Below, piece after piece: positions 1 to 64,000 of a DNA stretch of 64,000 bases. The stretch lies in contig NZ_LT963352.1 in the NCBI RefSeq assembly GCF_900236475.1, positions 1,798,001-1,862,000 of the forward strand, in the 5' to 3' direction. Position numbers and translations under genes: made by a program. How positions within the stretch are numbered: position 1 is the first letter of the stretch; each line of letters begins with the position of its first letter. Source of the DNA: Streptomyces chartreusis NRRL 3882 (GTDB taxonomy: Bacteria > Actinomycetota > Actinomycetes > Streptomycetales > Streptomycetaceae). The notes beneath the pieces were generated by a model. That model had not been told where the DNA came from. It searched no databases and was given only the letters and a program-made list of their open reading frames with translations.

Positions 1-2
1 GC

Positions 3-1883
3 GAGGGTCCCGCCGTACGGTTCGCGCACCCGCTGATCTCGGCCGCGCTGTACGCGGAGGCCCCGGCCCGGGAGCGGCGGGCCGTGCACGCCGCCCTTTC
101 CACGGCGGCCTCCGACCCGATCGAGCGGGCCCGGCACCTGGCCCTGGCGACCACGGGCACCGACCCGGAGGTGGCGGCCCGGCTCGCCGAGGCCGCCGCG
201 CTGGCCCGGGACCGCGGGGCGCCGTCGGTGGCCGCCTCGCTCGGGCTGCTCGCGGCCCGGCACACCCCGGCGGACAGTACGCCCGGCCCGGACGAGCGGC
301 GGCTCCAGGCCGCGGAGGACGCGATCACGGCCGGCGAGGCCGATCTCGCCCGGGACATCGCCCGGGACGTGCTGACCCGGGCCACCGTGCCGGCGGAGCG
401 GGTGCGGGCGTGGATGGTGGTCATCGAGGCGGCCGGGCAGGCGCTCGGTGACGTCGACGCCGTCTTCCCGCAGGTCCTGGCCGACGCGGGCGACGACCCG
501 CGGCTGCTCGCCCTGGTCCACTACCAGCTGGCCTGGCGCGGCCTGGTCGTGGAGGGCGACTTCGCCGAGGCCCGGCAGGAGGCCGCGCACGCGGCGGAGC
601 TGGCCGCCCGCGGCAAGGACCGGCGCACCGAGCTGATGGCGCTGTCCTTCCAGGCCTCCACCGAGACCCTGATGGGCCACCCGGACGCCCCGGCGACCGT
701 CAAACGGGCACTGAAGGAACCACAGGACCCGTATGTGGCCTGCCACCACAACGGCGCAGGCTCGGCCCGGTTCCGGTGGCTGATCATGAGCGACCAGCTG
801 CCCGAGGCGCGGGCGACCATCACCGCCCTGCTGCGCGAGGTGCGCAGACGCGGCATGGTCGAGAGCGAGGTGCACTTCCTGCGCTTCCTCGCCGAGACGG
901 AACTGCGCTCCGGGCACTGCGGCCGGGCCCTGGACCTGGCCCGCGAGAGCCTGCGGCTCGCCCGCGACTCGGGGATCGGCGAGGGCGCCTCCGCCATGCT
1001 GACCTCCCTCGCGGAGGCCTCGGCCGGGGATGTCGACCGGGCGCTGGCCCTCGCCCGTGAGGCGGCGGACCACGCCGAGGTCGACGGCGACCAGATGTAC
1101 CTGTCCCGCGCCCTGGCGGCACTGGGCTACGCCCAGTTGGTGGCCGGGGACCCGGCGGCCACGGTCCGTTCGCTGCGCCGGGTGCGGGAACTGGAGCAGG
1201 GCCTCGGCATCACGGACCCGGCGCGCGGCCGCTGGCACGGCGACCTCGCCGAGGCCCTGGTCCGCGTCGGCGAACCGGGTGAGGCCCAGGACGTCATCGA
1301 CACGGCGCGGGTGCACGCGCTGCGGCTGGGCCGGGAGAGCGTGCTGGCCGTCCTCGACCGGGCCGAGGCGCTGGTGCGGGCGGCACGCGGCGAACACGAG
1401 GCCGCCCTGGTCCGGCTGACGTCCGTTCAGGACCGGCTCGGCCGGCTGGGCTACGGCCTGGAGGAGGCCCGGGCCGCCTTCGCACTGGCCCGGCTGCGCA
1501 CCCGGACCGTGGGTCTCGTCCGCACCGGCGGGACTCCCCTGCCGGGACCGGCGTCGTACGACGAGGCCGCCCGGCTGTTCCGGCGCTGCCGGGCGCTGCC
1601 CTGGCTGCGGCAGGTCGACGCGGCCGCCGCTGCCGGTCCCGCGGCGGTGGAGCCGGTCTCCGTCGCCCCGCCCGTCGCGCTCGACGCGCTGGAGGGTCTC
1701 GCGTCGATGGAGCGTCAGGTCGCCTCACTGGTGATGGAGGGCGCGACCAACCGGGAGATCGCGGCCCGTCTGTTCATCAGCGTCAAGACCGTCGAGGCGA
1801 CCTTGACCCGGGTCTACCGGAAGCTGGGGATCCGTTCGCGGGTGGACATCGTCCGGCTGGCGGCGGGCCGCCGCACGACCTGA
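3..1883 (+). CDS. LuxR-family (LAL-type) transcriptional regulator, 5' end outside window
   Basis: The reading frame is open from the left edge, so this is the C-terminal 626 residues of a larger protein. The first visible residues (FAHPLISAALYAEAPARERR) match the region just after the AAA/NB-ARC ATPase domain of LAL (MalT-like) regulators. A long alpha-helical Ala/Leu/Arg-rich stretch of TPR-like character follows, and the last ~60 residues form a LuxR-type helix-turn-helix containing REIAARLFISVKTVEATL. It probably acts as a cytoplasmic DNA-binding regulator. The ATP-binding P-loop would lie upstream and cannot be seen. Target unknown; the secreted protease gene directly downstream on the same strand is a possible one, but nothing here proves it. 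Confidence 0.9.
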   Translation, partial: EGPAVRFAHPLISAALYAEAPARERRAVHAALSTAASDPIERARHLALATTGTDPEVAARLAEAAALARDRGAPSVAASLGLLAARHTPADSTPGPDERRLQAAEDAITAGEADLARDIARDVLTRATVPAERVRAWMVVIEAAGQALGDVDAVFPQVLADAGDDPRLLALVHYQLAWRGLVVEGDFAEARQEAAHAAELAARGKDRRTELMALSFQASTETLMGHPDAPATVKRALKEPQDPYVACHHNGAGSARFRWLIMSDQLPEARATITALLREVRRRGMVESEVHFLRFLAETELRSGHCGRALDLARESLRLARDSGIGEGASAMLTSLAEASAGDVDRALALAREAADHAEVDGDQMYLSRALAALGYAQLVAGDPAATVRSLRRVRELEQGLGITDPARGRWHGDLAEALVRVGEPGEAQDVIDTARVHALRLGRESVLAVLDRAEALVRAARGEHEAALVRLTSVQDRLGRLGYGLEEARAAFALARLRTRTVGLVRTGGTPLPGPASYDEAARLFRRCRALPWLRQVDAAAAAGPAAVEPVSVAPPVALDALEGLASMERQVASLVMEGATNREIAARLFISVKTVEATLTRVYRKLGIRSRVDIVRLAAGRRTT

Positions 1884-1960
1884 CCCCACCCGCGCCCACC
1901 AGGGCCGACGAGGCCCGACCGAGGGTTTTCCCTGCCCAACTCCCTTAGGGGGTTCCCTCA

Positions 1961-1990
1961 TTGGGAGCCCGCCCTGCCGGGCTCTAGCTT
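1961..1990 (+). promoter_or_regulatory. Candidate promoter of the secreted trypsin gene
   Basis: A -35-like TTGGGA (1961-1966) lies 18 bases from a -10-like TAGCTT (1985-1990), about 107 bases before the protease start codon. The preceding bases contain G/C runs in inverted arrangement (CTCCC near 1940, GGGAG at 1963), which could be an operator. Predicted by pattern only. Confidence 0.45.
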
Positions 1991-2097
1991 TGTCGCGTGC
2001 CGCTCGCCGGGCACACGGAGATCCGAACAACGGCGTCAGGGTCACCGTGCACCACCCACCCGCGCGACCCCCCACCGGCAACTCCCCGAGGAGACCC

Positions 2098-2889
2098 ATG
2101 TTCGGGTTCGACCGTGCCAAGAAGGCCGCCGCCGTCGCCACCGCGACCGCTGCCGCCGCCGCGACCGCGCTGCTCGCCGCTCCCGCCGCCGTCGCCGCGC
2201 CCCAGCCGATCGTCGGCGGTACCACGACCACGACGACCGCGTACCCGTTCGTCATGCAGATCACGGATGCCTCACAGAGCCAGTTCTGCGGCGGCACGCT
2301 GGTCTCGCCCACCAAGGTCGTCACCGCCGCCCACTGCATGGTCGGCGAGACCACCAGCAGCGTGCGCGTCGTCGGCGGCCGCACCTACCGCAACGGCACC
2401 AACGGCACGGTCAGCAGAGTCAGCAAGATCTGGATCCACCCGAGCTACACCGACGTCACCAACGGCGACGACGTGGCCGTGCTGACACTGTCGACGTCGA
2501 TGCCGTACACGCCGGCGAAGTTCGTCTCCTCCTCGCAGACTTCGGTGTACGCGGCCGGCACCACCGCCCGCATCCTCGGCTGGGGCACCACCTCCTCCGG
2601 CGGCAGCGCCTCCAACCAGCTGCGCACCGCGACCGTACCGACCGTGTCCGACTCCAGTTGCGCGAGCTCCTACGGCTCCGACTTCGTGCAGAGCGACATG
2701 GTGTGCGCCGGAAAGACCTCCGGCGGCGTGGACACCTGCCAGGGCGACAGCGGCGGCCCCCTGCTCATCGGGGGCGTCCTGGCAGGCATCACTTCCTGGG
2801 GCGAGGGCTGCGCCCAGGCCGGTTACCCGGGTATATACACCCGGCTGACGACCTTCTCCAACCTGGTCACGACGCAGGTCAACTCGTAG
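2098..2889 (+). CDS. Secreted trypsin-like serine protease (S1A family)
   Basis: A 263-residue preproenzyme. The ATG at 2098 is preceded by GAGGAG and begins a signal peptide (about residues 1-34, Ala-rich). A very short pro-segment ends just before IVGG at 38-41, the new N-terminus of the active trypsin fold. The catalytic triad is visible as His79 (TAAHC), Asp125 (DVAVL) and Ser218 (GDSGGP). Asp212, six residues before the Ser, gives trypsin specificity (cleavage after Lys/Arg). Six Cys fit three disulphides. Length and layout match Streptomyces griseus trypsin-type enzymes. It has its own promoter and a strong terminator, so it is probably monocistronic. An upstream in-frame start (1990) would destroy the signal peptide and was not used. 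Confidence 0.95.
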   Translation: MFGFDRAKKAAAVATATAAAAATALLAAPAAVAAPQPIVGGTTTTTTAYPFVMQITDASQSQFCGGTLVSPTKVVTAAHCMVGETTSSVRVVGGRTYRNGTNGTVSRVSKIWIHPSYTDVTNGDDVAVLTLSTSMPYTPAKFVSSSQTSVYAAGTTARILGWGTTSSGGSASNQLRTATVPTVSDSSCASSYGSDFVQSDMVCAGKTSGGVDTCQGDSGGPLLIGGVLAGITSWGEGCAQAGYPGIYTRLTTFSNLVTTQVNS

Positions 2890-2928
2890 CCGGGCAAAGC
2901 TCCTGAGCACCCCTCAGGTGAAATACCA

Positions 2929-2969
2929 GGGGGCGTTGCGGGCCTCCACGAGCGGCCCGCAACGCCCCC
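2929..2969 (+). terminator. Strong hairpin terminator after the trypsin gene
   Basis: A perfect 16-bp inverted repeat (2929-2944 with 2954-2969, core GCGTTGCGGGCC) with a 9-base loop lies 40 bases after the protease stop codon. There is no long T tract, as is usual in Streptomyces. Confidence 0.85.
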
Positions 2970-3023
2970 TCTCCATGTCATCGTCCGGGTTCGGGGGCTT
3001 GAATGGGCCGCAGACGGGAGTGA

Positions 3024-3506
3024 TGCTCATGGTTTCCGCCGATCGGCTCGCTGGTCGAGCGGTCGGTGGCGGTGTACTTGACGGTGAAGCTGGCGGGCGC
3101 CGCGTATCTGGTCTTCCTGGGTGTGCAGGCGTTCCGGCACCGCAAGCAACTCAAGGCGTCGCAGATCAGCACCCGGCCGGCCGAACCGGCCCGCGGCGGC
3201 CTCCGTACGCTCCTGGACGGGGTCCTCGTCGGTGTCACGATCCCGAAGGGCGTGCTGTTCTTCGCCGCCGTCCTGCCGCAGTTCGTGGAGCACTCGGCGG
3301 GCCATGTCACCCTCCAGATGCTCCTGTTGGGTCTCGTACCGATCTCGATCGGCCTGGTCACGGACACCCTGTGGGGCCTGACGGCGTCGGCGGCCCGCAC
3401 CTGGTTCGCCCGCTCCGACCGCCGCCTTTCGCTGATCGGCGGGGCGGGCGGCTGCACGATGATCGGCCTGGGCGTGACGGTGGCGGTGACGGGCCGGGCG
3501 GACTGA
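3024..3506 (+). pseudogene. 5'-truncated LysE/RhtB-family amino-acid exporter
   Basis: The frame reads GSLVERSVAVYLTVKLAGAA from about 3045, then about 140 residues with the hydrophobic segments and PKGVLFFAAVLPQF block of LysE/RhtB translocators. The family normally has about 205-210 residues. Here the N-terminal third, with the first membrane helices and the PGP motif, is missing, and an in-frame stop (TGA at 3021) closes the frame just before homology begins. A GTG at 3066 could initiate a 146-residue remnant, but no ribosome binding site is evident and a working exporter is unlikely. The break lies only about 50 bases after the trypsin terminator, suggesting a deletion joined the two regions. 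Confidence 0.7.
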
Positions 3507-3519
3507 GCCGCCGCTCCCG

Positions 3520-4635
3520 TCAGGTGCGTACGGCGCCGAAGCGGATGTCGTAGGACGTCTCCGGGTGCATCATCCGCAGCATCCGCTCCGCCTCGGCGGT
3601 GACCTCGTCCCGCTGCGCCCCGGTGAGCCGGCCGAAGGGCTCGATGACGAGCGCGTGCTCCTCCAGTCGCCACAGACCCGCGAGGAACCCGTCGACGAGG
3701 AGGGTGCGGTGGGCGACGTTGCCCTGCCAGGCGCGGCCCCGGTACTCGGGCGGGACGACGCGGGTGCGGTCGGCGTGGGAGAGCAGCAGATTGTCGAACT
3801 CGGGCAGGAAGCGCGGCGGGGCCGGGGTGTCCGGGTCGGGGCGGGGGGCGTCCGGCAGGTCGAAGAGCTCGACGCCTCCTGCGTCCCGGAACGTGACCAG
3901 TCGCGGGCGGAGGCGTTCGAAGGCTTCGCGCAACCGGGTCAGTCCGGCCCAGGTCTGCATGTCCCGCACGGAGGCCGGGCCGAAGGCGGCGAGGTAGCGC
4001 AGCACGACCGCATCCGGTGTGGCGGCCGGTCCGGCGGGGCGGCCGAGCCAGTGCTCGGCGGTGGTCAGGCTGACCTGCCCGCTGTGGCCCCACAGGCCGC
4101 GCGGGGTCACCTGCACGAGCGGCAGACGGCACCGGGCGGCGACGGCCAGGGCCTGCGGGTCGGCGTCGGGCCACTCCTGGAGCAGGGCCTCGCGCAGTTG
4201 CTTCATGGTGCGGGGCTCGGTCTCGACGAGGTCGCGGGCGAGGGCGGCGAGCCGGTCCAGGTCGACACCGGCGAGCCCCTTGCGGAAGTTCGTCAGCTCC
4301 CGGTCCCGGGCCGGCTGCACCAGCGGACGCAGGGTGAGGCAGTCGTCCGCGGTGTGGGTGTGGATGGTGGAGCGCACCGTGACGATCCGGACGACCTCGC
4401 GATCGGCCATCAGCCGGGACAGCGCCTCGGGGGCGAAGCCGTCGAGGCGGGCGGCGAGCGCGTAGTACGGAGGCTTGACGTTCTGCGCCTGGAGGCCGAC
4501 CAGGTGCTCGACGGCCGCGGCGGCGGAGATCCGGGCCGGGCGCAGGAGCAGCTGCCGGTCGAGGGTGGCGCGGTTGAGGGCCCGGGTACCGAGGTGGGGT
4601 GCCGGGCCGGCGACGCTCCGCTTGCTGTTCGTCAT
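3520..4635 (-). CDS. Winged-helix DNA-binding protein of the AlkZ/YcaQ (HTH_42) family
   Basis: A 371-residue cytoplasmic protein of the HTH_42 family, which includes AlkZ and YcaQ DNA glycosylases that release bulky alkyl or crosslinked bases. A Gln-X-Gln motif (residues 49-51, in VGLQAQN) sits where the AlkZ-type catalytic QxQ is found, and a His-rich turn (STIHTHTAD) follows about 40 residues later, as in the family. The C-terminal third contains FLPEFDNLLLSH and a DGF-like element typical of the group. It ends 13 bases after the convergent LysE remnant and stands alone. Glycosylase activity is inferred; many homologues have only been annotated as winged-helix proteins. Confidence 0.8.
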   Translation of the reverse strand: MTNSKRSVAGPAPHLGTRALNRATLDRQLLLRPARISAAAAVEHLVGLQAQNVKPPYYALAARLDGFAPEALSRLMADREVVRIVTVRSTIHTHTADDCLTLRPLVQPARDRELTNFRKGLAGVDLDRLAALARDLVETEPRTMKQLREALLQEWPDADPQALAVAARCRLPLVQVTPRGLWGHSGQVSLTTAEHWLGRPAGPAATPDAVVLRYLAAFGPASVRDMQTWAGLTRLREAFERLRPRLVTFRDAGGVELFDLPDAPRPDPDTPAPPRFLPEFDNLLLSHADRTRVVPPEYRGRAWQGNVAHRTLLVDGFLAGLWRLEEHALVIEPFGRLTGAQRDEVTAEAERMLRMMHPETSYDIRFGAVRT

Positions 4636-4689
4636 GGGGGCACGGTAGCGAGAGTCGCGGACAGGTTCTGGCCGCGATGGTCGCGGACC

Positions 4690-5655
4690 TCACGCGCCGG
4701 GTCCGGGGTCCGGCTGGACGGCGGATTCGATGCCGGCGCGGGCCGCTTCCAGCTGGGCGGCGAACGCGATGCCGAGGAAGAGCGCGACGGCGGTGAGGTT
4801 GGCCCACAGCAGCAGGGCGATGAAGGCGGTGAGCGGTCCGTACACGGCGCCGAAGGCACCGCTCTCCTCGACGTACAGCGCGAGCAGCCAGGTGGCCGAC
4901 ACCCACAGCAGCAGATGCACGGCCGAGCCGAAGGCCAGCCAGGTGTAGCCGGGCTGGACGCGGCGGGGCGACCAGCGGAAGATCACGGCGGAGGCCACCC
5001 AGGCCAGCGCGAGCCCCACGGGAATGTCGAGCACGCCCCACCACCGCGACCCGCTGTCCTGCCAGCCGGCCGAGTCCGCCACCGCGTCGCCCACGGCCTC
5101 GCCCGCGACGAGGACGACGAACCCCAGTACCAGGGGCAGGCCGGCGGCGAGCGCGAGAGCGATCGCCCGCCCGTACTTGCGCGGGAAGGGACGGTCGCGC
5201 TCGATGCCGTAGATGCGGTTGGCGCCGCGCTCGATCTGGCCCATGGCCGAGGCGAGGTTCAGCAGCGCGAAGCCCAGTCCGAGCCACAGGGCGAGCGTGC
5301 TCCAGACATCGCCGTGCGCGGTGCGCCGCGTCCCCTCGAAGGCGTCCTCGACGATCTGCGCGCTGGCACCCGGCACGATCCGGCCGAGGGTGAGTTCGAT
5401 GACCCGGCCCACGCCCTCCGTGTGCACCGACGTGGCCAGCCCGACGAGCGCCACGGTGCACGGGACCAGCCCGAGCACCACCTGGAAGGCGAGGGCCCGC
5501 GCGTTGGTGAAGCCGTCCGCGTATCGGAACCGTGTGAAGGAGTCGGCCAGCAGCCGCAGCCCTCCGTAGTGGCGCAGGGCGGTGAACGCCTCGTCTCCGG
5601 AGAGCTCGTCTCCGATCATGTCCCGGGTCTGCGGGACGTGGACGGCGGTACCCAT
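4690..5655 (-). CDS. YihY/BrkB-family integral membrane protein
   Basis: A 321-residue membrane protein with about six hydrophobic helices and the YihY/BrkB hallmarks: ARALAFQVVLGLVPC near the first helix and YGIERDRPFPRKYGRA between helices. The N-terminal ~45 residues are polar. The ATG at 5655 was chosen because AAGGAG lies 10 bases before it; a start 23 codons earlier lacks such a site. The family was once annotated as ribonuclease BN, which is wrong; its true role (envelope or transport) is unsettled. It lies 54 bases downstream of nothing co-directional but the AlkZ-like gene follows it on the same strand, so the two may share a transcript. Confidence 0.88.
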   Translation of the reverse strand: MGTAVHVPQTRDMIGDELSGDEAFTALRHYGGLRLLADSFTRFRYADGFTNARALAFQVVLGLVPCTVALVGLATSVHTEGVGRVIELTLGRIVPGASAQIVEDAFEGTRRTAHGDVWSTLALWLGLGFALLNLASAMGQIERGANRIYGIERDRPFPRKYGRAIALALAAGLPLVLGFVVLVAGEAVGDAVADSAGWQDSGSRWWGVLDIPVGLALAWVASAVIFRWSPRRVQPGYTWLAFGSAVHLLLWVSATWLLALYVEESGAFGAVYGPLTAFIALLLWANLTAVALFLGIAFAAQLEAARAGIESAVQPDPGPGA

Positions 5656-5805
5656 GGCGTGGACGCTCCTTGTCGTCGGGCTGCTCCTTGTCCGGTTGCC
5701 CCGTGAACCTCTCCCCTCTCGCATCCGGCCGGTACCGGCCTGCCAGGGAATTCCGGGCCGGTTCCGCCATCCGGCGGTCGGCTCATCGGGCAGCTCCGCC
5801 CGAGA

Positions 5806-7221
5806 TCACCCGGGCGTTTGGTCCATCACCGCGGCGGGCAGGGAGATCCGCCAGGCGACGCACCCGGCCAGAGCGAGCCCGGCGACGGCCAGGAGGCTGC
5901 TGGCGAGGAACGGGTCGGCGCCGCCCAGGGCGGGAGCGAACCCGATGCCGACGTAGAGCGTGACGCCGGTGGAACCGCCCAGCTGGTCGGCGGCTCGCTG
6001 AACGCCCGAGGCGATGCCGGCGTCGTCCTCGGTCACGCCGGTCACCGCGACGTACTGCAGCCCGACGATCCCGAACCCCATTCCGGCCGCGATGAGCGTC
6101 ATGGCCGGAATCATCGCCCAACCGGTGGCCCCGAGCGCGGAGACCACAGCGATGGCTGCCATCGCCAGCACGGTGAAGCCGATCCCGGCCAGGACACAGG
6201 CCCGGGCGCCCCACCGTCCGAGCAGCCGGGGAACCAGCACCGAGGCCGCGATCAGGGACACCGCCAGGGGCAGCATCGTCAGACCGGCCTGAAGCGGGCC
6301 GGCGCCCGACCGGTCCTGGAGGTAGTAGGTGAACAGCAGGAACGAGGTGGACAGGGCCGCGCTCAGCAGGGCGGTGGCGAGGTTGGCCAGGACGCGCGGC
6401 CGGTTGCGGAAGAGCCGCAGCGGCACGAGCGGGTCCCGTGAACGGCGCTCGACCCTGACGAACAGGGCTCCGGCTGCCACCGCGCCGGCCAGCGCCGCCG
6501 GCGGCAGCCAGGGCGGCGTGCCGTCCGCCTCTCCCGCCTCGATGACGCCGAGGGTGAACAGCAGCGGAGCCGCGACCAGCAAGAACGAACCGGGAAGGTC
6601 CAGCGGTGTGGGCCCGGCGGGCCGGTCGCTCGGCACGAGCAGGGCCGCAGCAGCGAGTACCACCAGGATGAACGGCACGGACACCAGGAAGATCCAGCGC
6701 CAGCCGAGCAGTTCGGTGATGATCCCGGAGACCACGAACCCGAGGACGAGGCCGCAGCTCGCGACGGCCGCCCACACGCTCAGCGCCCGCGACCTGCGCG
6801 GCCCCTCGGGGAACATGAGCACGATCACTGCCATCGCTGCCGGGAGCGCGATCGCTTCTCCGGCGCCCTGCAGCAGCCGGGCTGTCACCAGCACGGCGAA
6901 GGACGGCGCGAGCCCGGCCAGCAAGGACGCGGCGCCGAAGACAGTTGTGCCGAGCAGGAGGATGCGGCGCCTGCCGAGCACGTCGCCCAGCCGGCCGCCG
7001 AGCATCAGCAGCCCGCCGCCGGTGATCGTGTACCCGACCACGACCCAGGTCAGGGCGTGGCCTTCGACCCCCAAGTCGGCGCCGATCGAGGGCAGGGCGA
7101 CATTGACCACGGTCACGTCGACCGCGATGAAGAACTGCAGCATGGCCATGCAGCACAGCACCAGCCACGCATGCACCGGGGACGATCCGGCCCCGCGCGA
7201 AGAGAGAAAGTCTGAAAACAC
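5806..7221 (-). CDS. MFS multidrug exporter, DHA2/EmrB-QacA type
   Basis: A 471-residue transporter with about 14 hydrophobic segments. The first cytoplasmic loop has GGRLGDVLGRRRILL (MFS motif A), helix 1 has the acidic VDVTVVNVALPSI block typical of DHA2 drug:H+ antiporters, and helix 5 carries a motif-C-like GLVLGFVVSG. A GTG start at 7221 is preferred because GGAG sits six bases upstream; an earlier in-frame GTG at 7284 has no good site. Likely exports a toxic or secondary metabolite. No TetR-type regulator is adjacent, so the inducer cannot be guessed. Confidence 0.88.
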   Translation of the reverse strand: MFSDFLSSRGAGSSPVHAWLVLCCMAMLQFFIAVDVTVVNVALPSIGADLGVEGHALTWVVVGYTITGGGLLMLGGRLGDVLGRRRILLLGTTVFGAASLLAGLAPSFAVLVTARLLQGAGEAIALPAAMAVIVLMFPEGPRRSRALSVWAAVASCGLVLGFVVSGIITELLGWRWIFLVSVPFILVVLAAAALLVPSDRPAGPTPLDLPGSFLLVAAPLLFTLGVIEAGEADGTPPWLPPAALAGAVAAGALFVRVERRSRDPLVPLRLFRNRPRVLANLATALLSAALSTSFLLFTYYLQDRSGAGPLQAGLTMLPLAVSLIAASVLVPRLLGRWGARACVLAGIGFTVLAMAAIAVVSALGATGWAMIPAMTLIAAGMGFGIVGLQYVAVTGVTEDDAGIASGVQRAADQLGGSTGVTLYVGIGFAPALGGADPFLASSLLAVAGLALAGCVAWRISLPAAVMDQTPG

Positions 7222-7520
7222 CGAGTGCTCCGTTGCCCAGAAGAAGTTCCGAGCAGCACGAACGTGCCGCTCCGGTTCACCCACGGAGCGACGGAACGTT
7301 CAACAGAAGTGAGACGAACGCCCCGCCGCTAGCGGAGCGTCCTCGTCACCGCAGCACAAGCCGCGCACGAAGCACCAGACATGCCGCCGATGCTACCGGA
7401 GCCAACTCCCGCCTGTCCGCGCGACCTCCACGGGGCCTCATCGCGGGGAGAGCACGATCACAGAAACGGGGAGGGCAAGGTCACAGCCTCGCCCACTGCT
7501 GCTCCTCTGTGTCCGTGTCC

Positions 7521-7532
7521 TAGCATCCGAGC
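7521..7532 (+). promoter_or_regulatory. Leaderless promoter of mutA; rest of 7222-7532 has no gene
   Basis: TAGCAT (7521-7526) is a -10 hexamer lying exactly six bases before the mutA ATG at 7533, and no ribosome binding site precedes that ATG, so transcription probably starts at the A of the start codon. The -35 is weak. In the remaining 300 bases between the MFS gene and mutA I see no credible gene, only the divergent promoter region. Confidence 0.5.
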
Positions 7533-9340
7533 ATGACGGTCCTGCCTGACGACGGGCTCGAGCTGGCCGGCGATTTCCCTGACGTGCCCCATGAGCAGTG
7601 GCAGCGCCTTGTGGCGGGTGTGCTGCGCAAGTCGGGCAGGGAAGTGGAGGGCGCCGAGGCCGAGGAAGCCCTGTCCACCGCGCTGGAGGACGGGCTGCGC
7701 ACCCGGCCTCTCTACACCGCGCACGACACCGCGCCCGAGCCGGGTCTGCCCGGATTCGCACCCTACGTGCGGGGCGGCCGGGCCGAGGGGAACACGCTCG
7801 GCGGCTGGGACGTACGGCAGCGGCACACGGTGGCCGACGGCGGCGCGGTGCTCACGGATCTGGAGAACGGCGTCACCTCCCTGTGGCTGGCCGTGGGGGA
7901 AGGCGGCATTCCGCTGCCGGAGCTCGGCCGGGTCCTCGACGGCGTCCTTCTCGACCTCGCCCCGGTTGTCCTCGACGCGGGACGTGAACCCGGGCCCGCG
8001 GCACGGGAGTTGCTGCGGCTGTACGAGGAGCGCGGTGTCGCACGGGAGGCGGCACGCGGCAACCTGGGCGCGGATCCGCTGGGTCATGAGGCCCGGAGCG
8101 GGCAGCAGGGCGACGTCGCCCCGGCGGCCGAGCTCGCGCGGCTGTGTGCCGAGGGGTACCCGGGGCTGCGGGCGATTACCGTGGACGCCCTGCCGTACCA
8201 CGAGGCCGGCGGCTCGGCCGCCCAGGAGCTGGGCTGCTCGCTGGCCACGGGAGTTGCGTATCTGCGGGACCTCACCGAGGCCGGGCTGAGCGTCGAACAG
8301 GCCTGTGCGCAGCTGGAGTTCCGGTACGCGGCGACCGCCGACCAGTTCCTGACGATCGCCAAGCTGCGGGCCGCGCGCCGGCTGTGGGCGCGGGTGGCCG
8401 AGGTCTGCGGGGCGCCGCGTGCAGGGGCGCAGCTCCAGCACGTCGTGACGTCTCCGGTGATGATGACGCGCCGCGACCCGTGGGTGAACATGCTGCGCAC
8501 GACCATCGCCACGCTGGCCGCCGGTGCGGGCGGTGCCGACTCGGTCACCGTGCTGCCCTTCGACCACGCCCTCGGCCTGCCGGACGCGTTCGCCCGCCGT
8601 ATCGCCCGCAACACCTCCACGATCCTCATCGAGGAGTCGCACCTGTCCCGGGTGATCGACCCGGCGGGCGGCTCCTGGTACGTGGAGCGGCTCACCGACG
8701 AACTCGCCCACGCGGGCTGGGAGTTTCTCCGGCGGATCGAGCGGCTCGGTGGCATGGCGGCCGCCCTGCGCTCCGGGGACGTCGAGCAGGACCTCGCCGA
8801 GACCTGGCGGGCGCGCACCGCCAGGCTGGCCAAGCGGCGCGAACCCATCACCGGCGTCAGCGAGTTCCCCCACCTGGCCGAGAAGCCGGTCGTGCGCGAG
8901 AGCGCGCCCGAGCGGCCGTCCGGCGGCCTGCCGCGGGTGCGCCGCGACGAGGCCTTCGAGGCACTGCGGGCCCGCTCGGACGCGCATCTCGCCGCGACCG
9001 GCTCCCGGCCCCGGATCTTCCTCGCCGCGCTCGGCCCGGCCGCCGCCCACACCGCACGCCTCACCTTCGCGTCGAACCTGTTCCAGGCGGGCGGCATCGA
9101 GCCGGTCACCGGGGGCACGTTCGCGGAGAGCGGTGCGACGGAGGCCGTGCTGTGCTCCAGCGACGCCGTGTACGAGGAGCAGGCGGCGGCCCGGGCCGCG
9201 GAGCTCAGGGAGGCGGGCGCCTCACACGTGTTCCTCGCCGGGCGGCCCGGGGAGTACCCGGGTGTCGACGCGTACGTCTTCGCGGGCTGCGATGCCGTGG
9301 CCGTGCTCTCCGCGACCCTCGACCGCATGGGAGTGTCCTG

Positions 9341-9341
<1 letters not shown>
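7533..9341 (+). CDS. mutA: Methylmalonyl-CoA mutase small (beta) subunit
   Basis: 602 residues. Same fold family as the catalytic subunit next door, with a TIM-barrel-like part ([40 protein letters not shown]) and a degenerate cobalamin-domain-like C-terminus that lacks the DxHxxG cobalt-ligand motif, as expected for the non-catalytic subunit of the actinobacterial alpha-beta enzyme. Together with MutB it interconverts (R)-methylmalonyl-CoA and succinyl-CoA, linking propionate metabolism and extender-unit supply for polyketides to the TCA cycle. The stop codon overlaps the mutB start by one base (TGATG), indicating coupled translation. The message is probably leaderless. Confidence 0.95.
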
Positions 9342-11529
<2,188 letters not shown>

Positions 11530-11533
<4 letters not shown>

Positions 11534-12522
11534 TCGACGTCGACGCGTATGTGAAGGGCGTACTCGACGGGAAGCGGGCGATCATCGCCCGGGCCATCAC
11601 GCTCGTCGAGTCGACCCGGCCTCAGCACCGGGCGCTGGCCCAGGAGTTGCTGACCGCACTGCTGCCGCACAGCGGCCGGGCCCGGCGGATCGGGGTCAGC
11701 GGGGTGCCGGGTGTGGGCAAGTCGACGTTCATCGACGCGTTCGGCTCGATGCTGACGGGGCTCGGGCACCGGGTGGCGGTGCTCGCCGTCGACCCGTCCT
11801 CCAGCCGTACCGGCGGCTCGATCCTCGGCGACAAGACGCGGATGGAACGGCTGGCGGTGGACCCCGCGGCGTTCGTCCGCCCCTCCCCCACCGCGGGCAC
11901 GCTGGGCGGGGTCGCCAAGGCGACGCGTGAGTCGATCGTGGTGATGGAGGCGGCGGGCTACGACGTGGTCCTGGTGGAGACGGTCGGCGTCGGCCAGTCC
12001 GAGACCGCGGTCGCGAACATGGTCGACTCCTTCCTGCTGCTCACCCTCGCCCGCACGGGCGACCAGCTCCAGGGCATCAAGAAGGGCGTCCTGGAACTGG
12101 CCGACGTGATCGCCGTGAACAAGGCGGACGGGCCGCACGAGCGGGACGCCCGGGCCGCCGCGCGGGAGCTGTCGGGCGCGCTGCGGCTGATGCACGGCAA
12201 GGACGCGTTCTGGACCCCGCCCGTGCTCAGCTGCAGCGCGCGGGAGTCGAACGGCCTGGACACGGTGTGGGAGCGCCTCGAACAGCACCGCTCGCTGCTG
12301 GACTCCACCGGCCGCCTCACCGCCAAGCGCCGTGACCAGCAGGTCGACTGGACCTGGACCATGGTCCGCGAGGAACTCCTCGGCCGGCTGCACGCGGACC
12401 CGGCGGTGCGGGCGCTGGCTCCGGCGCTGGAACAGCGGGTCCGGGCGGGCGAGCTGACCCCGACGCTGGCGGCGGAGCGGATTCTGGGGGCGCTCGGGGG
12501 GTCCGGCTCGGCGGGTTCCTGA
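11530..12522 (+). CDS. meaB: Methylmalonyl-CoA mutase-associated G-protein chaperone MeaB
   Basis: 330 residues, GTG start within the GTGA overlap with mutB. A P-loop GTPase of the SIMIBI/ArgK-MeaB family: Walker A GVPGVGKS (58-65), an Asp-containing [20 protein letters not shown] switch region characteristic of Mea[11 protein letters not shown] and the NKAD base-specificity motif. It gates loading of adenosylcobalamin into the mutase and ejects inactivated cofactor, using GTP. Old annotations call this ArgK or LAO/AO transport ATPase; the gene order mutA-mutB-meaB makes the MeaB role clear. Confidence 0.95.
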
Positions 12523-12571
12523 CCGGGAGCAGCGGGAATGGCGGTTGCGCCAACGGTTCCGCATACCGAGC

Positions 12572-14061
<1,490 letters not shown>

Positions 14062-14083
14062 CCGCGCGGCGGCACGCGGGAGG

Positions 14084-14128
14084 ACACGGGAAGGCCGGCT
14101 CGACACCGTCGAGCCGGCCTTCCCGTGT
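14084..14128. terminator. Bidirectional terminator between argG and pntB
   Basis: A perfect 21-bp stem (14084-14104 with 14108-14128) and a three-base loop lie between the convergent argG and pntB genes. The core arm contains GAAGGCCGGCTCGAC. Symmetry lets it serve both strands. Confidence 0.9.
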
Positions 14129-14142
14129 GGGTGCCCAGTGGA

Positions 14143-15576
14143 TCAGCCGGACGTGCCCGCCATCTCCCGGAGCGGGGTGTCCAGGGCGTCGAGGCTGCGC
14201 AGGATGTCCTCCACGCGCTGCTTGGCGTCGCCGAAGAGCATCTGGCTGTTCTCCCGGAAGAACAGCGGGTTCTGCACACCGGCGTACCCGGCGGCCATCG
14301 ACCGCTTGAAGACGACCACGTTGGCCGCCTCCCACACGTGCAGCACCGGCATGCCCGCGATGGGGCTCGACGGGTTGTCGGTGGCGGCCGGGTTGACGGT
14401 GTCGTTGGCGCCGATGACCAGGACGACCGAGGTGGCGGCGAAGTCGTCGTTGATCTCGTCCATTTCCAGAACGATGTCGTACGGCACGTTCGCCTCGGCC
14501 AGCAGCACGTTCATGTGCCCGGGCAGCCGGCCGGCGACGGGGTGGATGCCGAAGCGCACCTCGACGCCCCGCTCGCGCAGCTTGCGCGCCAGCTCGGCGA
14601 CCGGGTACTGGGCCTGGGCGACCGCCATGCCGTAGCCCGGCGTGATGATCACCGAGGAGGCGTCGCGCAGGAGTTCCGCGGTCTCCTCCGCGCTGATCTC
14701 CCGGTGCTCCCCGTGCTCGCCGTCGTCGGCCGCCGCCGCCGGCGTCCCGAATCCGCCCGCGATCACCGAGATGAAGGAGCGGTTCATCGCCTTGCACATG
14801 ATGTACGACAGGTAGGCACCGGAGGAGCCGACCAGCGCGCCGGTGACGATCAGCAGGTTGTTGGCGAGCAGGAAGCCCGAGGCGGCGGCGGCCCAGCCGG
14901 AGTAGCTGTTGAGCATGGAGACGACCACCGGCATGTCACCGCCGCCGATGGAGGCGACCAGGTGCGCGCCCAGGGCCAGGGCGATGACGGTCACCGCGAT
15001 GAGGAGACCCATGTTCGGGCGGGCCACGAACGCGACGGTGAGCGCGACGAAGGCGACCAGGGCACCGATGTTCAGGACGTGCTTGCCGGGCAGCGTGAGC
15101 GGGCGGGAGTCGATGCGTGCCGAGAGCTTCAGGTACGCGACGACGGAACCCGTGAAGGTGACGGCGCCGATGAACACCCCGATGAACACCTCGGCGTGGT
15201 GGATGCCGAGCAGCGAACCGGTGAGCTCGGCGTCGACGTCGAGGTAGCCGTTCCAGCCGACGAACGCGGCGGCGAGGCCGACGAGGCTGTGCATGATGGC
15301 GATCAGCTCGGGCATGCCGGTCATCTCGACCACCCGGGCCCGCCACAGTCCGATGCCCGCGCCGATGGCGGTCGCGACGACGATCAGCACGAGGCCGGTG
15401 GCGGTGATGCTCTTCGAGGCGAGGCCGACGGTGGCGGCCAGCGCGACGACCATGCCCGCGATGCCCCAGACGACTCCCGAGCGCGAGGTCCGGTGCTGCG
15501 AGAGTCCGGCGAGGCTGAGGATGAACAGCAGCGCGGCGACGACGTAGGCGGCTTCTGAGGCCGTGACTGTGGTCAT
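14143..15576 (-). CDS. pntB: NAD(P)+ transhydrogenase (Re/Si-specific) subunit beta
   Basis: 477 residues. The N-terminal half has about nine membrane helices (domain II of the proton channel); the C-terminal half is the NADP(H)-binding domain III, with [40 protein letters not shown] and [14 protein letters not shown], all diagnostic. With PntA it forms the membrane complex that reduces NADP+ with NADH using the proton gradient. It begins six bases after the pntA stop on the same strand, so the two are an operon. Confidence 0.96.
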
Positions 15577-15582
15577 CCGTGA

Positions 15583-17136
15583 TCAGCCCTTCGAGAACAT
15601 GCCGAGCATGCGGCGGGTGACGGCGAATCCGCCGAAGATGTTGATGCTCGCCAGCAGGATCGCGGCGAACGACAGCACGGTGACGGCGGTGTTCCCGTGC
15701 CCGATCTGGAGCAGCGCGCCGACCACGACGATCCCGGAGATGGCGTTGGTGACCGACATCAGCGGGGTGTGCAGCGCGTGGTGCACGTTGCCGATGACGT
15801 AGAAGCCGATGACGATCGCCAGCACGAACACCGTGAAGTGGCCGATGAGTTCGCTCGGTGAGAAGGCCGTCACCAGGAACAGCGCGAGCGCTCCGCCGCC
15901 GACGAGGGCGTACGACGACCACGCGGGGCGCGCGGGCTTCGCCGGTGCCGCGGCGGGCGCGGCCGGTTCCGCGCCGCCCGCGGGGGCCGGTGCGGCGGAC
16001 ACCTGGACCGGGGGCGGCGGCCAGGTCTTCTCGCCGTCGCGGACCACGGTCATCGACCGCTGCACCACGTCGTCGAAGTCCAGGACCAGCCGGCCGTCCT
16101 TGCCCGGGGTGAGCAGCTTCATCAGGTTGACGACGTTGGTGCCGTACAGCTGCGAGGCCTGGGCCGGGAGCCTGCCGGGCAGGTCGGTGTAGCCGATGAT
16201 CGTCACGTCGTTGTCGGTGACGACGGCCTTCCCGGCGACCGTGCCCTCGACGTTGCCGCCCTGGGCCGCGGCCATGTCGACGATCACGCTGCCGGGCTTC
16301 ATCCGCGCGACGTCCTCGGCGGTGACCAGTCGCGGCGCCGGGCGGCCCGGGATGAGCGCGGTGGTGATGATGATGTCGACGTCGGCGGCCTGCTCGGCGT
16401 ACAGCCGCGCGGCGAGCCGGTCGTAGTCCTCCGAGGTGGCCCTCGCGTAACCGTCGGTGCTCACCTCCTGCTCGACGCCCACCGTCAGGAACTCCCCGCC
16501 CAGCGAGCGCACCTGCTCGGCGACCTCGGGCCGGGGGTCGGTGGCGCGGACCACGGCACCGAGGCTGCGGGCCGCGCCGATCGCGGCGAGTCCGGCGACC
16601 CCGGCACCGGCGACCAGCACCTTGGCGGGCGGCACCTTGCCGGCGGCGGTCACCTGGCCGGTGAAGAACCGGCCGAAGGCGTGCGCGGCCTCGACGACGG
16701 CCCGGTATCCGGCGATGTTCGCCATCGAGCTGAGCACGTCCAGGGACTGGGCGCGGGAGATGCGCGGCACGGCGTCCATGGCGAGGACGGTGATCGGCCG
16801 CCGCGCCAGCTCGTCGACCAGTTCCGGGTGCAACGCGGGGCCGATGAGCGCGATCAGCGTCGCCCCGTCCCGCAGCCGGCCGATCTCGTCGCTCGACGGG
16901 CCGTTCACCTTGAGCACGATCTCCGCCTGCCACGGGTCGCCGAGGCGGGCTCCCGCCTCCTCGTAGGCCGCGTCGGAGAAGCGGGACGAGGCCCCCGCCC
17001 CCGGTTCGACCACCACCTCGTAGCCGAGCGCGGCAAGTCTCCCCACGGTGGCCGGCGTCGCCGCCACCCTGGTCTCGCCCGCAGTGGACTCGGCGGGTAT
17101 GCCGATCCGCTGGGGTTCCGGTTCCGCTGGGACCAT
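15583..17136 (-). CDS. pntA: NAD(P)+ transhydrogenase (Re/Si-specific) subunit alpha
   Basis: 517 residues from the ATG at 17136, chosen because GGAGAGG lies six bases upstream; an in-frame start 16 codons earlier has no such signal. The first ~375 residues are the soluble NAD(H)-binding domain I (RIGIPAES at the start, nucleotide fold [20 protein letters not shown] near residue 170). After a Pro/Ala-rich linker come four membrane helices. Here PntA is a single polypeptide, as in E. coli, not split into PntAA and PntAB. Confidence 0.95.
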
Positions 17137-17312
17137 CGTCTGCCTCTCCGTCGTTCGGGTGTCTGTCCTCCTTGGTGCCCGCATCCTGCACGTCCGACGC
17201 CGCGTCCGCGGCGGGCGTGGTCACATGGCCGACGAGGTCGTCCTCACACCGCCGAGGGGTTGCCGCGGACGTGTTCGGGAGTATCGCTGTGCCGTCCGGG
17301 GCGGAAAGAGAC

Positions 17313-17328
17313 CCCTGATGCGTCAGGG
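17313..17328. promoter_or_regulatory. 16-bp palindrome upstream of MFS gene, possible operator
   Basis: CCCTGATGCGTCAGGG has two perfect 6-base arms and lies 24 bases before the GTG of the MFS transporter, in the divergent pntA-MFS gap, where a repressor site would be expected. No cognate regulator is encoded next to it. Confidence 0.35.
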
Positions 17329-17352
17329 CATGCCCGGGCGCAGACTGAATCC

Positions 17353-18951
17353 GTGAGCAGCACGCGCCCGGGGCGCGGCGGGACCGCGGCCCCCTCCCGC
17401 ACGGTGCCGCAGCAGACTGTGGCGCTGACGGCGATGATGTTCGCCGTCGCCATGACCTTCATCGACCAGACCATCGTGTCCATCGCGGCACCGGACATCG
17501 TCCGCGAACTGGATCTGTCGTCGTCCGGCATGCAGTGGGTGGTGAACGCCTACCTGCTGGCCCTCGCGGCGTTCTTCGCCCTAGGCGGTCGCCTCGCGGA
17601 CCTCTACGGGCCTCGCCGGATCGTCGTCATCGGCACGCTGGTGTTCGTCGTGTCGTCGGTGCTGTGCGGCTGCGTCCCCGCCGGCAGCGCCGCGCAGACC
17701 TGGCTGATCGTGTTCCGGGCCACCCAGGGGCTCGGGGCCGCCCTGCTCTTCCCCGCGGCCCTGGCCGTGGTGGTGGCGGTGTTCCCGGTCGAGCGGCGCG
17801 GACGCGCACTCGCCCTGTTCTTCGGTGTCTCCGGCGCCCTGACCGCCCTCGGCCCGCTGCTGGGCGGCTGGCTGACCGCCTGGACCTGGCGGGCCGTCTT
17901 CTGGGTCAACGTGCCCGTGGCGGTCGTGGCGCTGGTCCTCACGGCCCTGGCGCACATCTCCGACCGGCGGCGGTCCGGCACCCTGGACGTCCCCGGCGCC
18001 GCCCTGATCGCGGTCGGCATGGGCCTGAGCGTCCTCGGTTTCCAGCAGGCCTGGTCCTGGGGCTGGGACAGTTGGGCGACCTGGGTGTGCGTAGCGGGCG
18101 GCCTCGCGGTGCTCTGCGGTTTCGTCGGGTTCGAGCGCCGGGTGCGGCATCCGCTGATCGATCTGCGGGTCTTCCGGGACAAGGCGTTCACGGTGGACGC
18201 GGCGGTGCTCTTCTTCGCGATGCTCGCGTTCGTCCCGGTGTTCTTCTTCAGTTCGGTCTACGCCCAGGTGTCCCTGAGCGCTTCGCCGAACCAGGCCGCC
18301 CTGTTCCTGCTGTACTTCTTCGCCGGCTTCGCGATCGCCTCGCAGTGGGGCGGCCGGATCCTCGACAAGCAGGGCGCCCGCCCGGCCCTGAAACTGGGCA
18401 CCGCGCTGGGCTGCGCCGGGTTCGCCCTGTGGGCGAACGAGCTCACCGACCTGTCCATGCACGACCAGTGGCCCTACGCGGCACTCGCCGGGGCGGGTAT
18501 CGGCTTCGTCCTCGCGCCCGCCTCGACGGACGCCGTCAACCGGGCCATCGGCGCCTCCTACGGCGAGGTCACCGGCATCACCCAGACCGTGCGCAACTAC
18601 GCGGCGAGCGTGGGCCTGGCCGTCTACGGCACCGTCCTGACGCACGTCACGACCGACAACGTGGTGCAGACCCTGCGATCCCGCGGCATGCCCGCCGGCG
18701 ACGCGGACGCCGTGGCCCGGGACATCACCGAGTCGGTCACGGGCAACGGCGACTCCCGGCCGCCCACCGGCACCGGCCCCGCCGCCGAGGCGACACGGGA
18801 CGCCATGAGCGCCGTCCGCATGGACTTCGCCGAGGCCAACCAGTGGGTGTTCTACGGCATGGCCATCGCCCTGGGCATCGGGTTCCTGTGCGCGCTGCGC
18901 CACCCGGGCGGCCGGGCGACCACCACCGCGGCGGCGGAACTCGTCAGGTGA
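17353..18951 (+). CDS. MFS drug exporter, DHA2 (EmrB/QacA) type
   Basis: 532 residues with about 14 hydrophobic segments. The first helix carries FIDQTIVSIAAPDIV, the next loop GGRLADLYGPRRIV (motif A), and helix 5 a motif-C-like ALGPLLGGWL. The large size, central loop around residue 200 and the long periplasmic loop between the last helices (rich in Asp/Gly/Pro) fit QacA-type proton antiporters. Starts at GTG 17353 in a region with no clear Shine-Dalgarno. Its last codons overlap the end of the convergent VOC gene by eight bases. The substrate cannot be told. Confidence 0.88.
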   Translation: MSSTRPGRGGTAAPSRTVPQQTVALTAMMFAVAMTFIDQTIVSIAAPDIVRELDLSSSGMQWVVNAYLLALAAFFALGGRLADLYGPRRIVVIGTLVFVVSSVLCGCVPAGSAAQTWLIVFRATQGLGAALLFPAALAVVVAVFPVERRGRALALFFGVSGALTALGPLLGGWLTAWTWRAVFWVNVPVAVVALVLTALAHISDRRRSGTLDVPGAALIAVGMGLSVLGFQQAWSWGWDSWATWVCVAGGLAVLCGFVGFERRVRHPLIDLRVFRDKAFTVDAAVLFFAMLAFVPVFFFSSVYAQVSLSASPNQAALFLLYFFAGFAIASQWGGRILDKQGARPALKLGTALGCAGFALWANELTDLSMHDQWPYAALAGAGIGFVLAPASTDAVNRAIGASYGEVTGITQTVRNYAASVGLAVYGTVLTHVTTDNVVQTLRSRGMPAGDADAVARDITESVTGNGDSRPPTGTGPAAEATRDAMSAVRMDFAEANQWVFYGMAIALGIGFLCALRHPGGRATTTAAAELVR

Positions 18952-19396
18952 ACAGGTCGGTCGTGCGCCGCTGGATCTCCTCCGGGGTCAGCTCCTCGAT
19001 CGCCTGGGAGATCATCCAGAGATGGCCGAACGGATCGGCGAGACGGCCGCCGCGCTGCCCGTAGTGCTGGTCGGCGACGGGATACACCACGCTCGCCCCG
19101 GCCCGCAGCATGGCCTCGGCCACGGCGTCGGCGTCGGACACGTCCAGGGCCATGATCACCGGGCTGCCGCCGAGCGAGTCCGGCGCCGGGTCGCTCTCGT
19201 CGGCGTCCTTGACCGCGATCACCGCGCCGCCGAGCCGCAGCAGGGCGTGCACGATCTTCCCCTCGGGACCGGTGTACCGCTCGATCTCCTCGGCGCCGAG
19301 CGCGGCCCGGTAGAAGTCGATCGCCCGGGGGCCGTCGGAGACCACGAGCCGGGCGTAGAGCCGGGTGAGGGCCGGCTTGTCGGTTGTGTTCGTCAT
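18944..19396 (-). CDS. VOC-superfamily protein, PhnB/glyoxalase-like
   Basis: 150 residues with the two beta-alpha-beta-beta-beta halves of the vicinal oxygen chelate fold. The C-terminal DQHYGQRGGRLADPFGHLWM is the signature of the PhnB-like group whose members include glyoxalase/bleomycin-resistance-like proteins. Several members bind metal through a His-Glu set, but the substrate here is unknown. It lies 63 bases downstream of the AraC-type regulator on the same strand and may be co-transcribed with it. Confidence 0.85.
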   Translation of the reverse strand: MTNTTDKPALTRLYARLVVSDGPRAIDFYRAALGAEEIERYTGPEGKIVHALLRLGGAVIAVKDADESDPAPDSLGGSPVIMALDVSDADAVAEAMLRAGASVVYPVADQHYGQRGGRLADPFGHLWMISQAIEELTPEEIQRRTTDLFT

Positions 19397-19459
19397 GCCT
19401 TCACGATCGCCACCCGGGGCGGCCGTGGATTGTAGAAATCGGTCGGCCGGGCGGGCCCG

Positions 19460-20287
19460 TCATCCGGCGAGCGGGACGTGGTTGGGTTCCCGGGGCGAGC
19501 GCGGTGCGTACGCGGTCGGGGTGATCCCGGCGAGCGCGCGGAACTCGTGGATCAGATGCGCCTGGTCGTGGTAGCCGCACTCCGCTGCCAGGAGCGCCCA
19601 GTCCGGCTCCCCGGACCCGGCGTTCACGCGGCCCAGCAGCCGCTGGAAGCGCCGTACCCGCGCATACCGCTTCGGCGGGAGCCCCAGCTGTTCCGCGCAC
19701 CTGCGGGCCAGCCGCCTGGAGGTCCAGCCGAGCCGGTCGGCGACCTCGCCCACCGGCGTTCCCCGGTCGAGCAGCGCAGCGGCGCGACGGACCGCCGGGT
19801 CGGGCTCCAGGGGACGTTCCGCCCGCCGCAGCAGGACCGTCTCCAGTTCCCGCAGACACGCCCGCGGGCCACCGGCGGCCATGGCGTCCAGCAGCCGCTC
19901 GCGCAGCACCGCACCGTCCGTGCCCCACAGCTCGTCGAGCCCGGCGAGCCGATCGCGGACCGCACCGACCGGGACGGTGAGGAACGGATAGGCCCCCGCA
20001 GGACGGAACGCCACCCACACGACGGCACGCTGCTGCGCCGGGTCGATCACCGCCGGCGCCGTGTACGGCCCCTGCAGAGCCGCGCCCCGGGTCCGCCTGC
20101 CCGACGAGGACAGGGTGTCCCCGTCGAGGTTCACCAGCAACTGCGCCCCGCCCGTCGGCAGGGCCAGCTCGGCGGAGTGCGCGAACCGTCCCTCGGCACA
20201 GCCGAGCGCCCCGATCAGCGGCGCGAGCGCCGGCGCCGACGGCCGGACCGTGAGCGAGACGGGGATCTCCTCCGCCGTGCGAGCCAT
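19460..20287 (-). CDS. AraC-family transcriptional regulator
   Basis: 275 residues. The N-terminal part is a cupin-like sensor (GGAQLLVNLDGD, then a VAFRPAGAYPFL segment typical of the DUF6597-type sensor). The C-terminal ~100 residues carry two helix-turn-helix units, with EVADRLGWTSRRLARR in the first and CGYHDQAHLIHEFRAL, the AraC family signature, in the second. It starts 21 bases after the aglA stop codon on the same strand, so it may sit at the tail of the maltose operon with the VOC gene following. Its ligand and targets are unknown. Confidence 0.88.
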   Translation of the reverse strand: MARTAEEIPVSLTVRPSAPALAPLIGALGCAEGRFAHSAELALPTGGAQLLVNLDGDTLSSSGRRTRGAALQGPYTAPAVIDPAQQRAVVWVAFRPAGAYPFLTVPVGAVRDRLAGLDELWGTDGAVLRERLLDAMAAGGPRACLRELETVLLRRAERPLEPDPAVRRAAALLDRGTPVGEVADRLGWTSRRLARRCAEQLGLPPKRYARVRRFQRLLGRVNAGSGEPDWALLAAECGYHDQAHLIHEFRALAGITPTAYAPRSPREPNHVPLAG

Positions 20288-20308
20288 GTGCCCAGCCTAG
20301 GACCTCCG

Positions 20309-21970
20309 TCACACCGCCAGCCACACCGCCTGGTCGGGCCCCAGCACACCGTCCTCGAGCGGGCCGCCGGCCAGGAGGAGCCGGGCGTGTGCGGGCAGCT
20401 CGTACGGCTCCGCCGAGAGGTTGACCACGCACACGAAACCGGGCTCGCGGCTGAACGACAAGACCCCCTCCGGAGCCTCCAGCCATGTCATGGTGCCGTC
20501 GCCGAGGGCGGGATGTTCGCGGCGGACGCGCAGGGCCGTGCGGTAGAGCTCCAGCAGGGAGGCCGGGTCGCCGGTCTGGGCTTCGACGCTCAGTCCGGCC
20601 CAGTCGGCGGGCTGCGGCAGCCAGGGTTCGGCCGTCGCGTCGTCGGGGCTGAAGCCGTAGGGGGGCGCCTGGCCCGACCAGGGGATCGGGACGCGGCAGC
20701 CGTCACGGCCTCGGTCCGTGTGCCCGGAACGCTCCCAGATCGGGTCCTGGAGGGCGGATTCGGGCAGGTCCTCGACCTCGGGGAGGCCGAGTTCCTCGCC
20801 CTGGTAGACGTAGGCGCCGCCGGGCAGGGCGAGCATCAGCAGGGCGGCGGCCCGGGCGCGCCGGATGCCGAGGTCCAGGTCCAGGGCGCCGTCGGGCTCG
20901 TACCGCGCGTTGGCGAGCCAACTCCGCGCGGCGGTACGGCCGTAGCGGCTGGGGTGGCGCATGACGTCGTGGTTGGACAGCACCCAGGTGGCGGGCGCCC
21001 CCACCGCGCCGAGCATGGCGAGGGAGTCGTCGATGACGGCGCGCAGGTCCTTGGCGTCCCAGCCGCACATGAGGAAGTCGAAGTTGAAGGCGGTGTGCAG
21101 GCCGTCCCGGCGGACGTAGGCGGCGAGGCGTTCCGGTGTGTCGGCCCAGGCCTCGGCGACGAAGGAGCGGTCACCGGGGAACTCGTCGGCGACCTTGCGC
21201 CAGGCCCGGTATATCTCGTGCACCTCGTCCCGGTCCCAGTGCGGGTGGTCGAGGTGCTGCCGGATCTCGTCCCGGCGGGTGAGCGGGCCCGTCACCGCGG
21301 GTTCGGCGCGGGGCGGCAGGTCGGGCAGCTCCGGGTGTTTGATCAGGCCGTGGGCGACGTCGATGCGGAAGCCGTCGACGCCCCGGCTGAACCAGAACCG
21401 CAGGATCGACTCGAACTCCGCGCGCACCTCGGGGTGGTGCCAGTTCAGGTCGGGCTGCTGGGGTGCGAACAGGTGCAGGTACCAGTCGCCGTCGGGCAGC
21501 CGGGTCCAGGCCGGCCCGCCGAAGCAGGACACCCAGTCGTTCGGCGGCTCGGTGCCGTCGGGTCCGCGCCCGGGGCGGAAGACGTAGCGCTCGCGTTCCG
21601 GGCTGCCCGGCCCGGCCGCAAGCGCCGCCTGGAACCAGGCGTGCTGGTCGGAGGTGTGGTTGGGCACGATGTCGGGGATGACGCGGATCCCGTGCTCGTG
21701 CGCTTCGGTGATGAGCCGCTCGGCGTCGGCGAGGGTGCCGAAGCGGGGGTCGATGGCACGGAAGTCGGCGACGTCGTAGCCGTGGTCGGCCATGGGCGAC
21801 TTGTACCAGGGGTTGATCCAGATGGCGTCCACGCCGAGGGACCTCAGATACGGCAGCCGGGAGCGGAGGCCCGCGATGTCGCCGACGCCGTCGCCGTTGC
21901 CGTCGGCGAAACTGCGGATGTAGACCTGGTAGATGACGGCACTGCGCCACCAAGGGGCGGTGGGGGACAC
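20309..21970 (-). CDS. aglA: GH13 alpha-glucosidase of the maltose locus
   Basis: 553 residues from a GTG at 21970 preceded by AAGGAG. A GH13 alpha-amylase-family enzyme with all four conserved regions: DIVPNHTS (100-107), GFRIDVAHG with nucleophile Asp204, FVAEAW with acid/base Glu273, and LSNHDV with Asp335. The sequence is intracellular-type (no signal peptide), so it cleaves imported maltose and maltodextrins to glucose. It follows malG by 23 bases. The arrangement malR / malE-malF-malG-aglA is the one known from Streptomyces coelicolor, which is why I use the symbol. Confidence 0.92.
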   Translation of the reverse strand: MSPTAPWWRSAVIYQVYIRSFADGNGDGVGDIAGLRSRLPYLRSLGVDAIWINPWYKSPMADHGYDVADFRAIDPRFGTLADAERLITEAHEHGIRVIPDIVPNHTSDQHAWFQAALAAGPGSPERERYVFRPGRGPDGTEPPNDWVSCFGGPAWTRLPDGDWYLHLFAPQQPDLNWHHPEVRAEFESILRFWFSRGVDGFRIDVAHGLIKHPELPDLPPRAEPAVTGPLTRRDEIRQHLDHPHWDRDEVHEIYRAWRKVADEFPGDRSFVAEAWADTPERLAAYVRRDGLHTAFNFDFLMCGWDAKDLRAVIDDSLAMLGAVGAPATWVLSNHDVMRHPSRYGRTAARSWLANARYEPDGALDLDLGIRRARAAALLMLALPGGAYVYQGEELGLPEVEDLPESALQDPIWERSGHTDRGRDGCRVPIPWSGQAPPYGFSPDDATAEPWLPQPADWAGLSVEAQTGDPASLLELYRTALRVRREHPALGDGTMTWLEAPEGVLSFSREPGFVCVVNLSAEPYELPAHARLLLAGGPLEDGVLGPDQAVWLAV

Positions 21971-21993
21971 GGGGAATGGCTCCTTCTGTGTGG

Positions 21994-22827
21994 CTACTTG
22001 GCCGCGCCGGCCGTGAGCCCGGCGACGATACGGCGCTGGAACAGCAGCACCATCACGACCAGCGGGACGGTCACCACGACGCCCGCGGCCATCTGGCTGC
22101 CGAACGGCGTCTGGTAGGTCGTCGCTCCCGAGAACTTGGAGATGGCGACGGTCGCGGTCTGCATGCTCGGCTTGTTGGTCATCGACAGGGCGATGAGGAA
22201 CTCGTTCCAGGCGGCGATGAAGGTGATGATCGCGGTGGTGAAGATGCCCGGCGCGGCGAGGGGGACGATGACCTTGCGGAAGGCCTGGCCGCGGGTGCAT
22301 CCGTCGACCATGGCGGCGTGTTCCAGTTCGTCGGGCATCTGCCGGAAGAACGTGGTCAGGTTCCACACCGCCAGCGGCAGCGTGAAGGACATGCTGGGCA
22401 CGATCATGGACTGGTAGGTGTTGATCCAGCCGATGTCGGTGAACAGCTTCAGCAGCGGGACGACGATCGACACCACCGGGAACATCGAGGTGGCGATGAT
22501 CAGGGTCAGGATCAGCCGCTTGAAACGGAACTCCAGCCGGGCCATCGCGTACGCGGTGAACGTGGCCAGCAGGAGCGACATCGCGGTCGTGACGCCGGCG
22601 ACGATCAGGCTGTTGAGCAGGGCCCTGGTGAAGCCCTGGGCCGGGCTGAACACCGACCGGTAGTTCTCGAACGACACCGGGGAGGGGAACAGCGAGGTGC
22701 TGAAGATGTCGCCGGTGCGGCGGAGGCTGGAGACCAGCATCCAGTAGAACGGGGCCAGGCAGTAGGCCACCACCACGGCGATGCCCAGATAGGGCAGCCA
22801 CTGCCGCCACTTGGCCGTGAGGGTCAT
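21994..22827 (-). CDS. malG: Maltose/maltodextrin ABC transporter permease MalG
   Basis: 277 residues with six membrane helices and the EAA loop (EHAAMVDGCTRGQAFRKVIV) by which carbohydrate ABC permeases (CUT1 family) contact the ATPase. The ATG at 22827 overlaps the malF stop (ATGA). No ATP-binding subunit is encoded here; in Streptomyces the shared MsiK ATPase usually energises such importers, which I infer applies. Confidence 0.93.
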   Translation of the reverse strand: MTLTAKWRQWLPYLGIAVVVAYCLAPFYWMLVSSLRRTGDIFSTSLFPSPVSFENYRSVFSPAQGFTRALLNSLIVAGVTTAMSLLLATFTAYAMARLEFRFKRLILTLIIATSMFPVVSIVVPLLKLFTDIGWINTYQSMIVPSMSFTLPLAVWNLTTFFRQMPDELEHAAMVDGCTRGQAFRKVIVPLAAPGIFTTAIITFIAAWNEFLIALSMTNKPSMQTATVAISKFSGATTYQTPFGSQMAAGVVVTVPLVVMVLLFQRRIVAGLTAGAAK

Positions 22828-23885
22828 GCCGTCACCTCCCGGACGCGGTGGCGCGGTCTCCTGACCGCGTGGGACTTGCGCTTCTTCGTCCCGCCGACGC
22901 CCCCGATGAGATCGGCGCCGAGCAGCCGCACGAAGGCGAGCGCGATGAGGAAGACGTAGAGGAAGAGGAGGACCGCGTACGCGGAGGCCGGTCCGAAGCG
23001 GACGTTGGACGCCTCGTTCTGCGCGAGCATCGACAGCGTCTCGACGGAGCCCTTCTGGGCGCCGATGAGGATGTAGGGCAGGTCGAACATCCGCAGCGCG
23101 TCCAGGCAGCGGAACAGCACCGCCACCAGCAGCGCGGGCTTCACCAGCGGCAGGGTGATGCGCCAGAACTGCTGGAGGGCGCTCGCACCGTCGAGCCGGG
23201 CCGCCTCGTAGACCTCCTTCGGGATCACCTGGAGGCCGGCCAGGACCAGCAGCCCGATGAAGGGGGCGGTCTTCCACACGTCGGCGATGACGACCGCGAT
23301 CTTGGCGGAGAAGCCGTCGGCGGTCCACAGGACCTGGTGGCCGAGGAGGACGTTGGCGATACCGTCGGCGTTGAAGATCCACTTCCACAGCAGTCCGGAG
23401 ATGGCCGTGGGGATCGCCCAGGGGACGAGGATGCCGGCCCGCACCACGGCCCGGCCCCGGAAGGCCCGGTGCATGACGATCGCCATGGCGACACCGATCA
23501 CCGTCTCCAGCGACACCGTGACGACGGTGAAGAAGGTGGTGTTCCAGAAGGCGTTCCAGAAGCGGTCGCCGGCCTGGGTGAAGATGTCGGTGTAGTTCCT
23601 CAGCCCGACGAACGGCTCGGTGTTGCTGATGAACCCGGTCTTCGGGTCCAGGCCCTTGGGTCCGTACAGGGACTCGTCGAGTGCCATGAGCGTCGGGTAG
23701 AGCACGACGACCGTCAGCACCAGCAGCGTCGGGGAGACCAGGAGCGCGGCCAGACGGCCGGTGCCGGCGGTGGCCCGGCGGCGTCGCCGGGGGCGTTCGG
23801 GCGCCGGGGGCCGCCCGGGACGGCGGTCGGCCGCCGGCCCGGGCTCGTGCGGGGCGGTGTCGGGTGGGATCGCGGTGCCTGCCAT
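22824..23885 (-). CDS. malF: Maltose/maltodextrin ABC transporter permease MalF
   Basis: 353 residues. After an unusually proline/arginine-rich cytoplasmic N-terminus (about 1-40) there are six membrane helices and the EAA motif (YEAARLDGASALQQFWRITL). It is about the size of Gram-positive MalF, lacking the large periplasmic P2 domain of the E. coli protein. Starts 11 bases after the malE stop and overlaps malG by four bases. Confidence 0.93.
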   Translation of the reverse strand: MAGTAIPPDTAPHEPGPAADRRPGRPPAPERPRRRRRATAGTGRLAALLVSPTLLVLTVVVLYPTLMALDESLYGPKGLDPKTGFISNTEPFVGLRNYTDIFTQAGDRFWNAFWNTTFFTVVTVSLETVIGVAMAIVMHRAFRGRAVVRAGILVPWAIPTAISGLLWKWIFNADGIANVLLGHQVLWTADGFSAKIAVVIADVWKTAPFIGLLVLAGLQVIPKEVYEAARLDGASALQQFWRITLPLVKPALLVAVLFRCLDALRMFDLPYILIGAQKGSVETLSMLAQNEASNVRFGPASAYAVLLFLYVFLIALAFVRLLGADLIGGVGGTKKRKSHAVRRPRHRVREVTA

Positions 23886-23896
23886 GACCCGCGGCC

Positions 23897-25201
23897 TCAC
23901 TGTGCCGTCAGCTTCTGGAGATCCGCCTGAAGGTCCTTCAGCGCCTGTGCGCTGCTCTTCTTTCCGGTGAGCGCGGCGTAGACCTCGTTCTGGATCGCGG
24001 CGGTCACGTCGCCATACTGCACGACGCGCGGGCGCGGCACGGCCTTCGTGATCGACTGCTTGAGGTCCGGCAGGTACGGATACTGCTTGTCCAGGGACGC
24101 GTTGTCGTAGAGGTCGGCGTAGGGCGGGGCGAGGGAGGCGTTCTTGAGGAAGTAGGTCGCGCTCTCCTCGCTGGTGAAGAACTTCATGAAGTCCAGTGCC
24201 GTGGCCTTGTTCTTGGCGAAGGACGACAGGGCCAGGTTGGAGCCGCCGAGGCTGGAGGCACCGGGGCCGTTCAGGCCGGGCAGGGGGGCGACGGCGAACT
24301 TGCCCTTGATGGCGCTCTTCTGGGCCAGGGAGTACACGTACGGCCAGTTGTTCAGGAAGATCAGTTTGCCTCCCTGGAACGCCTGGCGGCCGTCCTCCTC
24401 CTGGTAGGTGATGGCCTCCTTGGGGATGGTCTTGTCCTTGAAGGAGTTGACGAGGAAGTCCAGGCCCTTCTTGGCCTGCGGCGTGTCCACGTCGGGCTTG
24501 CCGTCGGCATCGACGATCTTGCCGCCGGCGGAGTTGACGGCCTCGGCGAAGTTCACCGTCAGTCCCTCGTACTTCTGGAACTGCCCGGCGTAACAGGACA
24601 TGTTCTTCGCCTCGGGGAGCTTCTTCACCTTGGCGCAGTCGGCGGTCATCCGGGCCCAGGTGGTGGGGGGCTGGGTGACGCCGGCCTTCTTCAGCAGGTC
24701 GGTGCGGTAGAACAGCAGACCGCCGTTGGAGCTGGCGGGGACGGCGTAGAGCTTGCCGCGGTACTGGCCGGTCTGCACGACCGGCTGGAGCATCTTGCCG
24801 AGCGGGAACTGGTTCGCGGGCAGGGGCTCGATCCACTGGTGGGCGGCGAACTCCGACGTCCACACGACGTCGGTGGCGAGCACCGTGTAGGCGTCGGACT
24901 TCGTCTCCGCGTTCTGGATCATCTGCTGGCGCTGGGAGTCGGCGTCCGTCGGCAGCTGGATGAAGGTGACCTTCTCCTTGGGATGTGCCTTGTTCCAGCG
25001 GTCGATGATCGTCTGGACGGTGCCGGTGGTGTCCTTGCCGGCGACGTACGTGATGGGGCCGCGGCCCTTGAACGACGCCGCCGCGGCCTGCGTCGACTGT
25101 CCGGAGCCGCTGCCGCCGGAGGAGCCGCAGGCGGTGAGGAGGAGTCCGGCGGCGGCGAGCGCTGCGGAACACTGAATCGCTCTGGCGGTGCTGGTCTTCA
25201 C
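23897..25201 (-). CDS. malE: Maltose/maltodextrin-binding lipoprotein
   Basis: 434 residues from a GTG at 25201 with GGAGAG upstream. The signal peptide ends in a lipobox LLTAC with Cys25 as the lipidated residue, anchoring the protein to the outer face of the membrane. The rest is a CUT1 solute-binding fold (IIDRWNKAHPKEKVTF, FQGGKLIFLNNWPYVYS). It captures maltose or maltodextrin for MalFG. First gene of the malEFG-aglA operon, divergent from malR. Confidence 0.93.
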   Translation of the reverse strand: MKTSTARAIQCSAALAAAGLLLTACGSSGGSGSGQSTQAAAASFKGRGPITYVAGKDTTGTVQTIIDRWNKAHPKEKVTFIQLPTDADSQRQQMIQNAETKSDAYTVLATDVVWTSEFAAHQWIEPLPANQFPLGKMLQPVVQTGQYRGKLYAVPASSNGGLLFYRTDLLKKAGVTQPPTTWARMTADCAKVKKLPEAKNMSCYAGQFQKYEGLTVNFAEAVNSAGGKIVDADGKPDVDTPQAKKGLDFLVNSFKDKTIPKEAITYQEEDGRQAFQGGKLIFLNNWPYVYSLAQKSAIKGKFAVAPLPGLNGPGASSLGGSNLALSSFAKNKATALDFMKFFTSEESATYFLKNASLAPPYADLYDNASLDKQYPYLPDLKQSITKAVPRPRVVQYGDVTAAIQNEVYAALTGKKSSAQALKDLQADLQKLTAQ

Positions 25202-25351
25202 TGTCTCTCCTGGTCGTGACGTACCGAAGTCGTGTCCGTTCCCCCGGAATGGCTTTGGTCATGAGATTGCGTTGCCACGGCATTCCGCAGATAAAAATCG
25301 CAGCTCACAGCGGATAAGAGGCGTCCCTCCGGGGCGACTTCGAACCTGTCG

Positions 25352-25365
25352 AGACAACGTTTGCA
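25352..25365. promoter_or_regulatory. LacI-type operator between malE and malR
   Basis: On the minus strand the bases read TGCAAACGTTGTCT, matching 11 of 14 positions of the generic LacI-family palindrome TGCAAACGTTTGCA, centred on CG. It sits about 150 bases before malE and 123 before malR, where a MalR repressor would control the divergent promoters. Confidence 0.5.
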
Positions 25366-25474
25366 CGCTAGGAGCGCGCGGTCGGGAAGTCAATGCGTCG
25401 CGGCGTGGTAAGAAGGCAAGAATCAGGTGAGACAGCGCTGTCACCAAGGGCCGTGCACCGTAGGGTTCCTGTGC

Positions 25475-25487
25475 TAGCGTCCGGCGC
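25475..25487 (+). promoter_or_regulatory. Leaderless promoter of malR
   Basis: The -10-like TAGCGT (25475-25480) ends seven bases before the malR ATG, which has no ribosome binding site. Transcription would start at or next to the start codon. Confidence 0.45.
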
Positions 25488-26555
25488 ATGCCACCAGGTC
25501 AGCGGCACCCCACGATGGCTGACGTCGCCGAACGGGCCGGGGTCTCCACCTCCACGGTCTCGCGCACCCTGCGCGGCCTGCCCACCGTCTCGCCGGAGAT
25601 CCGCGCCCGCGTCGAACAGGCCGCCCGGGAGCTGAACTTCGCGGTCTCACGCCATGCCGCGAGCCTCGTGACGGGCAGGACGTGCAGCGTCGCGGTGCTG
25701 GTGCCCACGCTCAGTTCGTGGTTCGTCGGCGCGGCACTGTCCGGGCTCGCCCTCGTCCTGCGGTCGGCCGGCATGGAACTGACGGTCTACGTGATCCCCG
25801 GCATGGCCGAGCGCACCGCGTTCTTCGATCGTCTCCCCGCGCGGCGCAACGCGGACGCGCTGCTGGTGTTCTCCTTCGACCTGACAGAGGAGGAGACCTC
25901 CCGGCTGGATGGCCTCGGCATGCCGGTCGTGTACGTCAGCCAGCATGTCGACGGACGCCCGAGCGTCTACGTCGACGACGTGGCCGGCGCCCTGCGCGGC
26001 ACCCGGCATCTGCTCAACCTCGGCCACCGCCGGATCGCCTACGTACGGACGGTGGGCACCGGTGGCTTCTCCTTCAGTTCGCAGGAGCGGCTGGTCGGTT
26101 ACCGGCGGGCGCTGACCGAGGCGGGCCTGCCCCTCGACGACGATCTGGTGGTCGCCACCCCGGCCGGCGACAAGCGGGGCGCCGCCGAGGCGGTCGGCAG
26201 GCTGCTGGGGCTGCGGGAGCCGCCCACCGCGGTCTTCGCCGAGCAGGACGAGGTGGCCGTCGCCGTGATCTGGACGCTGCGCGCGACGCGCGTCGAGGTG
26301 CCGGGGCAGGTGTCCGTCGTCGGCTTCGACGACCAGCCGGTGGCCCAGTGGTTCGATCTGACGACCGTGGCCCAGTCGCCCTCGGCCATCGGCCGGGAGG
26401 CCGGCGCGCTCGCGCTGGCGCTGGTCAACGACCCCGGCGGGGACCGCGAACGGCACGTCGTGCTGCCCACCCATGTGATACCCCGGACCACCACCGCGCC
26501 ACCTCCCGCCGCACGGAGCGCACCTGAGGACCCGCCCCGACTGCCCTTGGGGTGA
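25488..26555 (+). CDS. malR: LacI-family repressor of the maltose operon
   Basis: 355 residues. The N-terminal helix-turn-helix is clear (MADVAERAGVSTSTVSRTL, residues 10-28), followed by the hinge and a periplasmic-binding-like effector domain (GRPSVYVDDVAGALRGTRHL, TAVFAEQDEVAVAVI). It is transcribed away from malE, the arrangement of malR in S. coelicolor, where MalR represses malEFG-aglA and is released in the presence of maltose. The specific inducer here is inferred from the neighbours. A LacI-type operator lies in the shared intergenic region. Confidence 0.92.
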   Translation: MPPGQRHPTMADVAERAGVSTSTVSRTLRGLPTVSPEIRARVEQAARELNFAVSRHAASLVTGRTCSVAVLVPTLSSWFVGAALSGLALVLRSAGMELTVYVIPGMAERTAFFDRLPARRNADALLVFSFDLTEEETSRLDGLGMPVVYVSQHVDGRPSVYVDDVAGALRGTRHLLNLGHRRIAYVRTVGTGGFSFSSQERLVGYRRALTEAGLPLDDDLVVATPAGDKRGAAEAVGRLLGLREPPTAVFAEQDEVAVAVIWTLRATRVEVPGQVSVVGFDDQPVAQWFDLTTVAQSPSAIGREAGALALALVNDPGGDRERHVVLPTHVIPRTTTAPPPAARSAPEDPPRLPLG

Positions 26556-26622
26556 CGGAAATTGCCGTGCGCCCGCGGACGCCCCGAACCTGGGCTCGGC
26601 CGAAACGAGCGGGCGAACCCGT

Positions 26623-27436
26623 ATGACCACCGGTCAGAACACCGTGGGAGACGTCTTCAGCGCGGGAGCGGAGGAGTTCCACAGCTGGCTCCGGGAGCTG
26701 TGGGACCCGGTCGGCGAGGCGACGGCGGAGGTGGCCGCCCTGACCGGCGGTGAGTCGGTGCCGGACGACTGTCGCGGGGCCCGGGCCGCGGCGCTGCCGG
26801 CCGCGCGTGCCGTGGGGGGCGGCGGGCCGGGTGGACGCCGTGGATCTCGCGGACGGGCTGCCGGCGACCGGGGAGCGCCGAGCGCGCGAGGGAGGCCCGG
26901 CGAACAGCCGCTTCCACCGCCACGAGGTCACGTCGCGGCCCGTGTCCAGGCAGGGCCACGACGTCGTGCAGTGCGGGCTCGGGGTGTTCTTCTTCCCGGA
27001 CATGGACCGGGACTCCGCCGCGCTGACGCGGATGCTGCGTCCCGGGGGCCGGTTCGTCGTGACGGTCTGGGAGAAGGGCGCGCTCGGCGGCTGGCAGGGG
27101 GCGCTCCGGGGCGCGGTCCTGACGGAGCGTGACCTGCCCGGCCCGCCGCAGATGGAACAGCCGGCCCGGATCGACACCGCCGACACCCTCGCGTCCTGGC
27201 TGACGGACCTCGGCGGGAGCGAACCCCGGGTCGTCCAGCGGCGGTTCGACGCCCCGCTGTCCCCGGAGACGGGCTGGGAGCTGGCCACCGGCAGCGGGGC
27301 GCGCCGGATGCTCCAGGGGCTGTCACCGGCCGCCGTCGAGCGGGTGCGCGCCGAGTTCGCCGCCCGGCTCACCGCGGACTCGGTCACCGACCTCGACGTA
27401 CGCGTCCTGACGGGCACGGCCCGCTTCTCCGGCTGA
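26623..27436 (+). pseudogene. Frameshifted SAM-dependent methyltransferase
   Basis: Starts at ATG 26623 and reads a typical class I methyltransferase N-terminus (VGDVFSAGAEEFHSWL). The frame is lost at a run of six G (26814-26819); removing one G joins it to a second frame that reads RVDAVDLADGL, then VVQCGLGVFFFPDMD and MLRPGGRFVVTVWEKG to the stop at 27436. The SAM-binding glycine motif is also eroded (DDCRGARAAALPAA where a DxxCGxG pattern is expected). Loss of function seems real rather than a simple read error, though the homopolymer should be checked. Its 3' 114 bases overlap the convergent Fur-type gene. Confidence 0.75.
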
Positions 27437-27910
27437 CCGGCCGGCCGGGCGCGGCGGCGGGCAGGACACCGTGACCGGCCCGGGTCCGCAGGGGCCGCAG
27501 ACGCCGCTCAGTTCGAGGGTGTGCTCCAGCTCCGTGAAGCCCGTGGTCTCGGCGAGCCGGGCGGCCCACTCCTCGACGGCCTCCGCGTCCACGGGCCGGC
27601 TGCGGCCGCAGCGGCGGCAGATGAGGTAGTGGCGGTGCTCGCCGGCCGGCCGGCCGAGGTAGAGCCGCTCGCCGCCTTCGTCACGTACGACGTCGACGCA
27701 CCCGGCGCGGTCCAGCTCGCGCAGGGTGCGGTAGACGGTCGTGAGTCCGACGGTGCTGCCGGAGTCGGCCAGCAGCGCGTGCAGTTCCTGCGCGGAGACG
27801 AACTCGTGGCAGCGGCCCAGGGCCTCGAGCACGGCCCGGCGCTGCCACGTACTGCGCAGACCCGGTGTGTGGAGGCGCTCCACGGCCGGGCTCTCCTCCG
27901 CTTCGCCCAT
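27323..27910 (-). CDS. Fur-family metal-responsive repressor, Zur-like
   Basis: 195 residues from ATG 27910 (AAGGAG upstream). The winged helix of the Fur family is at about 15-85 (LTTVYRTLRELDRAG), followed by the metal-binding dimer domain with EHRHYLICRRCG (His92, His94, Cys98, Cys101) and GVCGPCG (Cys138, Cys141). The two CxxC pairs and overall sequence resemble zinc-sensing Zur of Streptomyces. Typical Zur ends near residue 142; here about 53 extra Pro/Gly/Arg-rich residues are read antisense to the decayed methyltransferase, suggesting loss of the ancestral stop codon. Probably represses zinc-uptake genes elsewhere and itself, through the box described upstream. Confidence 0.82.
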   Translation of the reverse strand: MGEAEESPAVERLHTPGLRSTWQRRAVLEALGRCHEFVSAQELHALLADSGSTVGLTTVYRTLRELDRAGCVDVVRDEGGERLYLGRPAGEHRHYLICRRCGRSRPVDAEAVEEWAARLAETTGFTELEHTLELSGVCGPCGPGPVTVSCPPPRPAGRSAGEAGRARQDAYVEVGDRVRGEPGGELGAHPLDGGR

Positions 27911-27951
27911 CACTGGACTCCTTGCTCGACCGGCGCGTCCGTCGGCACCCC

Positions 27952-27980
27952 ATGCTAGATGAACATGGTTTTCACGTCGA
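27952..27980 (-). promoter_or_regulatory. Promoter with embedded Fur/Zur-like box
   Basis: On the minus strand a -35-like TCGACG (27980-27975) and a -10 TAGCAT (27957-27952) are 17 bases apart. The spacer contains the 7-1-7 element TGAACATGGTTTTCA (27960-27974, plus strand), close to Streptomyces Zur/Fur boxes (five of seven arm positions pair). A repressor bound there would cover the promoter of the Fur-type gene, so autoregulation is likely. Confidence 0.6.
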
Positions 27981-28133
27981 TGACCGACCCGCCCCGCCGC
28001 GGGTGTCGCGCCGGCGCAAACCGTTGGCGGAGGTAAGAGCCCCACTTATAGTGACCACGGAGTCGTCGCCCGTAATGCCCTGATTGTCTTCCCGGTGGGC
28101 GGGCACTCAGGGCGTGTGCACACACAAGACGGC

Positions 28134-29042
28134 ATGCGACCGCGCAGGGTTCTGCTGACCGGGTGGTTCAGCTTCCGGGACGGGGAGGCGACCGCCGGGG
28201 ACGTGCTGGCCCTGCGCCGGGTCGAGGACGTACTGCTGGGCACGGGCATCCCCTACGACGTCGCCTGGAGTCCCGGCTTCCGTCCGGAGGCACTGCATCT
28301 GGACCGGCTGTGGCCCAAGGACTATTCCCACCTGGTGTTCGTGTGCGGCCCGCTGCACGGGCCGCAGATCGAGGAACTGCACCGGCGGTTCGCGCACTGC
28401 GTGCGGATCGCCGTCGGCACCTCGGTGATCGACCCCGCCAGTCCGGCCGTGACCGGCTTCCACCGGGTGCTGCCCCGGGACGCGCCGGACAGCGAGCCGG
28501 TGGAGGACCTCGCCGCCCGTGCCCCGGACGCGCCCGCCCGGCCGGTCGTCGGGGTGATCCTCACGCACGGGCAGCAGGAGTACGGGGAGCTGCGGCGGCA
28601 CACGCAGGTCGCCGAGGAGGTGACGCGCTGGCTGGCCGGTAAGGACTGCGGCCGGCTGGAGCTGGAGACCCGGCTCGACACGCACGACTGGCATCTCAGC
28701 GCCACGCCCGCGCAGCTCCAGTCCGTGCTGGCCCGGCTGGACCTCGTCGTCACCGACCGGCTGCACGGGCTGGTCATCGCACTGCGGGTCGGCACCCCGG
28801 TGCTGGCCGTCGACCCCGTCGAGGGCGGCGCGAAGATGACCGCGCAGGCCCGTGCCTGCGGCTGGCCCGCGCTGGTGCCCGCCGAGCGCCTGGACGTGCG
28901 GCAGTTGGACCGCTGGTGGGACTGGTGTCTGACCGGCGGCCGGGTGACCGCCCGGCAGATCCGGGACGGGTTCCGTGAGGGCACCGTGCCGGACAGCGCG
29001 GACCGGCTCGTGGAGGCGCTGGCGCGGCCGGTACCCGGTTAG
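28134..29042 (+). CDS. Polysaccharide pyruvyl transferase-family protein
   Basis: About 302 residues. The C-terminal part has DLVVTDRLHGLVIALRVGTP, the signature loop of the polysaccharide pyruvyl transferase family (GT-B-like enzymes that add ketal pyruvate to surface glycans), and GVILTHGQQEYG in the middle corresponds to the sugar-nucleotide domain. The start is uncertain: ATG 28134 gives MRPRRVLLTGWFSF, while a GTG at 28116 adds six residues; neither has a good Shine-Dalgarno. It faces the large glycan operon and may act on the same polymer. Acceptor unknown. Confidence 0.75.
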   Translation: MRPRRVLLTGWFSFRDGEATAGDVLALRRVEDVLLGTGIPYDVAWSPGFRPEALHLDRLWPKDYSHLVFVCGPLHGPQIEELHRRFAHCVRIAVGTSVIDPASPAVTGFHRVLPRDAPDSEPVEDLAARAPDAPARPVVGVILTHGQQEYGELRRHTQVAEEVTRWLAGKDCGRLELETRLDTHDWHLSATPAQLQSVLARLDLVVTDRLHGLVIALRVGTPVLAVDPVEGGAKMTAQARACGWPALVPAERLDVRQLDRWWDWCLTGGRVTARQIRDGFREGTVPDSADRLVEALARPVPG

Positions 29043-29127
29043 CTCAGGGGTACCACGGGGCACCCGCTCTTACGTCCCCTCCCCCTCGGAAGGAGAGACG
29101 GTCCGGCCGCCCGGAAGGAGAAAGCGC

Positions 29128-29448
29128 GTGTCCATCGGCCGACTTCCCGAGAACGAGCAGCGCATCCTCGACGAGATGGAACGCGCGCTGCGCCGCGACC
29201 GCCGCCTCGACCGCCGGCTGCGCACCCTGCGACTGAGCCGCCGCCCCGACCCCGCCCGGCTGCTGGCCCGCCTGGGCTCCTACCGCCCCCGTGTCTGGAC
29301 CGTGGCGGTCCTGCTCGCGGTGTCGGCCGGGCTGATGGTGGCCGGGATCGTCACCTCGGAGCCCGGGGTGATCTGGGCGTTCGCCGTCATCTGGCCGCCC
29401 ACGCTGTTCGCCCTGTTCCGGCTGATGTGCCGGTGGTGCGGGGGCTGA
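29128..29448 (+). CDS. DUF3040 small membrane protein
   Basis: 106 residues from GTG 29128, with AAGGAGAAA upstream. The N-terminal half is basic and helical (ENEQRILDEMERALRRD), as in DUF3040 proteins, followed by two membrane helices at about 54-73 and 77-98. Function unknown. It ends ten bases before the convergent end of the glycan operon. Confidence 0.75.
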   Translation: MSIGRLPENEQRILDEMERALRRDRRLDRRLRTLRLSRRPDPARLLARLGSYRPRVWTVAVLLAVSAGLMVAGIVTSEPGVIWAFAVIWPPTLFALFRLMCRWCGG

Positions 29449-29458
29449 GCGTCCCCCG

Positions 29459-30355
29459 CTAGCCCGTGTAGCGGCGGGCCTTCGAAGCGCGTTGGGCCGG
29501 TTCCAGCAGGCGCAGGCGGGACTCTACCTCGTGCGGGAGGACACGGCGTTCGCGCAGCACCCACGGGAGAGCGGCGGCGGCCTCGGCGAAGGCGCGCAGG
29601 GACGCGGTGTCGCGCGGCACCGTGCGGGCCAGGTCCACGGTCCGCCGCAGGGCGGGGCCGGCCGGGCGGCGCAGCCAGGTGAACCACAGGGTGTTGCGGA
29701 TGCCGTGGGACCGGCGCAGGGTGGCGTCCCGGGCCACGGACGGGTGGTGGTGCGCCACCAGGTGGTCGGCGTACGTCAGCCACCATCCGTCGGCCGCCAG
29801 GTCCGCGGCGAGCAGCTCCTCCTCGCCGCCCAGCCACAGCCGCGGATGGAAACCGCCCGCGGCCCGGAAGGCGTCGGTGCGCAGCACGGTCGCGGCGGCC
29901 AGGAACGAGCCGAGGGCCGGTCCGGGCAGCCAACCGGGCCCGGGGACGGGCGAGTCGCGCAGCTCCTCGACGATCGGGTCGTCGGTGCCGTCCGGTTCGA
30001 CGACGATCCGGGCCGTGACCGTGCCCAGCGCCGGATACCGGTCGAGCAGGTCGGCGGCCCCCGTCAGCGATCCCGGCGCCCACCAGGAGTCGTCGTCGCA
30101 GAAGGCGACGTAGGGCGTGCGGACCTGGCGGATCGCCAGGTTGCGGCCCACGGCGCCGAGGTTGCGGCCGGGCCGCAGCAGCCGGACCCACGGGTGACGG
30201 CGGGCGACGGCGTCGGCGGTGCCGTCCGTGGAACCGTTGTCGGTGACGATCACCGGTGGTTTCTCCGGCAGTCCGGCGAGTCGGTCGAGCGTGTGCAGCA
30301 GCTCCCGGCGCCGGTTGTGGGTGATGACGACGACGGTGGTACGGCGGTCGGTCAT
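29459..30355 (-). CDS. Family 2 glycosyltransferase
   Basis: 298 residues, GT-A fold. VVVITHNRRRELLHTL begins the nucleotide-binding domain, VTDNGSTDGT follows, and AFCDDDSWWAPGSL contains the metal-binding Asp triplet in place of DxD. GGEEELLAADLA is an ED-type acceptor-site motif. It is the last gene of the eleven-gene glycan operon, overlapping the previous GT2 gene by ATGA. Donor and acceptor unknown; NDP-heptose or another hexose is plausible. Confidence 0.88.
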   Translation of the reverse strand: MTDRRTTVVVITHNRRRELLHTLDRLAGLPEKPPVIVTDNGSTDGTADAVARRHPWVRLLRPGRNLGAVGRNLAIRQVRTPYVAFCDDDSWWAPGSLTGAADLLDRYPALGTVTARIVVEPDGTDDPIVEELRDSPVPGPGWLPGPALGSFLAAATVLRTDAFRAAGGFHPRLWLGGEEELLAADLAADGWWLTYADHLVAHHHPSVARDATLRRSHGIRNTLWFTWLRRPAGPALRRTVDLARTVPRDTASLRAFAEAAAALPWVLRERRVLPHEVESRLRLLEPAQRASKARRYTG

Positions 30356-31233
30356 GCGGCGGCTCCCTCCAGCAGGCGCGCTGCCCGTTCCACGTGCGGC
30401 GGCAGGGGCCTGCGGGCGCGCAGGGCGGCGGGCAGCCGGGCCAGCGTTCCGCGCAGGGCACGCCGGGCGTGGTCGTCGTGCCGGGCCTCGGCGGCGAGGG
30501 CGCGGGTGCGGGCGAGTGCGTAGGGCACGGGGCGGCGCAGCCAGGCGGTGAGGAGTTCGTTGCGGCGCTGTACGACCGGGCGGCCGGGACGGGCCGAGGG
30601 CGCGGGGTGGTGGTGGGCGACGACGTCCGGGCAGTGGGTGACGCCCCACCCTCGGGCGGCCATGTCGTAGGCGAGGAGCGTCTCCTCACCGCCGAAGAAC
30701 AGCAGCCGGTGGAAGCCGCCCGCGTCGAGGTAGGCGCTGCGGCGGACGACGGAGGCGCAGGCGAGGAAGCCCAGGACCTGGGTGCCGGGCAGGTCGGCGG
30801 CCCGCCCGAGGGGCGAGGCGGCGAGCACCTCGTTGAGCGGGTCGGGGTCGGCGGCGGGGCCGACGAGGGTGCGGGCGGCGATGAGGCCGAGCCTCGGATG
30901 CCTCTCGAACAGGCGGGCCGCCCTGCCCAGGGCGCCGGGCGCCCACCAGGAGTCGTCGTCGCTGAACGCCACGTAGGGCGTGTCCAGGGCGCGGGCGCCG
31001 TAGTTGCGCGCGAGGGCGCCGTGGTTGAACGGCAGCGCCAGAGTGCGGACTTGAGGGAAGTCGCGGGCGAGCATGGTGCGCGTGTCGTCGGTGGAGGCGT
31101 TGTCCGCGACGAGGATCTCCGGCCGCTCGGGGAGGGTGAGGAGGTGGCTCAGGGCCTCGGCCAGGGCCGGGGAGCGGTTGCGGGTGGCGATGACGATGCC
31201 GACCGGGCTCGCGTCCTGGTGCTGGATGGTCAT
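30352..31233 (-). CDS. Family 2 glycosyltransferase (paralogue of the next gene)
   Basis: 293 residues with GIVIATRNRSPALAEAL, VADNASTDDT, AFSDDDSWWAPGAL and FGGEETLLAYDMA. It aligns along its whole length with the GT2 encoded by 29459-30355, so the pair arose by tandem duplication and probably add successive or alternative sugars. Starts 17 bases after the GT9 stop. Confidence 0.88.
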   Translation of the reverse strand: MTIQHQDASPVGIVIATRNRSPALAEALSHLLTLPERPEILVADNASTDDTRTMLARDFPQVRTLALPFNHGALARNYGARALDTPYVAFSDDDSWWAPGALGRAARLFERHPRLGLIAARTLVGPAADPDPLNEVLAASPLGRAADLPGTQVLGFLACASVVRRSAYLDAGGFHRLLFFGGEETLLAYDMAARGWGVTHCPDVVAHHHPAPSARPGRPVVQRRNELLTAWLRRPVPYALARTRALAAEARHDDHARRALRGTLARLPAALRARRPLPPHVERAARLLEGAAA

Positions 31234-31250
31234 CGTGGTCGGGTGCCCTC

Positions 31251-32318
31251 TCACGGGTGTCGGATGCCGGGCAGGTCGTCGACGGCGCGCAGGACGTCTT
31301 CGGGGGTGATGCGCAGCAGCGCGGGATCGGGGCGGCGGCCGTGCGGGTCGCCCTCCGGGCCGTACCAGAGCGCGCGGTGGCGCGGGTCGGGCGGTGGGCC
31401 CCAGCGGCTCGGTGCGACCGGGCCGAAGAGGGTGACGGAGCGCGTGGCGTGGGCGACCGCGAGGTGGGCGATGCCGGTGTCGCCGCTGATCACGGCGTTC
31501 GCGTCGGCGACGAGGGCGGACAGCCTGCCGAACGGCAGGCCCCCGCCGAACACGTCGGTGTCGGGCAGGCCGGCCTGCTTGGCGAGCCGGGCCACGAGGT
31601 CGCTCTCGTCCGGGCCACCGGTCACGACGACCCGCAGGCCCCGGGCGCGCAGCGCGCCCGCGACGGCCGCGTACCGCTCGACGGGCCAGCAGCGGGCGGG
31701 TGACCCGGCGCCGGGATGCAGCACGACCGCGCCGGGTGCCGGGGAGGCGGTGCCCGGTCGGGGCAGGCACACGTCGCCCGGATCGGCGTCGATGCCGTAG
31801 GCCTGGAGCAGCCGGCACCAGCGGTCGCGTTCGTGTTCCTCCGCGTACCAGGGCGGGCCGTCGATCTCGGGCGTGTCCGGGTGGGCGAAGGCGAGCAGCT
31901 TCAGCGGGCGCAGCGCCAGGAGCAGCCGGTGGCTGGGCGGCCCGTTGCCGTGCAGATCGACGGCGACGTCCGGTGGCGGACCGCTCCAGTCCAGGGCGTG
32001 CGGCACGCCCCGCCCCGGCGCGGCGGCGGGCAGCAGCCGGTCCACGGCCCCCGTCGCCTCGGCGACAGGCCGGAGTTCGGCGGGCGCGGCCAGGACCAGC
32101 TCGTGCCCCGGGTAGGCCCGCCGCAGGGCGCGCAGCGCGGGGACACCGGCGAGGAGGTCGCCGAGGCCCAGGGCGCGCAGGACGAGGAGCCGGGGTGACG
32201 TCGGTTCGGGTGCCGTGTCCGGTGTCATGCCAGCAGCCTGCCGGGTGCGCTCCGTGTGTGCCCCCGCAGCCGCGCTCATCGGGTGCCGTCCTGCCGCCTG
32301 CCTCGCGCCACCGGTCAT
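31251..32318 (-). CDS. Family 9 (heptosyltransferase-like) glycosyltransferase
   Basis: 355 residues if read from ATG 32318, which overlaps the stop of the HldE-like gene (ATGA) and has AAGGAG upstream; the conserved protein begins about 40 residues in (RLLVLRALGLGDLLAGVPAL), so a later start at 32228 is possible. GT-B fold of ADP-heptose:LPS heptosyltransferases, with VVLHPGAGSPARCWPVERYA and VISGDTGIAHLAVA. In an operon that makes NDP-heptose, a heptosyl donor is likely, though the acceptor cannot be LPS in a monoderm. Confidence 0.87.
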   Translation of the reverse strand: MTGGARQAAGRHPMSAAAGAHTERTRQAAGMTPDTAPEPTSPRLLVLRALGLGDLLAGVPALRALRRAYPGHELVLAAPAELRPVAEATGAVDRLLPAAAPGRGVPHALDWSGPPPDVAVDLHGNGPPSHRLLLALRPLKLLAFAHPDTPEIDGPPWYAEEHERDRWCRLLQAYGIDADPGDVCLPRPGTASPAPGAVVLHPGAGSPARCWPVERYAAVAGALRARGLRVVVTGGPDESDLVARLAKQAGLPDTDVFGGGLPFGRLSALVADANAVISGDTGIAHLAVAHATRSVTLFGPVAPSRWGPPPDPRHRALWYGPEGDPHGRRPDPALLRITPEDVLRAVDDLPGIRHP

Positions 32319-33679
32319 CGTGCTCCTTCCGCCGCCCGCTCCATGAGGGCCGTCGAGGAGCGGCCGTCGAGGTAGGGCAGGAGGACCGCCTGGCCGCCCC
32401 ACTCCTTCAGGAGGGCGGCTTCCGGCAGGTCGGCGGCAGCGTAGTCGCCTCCCTTGACCCAGACGTCGGGGCGCAAGTCGGCCAGGAGGCGTTCGGGGGT
32501 GTCCTCGTCGAAGACGGCGACCGCGTCGACGCAGGACAGCGCGCGCAGGACCCGGACCCGGTCGGTGAGCGGGTTGACCGGGCGGCCACCGCCCTTGCGG
32601 CGCCGTACCGAGTCGTCCGAGTTGACGCACACGACGAGGCAGTCGCCGAGCCGCCGGGCGGCCTGGAGCAGGCCGACGTGTCCGGCGTGCAGCAGGTCGA
32701 AGCAGCCGCCGGCGGCGACGACCGTGCCGTGGGCGGCCCGGACCCGGGCGGCCACGGCGTAGGGGTCGTCCTCGCCGGGCGGCGGTGCCGGTGCGGCGTC
32801 CGCGCTCGGCAGGCCGGCCGCGCCGCCCCGGGCGACGAACCCGGTCGCCGCGGCGACGGCACCCTCGACGGCCTCGGCGACCAGGACGCCGTCGGCGAGC
32901 AGCCCGGCGGCGGTGGCGGCGAACCGGTCCCCTGCCCCGCAGCTGTCGCCGTGGTGCGCGGCGGGCGCGGGGACGAGCAGCGGGTGCTCGCCGTAGGACA
33001 GCAGGGCGCCGCGGGCGCCGAGTGTGACCGCGACGGCGGCGGCCCGCCAGTGCCGTACGAGGGCGGCGGCGCTGTGGGCGGCGGCGTGCAGGTCCCGGCG
33101 CGCGGCGCCGTCCTGCGGGGCGAGGCCGTGGGCCTCCTTCTCGGCAGGTGTCACCAGCCGGGTGCCCGGCACGGGCGCACCGCCGCGCGGGTGCGGGTCC
33201 CAGACCAGCGGCGGGCGGGCGGCGAGGACGTCGCGGAGGGCGTCGGCGGTGCCGCGGCCGTAGTCGGAGACCAGGACGGCGGGCGCCGAGCGGACGGCTT
33301 CGCGGGCGGCGTCCGTGGCCTCGCGGGTGCGTCCCGCGCCGCGGTCCAGCCGGACCACCGGACGGTCCTGCGCGAGGACGCGGGTCTTCTCGGACAGCGG
33401 GCCGGTCAGGGGCAGCGGTACGAGGGTGAGCCAGGGCTCCAGGAGGCGGCGCAGTGCGCGGCTGGCCGCGTCGTCGCCCACTCCCGCCACCAGGGTGACG
33501 TCACGGCCGTCGCGGGCCGCGAGGTACGCGGCGAGTGCCGCGCCGCCGGGCCGGGTCCGCTCCCCGCAGTCGTCGACGACCGGCACGGGCGCGTCGGGCG
33601 CGAGCCGCTCGGCCCGCCCCGTCACGTCCCGGTCCAGCAGCGCGTCACCGACGACGACGAGGGGTGCCTTGCCGTTCAT
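32315..33679 (-). CDS. Bifunctional heptose-7-phosphate kinase / heptose-1-phosphate nucleotidyltransferase, HldE-like
   Basis: 454 residues in two domains. Residues 1-~300 form a PfkB ribokinase-like kinase, ending in GDSCGAGDRF with catalytic Asp251. Residues ~315-454 form a cytidylyltransferase-like domain with GCFDLLHAGH (HxGH at 331-334), VNSDDSVRRRKG and a VKGGDY motif. This is the order of E. coli HldE (477 residues), which phosphorylates heptose 7-phosphate at C1 and later adenylylates it. GmhA is encoded one base upstream and GmhB further upstream in the same operon, completing the pathway. Also known as RfaE. Confidence 0.9.
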   Translation of the reverse strand: MNGKAPLVVVGDALLDRDVTGRAERLAPDAPVPVVDDCGERTRPGGAALAAYLAARDGRDVTLVAGVGDDAASRALRRLLEPWLTLVPLPLTGPLSEKTRVLAQDRPVVRLDRGAGRTREATDAAREAVRSAPAVLVSDYGRGTADALRDVLAARPPLVWDPHPRGGAPVPGTRLVTPAEKEAHGLAPQDGAARRDLHAAAHSAAALVRHWRAAAVAVTLGARGALLSYGEHPLLVPAPAAHHGDSCGAGDRFAATAAGLLADGVLVAEAVEGAVAAATGFVARGGAAGLPSADAAPAPPPGEDDPYAVAARVRAAHGTVVAAGGCFDLLHAGHVGLLQAARRLGDCLVVCVNSDDSVRRRKGGGRPVNPLTDRVRVLRALSCVDAVAVFDEDTPERLLADLRPDVWVKGGDYAAADLPEAALLKEWGGQAVLLPYLDGRSSTALMERAAEGAR

Positions 33680-33680
33680 G

Positions 33681-34283
33681 TCACCTCCCGCCGTCGCCGT
33701 CGCGCCACGTGCCCCGTTCCACCGCCGCGTCGAACGCCGCGCACACCATGTGGACCGCGACCAGGTGGAGTTCCTGCACGGTGGCCCCGGTCGGCGCCTC
33801 GACGCACAGGGACTCGTCGCTGCCCGCCATCAGCGGGTTGGGCGCGGGCCCGGTGAGGGCCCACACCCGCACACCGGCCGCGCGGGCGGCGTCCGCCGCG
33901 GACAGCAGGTTGGCGCTGGCGCCGCTGGTGGACAGCAGCACCAGGACGTCGCCGGGGCGGCCGTGGGCGCGGACCTGACGGGCGAACACCTCGTCCACGC
34001 CGTAGTCGTTGGCGATGGCCGTGGTGCTGGAGGTGTCGGCGTGCAGGGCGAGCGCGGAGAACGGCGGCCGGTCGTCGCGGTAGCGGCCGACGAGTTCGGC
34101 GGTCAGGTGCTGGGCCTGGGCGGCGCTGCCGCCGTTGCCCGCGGCCAGCAACCGGCCGCCGCCGGTGAGCACGGCCGCGAGGCGCTCGCCCCACCGCTGT
34201 GTGAGGTGGGCCGAGGCGCGGAACGCGGTCAGGGCGTCCTGGAGTTCGTCGCAGTGCCCGGTGACGGGCGGGTGCACGGTCAT
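33681..34283 (-). CDS. gmhA: Sedoheptulose-7-phosphate isomerase GmhA-like (SIS domain)
   Basis: 200 residues, a single SIS domain. AAGNGGSAAQAQHLTAELVG and LLSTSGASANLL are the phosphosugar-binding loops, and QELHLVAVHMVCAAFD near the end contains the active-site His of phosphoheptose isomerases. Converts sedoheptulose 7-phosphate to D-glycero-D-manno-heptose 7-phosphate, first step of NDP-heptose synthesis. Start overlaps the GT4 stop by one base (TGATG). Confidence 0.9.
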   Translation of the reverse strand: MTVHPPVTGHCDELQDALTAFRASAHLTQRWGERLAAVLTGGGRLLAAGNGGSAAQAQHLTAELVGRYRDDRPPFSALALHADTSSTTAIANDYGVDEVFARQVRAHGRPGDVLVLLSTSGASANLLSAADAARAAGVRVWALTGPAPNPLMAGSDESLCVEAPTGATVQELHLVAVHMVCAAFDAAVERGTWRDGDGGR

Positions 34284-35500
34284 CACGCCACCTCCTTCTG
34301 CTGTGCGGGTCCGGCGAGGACCTGGCGGTGGACCTGCTCCACGCCGTCGGCGACACGCCGCCAGGTGTAGTGGGTGAGGACGCGTTCGCGGCCGGCGCTG
34401 CCGTAGCGGCGGCGCAGCGCGTCGTCGGTGAGGAGTTCGCGCACGGCGCCCGCGATCGACTCGGGGTCCTGCGGCGGGACGAGCCGGCCCGTGGTGCCCT
34501 CGGCGACGCTGTCGCGGTGGCCGCCGACGTCGGTGGCGACGACGGGCACGCCGCAGGCCATCGCCTCCAGCGGCACGATGCCGAACGGCTCGTAGACCGG
34601 GGTGCACAGCACCAGGTCCGCGCTGCCGATCAGGGCGGGCATGCCGGCCGGGTCGACCGCGCCGAGCAGCCGCACCCGGTCGGCCACGCCGGTGCTCCGC
34701 GCGAGCCGCCGCAGCCGCCGCGCCTCGGCGTCGTCGGCGAGCCGGTCCGCGGCGGGTCCGCCCGCGATGAGGAGTTCGGCGTCCGGGATCTTGGCGAGGG
34801 CCCGTACGGCCTGGTCGTAGCCCTTGCGCGGGACGAGCCGGCCGCAGGCGAGCAGCCGGTGCCGTGCGCGGCGTGCCGGGACGCCGTCGGGCCGTACCCC
34901 GGGCCGGAAGTGCTCGGCGTCCACGCCGCAGGGCACCACGGACACCTGCCGGCGCGGCACGCCCAGCTCGGCCAGTTCGTGCACCTCGTCGGTGCAGGTG
35001 GCCAGGACGCGGGCGCAGCCGCGGCCGATCTGCCGTTCGATGCCGACGCGTTCGGGCGGGCTGGTGTCGAGCCGGCCCTGGTGGCGGCGCTTGACGGTGC
35101 CCAGGGCGTGGAAGGTCTGCACGACGGGCACGCCGTGCGGGTGGGCGCCGATCCGGGAGGCCATGCCGGACATCCAGAAGTGGGCGTGCACCACGTCCGG
35201 CCGCTCACGGGCCCAGGCGCGCGCCAGCCAGGCGCCGAAGCCGGGCATGTACGGGAACAGTTCGTCCTTGGGGACGGGCTCGGCCGGCCCCGCGGGCACG
35301 TGCTCGACGGCGGCGCCGCCGGGCAGCGGCACCCGGTCGGGCAGGCCGGCCGCGTCACGGCGGGTGTAGACCGTCACGTCGTGGCCCCGCCGCGCCAGTT
35401 CCTCGCTCAGGCGGGCCACGTACACGTTCTGGCCGCCGGCGTCGACGCCGCCGAGCGCGGCGAGGGGACTCGCGTGCTCGGACACCATGGCGATCCTCAT
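34283..35500 (-). CDS. Family 4 glycosyltransferase
   Basis: 405 residues, GT-B fold. The N-terminal acceptor domain has GGVDAGGQNVYVARLSEELA, similar to sucrose-phosphate-synthase/MshA-type GT4 enzymes, and the C-terminal donor domain has GRLVPRKGYDQAVRAL and EPFGIVPLEAMACGVPVVAT with the E-x7-E motif. Retaining transferase using a nucleotide sugar. Overlaps both neighbours, so fully coupled. Confidence 0.9.
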   Translation of the reverse strand: MRIAMVSEHASPLAALGGVDAGGQNVYVARLSEELARRGHDVTVYTRRDAAGLPDRVPLPGGAAVEHVPAGPAEPVPKDELFPYMPGFGAWLARAWARERPDVVHAHFWMSGMASRIGAHPHGVPVVQTFHALGTVKRRHQGRLDTSPPERVGIERQIGRGCARVLATCTDEVHELAELGVPRRQVSVVPCGVDAEHFRPGVRPDGVPARRARHRLLACGRLVPRKGYDQAVRALAKIPDAELLIAGGPAADRLADDAEARRLRRLARSTGVADRVRLLGAVDPAGMPALIGSADLVLCTPVYEPFGIVPLEAMACGVPVVATDVGGHRDSVAEGTTGRLVPPQDPESIAGAVRELLTDDALRRRYGSAGRERVLTHYTWRRVADGVEQVHRQVLAGPAQQKEVA

Positions 35501-36447
35501 CGGGCCACCTCCTTCAGCAGCCGCTCCCAGTCGTCCAGGAAGCGGGACAGCCCGTAGCGGGCGAGCGCCGCCGCCCGTGCTCCCTCGCCGACCATGCGCG
35601 CGTGCAGCGGGTCGGCGACGAAGTCCCGTACGGCGCGGGTCAGTTCGTCGATCCGGTTGGAGACCACTCCGGCGCCGGGCGGTACGGCCTCGGTGACCTC
35701 GGTGGTGGCGAGCGCGACGACGGGCATGCCGAGGTGCATCGCCTCCAGCAGGGACAGGCCGAGGGAGGTCCAGCGGACGGGGTGGACGTAGACGCGTCGC
35801 CGCGCCATGGCCGAGTGGAGTCCGGCCTGGGTGAGTTCGTGGGAGCGGCAGCGGTCGGCGGGAATGCCGAGCCGGTCGGCGAGGCCGTCGGTGCCCATGC
35901 CGAAGACGTCCAGCGGGGCCGCCTCGGCGAAGGCGGGCAGCAGGTCGGTGCCGGTGGTACGGCCGCGCCGCAGCGGCTCGTTGACGGCGACGGCGGCGCG
36001 TTCGAGCTCCCCGGTCCACAGCGGCCCCGGGTCGACGATGCCGTGCTCGATGACGGTGCCGGGCACCGCGCCGGCGTCCCACATCAGCCGGTTGAAGTGC
36101 GTGACGTGGACGAGGGTGACGCCGGGGATGTCCGCTGCCGGGTGGCGGGTGTCGGGCACGTCGCCGTGCGGGGCGTTGTGCTCCAGGTACACCAGCGGCG
36201 GGCGGCGGCCCAGCCACCGGTCGACCAGGTCGAGTTCGTGGGGGCGTTGCAGCACGACGACGTCGATGTCCTCGTTCCGCAGCCGCTCCGGCGGCACTTC
36301 CACGACCGTGTCGGGCCAGTCCCAGGTGCGGGCGCGGCCGAGCCCGTCGGGGCCCCGGTCGGGGGTGACGGGGACGAGGTAGGTGTGCGGGCCCTGCACG
36401 AACGCGGTGGTCCACGACCCGTGCACGTGCCAGAGGAGGATCCTCAT
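35497..36447 (-). CDS. Glycosyltransferase, GT-B (GT4-like)
   Basis: 316 residues, shorter than a classic GT4. The N-terminus (MRILLWHVHGSWTTAFVQG) and PPLVYLEHNAPHGDV fit a GT-B acceptor domain; the C-terminal part has SLGLSLLEAMHLGMPVVALA, a clear GT4 E-x7-E-like block. Starts at ATG 36447 in an ATGA overlap with the GT9 upstream. Substrates unknown. Confidence 0.83.
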   Translation of the reverse strand: MRILLWHVHGSWTTAFVQGPHTYLVPVTPDRGPDGLGRARTWDWPDTVVEVPPERLRNEDIDVVVLQRPHELDLVDRWLGRRPPLVYLEHNAPHGDVPDTRHPAADIPGVTLVHVTHFNRLMWDAGAVPGTVIEHGIVDPGPLWTGELERAAVAVNEPLRRGRTTGTDLLPAFAEAAPLDVFGMGTDGLADRLGIPADRCRSHELTQAGLHSAMARRRVYVHPVRWTSLGLSLLEAMHLGMPVVALATTEVTEAVPPGAGVVSNRIDELTRAVRDFVADPLHARMVGEGARAAALARYGLSRFLDDWERLLKEVAR

Positions 36448-37433
36448 GTCTCCCCCATCAGCTTCTCGACGGCGGTCACCACGTCGTGCGCGGTGACGGT
36501 GTCCAGGCAGGGATGACCGGGCACGGGGCACTCCCGTGCCCTGCTGTCCGCGCACGGGGCGTCCTGGTCGCCGAGCAGCACGTACGGGACGCCGTACGGC
36601 CGCCAGCGCTCGGCGGGGACGACCGGGGAGAACAGGGACACCACCGGGATGCCGACGGCGGCGGCGAGGTGGGCGGGTCCGGTGTTGCCGGTGACGACGA
36701 CGGAGGCGCCGGCGAGGACGCCGGTCAGTTCCGCGGCTCCGGTACGGCCGCCGAGGTCGAGGGCGTGCGCGCCCGCGACGTGCGCGGTCAGGTCGCTCTC
36801 CCCCGCGCTGCCGGTCACCACCACGCGGTGCCCGGCGGCGGCCAGTTCGCGCACCGCCTCGGCGCAGCGCCCGGGGCTCCACGCGCGGGCGGGGACGCTG
36901 GCGCCGGGGTGCAGGACGACGTACGGCTCCGGGCCGGAGAGCCCGGTGGTGGCGGGCGGCGGGAGCACCCGCGGCCGGCCGTCGTCGGCCGGCGGGAACC
37001 CGGCGGCCTCGGCGAGGTCGAGCGCGGCCTCCACTTCGTGGGCGTGCGGGGCGCGGTGGTGGCGCACGTCGAGGAGGGAGCCGGGGTAGTCCTCGCTGTC
37101 GGCGGCGATGAAGTCCACGCCGGCCAGGCGCAGCAGCAGGGCGGCCGGCAGGGGTGACTGGTGGAAGGAGGTGAGGACGAGTGCGGTGTCGGCGTCGATG
37201 GTGTCGAGGAGCTGGTCGACCTCGCCGCGGCCGACGGGCGGGGGCGTGAAGCCCACCCAGGGCGCGTCCCACACGAGGATGTCGTCGACGCCCGGCAGCA
37301 GCCGGGCGGCGGGCGCGCCGCGCGGTCCGCACAGCAGGGTGACGGTGTCGGCGCGGGCGGCGACCGCGCGGATCGCGGGTCCGGCGAGCAGGACGTCGCC
37401 GAAGCTGTCGAGGCGGGTGACGAGTGCCTTCAC
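36444..37433 (-). CDS. Family 9 (heptosyltransferase-like) glycosyltransferase
   Basis: 329 residues from GTG 37433 (GTGA overlap with gmhB). KALVTRLDSFGDVLLAGPAI opens the family 9 fold and VVTGNTGPAHLAAAVGIPVV is the donor-site motif. Second heptosyltransferase-like enzyme of the operon. A Cys-containing tail (DAPCADSRARECPVPGHPC) is typical of actinobacterial members and of some LPS heptosyltransferases. Confidence 0.88.
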   Translation of the reverse strand: MKALVTRLDSFGDVLLAGPAIRAVAARADTVTLLCGPRGAPAARLLPGVDDILVWDAPWVGFTPPPVGRGEVDQLLDTIDADTALVLTSFHQSPLPAALLLRLAGVDFIAADSEDYPGSLLDVRHHRAPHAHEVEAALDLAEAAGFPPADDGRPRVLPPPATTGLSGPEPYVVLHPGASVPARAWSPGRCAEAVRELAAAGHRVVVTGSAGESDLTAHVAGAHALDLGGRTGAAELTGVLAGASVVVTGNTGPAHLAAAVGIPVVSLFSPVVPAERWRPYGVPYVLLGDQDAPCADSRARECPVPGHPCLDTVTAHDVVTAVEKLMGET

Positions 37434-38029
37434 GCGTCCCTCCCCTGCCCCGGGGCGGCCGTGAAGGCCTCCTGGATCGGGCGTTCGTCGGCGAGGACGC
37501 GGCCCCTCGGCGGCCCCTCCAGTACGGCCCGGACGGCGGTCAGCAGGTCCGGGGCGACATGGTCCGCGGCCGCGGTCTCCTCGGGCCGGGTCTGGGCGGT
37601 GGGGACGAGGATGCCGTGGGCGCCGGCGCGGCGGGCGGCCTCCACGTCGGCGCCGATGTCGCCGATGACGACGAGGTCGGCGGGGGCGGTGCAGATCCGC
37701 CCGGCCGCCCACAGGACCATGCCGGGCTGGGGCTTGCGGCAGTGGCAGCCGTCGTCGGGGCCGTGCGGGCAGACGGCGAACACCTCGAAGGGGCCGAGGA
37801 GTTCGTCGACGCGGTCGTTGACGCGGCGGACGTCGGCGTCGGTGAGCAGTCCGCGCGCGACACCGGACTGGTTGGTGACGACTCCGGTGCGGATACCGCG
37901 TTCGCGCAACAGTCCGAGCGCCTCGCGGGCGCCCTCGACGGGGCGTACGCGGTCGGGGTCGGCGTTGTAGGGGACGTCCTCGACCAGGGTGCCGTCGCGG
38001 TCGAACAGCACGGCCTTGACCGGGCTCAT
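37430..38029 (-). CDS. gmhB: Heptose-1,7-bisphosphate 7-phosphatase GmhB-like (HAD family)
   Basis: 199 residues. HAD motif I is FDRDGTL (Asp10 nucleophile, Asp12 acid/base), motif II VVTNQSG, and GDIGADVEAARRAG motif IV. The zinc loop (CPHGPDDGCHCRKPQPGM) is characteristic of histidinol-phosphatase/GmhB enzymes. Removes the 7-phosphate from heptose 1,7-bisphosphate, between the two HldE reactions. Confidence 0.9.
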   Translation of the reverse strand: MSPVKAVLFDRDGTLVEDVPYNADPDRVRPVEGAREALGLLRERGIRTGVVTNQSGVARGLLTDADVRRVNDRVDELLGPFEVFAVCPHGPDDGCHCRKPQPGMVLWAAGRICTAPADLVVIGDIGADVEAARRAGAHGILVPTAQTRPEETAAADHVAPDLLTAVRAVLEGPPRGRVLADERPIQEAFTAAPGQGRDA

Positions 38030-39024
38030 CGTGCCACCTCCTGCCAGGAGGGGGCATGGCGGTATCGCAAGGCACCGGTCAGCCGGTGCCAGGTCGCGGC
38101 GGGCGGGATGAGCACGCTGGTCGCCACCATGGTCGTCACCTCCTGGCGGGTGCGCGGGCCGGGGGCGATGCGGGCCCGGGCGAACTCCGCCGTGCCGGCC
38201 GCCCAGCCGAGCGCGCAGGCCGCGGCGGCCCGGCCGTGTCCGGTGGCGGCGAGGGCGCACGCGGCGACGCCCGCGGTGGTGATCGCCGCGTGCTTGCGGA
38301 TCCGGCCGCGCGGCGCGACCGCCTTGTCCCACCAGTCGGGTCCGTGCAGATGCCGCATGAGGGCGTCGTCGGCGTTGCCGCGCTGCTGCCGCACGGACAC
38401 CCAGCGGGAGGCGGGGCGGACGGGGTGGCGGGTGGTACGGCGGCCCTGCCGGATGCGCCAGCCCGCGTCGAGGAGGCGCAGCGCCAGGTCGGCGTCCTCG
38501 CGGAAGGCGCGCCGGAAGCGTTCGTCGAAGCCGCCGACCTGCTTGAGCGCCTCGGTGCGGTAGGCCATGTCGGCGGTGATCCAGTGGGCGCGGGCGAGTC
38601 CCGCGGTGCCGCGTTCCCAGTCGGTGGGGCGGCGTTCGCCGGGCAGCGGGACGGCGATGACGCCCTGGACACCCGCGATGTCGGGGGACGCCTCGGCGAG
38701 GTCCTCCGCCAGTTGGTCGCACCAGTGCGGCCCGATCTGGACGTCGTCGTCCAGGAACACGGTCCACGGCGCGGTCACCGCCCGCAGCCCGGTGTTGCGG
38801 GCGGCGGCGGGGCCCCGCCCGCCGCCCGTGAGCACGGTGGTGCGCTCCCGCAGGTCGCCGAGGACGCTCAACGGGTGTTCCAGCTGTCCGGGTTCGGGGT
38901 CGGGCCGGTCGTCGACGAGGACGATCTGCTCGGGGAGCGGCCCGGTCGCGGCGGCGAGCGCGGCGAGACAGTCGGCGAGGGTGTCCCGTACCAGGGTGGG
39001 GATGACGACGGCGTACGAGGTCAT
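38026..39024 (-). CDS. Family 2 glycosyltransferase
   Basis: 332 residues. YAVVIPTLVRDTLADCLAAL starts the GT-A domain, VFLDDDVQIGPHW supplies the Asp motif, and FREDADLALRLLDAGW the ED motif. A C-terminal extension (about 265-332) contains Ala-rich hydrophobic stretches that could anchor it to the membrane. Overlaps the carbamoyltransferase upstream and gmhB downstream by four bases each. Confidence 0.88.
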   Translation of the reverse strand: MTSYAVVIPTLVRDTLADCLAALAAATGPLPEQIVLVDDRPDPEPGQLEHPLSVLGDLRERTTVLTGGGRGPAAARNTGLRAVTAPWTVFLDDDVQIGPHWCDQLAEDLAEASPDIAGVQGVIAVPLPGERRPTDWERGTAGLARAHWITADMAYRTEALKQVGGFDERFRRAFREDADLALRLLDAGWRIRQGRRTTRHPVRPASRWVSVRQQRGNADDALMRHLHGPDWWDKAVAPRGRIRKHAAITTAGVAACALAATGHGRAAAACALGWAAGTAEFARARIAPGPRTRQEVTTMVATSVLIPPAATWHRLTGALRYRHAPSWQEVAR

Positions 39025-40679
39025 GCCGCTGCCCTCCCCGCGTCGAAGGCCCGCCCGCGGCGGACCGCGTACGGCCCGATGGCCAGCAGGTCGACGGGCG
39101 CGGAGCCGAAGCACTCCAGGGCGTCGCGCGGGTCGTCGACCATGGGCCGCCCGGCGGTGTTGAGGCTGGTGTTGACGACCACGGGCAGCCCGGTCCGCCG
39201 CTCGAAGGCCCGCAGCATCCGCGCCACCAGCGGTTCTCGCCGGTCCTCGACGGTCTGGATGCGGGCGGTGCCGTCGACGTGCACGACGGCCGGGACGCGG
39301 TCCCGCCACCGCTGTGCGACGTCGTGCACGAACAGCATGTACGGGCTGGGCAGCGGGCCGCCGGAGAACAGGTCGGCGGCGCGGTCGGCGAGGACCATCG
39401 GGGCGACGGGCCGGAACTCCTCACGGCCCTTGACGTGGTTGAGGCGTTCCAGGTTCTCGGCGCGGCCGGGGTGGGCGAGCAGGGAGCGGTGCCCGAGGGC
39501 GCGCGGCCCGTACTCGCTGCGGCCCTGGAACCAGGCGACGACACCGTCCCGGGCCAGTTCCTCGGCCACGGTCTCGGCGATGTCGTCGGGCTTGTCGTAG
39601 GGGATCGCCGCCGTGTCGAGCCAGGCGCGCAGTTCGTCGTCGCTCCAGCCGCGGCCGAGGTCGGCACCGGGCATGGGGCCGGGCTGTCCGCTCTCCGACG
39701 CGGCCAGGTGCAGGGCTCCGCCGAGGGCGGTGCCGGCGTCCCCGGCGGCGGGCTGCACCCACACGTCCCGGTACGGGCCCTTGGCCGCGATCTTCGAGTT
39801 GGCGACGCAGTTGAGGGCGACGCCCCCGGCCATCGTCAGTGCCTCGCCGCCGGCCTCGCGGTGCAGCCAGTGCACGAGCTCCAGCAGGACCTCTTCCAGG
39901 ACGGCCTGGGTGCTCGCGGCGAGGTCGGCGTGGTCCTGGTTCCAGGGTTCGCCCTTGGCGCGGGGCGGGGCGAAGGCCGGCCAGTCGACGCCGTGGGCGC
40001 GGAAGCCGCCGTGGCCGGTGGGGTGGATGTACTGCCGCAACTGCGGCAGGAAGCGCGGGGTGCCGTAGGAGGCGAGGGCCATCACCTTGTACTCGTCGCT
40101 GCTGCGCAGGAACCCGAGGTGTTCGGTGAGCTCCTCGTAGACCAGGCCGAGGGAGTCGGGCAGCGCCTGGGTGGCGAGGGTGTCGAGCTTGCCGTCGCGG
40201 TAGCGGCCGGCCAGGTGTGAGGCGGCCTCGCCGCGGCCGTCCAGGACGAGGACGGCGCTGTCGGAGTGCGGGGAGGCGGGCCCGGCGGAGGCCGCGTGCG
40301 CGACGTGGTGGGGGACGAAGACGACCCGCTCGGGATCGAGGCCGGGCAGGGCCTCGGCGAGGAACTCGGGGGCGCGGCGCGCGTACTCCAGGCGGAGCGG
40401 GTCCCAGGGGTCGTCCAGGCCCATGTCGCGGGCCGGCCGGGCGAGTTTCGGGTCGAAGGAGTAGGTGACGGCGTCCAGGTCGCCGGGGCGCAGGCCCGCC
40501 CGCTCCAGGCACCAGCGGGCGGACAGCTCGGGCAGCTCCCACGCGGAGAACGGCAGCGGGCGCTTGCCGTGCTTGCGCCGGCTGAAGCGCTCCTCCTCGG
40601 CGGCCGCCACCGTCTCCCCGTCGACGACGAGGGCGGCGGCCGGGTCGTGGAACAGGGCGTTGATACCGAGGATGCGCAT
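39021..40679 (-). CDS. Carbamoyltransferase, NodU/TobZ family
   Basis: 552 residues in the two-domain layout of O-carbamoyltransferases. The N-terminal Kae1-like domain has MRILGINALFHDPAAALV, a VPHHVAHAASA metal-site block and TMAGGVALNCVANSKI; the C-terminal YrdC-like domain has FQGRSEYGPRALGHRSLL and VNTSLNTAGRPMVDDP. Such enzymes transfer carbamoyl from carbamoyl phosphate, via carbamoyl-adenylate, to a sugar or antibiotic hydroxyl. As first gene of the glycan operon it probably decorates a sugar of that polymer. An operator-like inverted repeat lies 72-101 bases upstream. Confidence 0.92.
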   Translation of the reverse strand: MRILGINALFHDPAAALVVDGETVAAAEEERFSRRKHGKRPLPFSAWELPELSARWCLERAGLRPGDLDAVTYSFDPKLARPARDMGLDDPWDPLRLEYARRAPEFLAEALPGLDPERVVFVPHHVAHAASAGPASPHSDSAVLVLDGRGEAASHLAGRYRDGKLDTLATQALPDSLGLVYEELTEHLGFLRSSDEYKVMALASYGTPRFLPQLRQYIHPTGHGGFRAHGVDWPAFAPPRAKGEPWNQDHADLAASTQAVLEEVLLELVHWLHREAGGEALTMAGGVALNCVANSKIAAKGPYRDVWVQPAAGDAGTALGGALHLAASESGQPGPMPGADLGRGWSDDELRAWLDTAAIPYDKPDDIAETVAEELARDGVVAWFQGRSEYGPRALGHRSLLAHPGRAENLERLNHVKGREEFRPVAPMVLADRAADLFSGGPLPSPYMLFVHDVAQRWRDRVPAVVHVDGTARIQTVEDRREPLVARMLRAFERRTGLPVVVNTSLNTAGRPMVDDPRDALECFGSAPVDLLAIGPYAVRRGRAFDAGRAAA

Positions 40680-40750
40680 GGGGGTTCTGCTCCGTCCCGT
40701 GGTTCGTGTGGGGGACTACGGTGCTGCCGAGTGCCGCACCTCAGCTGTCT

Positions 40751-40780
40751 CAAACACTTGGAGCCAGCTGGCAGTGTTTG
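40751..40780. repeat. Inverted repeat upstream of the glycan operon
   Basis: CAAACACT (40751-40758) and AGTGTTTG (40773-40780) are perfect complements separated by 14 bases that contain the palindrome CCAGCTGG. It lies in the 151-base gap between the SDR gene and the carbamoyltransferase and is unusually AT-rich for the region. It could be an operator or a hairpin terminating the SDR transcript. Confidence 0.45.
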
Positions 40781-40830
40781 TTACGATTTGTCACCCTCTG
40801 TGGCCTGGCGAGAGACGTGAGGTGACCGGC

Positions 40831-41793
<963 letters not shown>

Positions 41794-41873
41794 GGGTCTC
41801 TCCTCCCACTGGCTTTCACTTGCGTGGCGGCGCGGGTAACCAGACGAGAAGTACGAAACCTATGAACTGTGCG

Positions 41874-41898
41874 TATACACGCTGTGTATAGTCCCGGC
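41874..41898 (+). promoter_or_regulatory. Leaderless promoter with palindromic operator, CE4 deacetylase gene
   Basis: TATACAC-GCT-GTGTATA (41874-41890) is a perfect 7-3-7 inverted repeat. It overlaps a near-consensus -10, TATAGT (41887-41892), which ends exactly six bases before the ATG at 41899. No ribosome binding site exists, so the transcript should be leaderless and a repressor on the palindrome (GntR- or TetR-like size) would block it. Regulator unknown. Confidence 0.6.
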
Positions 41899-42702
41899 AT
41901 GCCTTCTCTGACCAAGAAGATTCCGACCAGGAAGACGAAGAAAACGGGGACCGCGTTCCGAACGGCCGGGACGCTCGCGGCGACCGCCGCCCTGGCACTG
42001 GCCCTGGGCGGCTGCTCAGGGCCCGACACCACGGCTCCCAGCGCCGTCCGGGCCCGGGCGGCGGCGGACATCCAGGCAGCCCCCTTCGGCACCGTCGACT
42101 GCCGTGAGGCCAAGTGCATCGCGCTGACCTTCGACGCGGGGCCGAGCGAGCACTCGGCACGCCTGCTGGACGTCCTGAAGGAGAAACAGGTCCCGGCGAC
42201 CTTCTTCCTGCTCGGCAAGCGGCACATCGAGAAGTACCCGGAGCTGGTGCGGCGGATGGCGGACGAGGGCCACGAGGTGGCCGGCCACACCTGGGACCAC
42301 AAGGTCCTCACCCGGCTGAGACCCGAGGAGATACGCGAGGAGCTGGAGCGCCCCAACCAGGAGATAGAGCGCCTCACCGGACAGCGCCCGACCCTGATGC
42401 GACCGCCGCAGGGCCGCACCGACGACACCGTGCACGAGATCTGCCGCGAGCTGGGCCTCGCCGAGGTGCTGTGGAGCGTGACGGCCAAGGACTACCGGAC
42501 GACCGACTCGGACCTGATCACCCGCCGCGTCCTCGCCCAGGCGTCCCGGGACGGGATCATCCTGCTGCACGACATCTACGACGGCACGGTGCCGGCGGTG
42601 CCGGGGATCATCGACGCGCTCAAGGAGCGGGGGTACGCGTTCGTGACGGTGCCGCAGTTGCTGGCGCCCGGAAAGGCGGAGCCGGGGAAGGTGTACCGGT
42701 AG
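41899..42702 (+). CDS. CE4 polysaccharide deacetylase lipoprotein
   Basis: 267 residues. Basic N-terminus, hydrophobic helix and lipobox LGGC (Cys39) make it a membrane-anchored lipoprotein. The NodB domain spans about 73-255: motif 1 is TFDAG (77-81) rather than TFDDG, so the usual second, metal-binding Asp is Ala; motif 2 HTWDH has both His ligands (130, 134); RPPQG, a KDYRTTDSD element and LLHD (His224) complete the set. Would remove acetyl groups from peptidoglycan or another glycan, if metal binding survives. Sits near the glycan operon, divergently. Confidence 0.85.
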   Translation: MPSLTKKIPTRKTKKTGTAFRTAGTLAATAALALALGGCSGPDTTAPSAVRARAAADIQAAPFGTVDCREAKCIALTFDAGPSEHSARLLDVLKEKQVPATFFLLGKRHIEKYPELVRRMADEGHEVAGHTWDHKVLTRLRPEEIREELERPNQEIERLTGQRPTLMRPPQGRTDDTVHEICRELGLAEVLWSVTAKDYRTTDSDLITRRVLAQASRDGIILLHDIYDGTVPAVPGIIDALKERGYAFVTVPQLLAPGKAEPGKVYR

Positions 42703-42758
42703 GACGGCGCAACGCTCCGGCCCGGAAAAGGAGTTGCGGCCGCTGTCGCGCGCCGGGA

Positions 42759-42772
42759 GGGTGCGGGCACCC
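42759..42772 (+). terminator. Small hairpin after the deacetylase gene
   Basis: GGGTGC-GG-GCACCC forms a 6-bp stem in the 93-base gap before the streptogramin lyase gene. It is weak and could be an attenuator or nothing. Confidence 0.25.
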
Positions 42773-42795
42773 CCAGGGCGTTGAAGGGAGATCCG

Positions 42796-43689
42796 TTGTC
42801 GCACTCTGACACCCCGGTCGTCCAGGAGTTCGCCGTGGCGGACCAGGACGCCGGGCCGTACGGCATCACGGCCGGGCCGGACGGAGCGCTGTGGCTCACC
42901 CTCGTCCACCGTGGCCGGGTCGGGCGTCTCACCTTGGACGGCGAGCTCACCCAGTACGCGCTGGACTCGCCGTCCTGCCGCCCCACGGTCATCACGCCCG
43001 GACCGGACGGGGCCCTGTGGTTCACCCGCTTCGCGGACCACCGGATCGACCGCGTCACGGTCGACGGCGAGACCGGATCGTTCGCCTTGCCGACGCCCGA
43101 CTGCGGACCCTACGGCATCACGGCGGGTCCGGACGGCGCGATCTGGTTCACCCAGATGAACACGGACCGCATCGGCCGTCTGACGACGGACGGGGAGATC
43201 ACCGAGTTCGCCCTCCCCGTGACGGGCGCGTTCCCCTCGGCGATCACCCAGGGCCCGGACGGCGCCCTGTGGTTCACGCTCAACCAGGCCAACGCCATCG
43301 GCCGCGTCACCGTCGACGGCGACATCCGCCTGTACCCGCTGCCCACCCCGGACGCCGCCCCGGTCGGCATCACCAGCGACGGCACCGACCTGTGGTTCGT
43401 CGAGATCGCGGCGGGCCGGATCGGCAAGGCCTCCCCGGACGGCCGGATCGAGGAGTTCCCGCTCCCCGACCGCACCTCCCGCCCGCACGCCATCACCGCG
43501 ACCTCCCCCGGGGACTGCTGGTTCACCGAGTGGGGCAGCAACCGCATCGGCCGGCTCACCCCCTCAGGCAAGGTCCTCGAACACCCCCTCCCCTCCCCCG
43601 ACTCCGAACCGCACGGCATCACGACGGCCCCGGACGGCACCGTGTGGGCGGCCCTGGAGACGGGGGCGGTGGCCCGGGTGGCTCCCTAG
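42796..43689 (+). CDS. vgb: Virginiamycin B lyase (streptogramin B lyase) homologue
   Basis: 297 residues, seven-bladed beta-propeller built of repeats such as GPDGALWFT and GRIGRLT. It linearises streptogramin B antibiotics by an elimination at the ester bond, without water. The residues I recall as essential in staphylococcal Vgb (Tyr18, His228, Glu268, His270) are matched by Tyr22 (GPYGIT), His231 (RPHAIT), and Glu271/His273 (SEPHGIT). A TTG start at 42796 is proposed because AGGGAG lies upstream. No streptogramin cluster is visible nearby, so it may serve as intrinsic resistance or act on another depsipeptide. Confidence 0.85.
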   Translation: MSHSDTPVVQEFAVADQDAGPYGITAGPDGALWLTLVHRGRVGRLTLDGELTQYALDSPSCRPTVITPGPDGALWFTRFADHRIDRVTVDGETGSFALPTPDCGPYGITAGPDGAIWFTQMNTDRIGRLTTDGEITEFALPVTGAFPSAITQGPDGALWFTLNQANAIGRVTVDGDIRLYPLPTPDAAPVGITSDGTDLWFVEIAAGRIGKASPDGRIEEFPLPDRTSRPHAITATSPGDCWFTEWGSNRIGRLTPSGKVLEHPLPSPDSEPHGITTAPDGTVWAALETGAVARVAP

Positions 43690-43795
43690 CCGCAGCGGTC
43701 ATCGGCCTCTTCCGTCCACGCGTGCCGCGCGACCGCCCGGCTGGGCCGAGTGGGTGAGCAGGGGGCGAGCGGGGTGCCGAGCTGTGGGGAGTCCC

Positions 43796-43807
43796 TACGA
43801 TCGTGAC
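43796..43807 (+). promoter_or_regulatory. Leaderless promoter of SRPBCC gene
   Basis: TACGAT (43796-43801) is a -10-type hexamer ending six bases before the GTG at 43808, with no Shine-Dalgarno at a usable distance. The rest of the 43690-43807 gap shows nothing. Confidence 0.45.
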
Positions 43808-44248
43808 GTGGTGAACATCCTGCTCCAACGCACGGTCCCGCTCCCCCTCGACGAGGCGTGGCGGCGGGTCACGCAGTGGCGGCGGCACGGTGAGGTGGTG
43901 CCGTTGACGCGGGTCTCGGTGGTGCCGCCCGCGCTCACCGGCCCCGGCACCGTCGTCGTGGCCCGGACGGGTGTCGGGCCGCTGGCCTTCGAGGACCCGA
44001 TGGAGGTCACGGTGTGGCAGCCGCCGGAGGACGGGGCTCCGGGGATGTGCCGCCTGGAGAAGCGGGGCCGGGTGGTGCTGGGCTGGGCGGAGCTGGAGGT
44101 GCGGCCGGGGCCCGGGGGGCGTGCCCGGGTCGTCTGGCGGGAGGAGATCCGGATCCGGCTGCTGCCGTCGCTCTTCGACGGCGTGCTGCGGTCCTCGGCC
44201 CGGTACGTGTTCGGCCGGGCGCTGAACCGTTTGCTCAGACGTCCGTGA
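43808..44248 (+). CDS. SRPBCC-family protein
   Basis: 146 residues with the pattern of a START/polyketide-cyclase-like helix-grip fold: a first strand ILLQRTVPLPLDEAWRRVTQW, mid-strands ending in LTGPGTVVVARTGVG, and a long amphipathic C-terminal helix (LRSSARYVFGRALNRLL). Such proteins bind hydrophobic ligands; some are cyclases, most are uncharacterised. Likely expressed from a leaderless message; a second GTG codon follows immediately and could also serve. Confidence 0.7.
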   Translation: MVNILLQRTVPLPLDEAWRRVTQWRRHGEVVPLTRVSVVPPALTGPGTVVVARTGVGPLAFEDPMEVTVWQPPEDGAPGMCRLEKRGRVVLGWAELEVRPGPGGRARVVWREEIRIRLLPSLFDGVLRSSARYVFGRALNRLLRRP

Positions 44249-44317
44249 CGCCCCGGCGGCAGCCGGTGCGGAACTTTCGTCCAAGACAGGAGCGGCCGGG
44301 TCGGCGACCGTAGGGAC

Positions 44318-45124
44318 ATGCGCAGTTACGAAGCGGAGAGCGAGCCCGGCTGGGACGTCGTCCTCCCCCGCGACGGCCTGTCACTCGACGGCGTCCGTAT
44401 GGCCGGGTTCCGTGAGCGGGCCGCCGCCGGGCTGGACCTGCGGGTGCTTCCGCAACCGGCGGTGGTCGTCGTCATCGGGCTCGGGGAGAGCCCGTTCTCG
44501 GTGGCAGGTGCCCGGGGGCACGAGGAGTTGCCGAGCTTCGCCGCCGCACTGACACCCGGCCCGGCCCGGATCCGCGCCGAGGGCGTCGAGTGCGTCGAGA
44601 TGCGCCTGTCGCCCCGGGCCGCCTATGCCCTCCTGGGCGTCTCCCCGCGCGAGCTGGACGGCTCCGTCACCGGCCTGGAGGGCCTCTGGGGACGGGACGA
44701 GCGACAACTGCCGGAGCGGCTGACCGACGCCCCGGCCTGGCAGGAACGGCTCACGCTGGTCGACGAGTTCCTCGCCGGACGGGCCGCGCGGGCACCGGCG
44801 ATGGCGCCCGAGGTGGCCGCCGCCTGGGACACCATCGTGGCCCGGCGCGGACGCGTGCGGATCGGCGACCTCGCCGCGGCCTGCGGCTGGAGCCGCAAGC
44901 GGCTGTGGTCCCGGTTCAGCGCCCAGATCGGCCTGACCCCGAAGCGCGCCGCCATGCTGGTCCGCTTCGACCACGCCGCCCGCGCCCTCACCGCGGGCGA
45001 GAACGCCGCCGACGTCGCCCTGGCCTGCGGCTACGTCGACCAGCCCCATCTCCACCGCGACGTACTGACGTTCGCGGGCTGCACGCCCACCGCCCTCGCC
45101 GGCAGGGCGACGTCCGCCGGCTGA
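44318..45124 (+). CDS. AraC-family transcriptional regulator
   Basis: 268 residues. The N-terminal sensor ends in an AEGVECVEMRLSPRAAYALL segment typical of Streptomyces AraC regulators with DUF6597-like sensors. The C-terminus has two helix-turn-helix units: RIGDLAAACGWSRKRLWSRF and DVALACGYVDQPHLHRDVL. It lies 31 bases before the interrupted O-methyltransferase on the same strand and may have controlled it. Confidence 0.87.
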   Translation: MRSYEAESEPGWDVVLPRDGLSLDGVRMAGFRERAAAGLDLRVLPQPAVVVVIGLGESPFSVAGARGHEELPSFAAALTPGPARIRAEGVECVEMRLSPRAAYALLGVSPRELDGSVTGLEGLWGRDERQLPERLTDAPAWQERLTLVDEFLAGRAARAPAMAPEVAAAWDTIVARRGRVRIGDLAAACGWSRKRLWSRFSAQIGLTPKRAAMLVRFDHAARALTAGENAADVALACGYVDQPHLHRDVLTFAGCTPTALAGRATSAG

Positions 45125-45155
45125 CCGGACGACACCACGTAGGAGAGGAAGACCT

Positions 45156-45740
45156 GTGACGGACACCCATGCCCCGGCACCGGACATGACCGACCGGGAC
45201 CTGCTCGTACGGCTCGTCTTCGGCAGCATGGCCGCGCAGACCGTACGCGCGGCCGTCCGGCTGCGGGTCGTCGAGCTGATCGGCGACACCCCGCGCCCGG
45301 CAGCCGACGTGGCCGCCGACGCCGGAGCCGAACCCCAGCCCATGACCCGGCTGCTGCGCGCCCTGGCGGGCCTCGGCCTGCTGAGGGAACACAGCTTCGG
45401 CACCTTCGCCGTGGCCCCCGCGGGCGCGCTCCTCGACCCGGGCCGCCCCGGCTCGCTCACCTCCTTCGTGCGGATGTTCACCGACCCGGCGATCATCCGC
45501 GCCTGGGAGCACCTGGACGACAGCGTCCGCACCGGTGACGTCGCGTTCGACACCGTCTTCGGCACGGACTTCTTCCGCCACCTCGCCCGGCGACCGGAGC
45601 TGTCCGCGCAGTTCAACGCCGCGATGAGCCAGGCCACCGCGGAGACCGCCGCCGCGCTGCCGCACGCCTTCGACTTCGGCCGGTTCGGCACGGTCACGGA
45701 CGTCGGCGGCGGCGGCGACGGCACGCTGCTGGCGGCCGTC
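45156..45740 (+). pseudogene. O-methyltransferase, 5' half (interrupted by insertion)
   Basis: Begins at GTG 45156 after a GGAGAGGAAG region and codes 195 residues of a plant/actinobacterial-type SAM-dependent O-methyltransferase: an N-terminal winged-helix dimerisation domain (TVRAAVRLRVVELIGD, MTRLLRALAGLGLLREH) and the first SAM motif VTDVGGGGDGTLLAAV. Homology stops exactly at the codon boundary 45740/45741; the frame then runs 29 unrelated codons to a stop at 45830. The missing rest lies at 58355-58819. The 5' piece lacks the catalytic His and cannot work alone. Confidence 0.9.
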
Positions 45741-45913
45741 ATGCAAATGCTGCGCTGCATCCGCGCCACCACCCGACGACCACCACCAGGAGCAGCACCA
45801 GGGCCCTGCCCGACCTCGCCTCACATATGACAGCCTCACAGCGCTCCCCGCCCACCAGGGGAAAACAGGGTGTGTGACTCATAGCAGGAGTCGGGTGTCC
45901 ACGAGCGGCGGCG

Positions 45914-46470
45914 TCAGAGGACGGTGCCGTGCAGGGCGCGCCGGTCGCCAGAGATCGCGTAGCGGCGGGGGCGAGGCCGTGATCGAGGGGCTCGCCGATC
46001 TCCTCGCAGAGCTGGGCGAGGACGTCGGCCGCCTCGGTGTCGGACAGGTGATCAGCTCCGCGACGTCAGCGGTACGGCCGGCGACGGCGATCAGGGCGCG
46101 CTGGGACAGGCCGTAGTCGAGCGCGGTCGCGGTGGCCGAGTCGGTGTCTCGCGTGCGAGACGTCTCGGTGCCGGCGCTGACCGCGCCGTGTATCGCGGCG
46201 AGGGCGCGGGCGACGTCGAGCAGCCGGTACGCCTGTGCGCGGCTGATGCCGACTCCGCGGCGCAGTACGACTCCCAGCTGCCATGCCTGAGCGGCACCAG
46301 ACGCGGGCGGCGTGCGCGTCGCGGACCCGAGCGACGAGCACCGCAACGGAGCGCCGGACGTCGTCCATCGCCTCGCGCAGCCCGACCGTCATCTCCCGGG
46401 CGCGGGCCGCACTCAGCGGCGGCCGCGCTGGTTCGGCGACGTCGCCCTGGTCCTGGTCGTGCACGCCCAT
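45914..46470 (-). pseudogene. Multiply frameshifted helix-turn-helix-type Streptomyces protein
   Basis: The coding sense can be followed from ATG 46470 across at least four frames: MTVGLREAMDDVRRSVAVL, then (after one missing base near 46295) LRHGSWESYCAAE, then (one more missing base near 46255) GISRAQAYRLLDVARALAAI and ALDYGLSQRALIAVAGRTAD, then LSDTEAADVLAQLCEEIG and finally RYAISGDRRALHGTVL with a stop at 45914. The GISRAQAYRLL part looks like a DNA-binding helix-turn-helix. The number of small indels shows a gene that has been decaying for some time. Original function unknown. Confidence 0.7.
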
Positions 46471-46529
46471 GACTCCATCGTCCTCCGCGTCGGCGGGCCG
46501 GACCAGGGTGTGCGAAAGCACGGTGACCT

Positions 46530-46570
46530 CTGACAGATAATCTTGACTGTTTGCCAGGTGAGTTTGACCG
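46530..46570 (+). repeat. Left imperfect inverted repeat around the DUF4145 gene
   Basis: 41 bases starting CTGACA and ending TTGACCG. Its reverse complement matches 47660-47701 at 29 of 42 aligned positions with one gap (shared blocks CTGACA, ATCTTG, GTTTG, GTGA, TTGACCG). See the partner repeat. Confidence 0.55.
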
Positions 46571-46644
46571 CCCAGCTCAGAGCATGGTGGACCGGGACAG
46601 GAAACTCGCTGCCGAATACCCCGGCGGTCCGCTATCCCTGGACC

Positions 46645-47358
46645 ATGACCAGTCTCACCGTTGACCAGAACGGCCTCGTCCCCCCGGGCCTGTGCCCGAA
46701 CTGCCACCTGAACACCGGCTTCTCGGTCCGAAACTCCGGACTTAGCACCTACATCTGGCCGCATCCTCAGACCGAGCACCCGTCTGTCGAGCATCAGATC
46801 AAATACGGGATGCGCACCTGGCTGCGGCAGATTCCCGCCATCTGCGGGCACTGCAGCAAGACCGTGGTCCTGCACCAGCTGATCCGCTTCAACGAAGACG
46901 GAAAGACCGGTGATGTGCTTCGGGTGATCCAGGTCTGGCCGGAGCGGCAGCCGCGCGAGCTGCACACCTCCGTCCCGAACACGGTGCGCGACCTGTTCGC
47001 GGAGGGCGCGCGGGCGGAGGCCGCCGAGGCATACCGCGCGGCGGGGGCGATGTATCGGGCTGCCGTCGAGGAGATCTGCAAGGACCTCGGCGCCGAGGGC
47101 AACAACCTCGCCAGCAAGATCAATGACCTGGTCAACCGGGGCGTCACCCAAGAGATTGTGGAGGACCTCCACGAGGCCCGCTTCCTCGGCAACTGGAGCC
47201 TGCACGATGGCCTGGAGTTCTCCGCCGAGGAGGTCGCCGACGTCGCCGGCCTGATCGCCGAGGCCGTCCACATCCTGTACGTGCAGCCCGAGGAGCGACG
47301 GGCGATGCGCGACGCCCGCAAGGCGCGGCGCGACGCCTTCGCTGCTGGAAACCCGTAG
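46645..47358 (+). CDS. DUF4145-domain protein with N-terminal zinc ribbon
   Basis: 237 residues. Cys17/Cys20 (CPNC) and Cys67/Cys70 (CGHC) form a probable zinc ribbon. Residues about 113-213 are a DUF4145 helical domain (AAGAMYRAAVEEICKDLG, LHEARFLGNWSLHD, VADVAGLIAEAVHILY), HEPN-like in character. DUF4145 proteins occur in restriction and other defence loci, often with mobile elements; no nuclease or methylase partner is present here, so a defence role is only a guess. No ribosome binding site precedes ATG 46645; TATCCC six bases upstream suggests a leaderless start. The gene is intact amid decayed neighbours and is flanked by inverted repeats. Confidence 0.75.
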   Translation: MTSLTVDQNGLVPPGLCPNCHLNTGFSVRNSGLSTYIWPHPQTEHPSVEHQIKYGMRTWLRQIPAICGHCSKTVVLHQLIRFNEDGKTGDVLRVIQVWPERQPRELHTSVPNTVRDLFAEGARAEAAEAYRAAGAMYRAAVEEICKDLGAEGNNLASKINDLVNRGVTQEIVEDLHEARFLGNWSLHDGLEFSAEEVADVAGLIAEAVHILYVQPEERRAMRDARKARRDAFAAGNP

Positions 47359-47840
47359 CCGATCGGGCCCAGGGTGTGCGGGGAGAAAGAAATGCTCTTT
47401 ATCCTTCCCGACGCCGTCTCGGTGTGCCGGAGCCAAATCCGGAGACTCCTGGCCCCGGCGGGCGAGCACGCCGGGCGGGCGCTCACTCGGGCCAGCGCGC
47501 AGGACCCGCCTCCGCGTCCGCATCCTGGGCATCGACTCCCTCGCGACGGAGCAGAGTCCGGGCGCTCCTGCCCGATGCTGGTCCGGGTCCCGGAATGAAA
47601 CCCTGGCGCGGCCGTCGTCAGGCGCGGAGGAACACTGTGATCTTTTGCGCTCCCCAAACCGGTCAAGATCACTTACCAAACGGACCAAGATCGCATGTCA
47701 GGAGCCACACGGGCGCGAGCTGCGCCTCACAACCTCAGGGGAAACGGCCTGTGAGCCTCACAGATCTCACAGCGTGACACACCAGGCCGGGGCGCGAAAC
47801 GGGCGCGGGTCCGTCAGCCGGGGCGGCGGCCAGCAGGTGG
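47359..47840. other. Stretch without a confident gene; palindromes
   Basis: No credible coding sequence. It holds the right inverted repeat of the DUF4145 unit, a TGATCTT/AAGATCA pair (47638-47644 and 47665-47671), and a perfect palindrome CTGTGAG-C-CTCACAG (47749-47763) followed three bases on by another CTCACAG. The latter may be an operator or terminator remnant. Confidence 0.5.
47660..47701 (-). repeat. Right imperfect inverted repeat around the DUF4145 gene
   Basis: 42 bases; reading inward from 47701 on the minus strand it begins CTGACA and ends TTGACCG, mirroring the left copy. Together they delimit 1172 bases carrying only the DUF4145 gene. No target duplication was found at the outer edges. 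Confidence 0.55.
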
Positions 47841-48140
47841 TCAGCGTCGCCTTCGGCCGTGACCGGGCAGGCCAGCCGGGATCGCGTACACGCTGGAACC
47901 ACTGCTGCTGGGGGCCGACTCCGCCCGCCACCCTTGGGTTAGCGCGGGCGGCACCATGCGCAGCAGCCCTTTCACGGCGGGGCGGGGAGTGGCTGGAGTG
48001 CTTATCGGCTCCCCGGACAGCGGGCAGCGCTCCCCCTCCGGCATGCGGTGCTGGGCGAGAGTGTCCTTGTGGGTGATGCGGGCCCAGGTGCCGCAGGCGC
48101 ACTCGTAGCTGTTCGTCAACTCTCTGCCGGTCACCACCAC
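47841..48140 (-). CDS. Small Cys/His-containing protein, uncertain
   Basis: An open frame of 99 codons from GTG 48140. Residues about 12-44 read SYECACGTWARITHKDTLAQ followed by HRMPEGERCPLSGE, a plausible small zinc-binding motif (two Cys, two His, one Cys). The remaining C-terminal part is Pro/Ser/Arg-rich and unconvincing, and there is no good ribosome binding site. It may be a real small gene whose end has been lost, or a remnant. Not recognised. Confidence 0.3.
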   Translation of the reverse strand: MVVTGRELTNSYECACGTWARITHKDTLAQHRMPEGERCPLSGEPISTPATPRPAVKGLLRMVPPALTQGWRAESAPSSSGSSVYAIPAGLPGHGRRRR

Positions 48141-48191
48141 TTGCCCGGATTTCGGGCGGGAGGCTGCGACACTACAAGCTCCGCGGGCGAG

Positions 48192-48500
48192 ATGACGCTC
48201 TACGACACCTCGCGCCCCTGGCACGGTTGGGCAGAAGCGGACACCGGCGCTGTGGACGGCATCATGGTGCAACTGCCCCGCCAACTCCTGCCCGTGCCGC
48301 AGGACAAGGTCCGTCTCCTGACCGCGGTGCGGTTGTCCGGCCGAGAGGGTATGGGAGCGCTGCTGGCCGGTTTCCTCAGGCAGATGGTTGCGGATGCCAC
48401 GTCTGGCGACGATCGACCTGGTGGTAGGCGCGAGATGTCCGGTCGGCCCGGACGGTGCCCGGCGGAATGCCCGGTCGGTGAGGGCCTGTTCGACGGCCTG
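48192..48500 (+). pseudogene. AraC-type regulator fragment
   Basis: Reads MTLYDTSRPWHGWAEADTG, GIMVQLPRQLLPVP and REGMGALLAGFLRQMVADAT, the middle of the AraC-binding-like sensor domain common in Streptomyces. The frame then breaks near 48405 (PRLATIDLVVG continues in the next frame) and no C-terminal helix-turn-helix remains. The N-terminal part is also missing. Nonfunctional remnant. Confidence 0.65.
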
Positions 48501-48559
48501 CCCGTACGGCCAATGCGGCAGCGCCTGAGGCCACGTCCTCCATCCCGGCGGATCAAGCA

Positions 48560-49125
48560 GCACCGGCCTCACCGCTCGCAGACGCGGTCGACGGCGGCTT
48601 CGGCCACGAGCCGGTCTTCACGGGCGTCATCGAGGCTGATCTGCTGGGGGCGACCTGACCGGCGTCGACGAGGTCCTCGCCCCTGAGGGCGATCCCCGTG
48701 AGCCGGCCGCGTTGGAGACCGGCGGTGTCCAACAACTGGTAGTCCAGGGTGTGCAGTTCGTCGTCGTGGGCGGAGGGTTCGGCCAGGCGGCGGGTCTTCT
48801 CCCACCGGGGGCTGCCGTCGGCGAACGTCAGCGGCAGGGTAACGGCGCGGGCCGATGCCGCGGGCCCGGTCGGCGGCCAGGCGGCCGGCGCGGCCGCCCA
48901 ACAGACGCTGCACGGTGGCGGCCGGGACGGCGGCGAGCAGGCCGACGCTGTAGATGCCGTATTCGCGCAGCATCTGCGCCTGGCGCGGGCCGATGCCGTG
49001 CAGGGCCTCGACCGGCAGCGGCCGGAGCCAGTCGGGACCCTGGTCGGAGCCGACGGCGAGGACACCGCCGGGCTGGTCGAGCTGGCTGGAGGGGCGGCCG
49101 CGATGGTGTTGGAGGGGCCGATCCC
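48560..49125 (-). pseudogene. DinB-like Y-family DNA polymerase fragment
   Basis: Pieces of a DNA polymerase IV/ImpB-type protein spread over several frames: LGIGPSNTIAA, then DQPGGVLAVGSDQGPDWL and ALHGIGPRQAQMLREYGIY (helix-hairpin-helix thumb region), then TLPLTFADGSPRWEKTRRLA and GRLTGIALRGEDLVDAGQVA, then ISLDDAREDRLVAEAAVDR. The catalytic palm with its Asp residues is absent. A truncated, frameshifted remnant ending next to the small membrane protein gene. Confidence 0.7.
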
Positions 49126-49130
49126 GAGTT

Positions 49131-49439
49131 CTATGCGCCCATGCCGTCGATGATGCAGTAGGCGACGTACAGGCCGTACAGAGTGAGGAGCAGGCCGAGG
49201 AATCGTGTCCACGCGGGCAGGGTACGGCGCTGATGGGTGTTCCACATGCGCTTCAGGCGCACGACGGCGGAAACGGCACCGAGTGCGGCGATCGCTGTGA
49301 ACACCCAGAAAAGCACGGGTCGATCACTCGTCGGCGCGTTCTGCACTCCGGCGTTGCCGATGATAAGCAGGAGGTAGGGGGCGATGTACTGAGCCGGGCT
49401 GAACTCCCGAACCCTCTCAGAGCTACTGGAATCGATCAT
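49131..49439 (-). CDS. Small three-helix membrane protein, possible immunity partner
   Basis: 102 residues from ATG 49439, with GGAGG eight bases upstream, a strong start. Hydrophobic segments at about 19-34, 42-62 and 78-97, separated by short basic loops (RLKRMWNTHQRR). Not recognised as a named family. It follows the gene for the exported cationic protein on the same strand, after a 124-base gap holding a hairpin, which would allow reduced read-through. Size, topology and position are those of many bacteriocin immunity proteins, but that role is inference only. Confidence 0.7.
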   Translation of the reverse strand: MIDSSSSERVREFSPAQYIAPYLLLIIGNAGVQNAPTSDRPVLFWVFTAIAALGAVSAVVRLKRMWNTHQRRTLPAWTRFLGLLLTLYGLYVAYCIIDGMGA

Positions 49440-49476
49440 GGGATGCCTCCGAAGCGTGGTAGGTGTCGGCATGGAC

Positions 49477-49514
49477 GTGCGCCCCACGGCAGGGGGAACA
49501 ACCGTGGGGCGCAC
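49477..49514 (-). terminator. Hairpin between exported-protein and membrane-protein genes
   Basis: GTGCGCCCCACGG (49477-49489) pairs perfectly with CCGTGGGGCGCAC (49502-49514) across a 12-base loop. It could end the transcript of the exported protein or act as an attenuator that sets its ratio to the downstream membrane protein. Confidence 0.7.
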
Positions 49515-49563
49515 ATGGGTGTTACAGCCCCCGGGGAGGGGCCGCATCAGGTGGAGCGGTACA

Positions 49564-50061
49564 TCACAGGATGATGTCGATGAGCCACTCGATGGCCGTC
49601 TTGACGGAGATCGCGCCCCCCAGGGTCAGGGCCTTCTTCACCCAGCCCGGAAGGGAGTTCCACTTCTCCTTGAAGTAGCCCTTGCCCTTCTTCGCCCAGT
49701 CCGTCAGCTTCTTCTGCCAGGAGTCGGGCAGCGCCTTGAAGGCCTTCTTCAGCGCCTTCTTCTTCAGCTTGTCCAGCCAGCCCTTGGCAGCGACGTCGTC
49801 GCCGGCGTAGACGGCAGCGATCTCCGCCTGGGTGAGGCCTTCTTCTCTCAGGAGCTGCTGGCCCTCAGCGGAGTCGAGATAGCTGACGAACGCCTCATGC
49901 GAGGAGAACTCGAACTCCGGGTCGAACTCCTCCGGGGTGACGGAGGCGGCAGCGGCCGTCCGGCGCTGCTCGGTCGCCTGCGCCGCCGTGGTACCAGCGG
50001 CACCCAGGGTGAGGGCAGCAAGAGCAGCGACCGCACTCATGCGGATATGCCGACGATTCAC
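49564..50061 (-). CDS. Exported pro-protein with Lys/Trp-rich bacteriocin-like C-terminus
   Basis: 165 residues from GTG 50061 (GAAGGA upstream). Residues 1-29 are a Sec signal peptide (ending AAQA). Residues 44-90 are acidic: 13 Asp/Glu against one Arg. Residues 94-165 are the opposite: 17 Lys, six Asp/Glu (net about +11) and six Trp, in amphipathic helices (KGWLDKLKKKALKKAFKALP, DWAKKGKGYFKEKWNSLPGW, AISVKTAIEWLIDIIL). Size, composition and the KG..W..LP.W pattern recall the leaderless four-helix bacteriocins aureocin A53, epidermicin and lacticin Q, but with a signal peptide and acidic pro-region. I infer a membrane-active peptide kept neutral until cleavage. No published family is recognised. 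The frame is intact among decayed neighbours. Confidence 0.75.
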   Translation of the reverse strand: MNRRHIRMSAVAALAALTLGAAGTTAAQATEQRRTAAAASVTPEEFDPEFEFSSHEAFVSYLDSAEGQQLLREEGLTQAEIAAVYAGDDVAAKGWLDKLKKKALKKAFKALPDSWQKKLTDWAKKGKGYFKEKWNSLPGWVKKALTLGGAISVKTAIEWLIDIIL

Positions 50062-50587
50062 TATCGTGGTCCTTCGGGTAAGACGGTGCGGGCGCTGCCT
50101 CCCGGTGCACTGATGGCCTGGAAACCGTGTGCGTCGGAAATGGCGGTGCCCGCACCCCCGGGCGTCTGTGCCGGGGGCGGTGAAGAACCTAGCCCTCTTT
50201 CGATCATCAGTTCCAGATGTTGAGACGCATATGCCCTGAACCTTTCCTTGCCTCCGGACGGGCACTCAGGAGATTCTTCGCATACCGGACGGACAGATCC
50301 GGACGATCTACGGCAAGCTGCCCGGCGGAAAGAACAAACCGGACTGGCTGCTACCGCCACCCCGAAACCTCAGGTTCCGCTCAACTCACGTATATCCCAC
50401 CGAGTTACTCCCGTGGACAACAGCGTGCGGGGCCCGCGAAAACGTCACACCGGTGCTGGTGGTGGCTTCCGGAACACGGGCGGGAGCGGTCCGCTGTACC
50501 GATGTCTCGAAAGGGACCGGAGTATCCACCCCTGGGCTGAGCGGTCACTCCTGCTTCGGGCGGACGCCCCGGCACTCCGCTGTTGGG
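50062..50587. promoter_or_regulatory. Divergent control region of exported protein and CPBP protease
   Basis: 526 bases without a gene. On the minus strand TAGGTT (50191-50186) could be a -10, with TGGAAC 18 bases upstream (50215-50210), the GGAAC resembling ECF-sigma -35 sites. The implied leader of about 120 bases contains a CCCCCGG/CCGGGGG hairpin (50155-50161 with 50171-50177). Nothing decisive is seen before the CPBP gene. Confidence 0.35.
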
Positions 50588-51655
50588 ATGCTGGCGATCA
50601 TGACAACTGCATCTCCGGACCTCGCCGGCTTCGCGTATCACCGCATGGGCCGCCGCACCAGTCGGCAGCGCTGGTGGCGGCCAGTGCTCGGCAGCGTGCT
50701 GTTCCTCCCGAGCTGGCTCGTGCTCGTTCTCCTGCTGTACGCCTTCTCCTACGCCCTCGGAACAGCAGCCGGATACCCGGAACTAGCCGACGGCGGTGTG
50801 GACTTAGGCCCACTGCGCAACACAGCACTGGACCTGACGTACCTCGCGGTCGCCCTGCCCCTCATCCTGCTCGCCGTACGGTGGACCGAGCGACGACCTG
50901 CCGGCACCCTGTCCTCGGTTACCGGACGACTGCGCATCCGCTGGCTGGCATGGTGCCTGCTCGCCGCTCTCTTCCCCGTGACCCTTCTGGCGCTGAGCAC
51001 CATCTTTCTGCCGGACGACAGTTCTGCTTCCGGAACGTCCGCGGCATGGGTCGGCTGGCGATCGTTCCTCGTCTCCCTGGCCGTCCTGGCCGTCTTCGTT
51101 CCGGTACAGGCCGCAGCCGAGGAATACGTCTTCCGGGGCTGGTTGACCCAGGCAGTCGGCGCCTTCCTGCGCTCCCCGTGGCTTGCCGTACTCCCCCAAG
51201 CCGCGCTGTTCGCCACCGCCCACGGCTGGGGCACCACGTGGGGCTTCATCGACCTGCTTGTCTTCGGCCTGGTGGCGGGGTGGCTGACCATCCGCACGGG
51301 CGGCCTCGAAGCCACCATCGCCCTGCACGTCCTGAACAACCTGCTGGCCTTCGGCGTCTCCGCCGCAGTCGTCGACGGACTGTCCTCCGACGAGACCGCA
51401 GCCGACGCACCCTGGCAACTCGCCCTCGCGGACATGGCAACCGTCCTGCTGTACGCCGCGATCGTGCTGCGAGTTGCCCGTCGCCAACGCCCGCAACACC
51501 TCGCACCCCCGGTGGCCACGCCGCCCGCACCACCGGCACCGGACCCGTACCCCCAGCCGTTCGTCACGCCTCCGACCGGCAGGTCCTGCTCATACGACAC
51601 AGCTTCCGGGCGGGACCGGCCAAACTGCGCCGAGACGCCAAAGAGAGGCATCTGA
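50588..51655 (+). CDS. CPBP-family intramembrane metalloprotease (Abi/CAAX type)
   Basis: 355 residues (ATG 50588; a second ATG at 50600 is equally possible, neither with a strong Shine-Dalgarno). About seven membrane helices. The three CPBP motifs are complete: EEYVFR (178-183), FATAH (208-212) and HVLNN (247-251), so the glutamate/histidine metal site should be active. The C-terminal ~70 residues are a Pro-rich cytoplasmic tail. CPBP proteases process prenylated or membrane proteins and include bacteriocin self-immunity proteins such as PlnI. It is divergent from the exported bacteriocin-like gene, so maturation or immunity are both reasonable hypotheses. Confidence 0.85.
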   Translation: MLAIMTTASPDLAGFAYHRMGRRTSRQRWWRPVLGSVLFLPSWLVLVLLLYAFSYALGTAAGYPELADGGVDLGPLRNTALDLTYLAVALPLILLAVRWTERRPAGTLSSVTGRLRIRWLAWCLLAALFPVTLLALSTIFLPDDSSASGTSAAWVGWRSFLVSLAVLAVFVPVQAAAEEYVFRGWLTQAVGAFLRSPWLAVLPQAALFATAHGWGTTWGFIDLLVFGLVAGWLTIRTGGLEATIALHVLNNLLAFGVSAAVVDGLSSDETAADAPWQLALADMATVLLYAAIVLRVARRQRPQHLAPPVATPPAPPAPDPYPQPFVTPPTGRSCSYDTASGRDRPNCAETPKRGI

Positions 51656-51799
51656 TGGCCCCCCGCGGCGGTGCTGCCACCCCAGGATGAGCAGGGCCAG
51701 GCGCTGACCCCGAGCTGATAGGGCGCGCCATGCAGGAAGTGAGCCTGAACACTTTGGCCAGAGGGCTGCCTGGTCTCCCACACTCGCGGCAGCCCAATC

Positions 51800-54619
51800 T
51801 CACCGGTTGAGTTCAAACCAGACCACCTTGCCAGTGCTCAGCCGGGTCGCGCCCCAGCGGTGGGCCAGCCGATTCACCAGGTACAGGCCACGTCCGGCCT
51901 CGTCGGTGACGCGGGTCTGCTGCAGCCGAGGGAGTTGCGGCACGTCGTCGCTGACCTCGCAGCGCAGCACGTCCGTGCGCAGCAGCCGCATGGTGACCGG
52001 CCGGGAGGCGTACCGCACTGCATTAGTCACGATTTCACTGACCAGTAGTTCCACGGAGTCCGTGAGTTCCTCCATGCCCCAGCGGGTGAGCGCGCGGCGG
52101 GCGAGACGTCGGGCCCGGCTGGGGGCCGTGTCATCCGGCTCCAGGAACCAGTAGGCCACGTCGCTGGGTGCGATCCCGTCGAAGCGGGCGGCGAGCAGCG
52201 CGATGTCGTCGTCCCGGTCGCCACGGCCGAGCATGTCGAGCACCTCGTCGCACAGCGCTTCCAGTGGTGGCGGCTGGTCTGGTCCGGTGAGCTGCGCGAC
52301 CGCGGTGAGCTTCTCCCGCAGCTGCTCGATGCCGGTCCACACATCCCGCAGGCGGGACTCGACAAGGCCGTCGGTGTACAGCAGCAGGGTCGCGCCGACA
52401 GGCGCGTCTAGCTCCACCGCATCGAAGTCGACACCGCCGACCCCGATCGGGGCACCGGCGGGCACGCGCAGCACCTCGGCACGGCCGCCCAGGTGGAGCA
52501 GGACGGGTGGCGGATGGCCGGCGTTGGCGATGGTGATGCGGTGCGATACCGGGTCGTAGACGGCGTACAGGCAGGTCGCGATGTAGTCAGTGCCCAGTCG
52601 CTGGGCTTGCTCATCGAGGGCGTGCAGCACCTCGTGCGGCGGCAGGTCCAGGCCCGCGAGCGTCTGTGCAGTGGTGCGGAGTTGGCCCATAAGGGCTGCC
52701 GACGTCATGTCGTGGCCCATGACGTCACCGACGACCAGGGCAACCCGGCTGCCGGGCAACGGGATCGCGTCGTACCAGTCGCCGCCCACCCGGACCGTCT
52801 CCGCCGCAGGCAGATAACGGGAGGCCAACCGCACACCGGTGCAGCGGGGCAGGGTCTCCGGGAGCATTCTGCGCTGCAGCTCGTCAGCGATAAACGCCTC
52901 GCGCCCGTTCAACGCTGTCCTATCGATGCTCAGTGCACTGTGCGTGGCGAGCTGCGCCGCCACCAGCAGGTCGTCCTCCTGGAATGCGCGCCGCTCGGGG
53001 TTGCACAGGAACAGCGCGGTGCCGATCACCCGGCGCCGGCCGCGCAGTGGCGCGAGGATCGCGCGCTTTCCGGGTGGGACGCAGCACTCAGCGTTCTTTC
53101 CGAGCAGCTCGGGCAGGGCCGCCCGGGCTGCGGGCGTGTTGGTGAAGATTGGGCGCACGCCGCGCAGCACCTCGGCGAGCGCGCTACCGGGCCGAACCTC
53201 GCACAGCTGCGTGCCGACCACGTCCAGCTCGGTGGGCTCCAGCTGTACCAGCGGCATGAACCCCCCGTCGGCTTCGCCCTCCCCCGGCCTATGGTCGGTG
53301 CGGCTCAGCCGGAGCACCAGCGGGCCGGTGGGCCGCTCATCGCCGACGGGCAACGGGTCGCGTAGGTAGACCAGGATCGCGTCGGAGAAGGTAGGCACGG
53401 TGGCCCGGCACAGCCCCATCACAATTTCGTCCAGGTCTAGGCCCCGGGCGATGCGCCGGGTCGCGGCACCTATGTAGCGCAAACGATCAGCCGACAGGCG
53501 CGATGCATCGACAGGAAAAGTGGCGTCGGTGCTGGTCAGCTGGTTGTCCCGGGTTGTTCGGGACAACGTAGAGGGCTCTTCATCTGCCCGAGGCAGGGAC
53601 TGTTGGGTGACTAAGTGCTGAGCTTGGGCCGGCACCAACTTGATGGTGCCGCTGGCAGAATCCGAGCGCGGAGATGCGCGATACCCCATGTCCTGGGCAG
53701 CTTGCTGAACGGCATCGTGCTCCTCATCAAGCACGGCCCGCGCCTTCTCCAAGGCAAGATCGACATCGTCGAGAGCCGCGTCATCGTCAGAGATCGCTTG
53801 CAAGCCGGGCTGAGGAGCCTGGGGGGTCAGCTCCTGCGCGAAGTCGCGATCCTCATATCCTGCCCACTTGCGCAGCTCAGCGAGTTCGGCTTCCAGAAGC
53901 TGAATGCGGCGCGCAGCATGGTCGGCCACCTGCTGGGCCGTGTCTCTCTCCTGCTCTGCACGAGCCAGCTGCTGACGCAGATCGATCTGCTGCCGCTGCG
54001 CGCGGGACAGGCGTAGCTCGAGCGCTGTGTGCCCCTCCGGGTCCGTTGGCGGTAGCACCTGTAGGGCGTCAACCCGGCGTTTCAGTTCCACCGCCTTTGC
54101 CTGAGCCTGGCCGAGCATGGCGAACAGAAGCGTGGCGATCTGAAGCGCCTGCGCCCGGCTGCGCTCGCTGGCCTCGTAGGCCTGCCGGACGACCTGCAGT
54201 TCCTGATACACCTCAATGGTTCGGTCCTTAGCCGCCAGCAGGTCATGAGCGAGTGCCAGCTCTTTCGTGCCCTCCGCAAGCGGCGTCGGACTGGCCCGGG
54301 CCCTTTCCCATAAGTCTCGTGCCATCTGCAGGCGCTGCCCGGCACGGTCGACCGGTTCGTCGGGGAAACAGACGTCAGCCACCGCTTCGACCAGGTCCCA
54401 CGTCAGTGCCTCACCGGACAACAGATCACGCAGTCGGCGCACTTCGGGCACCGCCCCGGCCGTGAAGTGGTCCGGCGTAAGACGCTGGTGGAGCTGCCTC
54501 ACCGACATTGAGGCATCGTCCAGCCAGGACCGCACCTGCTCAACCAACTGATTGATCTCAGCACACGACCCTCTGGGCGGTGCCCACGGCCGGCCCGGTC
54601 GTCTCCCCTTGCCCCCCAC
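51800..54619 (-). CDS. Coiled-coil/GAF/SpoIIE phosphatase with C-terminal RsbW-like kinase domain
   Basis: 939 residues from GTG 54619. Residues 20-110 resemble a helical XRE-like or effector-sensing domain; 120-250 are long Gln/Glu/Arg coiled coil; about 385-570 a GAF domain; 590-812 a PP2C-type SpoIIE phosphatase with all metal motifs (GGDWYDA 612-618, GDVMGHD 631-637, TDGLVE 749-754, DDDIALL 803-809); 825-939 a histidine-kinase-like ATPase with N box SEIVTNAVRY and DEAGRGLYLV. Such fused phosphatase/anti-sigma proteins act in partner-switching control of sigma-B-like factors, common in Streptomyces. No anti-sigma antagonist gene is adjacent, so its partner is elsewhere. Cytosolic. Confidence 0.9.
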   Translation of the reverse strand: MGGKGRRPGRPWAPPRGSCAEINQLVEQVRSWLDDASMSVRQLHQRLTPDHFTAGAVPEVRRLRDLLSGEALTWDLVEAVADVCFPDEPVDRAGQRLQMARDLWERARASPTPLAEGTKELALAHDLLAAKDRTIEVYQELQVVRQAYEASERSRAQALQIATLLFAMLGQAQAKAVELKRRVDALQVLPPTDPEGHTALELRLSRAQRQQIDLRQQLARAEQERDTAQQVADHAARRIQLLEAELAELRKWAGYEDRDFAQELTPQAPQPGLQAISDDDAALDDVDLALEKARAVLDEEHDAVQQAAQDMGYRASPRSDSASGTIKLVPAQAQHLVTQQSLPRADEEPSTLSRTTRDNQLTSTDATFPVDASRLSADRLRYIGAATRRIARGLDLDEIVMGLCRATVPTFSDAILVYLRDPLPVGDERPTGPLVLRLSRTDHRPGEGEADGGFMPLVQLEPTELDVVGTQLCEVRPGSALAEVLRGVRPIFTNTPAARAALPELLGKNAECCVPPGKRAILAPLRGRRRVIGTALFLCNPERRAFQEDDLLVAAQLATHSALSIDRTALNGREAFIADELQRRMLPETLPRCTGVRLASRYLPAAETVRVGGDWYDAIPLPGSRVALVVGDVMGHDMTSAALMGQLRTTAQTLAGLDLPPHEVLHALDEQAQRLGTDYIATCLYAVYDPVSHRITIANAGHPPPVLLHLGGRAEVLRVPAGAPIGVGGVDFDAVELDAPVGATLLLYTDGLVESRLRDVWTGIEQLREKLTAVAQLTGPDQPPPLEALCDEVLDMLGRGDRDDDIALLAARFDGIAPSDVAYWFLEPDDTAPSRARRLARRALTRWGMEELTDSVELLVSEIVTNAVRYASRPVTMRLLRTDVLRCEVSDDVPQLPRLQQTRVTDEAGRGLYLVNRLAHRWGATRLSTGKVVWFELNR

Positions 54620-54752
54620 GGGCCCTCCCGCTCAGTTGTTCACCGGACAACCCCCTGTTGTCGCCGGAGAACATTCAACCGGCTCACCAGCGGGTTTTAC
54701 TCAGGATCGTCCCAATCCCTTCCCGGTGAAACCTCATCAAGGCGGTGCACTC

Positions 54753-54950
54753 GTGAACTACGGCTCCACGGCGTTCCTGCTTCTCGTCCTGGCGGTGGCC
54801 GTCTTGTTCGCCACGGTTGCCGCAGTGATCGCCTTCGGCCTTGCCCGTTGGGAGGGAGCCGCCATTCCGGCGGCCCTTTCACGCAGCGGTGTCACCTTTG
54901 CTGCAGCCCTGACCCTGTGTCTTGGCATCCTCGCCTTCCTTGGCCGGTAG
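54753..54950 (+). CDS. Small two-helix membrane protein
   Basis: 65 residues from GTG 54753. Two hydrophobic helices (TAFLLLVLAVAVLFATVAAV and ITFA-like VTFAAALTLCLGILAFLG) with a short ARWEGAAIPAALSRS loop between. Of a type often annotated as hypothetical in Streptomyces accessory DNA. Divergent from the SpoIIE phosphatase gene. Confidence 0.6.
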   Translation: MNYGSTAFLLLVLAVAVLFATVAAVIAFGLARWEGAAIPAALSRSGVTFAAALTLCLGILAFLGR

Positions 54951-55047
54951 CCCGTCAACAAAAGGTGGCCCACTCCTCTGGGTGAGGACGTCCTGGCGGC
55001 GACGGAGCAGGGTCAGTACCTTTCCCGTGGCCAGACCGACGCAGGCG

Positions 55048-55266
55048 ATGGGCGACGGGGGAAGGTTACGGGCGCTGCGGGTCGCTCTGCGGATGGTGAT
55101 CATGATCGAGGTGCTGCTGTGCCTGGTGTGGCTGGTGCGGGCCGGCTGCCTCACCGGGCAGCGCCCGAACGACGGAGACATCGCCCGGTGGGTGCGCGCG
55201 GAGCGCCGGTGGAAAGGGACAAGCAGAGCGGCCTGGTGGGCCTCGGGCGCGTGGCTGAACTGCTGA
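55048..55266 (+). CDS. Short hypothetical protein with one membrane helix
   Basis: 72 codons from ATG 55048: a basic N-terminus, the hydrophobic stretch VIMIEVLLCLVWLVRAG, then a polar WVRAERRWKGTSRAAW tail. No clear ribosome binding site. May be a genuine small gene or a fragment; not recognised. Confidence 0.35.
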   Translation: MGDGGRLRALRVALRMVIMIEVLLCLVWLVRAGCLTGQRPNDGDIARWVRAERRWKGTSRAAWWASGAWLNC

Positions 55267-55740
55267 GCCGGACTGGGTGTCGTCAACCAGACTGCGGCCG
55301 CCGGGCGGGAGCCGTTCACCCGGGCCGCCACAGACATCCCTGAGAGCTACCCGCTCGCCAGCACAGCGGCACGTCGCGTCAGGCGACGCGAGACCAGTGC
55401 GCCACAACATGGCTGACACGGCACACCTCCGGCCAAGAGGTCCGCCTCGTACAAGACCGCGACGATCTCGAACGGCGGGTGGTCGAAGACGACGGAGGGC
55501 CCGTCCCGCGCTGGGGCGGATGGCGTCGCCGAGCCCGCTCGGCTACGTCACCCTGTGCCCGCCGTGCTCGGGAGCCGCCTTCCAGCGGTACACCGGTGAC
55601 CTGCGCGGCGTGCTGTGCGACTCGCCCCGCGTGCGAGGCACCCGCGCCGTCGACCACCTGTGCCGCCTGTGCGTTGTGCGGCAGCTGCAACACGTTCGAG
55701 GGCAAGAGCTCCCCGGGCGCCTGGAGCACTAGGAGGGTCC
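55267..55740. other. Stretch with only gene debris
   Basis: No intact gene. Short protein-like pieces occur in different frames, for example GQEVRLVQDRDDLERRVVED followed by a frame change near 55480, and LGYVTLCPPCSGAAFQRYTG, which suggest one or more small genes broken by indels. Confidence 0.4.
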
Positions 55741-55875
55741 GTGCTGCACTTGCTGGAGTGCCGCGGCTGCCTGGAGCGGCGGTCCCTGCCCGGCCGGTAC
55801 CACGTCGCCATCGTCCAGAAGCATCTGGAGGCGACCGAGCGCCACCGCGGCCGCCGATGCCGACGCCAGATGTAG
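55741..55875 (+). CDS. 44-residue hypothetical protein
   Basis: GTG 55741 is preceded by AGGAGG at an ideal distance. The peptide starts LHLLECRGCLERRSLPGRYH and ends in a very basic tail (ERHRGRRCRRQM), with a CxxC pair. Not recognised; included because of the strong translation signal. Confidence 0.45.
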   Translation: MLHLLECRGCLERRSLPGRYHVAIVQKHLEATERHRGRRCRRQM

Positions 55876-55884
55876 GTCAGGCAC

Positions 55885-56079
55885 GTGGCACTCGCCCACG
55901 GCGCGCACCGCTTTGAGCTGGATTGCTGGTGGCACAGCCAGAAATTGACGAAGGACGTCACGGTGCCCGAGACCGTGGCGCTCGTACGGGACTTCGTCGA
56001 CCAGGCTCCCGTCGCCGCGCAGCCGGACGCCGCGGTGCCGGCCGCGCGTGCCGCGTCGGGCACCACGGCGCCTTCCTGA
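55885..56079 (+). CDS. 64-residue hypothetical protein, uncertain
   Basis: From GTG 55885: AHRFELDCWWHSQKLTKDVT and VALVRDFVDQAP look protein-like; the Ala-rich tail does not. Ten bases after the preceding small gene, without a strong ribosome binding site. Could be a coupled small gene or remnant. Confidence 0.3.
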   Translation: MALAHGAHRFELDCWWHSQKLTKDVTVPETVALVRDFVDQAPVAAQPDAAVPAARAASGTTAPS

Positions 56080-56140
56080 GTGCTAAAGGCCACCTCCGCC
56101 CGCCGCCAGGAGACCCCTCATCAGGGGTGAAGCCCTCAGC

Positions 56141-56162
56141 GCCCGCCCGGCATCGGGCGGGC
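56141..56162 (+). terminator. Hairpin terminator before the PASTA lipoprotein gene
   Basis: GCCCGCCCG-GCAT-CGGGCGGGC, a perfect 9-bp stem, followed by TATTGTAAAAA. A smaller hairpin ACCCCT-CATC-AGGGGT (56113-56128) lies just before it. The AT-rich bases after it (56163-56192) probably hold the promoter of the next gene. Confidence 0.75.
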
Positions 56163-56267
56163 TATTGTAAAAATCGAGCATACTACCATAAAGCGACACG
56201 CCTGCCTCGGGAATCCCGCAGGTCGCGCTTGCCGACCCCTCGCCCACGCACGACCCTTGGGGGGATC

Positions 56268-56906
56268 ATGCACACCCAAGTACGCACCACCCTCGCTGCG
56301 GCCTGCCTCACCACGCTGGCCAGCCTCAGCGCCTGTGGCGGCAACGGCACCCCCACTGACGACGAGCCGACGCGAACGCCGGACACCACGACCAGCGCAC
56401 CCGCCGACAAGCCCACGCCAACGCCAGAGTCCGCCTCTCTGCCAGACATGATCGGCAAAGGCCTGCAGTCCGCGCAGGACCAGGCCCAAGATGCAGGCTT
56501 CTACAATCTGACCTCACACGATGCCCTCGGTCGCGGCCGAGAGCAGTTCGACGACCGCAATTGGAAGGTCTGCTTCCAGGCCCCAGACCCCGGTCAGCAC
56601 CCGACCAACTCCAAGGTCGACTTCGCCACCGTCAAGCTCGAAGAGACCTGCCCGGCCACCGACCAAGGCACCCAGACCGAGACTGCCGGAGCGTCGATGC
56701 CCGACTTCAAAGGCAAGTCCGTCAAGGTCGCTCGCGAGGCACTCCCTTCCAACGCCAGCATCGTCGTCAACGACGCCTCCGGCGAAGGCCGCGTCATCGT
56801 CATCGAGTCCAACTGGAAGGTGTGTTCCCAGGAACCCGCTGCTGGCACCAAGCTCGAAGGTCAACCAGTGACGCTCAACGCTGTGAAGTTCGAAGAGACC
56901 TGCTGA
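56268..56906 (+). CDS. Lipoprotein with two PASTA-like repeats
   Basis: 212 residues from ATG 56268 (GGGGG upstream). Signal peptide with lipobox LSAC (Cys23), then a Thr/Pro-rich spacer to about residue 56. Two PASTA-like units follow (58-128: LPDMIGKGLQSAQDQAQDAG, NWKVCFQAPDPGQ; 143-212: MPDFKGKSVKVAREALP, NWKVCSQEPAAGT), each ending in EETC and holding a Cys pair (102/128 and 186/212) likely to form a disulphide. PASTA domains bind peptidoglycan stem peptides or muropeptides. Here there is no kinase or penicillin-binding domain, so it is a wall-facing lipoprotein of unknown role. Confidence 0.8.
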   Translation: MHTQVRTTLAAACLTTLASLSACGGNGTPTDDEPTRTPDTTTSAPADKPTPTPESASLPDMIGKGLQSAQDQAQDAGFYNLTSHDALGRGREQFDDRNWKVCFQAPDPGQHPTNSKVDFATVKLEETCPATDQGTQTETAGASMPDFKGKSVKVAREALPSNASIVVNDASGEGRVIVIESNWKVCSQEPAAGTKLEGQPVTLNAVKFEETC

Positions 56907-57124
56907 GACCCGCCGGCTGACAGTCCAGCATCGTCAGCAATGTCCCCTCACACGTGCCACAGGCAATCCGGCCCCAAGCCCACCGTCGATTCGGTGTAGG
57001 CACCCAGTAGCACCCGCTGCCCGATGACGGAACCGAAGGCCATCACGCCGCTTCACACCCCTCGCGGATACGCGAGCGAGCCCGTACCAAGCGGTCCGCT
57101 CGCAGGCTGTTCGGGGTGCGGCTG

Positions 57125-57650
57125 CTACAGGTCGAACTCGAGGTGCTGGATGTCCGTGAAGTGGACCTCCTCCAACTGGCCGGCGCGGCGGCCGCCGTCC
57201 CGGAAGTACACCTCCTTGAGCGCCTCAGCGGCGATCTCCTTGAGGCGCTGCTCGGTGGCGCCCTGCTCCTGGCAGCGCCACCGTGAGGTGACGCAGGCGG
57301 TCCTCGTCGGTGGATCCGACCGGCGCGGTGTAGCCGATCCGGGCGCGCGTGTCGATGACGATGCCGCCGGTCGTCGCCGCCTGCTGCCGGGCCTTGGCCC
57401 GGATCTGCGGCTGCAACCGGGCCTTCACCTCGCGCTCCAGGCGCGCGGCGAGGTCCGGGCGCGGCTTCTTGATCCGGTCCTTCACGTACCGCTCGACGGT
57501 GCGCTGGGAGACCCGCAACATCTGGGCGACCGGCTTGGTGCCCTTCATCTGCTTGACCAGGTACCGCATCTGCGCGCCCGCGCTCTTGGGCGCCGGGCGG
57601 GTGAACGCCTTCTGCACCGCGGCGTCCAGGCCGTCCCCGAACAGGCTCAT
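57125..57650 (-). pseudogene. tpg: Telomere terminal-protein gene tpg, frameshifted
   Basis: ATG 57650 has GGAGGAGAGG upstream. Residues 1-127 are a clear Streptomyces Tpg (the protein that caps linear chromosome and plasmid ends and primes end patching): FTRPAPKSAGAQMRYLVKQ, a helix-turn-helix VAQMLRVSQRTVERYVKD, and GGIVIDTRARIGYTAP. After Pro127 (57270) the frame is lost; the proper C-terminus (QEQGATEQRLKEIAAEALKE, YFRDGGRRAGQLEEV, ending at 57125) continues in another frame. The length deficit and phase fit a deletion of about 29 bases. Function as a terminal protein is very unlikely. Confidence 0.85.
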
Positions 57651-58354
57651 CGTCGCCCTCTCCTCCTCTCTGTTGTCGACGTCGGTGACGGTGCCGTCCT
57701 TGATATACCGGGCGAGGTTGAGCTCCGGGGCGTTGAACCGCTCGCGGACCTCCTCGCCCCACAGCACGGTCTGTGTGCCCTCGTGCTTGACCAGGCCCGG
57801 GTTGATGCCGAGCTTGAAGCCGCCGGGCAGCGGCTTGCCGTCCCGGCAGGGCAGGAAGTCCAGAGGGCTCTCGCCGTCGGCCGCGTACACGACGCAGTCG
57901 GACAGGATCGCCACCGGGTACTGCCCGGTGAACGCCGCATGCCTGACGATCTTCCGGTGCAGGTTGATGCGCGTGCGGGAGATGACCGCCGCGCGGATGT
58001 CCGGCCGCCACGTCGGCCGGGACAAGGCCCGCCAGGGCTTGCCCTGCCGCCAGCCCTCACCGCGCGGGCGCTCGCGCAGCTTGCCCAGGCCGCCCTTGAC
58101 CTTCGCCTTGATCGCCAAGACGACGATCGCCAGCTGCGGGTCACGCTCCTCGTAGCCGTCCATGGCCGCCAGGAAGTCGGCCGGCGACAGGTCGGCGTGC
58201 ACGCCGAGGTCGGCCATCGTGGTGAGGTAGGCGTCGCGGAGCCGGTTGTACCAGCCGTCCAGGTAGCGGCCGTTCTCGTACCGCACGTACGCCTCGAGCG
58301 GCGCGACGTCGTAGCCGAGCTCCACGGCGTAGGCGACGGTGGGCGTGGCGTATC
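57651..58354 (-). pseudogene. tap: Telomere-associated protein gene tap, 5'-truncated
   Basis: About 234 codons of the C-terminal part of Tap, the protein that recruits Tpg to telomere single strands. Recognisable blocks are GRYLDGWYNRLRDAYLTTMA, FKLGINPGLVKHEGTQTVLW and ELNLARYIKDGTVTDVDN. Coding reads (YATPTVAYAVELGYD) right up to the junction with the methyltransferase at 58354, where it is cut; roughly the first two thirds of a ~740-residue Tap is missing. There is no stop codon before tpg: the frame continues through the tpg ATG, giving a Tap-Tpg fusion frame. Confidence 0.85.
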
Positions 58355-58819
58355 CTCACGGCGTTCCCGGATCTCAAGGGCGTCGTCCTCGACACTGCCG
58401 ACGGCCTCGCCCAGGCGCCCGAGACCCTGCGGCGGCACGGGCTCACCGACCGCTGCTCCCTGGTCGCCGGGGACTTCTTCCGGTCGGTGCCCGGGGGCTC
58501 GGACCTCTACCTGATGAAGAGCATCCTGCACGACTGGCCGGACGACCGGGCGGTCACGATCCTGCGCCACTGCCGCGCCGTACTGCCTCCGGGCGGGCGG
58601 GTCCTGATCCTGGAACCGGTGCTGCCCGAGGCCGTCACGACCGGCGGAGACGGGAGCACGTACCTCAGCGACCTCAACATGCTGGTGAACGTGGGCGGCA
58701 GGGAGCGCACCCGCCAGGACTTCGCGGACCTGTGCGATGCCGCCGGCCTGTCCCTCGGCTCCGTCGGCCCGCTCCCGGAGGCCGAGCCGTTCTCCCTGCT
58801 GGAGGCCGTGGCCCGCTGA
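58355..58819 (+). pseudogene. O-methyltransferase, 3' half
   Basis: 154 codons and a stop continuing the gene interrupted at 45740. The frame opens LTAFPDLKGVVLDT and contains LVAGDFFRSVPGGSDLYLMK, SILHDWPDDRAVTILRHCR with the catalytic His of this O-methyltransferase family, and GGRVLILEPVLPE. The restored protein would be 349 residues, normal for the family. An internal ATG could start a short piece, but it lacks the SAM-binding half. Confidence 0.9.
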
Positions 58820-58826
58820 GCCGGCC

Positions 58827-59978
58827 TCAGGCCACCGACCCGATCCGCCCGACCGCCTGCGACTCCGGCTCGTGGTGGATCGGCGTGTGGGCCCCGGTCA
58901 GCGAGACCCCGCTGCCGCCGCGCCGCCCGGCGACGATCTCCGACGCGATCGACAGGGCCGTCTCCTCGGGCGTACGGGCCCCGAGGTCCAGGCCGATCGG
59001 CGAGCGCAGCCGGCTCAATTCCAGCTCGGTGACACCGACGTCGCGCAGGCGCGCGTTGCGGTCCAGGTGGGTGCGCCGGGAGCCCATGGCACCGACGTAC
59101 GCCACCGGCAGGCGCAGCGCCAGTTTCAGCAGGGGCACGTCGAACTTGGCGTCGTGGGTCAGCACGCACAGGACCGTGCGGGCGTCGACGTCCGTGCCCT
59201 CCAGGTAGCGGTGGGGCCACTCGACGACGATCTCGTCGGCCTCCGGGAAGCGCGCCCGGGTCGCGAAGACGGGGCGCGCGTCGCACACCGTGACGCGGTA
59301 GCCGAGGAACTTGCCGATGCGGACCAGGGCGGAGGCGAAGTCGATCGCGCCGAACACGATCATGCGGGGCGGCGGGACGGAGGACTCGACCAGGACGGTG
59401 AGCGGCGCTCCGCAGCGAGAGCCCTGCTCTCCGATCTCCAGGGTGCCCGTGCGGCCGGCGTCCAGGAAGGCGCCCGCCTCCGCGGCGACCGTACGGTCCA
59501 GTTCCGGATGGGCGCCGAAGCCCCCCTCGAGCGTGCCGTCGGGGCGGACCAGCAGGGCCCGGCCCGTCAGTTCGCGCGGACCCGAAACGATCCGCGCCAC
59601 CGCCGCCGCCTCCCCTCGGGCGGCGGCGGTGAGCGCGGACGCGACCACCGGCCGGGCCGGATCGCCGGCCCGCACCGGGGTGACCAGGATGTCGATGACG
59701 CCGCCGCAGGTCAGACCCACGGCGAAGGCGTCGTCGTCGCTGTATCCGAAGCGCTCCAGGACGGTGTCGCCGTCCCGCAGCGCCTGTTCGCACAGCTCGT
59801 AGACCGCGCCCTCCACGCAGCCCCCGGAGACCGAGCCGATCGCCGTGCCCTCGGCGTCCACCGCGAGCGCGGCTCCCGGCTGCCGGGGCGCGCTGCCGCC
59901 GACGGCCACCACGGTGGCCACGGCGAAGTCACGGCCCTGCTCGACCCACCGGTTCAGCTCCTCGGCGATGTCCAGCAT
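58827..59978 (-). CDS. XdhC/CoxI-family molybdenum-cofactor insertion protein
   Basis: 383 residues from ATG 59978 (AAGGAG upstream). The N-terminal XdhC_CoxI domain has AVATVVAVGGSAPRQPGAAL and GSVSGGCVEGAVYEL, with the Cys seen in sulphuration partners; the C-terminal Rossmann domain has VFGAIDFASALVRIGKFLGY, YVGAMGSRRTHLDR and SPIGLDLGARTPEETALSI. XdhC binds and helps sulphurate the molybdopterin cofactor before insertion into xanthine dehydrogenase, whose subunit is encoded in this cluster. Confidence 0.92.
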   Translation of the reverse strand: MLDIAEELNRWVEQGRDFAVATVVAVGGSAPRQPGAALAVDAEGTAIGSVSGGCVEGAVYELCEQALRDGDTVLERFGYSDDDAFAVGLTCGGVIDILVTPVRAGDPARPVVASALTAAARGEAAAVARIVSGPRELTGRALLVRPDGTLEGGFGAHPELDRTVAAEAGAFLDAGRTGTLEIGEQGSRCGAPLTVLVESSVPPPRMIVFGAIDFASALVRIGKFLGYRVTVCDARPVFATRARFPEADEIVVEWPHRYLEGTDVDARTVLCVLTHDAKFDVPLLKLALRLPVAYVGAMGSRRTHLDRNARLRDVGVTELELSRLRSPIGLDLGARTPEETALSIASEIVAGRRGGSGVSLTGAHTPIHHEPESQAVGRIGSVA

Positions 59979-60010
59979 CTGTCTCGGTCTCCTTAAGGCT
60001 GCGGCGGGCG

Positions 60011-61468
60011 TCAGTGGACGCCCAGCCAGCTCTCGATCGGGTTGAGGGCGAAGTAGACGAGGAACACCGCCGTCAGGATCCACATGAAGGCGCCGATCTC
60101 GCGCACCTTGCCCTGGGCGGTCTTGATGGCCACGTAGGAGATGACGCCCGCGGCGACACCGGTGGTGATGGTGTACGTGAAGGGCATCAGCACGACCGTG
60201 AGGAACACCGGGACGGCGGTGGCCCGGTCGGCCCAGTCCACGTGCCGGGCGTTCATCAGCATCATCGCGCCGATGACGACGAGGGCGGCGGAGGCGACCT
60301 CCTGCGGCACGATCGCGGTGAGCGGCGTGAAGAACAGGCAGGCCGCGAAGAACAGGCCGGTGACCACGGACGCGAGACCCGTGCGGGCGCCCTCGCCGAC
60401 ACCGGTCGCCGACTCGATGAACACGGTCTGGCCGGAGCCGCCCGAGACACCGCCGATCGCACCGCCGGCACCGTCGATGAACAGCGCCTTGGACAGGCCC
60501 GGCATCCGGCCCTTGTCGTCGGCGAGCTCGGCCTCGGTGCCGACGCCGATGATGGTCGCCATCGCGTCGAAGAACCCGGCCAGCACCAGCGTGAACACGA
60601 TCATGCCGACGGTCATCGCGCCGACCTCGCCCCAGCCGCCGAACTCCACGTCCCCGAAGAGCGAGAAGTCGGGCATGGACACCGCGCTGCCGTGCAGCTC
60701 GGGGGCACCGCCCGCCCATTGCCTGGGGTCGATGACGCCGGCGGCGTTCAGGATCGCCGCGACGACCGTGCCGCTGACGATGCCGATGAGGATGGCGCCC
60801 GGGATGTTCCGGGCCTGGAGCATGAAGATCAGCAGGAGGGTGCCGGCGAACAGCAGCACCGGCCAGCCGGCCAGTTCGCCCGCCGGGCCGAGCGTGACGG
60901 GGGTGGCCTTCCCCTGGTGCACGAAGCCGGACTTGTAGAAGCCGATGAGGGCGATGAACAGACCGATGCCCATGGTGATGCCGTGCTTGAGCGCGAGCGG
61001 GATCGCGTTCATGATCATCTCGCGCAGACCGGTGACGACCAGCAGCATGATGACCACGCCGTACATCACGCACATGCCCATCGCCTGCGGCCAGGTCATC
61101 TCGGGCGCGACCTGGGAGGCGAGGACTCCGGAGACGGAGAGACCGGCGGCGAGGGCGAGCGGCACCTTGCCGACGAAACCCATCAGCAGCGTGGTGAGGG
61201 CCGCCGCGAACGCGGTCGCGGTGATCAGGCCCTGCTGCGCGAGGGTGTTCCCCGCCGCGTCCTTGCCGGACAGGATCAGGGGGTTGAGCAGGAGGATGTA
61301 CGCCATCGCCATGAAGGTGGTGACGCCGCCGCGCACTTCGCGCGCGACCGTGGACCCTCTGTGGGATATGTGGAAGTACCGGTCGAGCCAGGACCGTCCG
61401 GCCGGGACGCGGGTGCCTTCGCCCGCGTCCTCGGCTGTGGTCCTCGGCTCCAGTGACTGCTGGGTCAT
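60011..61468 (-). CDS. NCS2/AzgA-type purine permease
   Basis: 485 residues with 12-14 hydrophobic segments. WLDRYFHISHRGSTVAREVR before the first helix, GGVTTFMAMAYILLLNP, and SGGSGQTVFIESATGVGEGA are hallmarks of the AzgA-like branch of NCS2 (guanine/hypoxanthine/adenine permeases, proton coupled). Lies 32 bases upstream of xdhC on the same strand, within a purine-degradation cluster, so it probably imports hypoxanthine or a related purine. Confidence 0.92.
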   Translation of the reverse strand: MTQQSLEPRTTAEDAGEGTRVPAGRSWLDRYFHISHRGSTVAREVRGGVTTFMAMAYILLLNPLILSGKDAAGNTLAQQGLITATAFAAALTTLLMGFVGKVPLALAAGLSVSGVLASQVAPEMTWPQAMGMCVMYGVVIMLLVVTGLREMIMNAIPLALKHGITMGIGLFIALIGFYKSGFVHQGKATPVTLGPAGELAGWPVLLFAGTLLLIFMLQARNIPGAILIGIVSGTVVAAILNAAGVIDPRQWAGGAPELHGSAVSMPDFSLFGDVEFGGWGEVGAMTVGMIVFTLVLAGFFDAMATIIGVGTEAELADDKGRMPGLSKALFIDGAGGAIGGVSGGSGQTVFIESATGVGEGARTGLASVVTGLFFAACLFFTPLTAIVPQEVASAALVVIGAMMLMNARHVDWADRATAVPVFLTVVLMPFTYTITTGVAAGVISYVAIKTAQGKVREIGAFMWILTAVFLVYFALNPIESWLGVH

Positions 61469-61542
61469 GTGGGCCTACTCCCAAGTTTCATAGGGGGTTG
61501 GGATGCACGACCCGGGGGACGGCCCGAGACGAACGAGGGGGC

Positions 61543-61563
61543 CCGGGGGACGCGGTCCCCCGG
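61543..61563. terminator. Hairpin terminator downstream of the xanthine dehydrogenase gene
   Basis: CCGGGGGAC-GCG-GTCCCCCGG, a perfect 9-bp stem with a three-base loop, 15 bases beyond the minus-strand stop codon. It separates the dehydrogenase operon from the permease-xdhC unit. Confidence 0.75.
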
Positions 61564-61578
61564 ACGGAACTCTCCTGT

Positions 61579-63978
61579 TCAGGCCTCGGAGAGTGACGTA
61601 CCCGTCAGGTGCTCGGGCCGTACCGGAGTCCGGTTCAGCTCGAGCCCGGTCGCGTTCCGGATGGCCGCGAGGACCGCCGGCGTCGACGACAGGGTGGGTG
61701 CCTCGCCGATGCCGCGCAGCCCGTACGGGGCGTGCTCGTCGGCGAGTTCGAGGACGTCGACCGGGATGGTCGGCGTGTCGAGGATGGTCGGGATCAGGTA
61801 GTCCGTGAAGGAGGGGTTCTTCACCTTCGCCGTCTTGGGGTCGACGATGATCTCCTCCATGACCGCCACGCCCAGACCCTGTGTCGTGCCGCCCTGGATC
61901 TGGCCGAGCACGGACAGCGGGTTGAGCGCCTTGCCGACGTCCTGGGCGCAGGCCAGCTCGATGACCTTCACCAGGCCGAGCTCGGTGTCGACCTCGACGA
62001 CGGCGCGGTGCGCGGCGAAGGAGTACTGGACGTGTCCGTTGCCCTGGCCGGTGCGCAGGTCGAAGGGCTCGGTCGGCCGGTGCCGCCACTCCTCCTCGAC
62101 CTCGACGACCTCGTCCTCCAGGACGTCGGCCAGGTCGCCGAGGACCTCGCCGCCGTCGGTGACGACCTTGCCGCCCTCCAGCAGCAGTTCGGCCGTCGCC
62201 CAGGCCGGGTGGTAGGAGCCGAACTTGCGGCGGCCGATCTCCAGCACCTTCTCGCGGACCAGCTCACAGGCGTTCTTCACGGCGCCACCGGTGACGTACG
62301 TCTGCCGGGAGGCCGACGTCGAACCGGCGCTGCCCACCCGCGTGTCGGCCGGGTTGATGGTCACCTGCGTGACGCCCAGTTCGGTGCGGGCGATCTGCGC
62401 GTGGACCGTGACACCGCCCTGGCCGACCTCGGCCATGGCCGTGTGGACGGTGACGACGGGCTCGCCGCCGACGACCTCCATCCGGACCTTCGCGGTCGAG
62501 TAGTCGTCGAACCCCTCGGAGAAGCCCACGTTCTTGATGCCCACCGCGTAGCCGACACCGCGTACGACGCCTTCGCCGTGCGTGGTGTTGGACAGACCGC
62601 CCGGCAGCTGCCGTACGTCGGCGCCCTCACTGGACTCCCACTGGCGCTCCGGTGGCATCGGCATCGCCTTGACGCGGCGCAGGAGTTCGGCGACCGGGGC
62701 CGGCGAGTCGACCGGCTGCCCCGTCGGCATGATCGTGCCCTGCTCCATGGCGTTGAGCTGCCGGAACTCCACCGGATCCATGCCGAGTTCCTTCGCCAGC
62801 TTGTCCATCTGCGCCTCGTAGGCGAAGCAGGCCTGGACCGCGCCGAAGCCGCGCATGGCGCCGCAGGGCGGGTTGTTGGTGTAGAGGGCGATGGCCTCGA
62901 TGTCCACGTCGTCGATCACGTACGGGCCGACCGACAGGGAGGAGGCGTTGCCGACGACGGCCGGGGAGGCGGAGGCGTAGGCGCCGCCGTCCAGGACGAT
63001 CCGGCACTTCATGTGCGTGAGCTTGCCGTCCTTGGTGGCCCCGTGCTCGTAGTGGAGCTTGGCGGGGTGGCGGTGGACGTGCCCGAAGAAGGACTCGAAC
63101 CGGTTGTAGACGATCTTGACGGGCTTGCCCGTGCGCAGCGCCAGCAGGCAGGCGTGGATCTGCATCGACAGGTCCTCGCGGCCGCCGAACGCGCCGCCGA
63201 CGCCGGACAGCGTCATCCGCACCTTGTCCTCGGGCAGGCCGAGCACGGGCGCGATCTGGCGCAGGTCGCTGTGCAGCCACTGGGTGGCGATGTAGAGGTG
63301 GACGCCGCCGTCCTCCTCCGGCACGGCGAGGCCGGACTCGGGGCCGAGGAAGGCCTGGTCCTGCATGCCGAAGGTGTACTCGCCCTCGACGATCACGTCG
63401 GCCCGCTCGCGGGCCCGGGCCACGTCCCCGCGGACGATCGGCTGGCGGTGGACGATGTTCGGGTGCGGGACATGACCGGCGTGGTGGTCGTCGCGGTTCT
63501 CGTGGACGAGGATCGCGTCCGGCGCGGTCGCGGAGGCCTCGTCGGTGATGACGGGCAGCTCCCGGTAGTCCACCTTGATCTTCGCGGCGGCGCGGCGCGC
63601 GGTCTCCGGGTGGTCGGCGGCGACGATCGCGACCGGCTCGCCGTGGTGGCGGACCTTGCCGTGGGCGAGGACCGGGGTGTCCTGGATCTCCAGCCCGTAG
63701 TTCTTCACGTCGGTCGGCAGGTCGTCGTACGTCAGCACGGCGTGGACGCCCGGCAGGGCCAGGGCCTCGCTCGTGTCGATGGAGACGATCTCGGCGTGTG
63801 CCACGGTCGAGCGGAGGATCTGGCCCCACAGCATGTCCTCGTGCCACATGTCGGACGAGTACGCGAACTCACCGGTGACCTTGAGGACGCCGTCCGGGCG
63901 GAGCGTGGACTCGCCGATGCCGCCCTTGGTCTGCGAGCCCTGGGTGATCTTGGTGGGGGTTCCGTTGGGGGAAGACAT
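61579..63978 (-). CDS. Xanthine dehydrogenase molybdopterin-binding subunit
   Basis: 799 residues. The aldehyde oxidase/xanthine dehydrogenase hammerhead domain comes first (GQILRSTVAHAEIVSIDTSE), then the Mo-cofactor domains with GVGGAFGGREDLSMQ, the substrate-site Arg region PPCGAMRGFGAVQACFAYE, and a C-terminal LRGIGEAPT containing the catalytic Glu. Oxidises hypoxanthine to xanthine to urate with water as oxygen donor. As a separate polypeptide it needs FAD and 2Fe-2S subunits; at least one ends immediately upstream at the window edge. Confidence 0.93.
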   Translation of the reverse strand: MSSPNGTPTKITQGSQTKGGIGESTLRPDGVLKVTGEFAYSSDMWHEDMLWGQILRSTVAHAEIVSIDTSEALALPGVHAVLTYDDLPTDVKNYGLEIQDTPVLAHGKVRHHGEPVAIVAADHPETARRAAAKIKVDYRELPVITDEASATAPDAILVHENRDDHHAGHVPHPNIVHRQPIVRGDVARARERADVIVEGEYTFGMQDQAFLGPESGLAVPEEDGGVHLYIATQWLHSDLRQIAPVLGLPEDKVRMTLSGVGGAFGGREDLSMQIHACLLALRTGKPVKIVYNRFESFFGHVHRHPAKLHYEHGATKDGKLTHMKCRIVLDGGAYASASPAVVGNASSLSVGPYVIDDVDIEAIALYTNNPPCGAMRGFGAVQACFAYEAQMDKLAKELGMDPVEFRQLNAMEQGTIMPTGQPVDSPAPVAELLRRVKAMPMPPERQWESSEGADVRQLPGGLSNTTHGEGVVRGVGYAVGIKNVGFSEGFDDYSTAKVRMEVVGGEPVVTVHTAMAEVGQGGVTVHAQIARTELGVTQVTINPADTRVGSAGSTSASRQTYVTGGAVKNACELVREKVLEIGRRKFGSYHPAWATAELLLEGGKVVTDGGEVLGDLADVLEDEVVEVEEEWRHRPTEPFDLRTGQGNGHVQYSFAAHRAVVEVDTELGLVKVIELACAQDVGKALNPLSVLGQIQGGTTQGLGVAVMEEIIVDPKTAKVKNPSFTDYLIPTILDTPTIPVDVLELADEHAPYGLRGIGEAPTLSSTPAVLAAIRNATGLELNRTPVRPEHLTGTSLSEA

Positions 63979-63980
63979 GA

Positions 63981-64000
63981 TCAGACCGCCTCTCCCTGCC
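63981..64000 (-). CDS. 3' end of upstream gene, probably another xanthine dehydrogenase subunit
   Basis: Only the last codons (ending QGEAV and TGA at 63983-63981) are inside the window. The two-base spacing to the next ATG implies translational coupling. FAD-binding subunit is the most common neighbour; identity cannot be read from so few residues. Confidence 0.4.

Follow-up and report, generated by a model that had tools for sequence, protein, structure and literature searches.

The window analysed here is a 64,000-nucleotide stretch corresponding to positions 1798001 to 1862000 of an 8.98-Mb single-contig Streptomyces genome. Three open reading frames are present and uninterrupted between 49131 and 51655 of the window, as the earlier note on this DNA had claimed. 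Two of them are on the minus strand: a gene for a secreted precursor of 165 aa (49564 to 50061), with a GTG start at 50061 and GAAGGACC upstream, and a gene for a small membrane protein of 102 aa with about three hydrophobic segments, a candidate immunity protein (49131 to 49439, starting at 49439). The third is divergent, on the plus strand (50600 to 51655), and encodes a CPBP (Rce1-like) intramembrane protease of 351 aa, whose start at 50600 is backed by the plasmid annotation of a homologue. The strands are stated because the earlier note gave none and the plus strand is also open across 49564 to 50061; translating that strand yields an unrelated antisense product, and this reading was rejected. 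As for the decay that had been described for the neighboring genes, the open reading frames of 47841 to 49245 had no Pfam match, but the SpoIIE phosphatase gene (51800 to 54619), next on the CPBP side, is intact.

The blastn comparisons and the junction sequences showed that a block of about 2.5 kb (49128 to 51606) is common to six Streptomyces loci, one of them on a plasmid, and that the flanks are unrelated. The close relatives were found on a 233-kb linear plasmid of Streptomyces coeruleorubidus (L009) and in four further genomes (L010 to L013), L012 being the same locus as L006 of genome G099; the edges were read from comparisons with L006, L009, L010, L011, and L013. In the six loci, homology with the window starts at 49128 to 49132, at the stop codon of the membrane protein gene, and stops at varying positions between 51516 and 51606, at the end of the CPBP gene, with nothing shared beyond. 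These sharp boundaries are what marks the cassette as a unit. The order of the genes (CPBP, divergent precursor, membrane protein) was identical in every close relative. Since exactly the same block is found in unrelated flanks, the trio moves as a unit, which answers the question raised earlier of whether the three genes travel together. L009 and L013 also have an upstream plasmid-like segment in common with each other, which is not found in the window. A search of viral contigs and phages gave no relatives.

The precursor can be divided into three parts. The signal peptide (residues 1 to 28; 49978 to 50061, minus strand) ends in TTAAQA and would be cleaved before TEQ (motif AQA/TEQ). It is followed by a fast-evolving acidic pro-region with a net charge of -10 (residues 29 to 93; 49783 to 49977) and by the predicted mature peptide (residues 94 to 165; 49567 to 49782), which has 72 residues, including 17 Lys and 6 Trp, and a net charge of +11. 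The sequence and the alignments across lineages thus supported the view that the precursor is exported and that its C-terminal part, cationic and rich in Lys and Trp, is conserved. When the precursor and the membrane protein were compared with Pfam, NCBIfam, and PDB sequences, only chance-level matches were obtained, and no described bacteriocin or immunity family matched either protein in these databases, in agreement with the earlier view that the system was undescribed. No account of the Streptomyces precursor family was found in the openly licensed papers searched.

According to a single-sequence AlphaFold2 model, the 72 residues form five helices (pLDDT of 90.3), and a model of a 59-aa relative also had five helices (pLDDT of 87.8). 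Foldseek and VIA, which have little power for helical proteins as small as these, found no PDB match for either model. A kinship with aureocin A53 and lacticin Q, to which the peptide had at first been likened, was not supported. The profile of that family, PF11758, gave nothing over its curated cut-off in 199 Streptomyces genomes and nothing at the loci of the precursor family, and was absent from the matches for L036 and L042 at an E value of ≤5; PDB sequences and folds gave no match either. What the predicted peptide has in common with aureocin A53 and lacticin Q, judged from composition and predicted secondary structure only, is a Lys- and Trp-rich sequence of about 50 to 70 aa with short amphipathic helices, so that the likeness is one of composition and predicted helicity. 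Those peptides are leaderless, whereas the precursor has a signal peptide and a pro-region. Their fold is a compact, saposin-like one of four helices; the two models, both confident, have five short helices. Membership in the aureocin A53-like family was therefore not supported, with no profile match over the cut-off and a product that is not leaderless.

The wider distribution of the precursor was examined with a first profile in 393 Streptomyces genomes and with a second-round profile (A7) in 199. Full-length relatives (E value of ≤4e-19) were present in about 10% of the Streptomyces genomes sampled. They have a common architecture, with a signal peptide, a variable pro-region of about 53 to 76 aa, and a cationic Trp-containing C terminus. 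The signal peptide and the pro-region were present in all members, the former with a basic N-terminal end, a hydrophobic core, and an AxA motif, as judged from the sequence. In 19 members for which the boundaries were set by hand, the mature parts had 59 to 79 aa, a net charge of +3 to +16, and 2 to 10 Trp residues. The idea of an acidic pro-region that neutralizes the charge of the peptide as a general strategy was not upheld: the net charge of the pro-region ranged from -15 to +4 in the relatives and was zero or positive in 7 of 19. Charge neutralization may apply to the clade of the window (-10 versus +11), and it is not a rule of the family. Members of the wider family were recognized mostly by signal peptide and architecture. 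The relationship between subgroups A8 and A9 was clear (hhalign E value of 6e-8); the mature part of the window aligned with both in matching register, but the similarity was weak (hhalign E values of about 0.02 to 0.03). Hence, the window's precursor is assigned to the family on the basis of its architecture, its signal peptide, and partial similarity. Outside Streptomyces, a search of 297 genomes from the class gave only one weak, partial case, G534. This genome, from another actinomycete family, has at L091/L120 a precursor with four Cys residues and a similar "ARKGWNEFSRTFESLPW" core.

In 30 of 30 family loci, a small open reading frame with two or three hydrophobic segments lay directly downstream of the precursor gene on the same strand; as background, a small membrane open reading frame was found downstream of 14 of 125 other genes. 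The association of the precursor with a small membrane protein thus proved constant. Of the 30 loci, 29 were counted by an automatic rule and one (L028) was added with an open reading frame that needs a TTG start, and they are not all independent, since five belong to clade A and three to clade B. The count was made without a GC3 filter because this filter is too strict for these lower-GC3 genes. Distances between mature parts were correlated with distances between membrane proteins (Mantel test, r = 0.54, P = 0.0005), and those between signal peptides hardly so (r = 0.16, P = 0.05). The former correlation is as expected of matched toxin-immunity pairs, with a contribution from common descent; both sets of distances also follow general divergence, the pro-region and membrane protein distances giving an r of 0.45.

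At L050 (G229:C80:250-546), a homologue of the membrane protein has no precursor in the approximately 250 bases upstream before the contig ends; it is possibly an orphan immunity gene, a reading limited by the nearby contig start. At L088 (G021:C15, 1378 to 1890, plus strand), a deletion appears to have fused a precursor pro-region to the membrane protein that comes after it. At L027 and L041, ABC transporter ATPase genes directly follow the pair.

Two noncoding elements accompany the precursor gene. About 130 bases upstream of its start were nearly invariant in the six loci. An N-terminal coding extension in this DNA was rejected, because the frame is broken in L009 and L011 by deletions of one base, and the conserved DNA is therefore not coding. 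The six-locus comparison and folding defined a structured 5' leader RNA at 50055 to 50184 (minus strand), with a core stem at 50080 to 50157 and the loop motif GGUUUCCAGGCCAU; the window leader folds into a long stem (z = -5.0). A model of this RNA matched just upstream of the precursor gene of L008, a locus of lineage C in genome G019, with a low score of 20.8 bits and an E value of 0.18 in 569 kb or 1e-4 for that stretch. In this leader (6640 to 6747, minus strand), the letters of the stem differ, and the shape and the loop are kept (z = -3.4). Within clade A alone, the variation was too small for covariation, and no double changes were seen. The 16-base motif of the leader occurs once in the genome of the window and in 0 of 98 other Streptomyces genomes; its 61 scattered matches in viral contigs were taken as chance. 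The leader RNA was seen only with the clade A cassette and lineage C. No Rfam family corresponded to it, matches to CRISPR-DR29 and microRNAs being due to chance.

The second element lies between the precursor and membrane protein genes (49474 to 49551, minus strand) and consists of two hairpins with about 94% conservation in the six loci. It resembles 6C RNA (RF01066) in its two hairpins with C-rich loops, its intergenic position, and its actinomycete host, but unlike 6C RNA it sits inside a cassette, and its score with the Rfam model, 34.9 bits, is under the gathering cut-off of 47. Both the leader RNA and the intergenic hairpins probably act in expression.

CPBP proteins act in bacteriocin self-immunity in lactic acid bacteria. 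The cassette protein matched PF02517 with an E value of 9.7e-17 (61.5 bits versus a cut-off of 22.4), and its catalytic motifs are intact (EEYVFR, FATAH, and HVLNN). It is thus similar to the CPBP/Rce1-like self-immunity proteases in its EExxxR, FxxxH, and HxxxN motifs and in adjoining a bacteriocin-like gene. In contrast to these proteases, it has a close paralogue (about 70% identical) that stands alone in the same genome, at 4.21 Mb (L121, 6520 to 7536, minus strand); this paralogue is interrupted by stop codons near its end, and no precursor or membrane protein gene lies beside it. The subfamily is therefore not dedicated to the cassette. The CPBP gene had also been counted as a component of the system, and the results were divided on this point: it travels with the other two genes in the clade A cassette, but it is not constant in the family. 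Beside the precursor and membrane protein pair it was found only in clade A and in G008 (L042/L096), where it is downstream of the pair and co-oriented; it was not found in the remaining family loci with wide flanks. CPBP as a universal part was thus rejected, and across the family it is accessory. We regard it as a candidate second immunity factor or processing aid.

A precedent for a bacteriocin released from an exported proprotein is PAMP, the protease-activated antimicrobial peptide of Propionibacterium jensenii (Faye et al. 2002, as described in PMC5756557), a proprotein of 198 aa with a 27-aa signal peptide, whose active C-terminal part (6,383 Da) is freed by extracellular proteolysis. 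In comparison by description, not by sequence, the precursor of the window is similar in coming from an actinomycete and in having a signal peptide and a proprotein with a candidate active C-terminal part. For PAMP, PMC5756557 describes neither a small membrane partner nor a CPBP cassette, whereas both proteins are encoded in the cassette of the window. The combination of signal peptide and pro-region had been presented earlier as a different strategy; this holds with respect to the leaderless peptides, and PAMP (PMC5756557) had already taken that route. The cassette also resembles Sec-dependent class II bacteriocins, with a signal peptide, a pair of small genes, a unit free of modification enzymes, and an adjacent membrane protein, and differs from them in its additional pro-region of about 53 to 76 aa, its structured leader RNA, and a Streptomyces family that has no database entry.

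These features make it likely, in our view, that the locus is a mobile bacteriocin-like cassette that encodes a Sec-exported proprotein and a small membrane immunity protein and that works like PAMP. The 165-aa product would be exported by the Sec route and its signal peptide removed. Outside the cell, the pro-region would be cut off to release a cationic, Trp-rich, helical peptide of about 72 aa, whose targets would be the membranes of Gram-positive competitors, probably from among related actinomycetes. The membrane protein encoded by the neighboring gene would protect the producer, and in cassettes of the clade A type the CPBP protein may be a further immunity (or processing) factor. The structured leader and the two-hairpin element would probably set expression and the ratio of precursor to immunity protein. 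A precursor for proteolytic release, a small membrane partner, a structured leader, and the lack of a detected killing domain would suit a secreted signal equally, so that the product could be a pheromone that the membrane protein receives or helps to export, with the CPBP protein as a regulated protease. We nevertheless consider this unlikely, because a strong sustained positive charge, several Trp residues, a length of 59 to 79 aa, and a helical fold are unusual for signals, and the cassette carries no gene for a sensor kinase or a transcription regulator.

The release of a separate peptide is suggested by the way in which the parts of the precursor have diverged. Between lineage A, that of the window, and lineage B (Streptomyces nigrescens and others; L014 to L016), the last 72 residues were 74 to 75% identical, whereas the signal peptide was 37% and the pro-region 22% identical. 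The values of dN/dS were mostly 0.1 to 0.4 for the mature peptide and 0.3 to 1.2 and more for the pro-region, the latter being higher in most pairs. The same ratio was 0.14 to 0.37 for the membrane protein and 0.15 to 0.29 for CPBP; thus, purifying selection acts on all three proteins, as had been supposed from their intact frames. A conserved C-terminal part behind a diverging pro-region is the pattern expected of a separate peptide cut from a precursor. No conserved cleavage motif was found among the family precursors. In lineage C, the style of the pro-region (SHATFVNYLDSIEGQ...) is kept in front of a different cationic C terminus and together with a different small membrane protein. The precursor might instead stay whole and serve at the cell surface, in development, or as a secreted toxin that is never cut, with the acidic part as a folded domain. 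Such a protein would fit the stretch SSHEAFVSYLDSAEGQQLLREEGLTQAE, which is well kept in clade A and visible in lineage C too, and cleavage is a step deduced from the alignments; but an unrelated pro-region before a kept mature part in lineage B is contrary to it, as are the dN values between L010 and the window, both of clade A (0.28 in the pro-region and 0.024 in the mature part), and we find it improbable.

The mobility of the cassette, family members on several Streptomyces plasmids (all annotated as "hypothetical protein"), and the constant membrane protein would also suit a toxin-antitoxin-like maintenance cassette, in which the peptide kills kin that do not carry it, the membrane protein is the antidote, and upkeep of the mobile element is what is selected, but most members are on chromosomes or long contigs, clade B is inherited together with its surroundings, and export by a signal peptide is unnecessary for postsegregational killing, which makes this very improbable.

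Our preferred reading of the window's locus, a bacteriocin-like proprotein with its immunity protein, could be extended to the family. Streptomyces has been mined for small molecules, and to our knowledge this genus has yielded few peptide bacteriocins that are unmodified. The relatives may form an undescribed, Streptomyces-wide class of proprotein bacteriocins on small mobile cassettes, in which a shared signal peptide precedes cationic helical payloads that are interchangeable and are each paired with a small membrane immunity protein of their own, and in which a private structured 5' leader outside the Rfam families controls clades A and C; we judge the chances for and against this extension to be evenly balanced. 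If it is correct, about 1 in 10 of the Streptomyces genomes sampled has a member that is hidden among hypothetical proteins, with no entry in Pfam or NCBIfam, and the family would provide new testable antimicrobial peptides together with candidate immunity genes. It would also extend the proprotein route beyond PAMP, the precedent found. With a design of only two genes and a peptide of a length that allows synthesis, the idea can be tested directly.

Other secreted proteins with membrane protein neighbors were also seen. A second Streptomyces family of secreted precursors (GMGTIVRKLIVAGLRHGG...ADAIEDVEGWSETAL...) occurs at L078, L079, and L081 to L083 (about 1350 to 2030), each followed by a protein of about 160 to 200 aa with four or five hydrophobic segments and no Pfam family. 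At L084 (1129 to 1659, minus strand), a signal-peptide protein with a helical, Cys-containing C terminus adjoins a multihelix membrane open reading frame. At L111 in G364, a second, tandem precursor gene (8961 to 9416, plus strand) directly follows the first pair of precursor and membrane protein genes.
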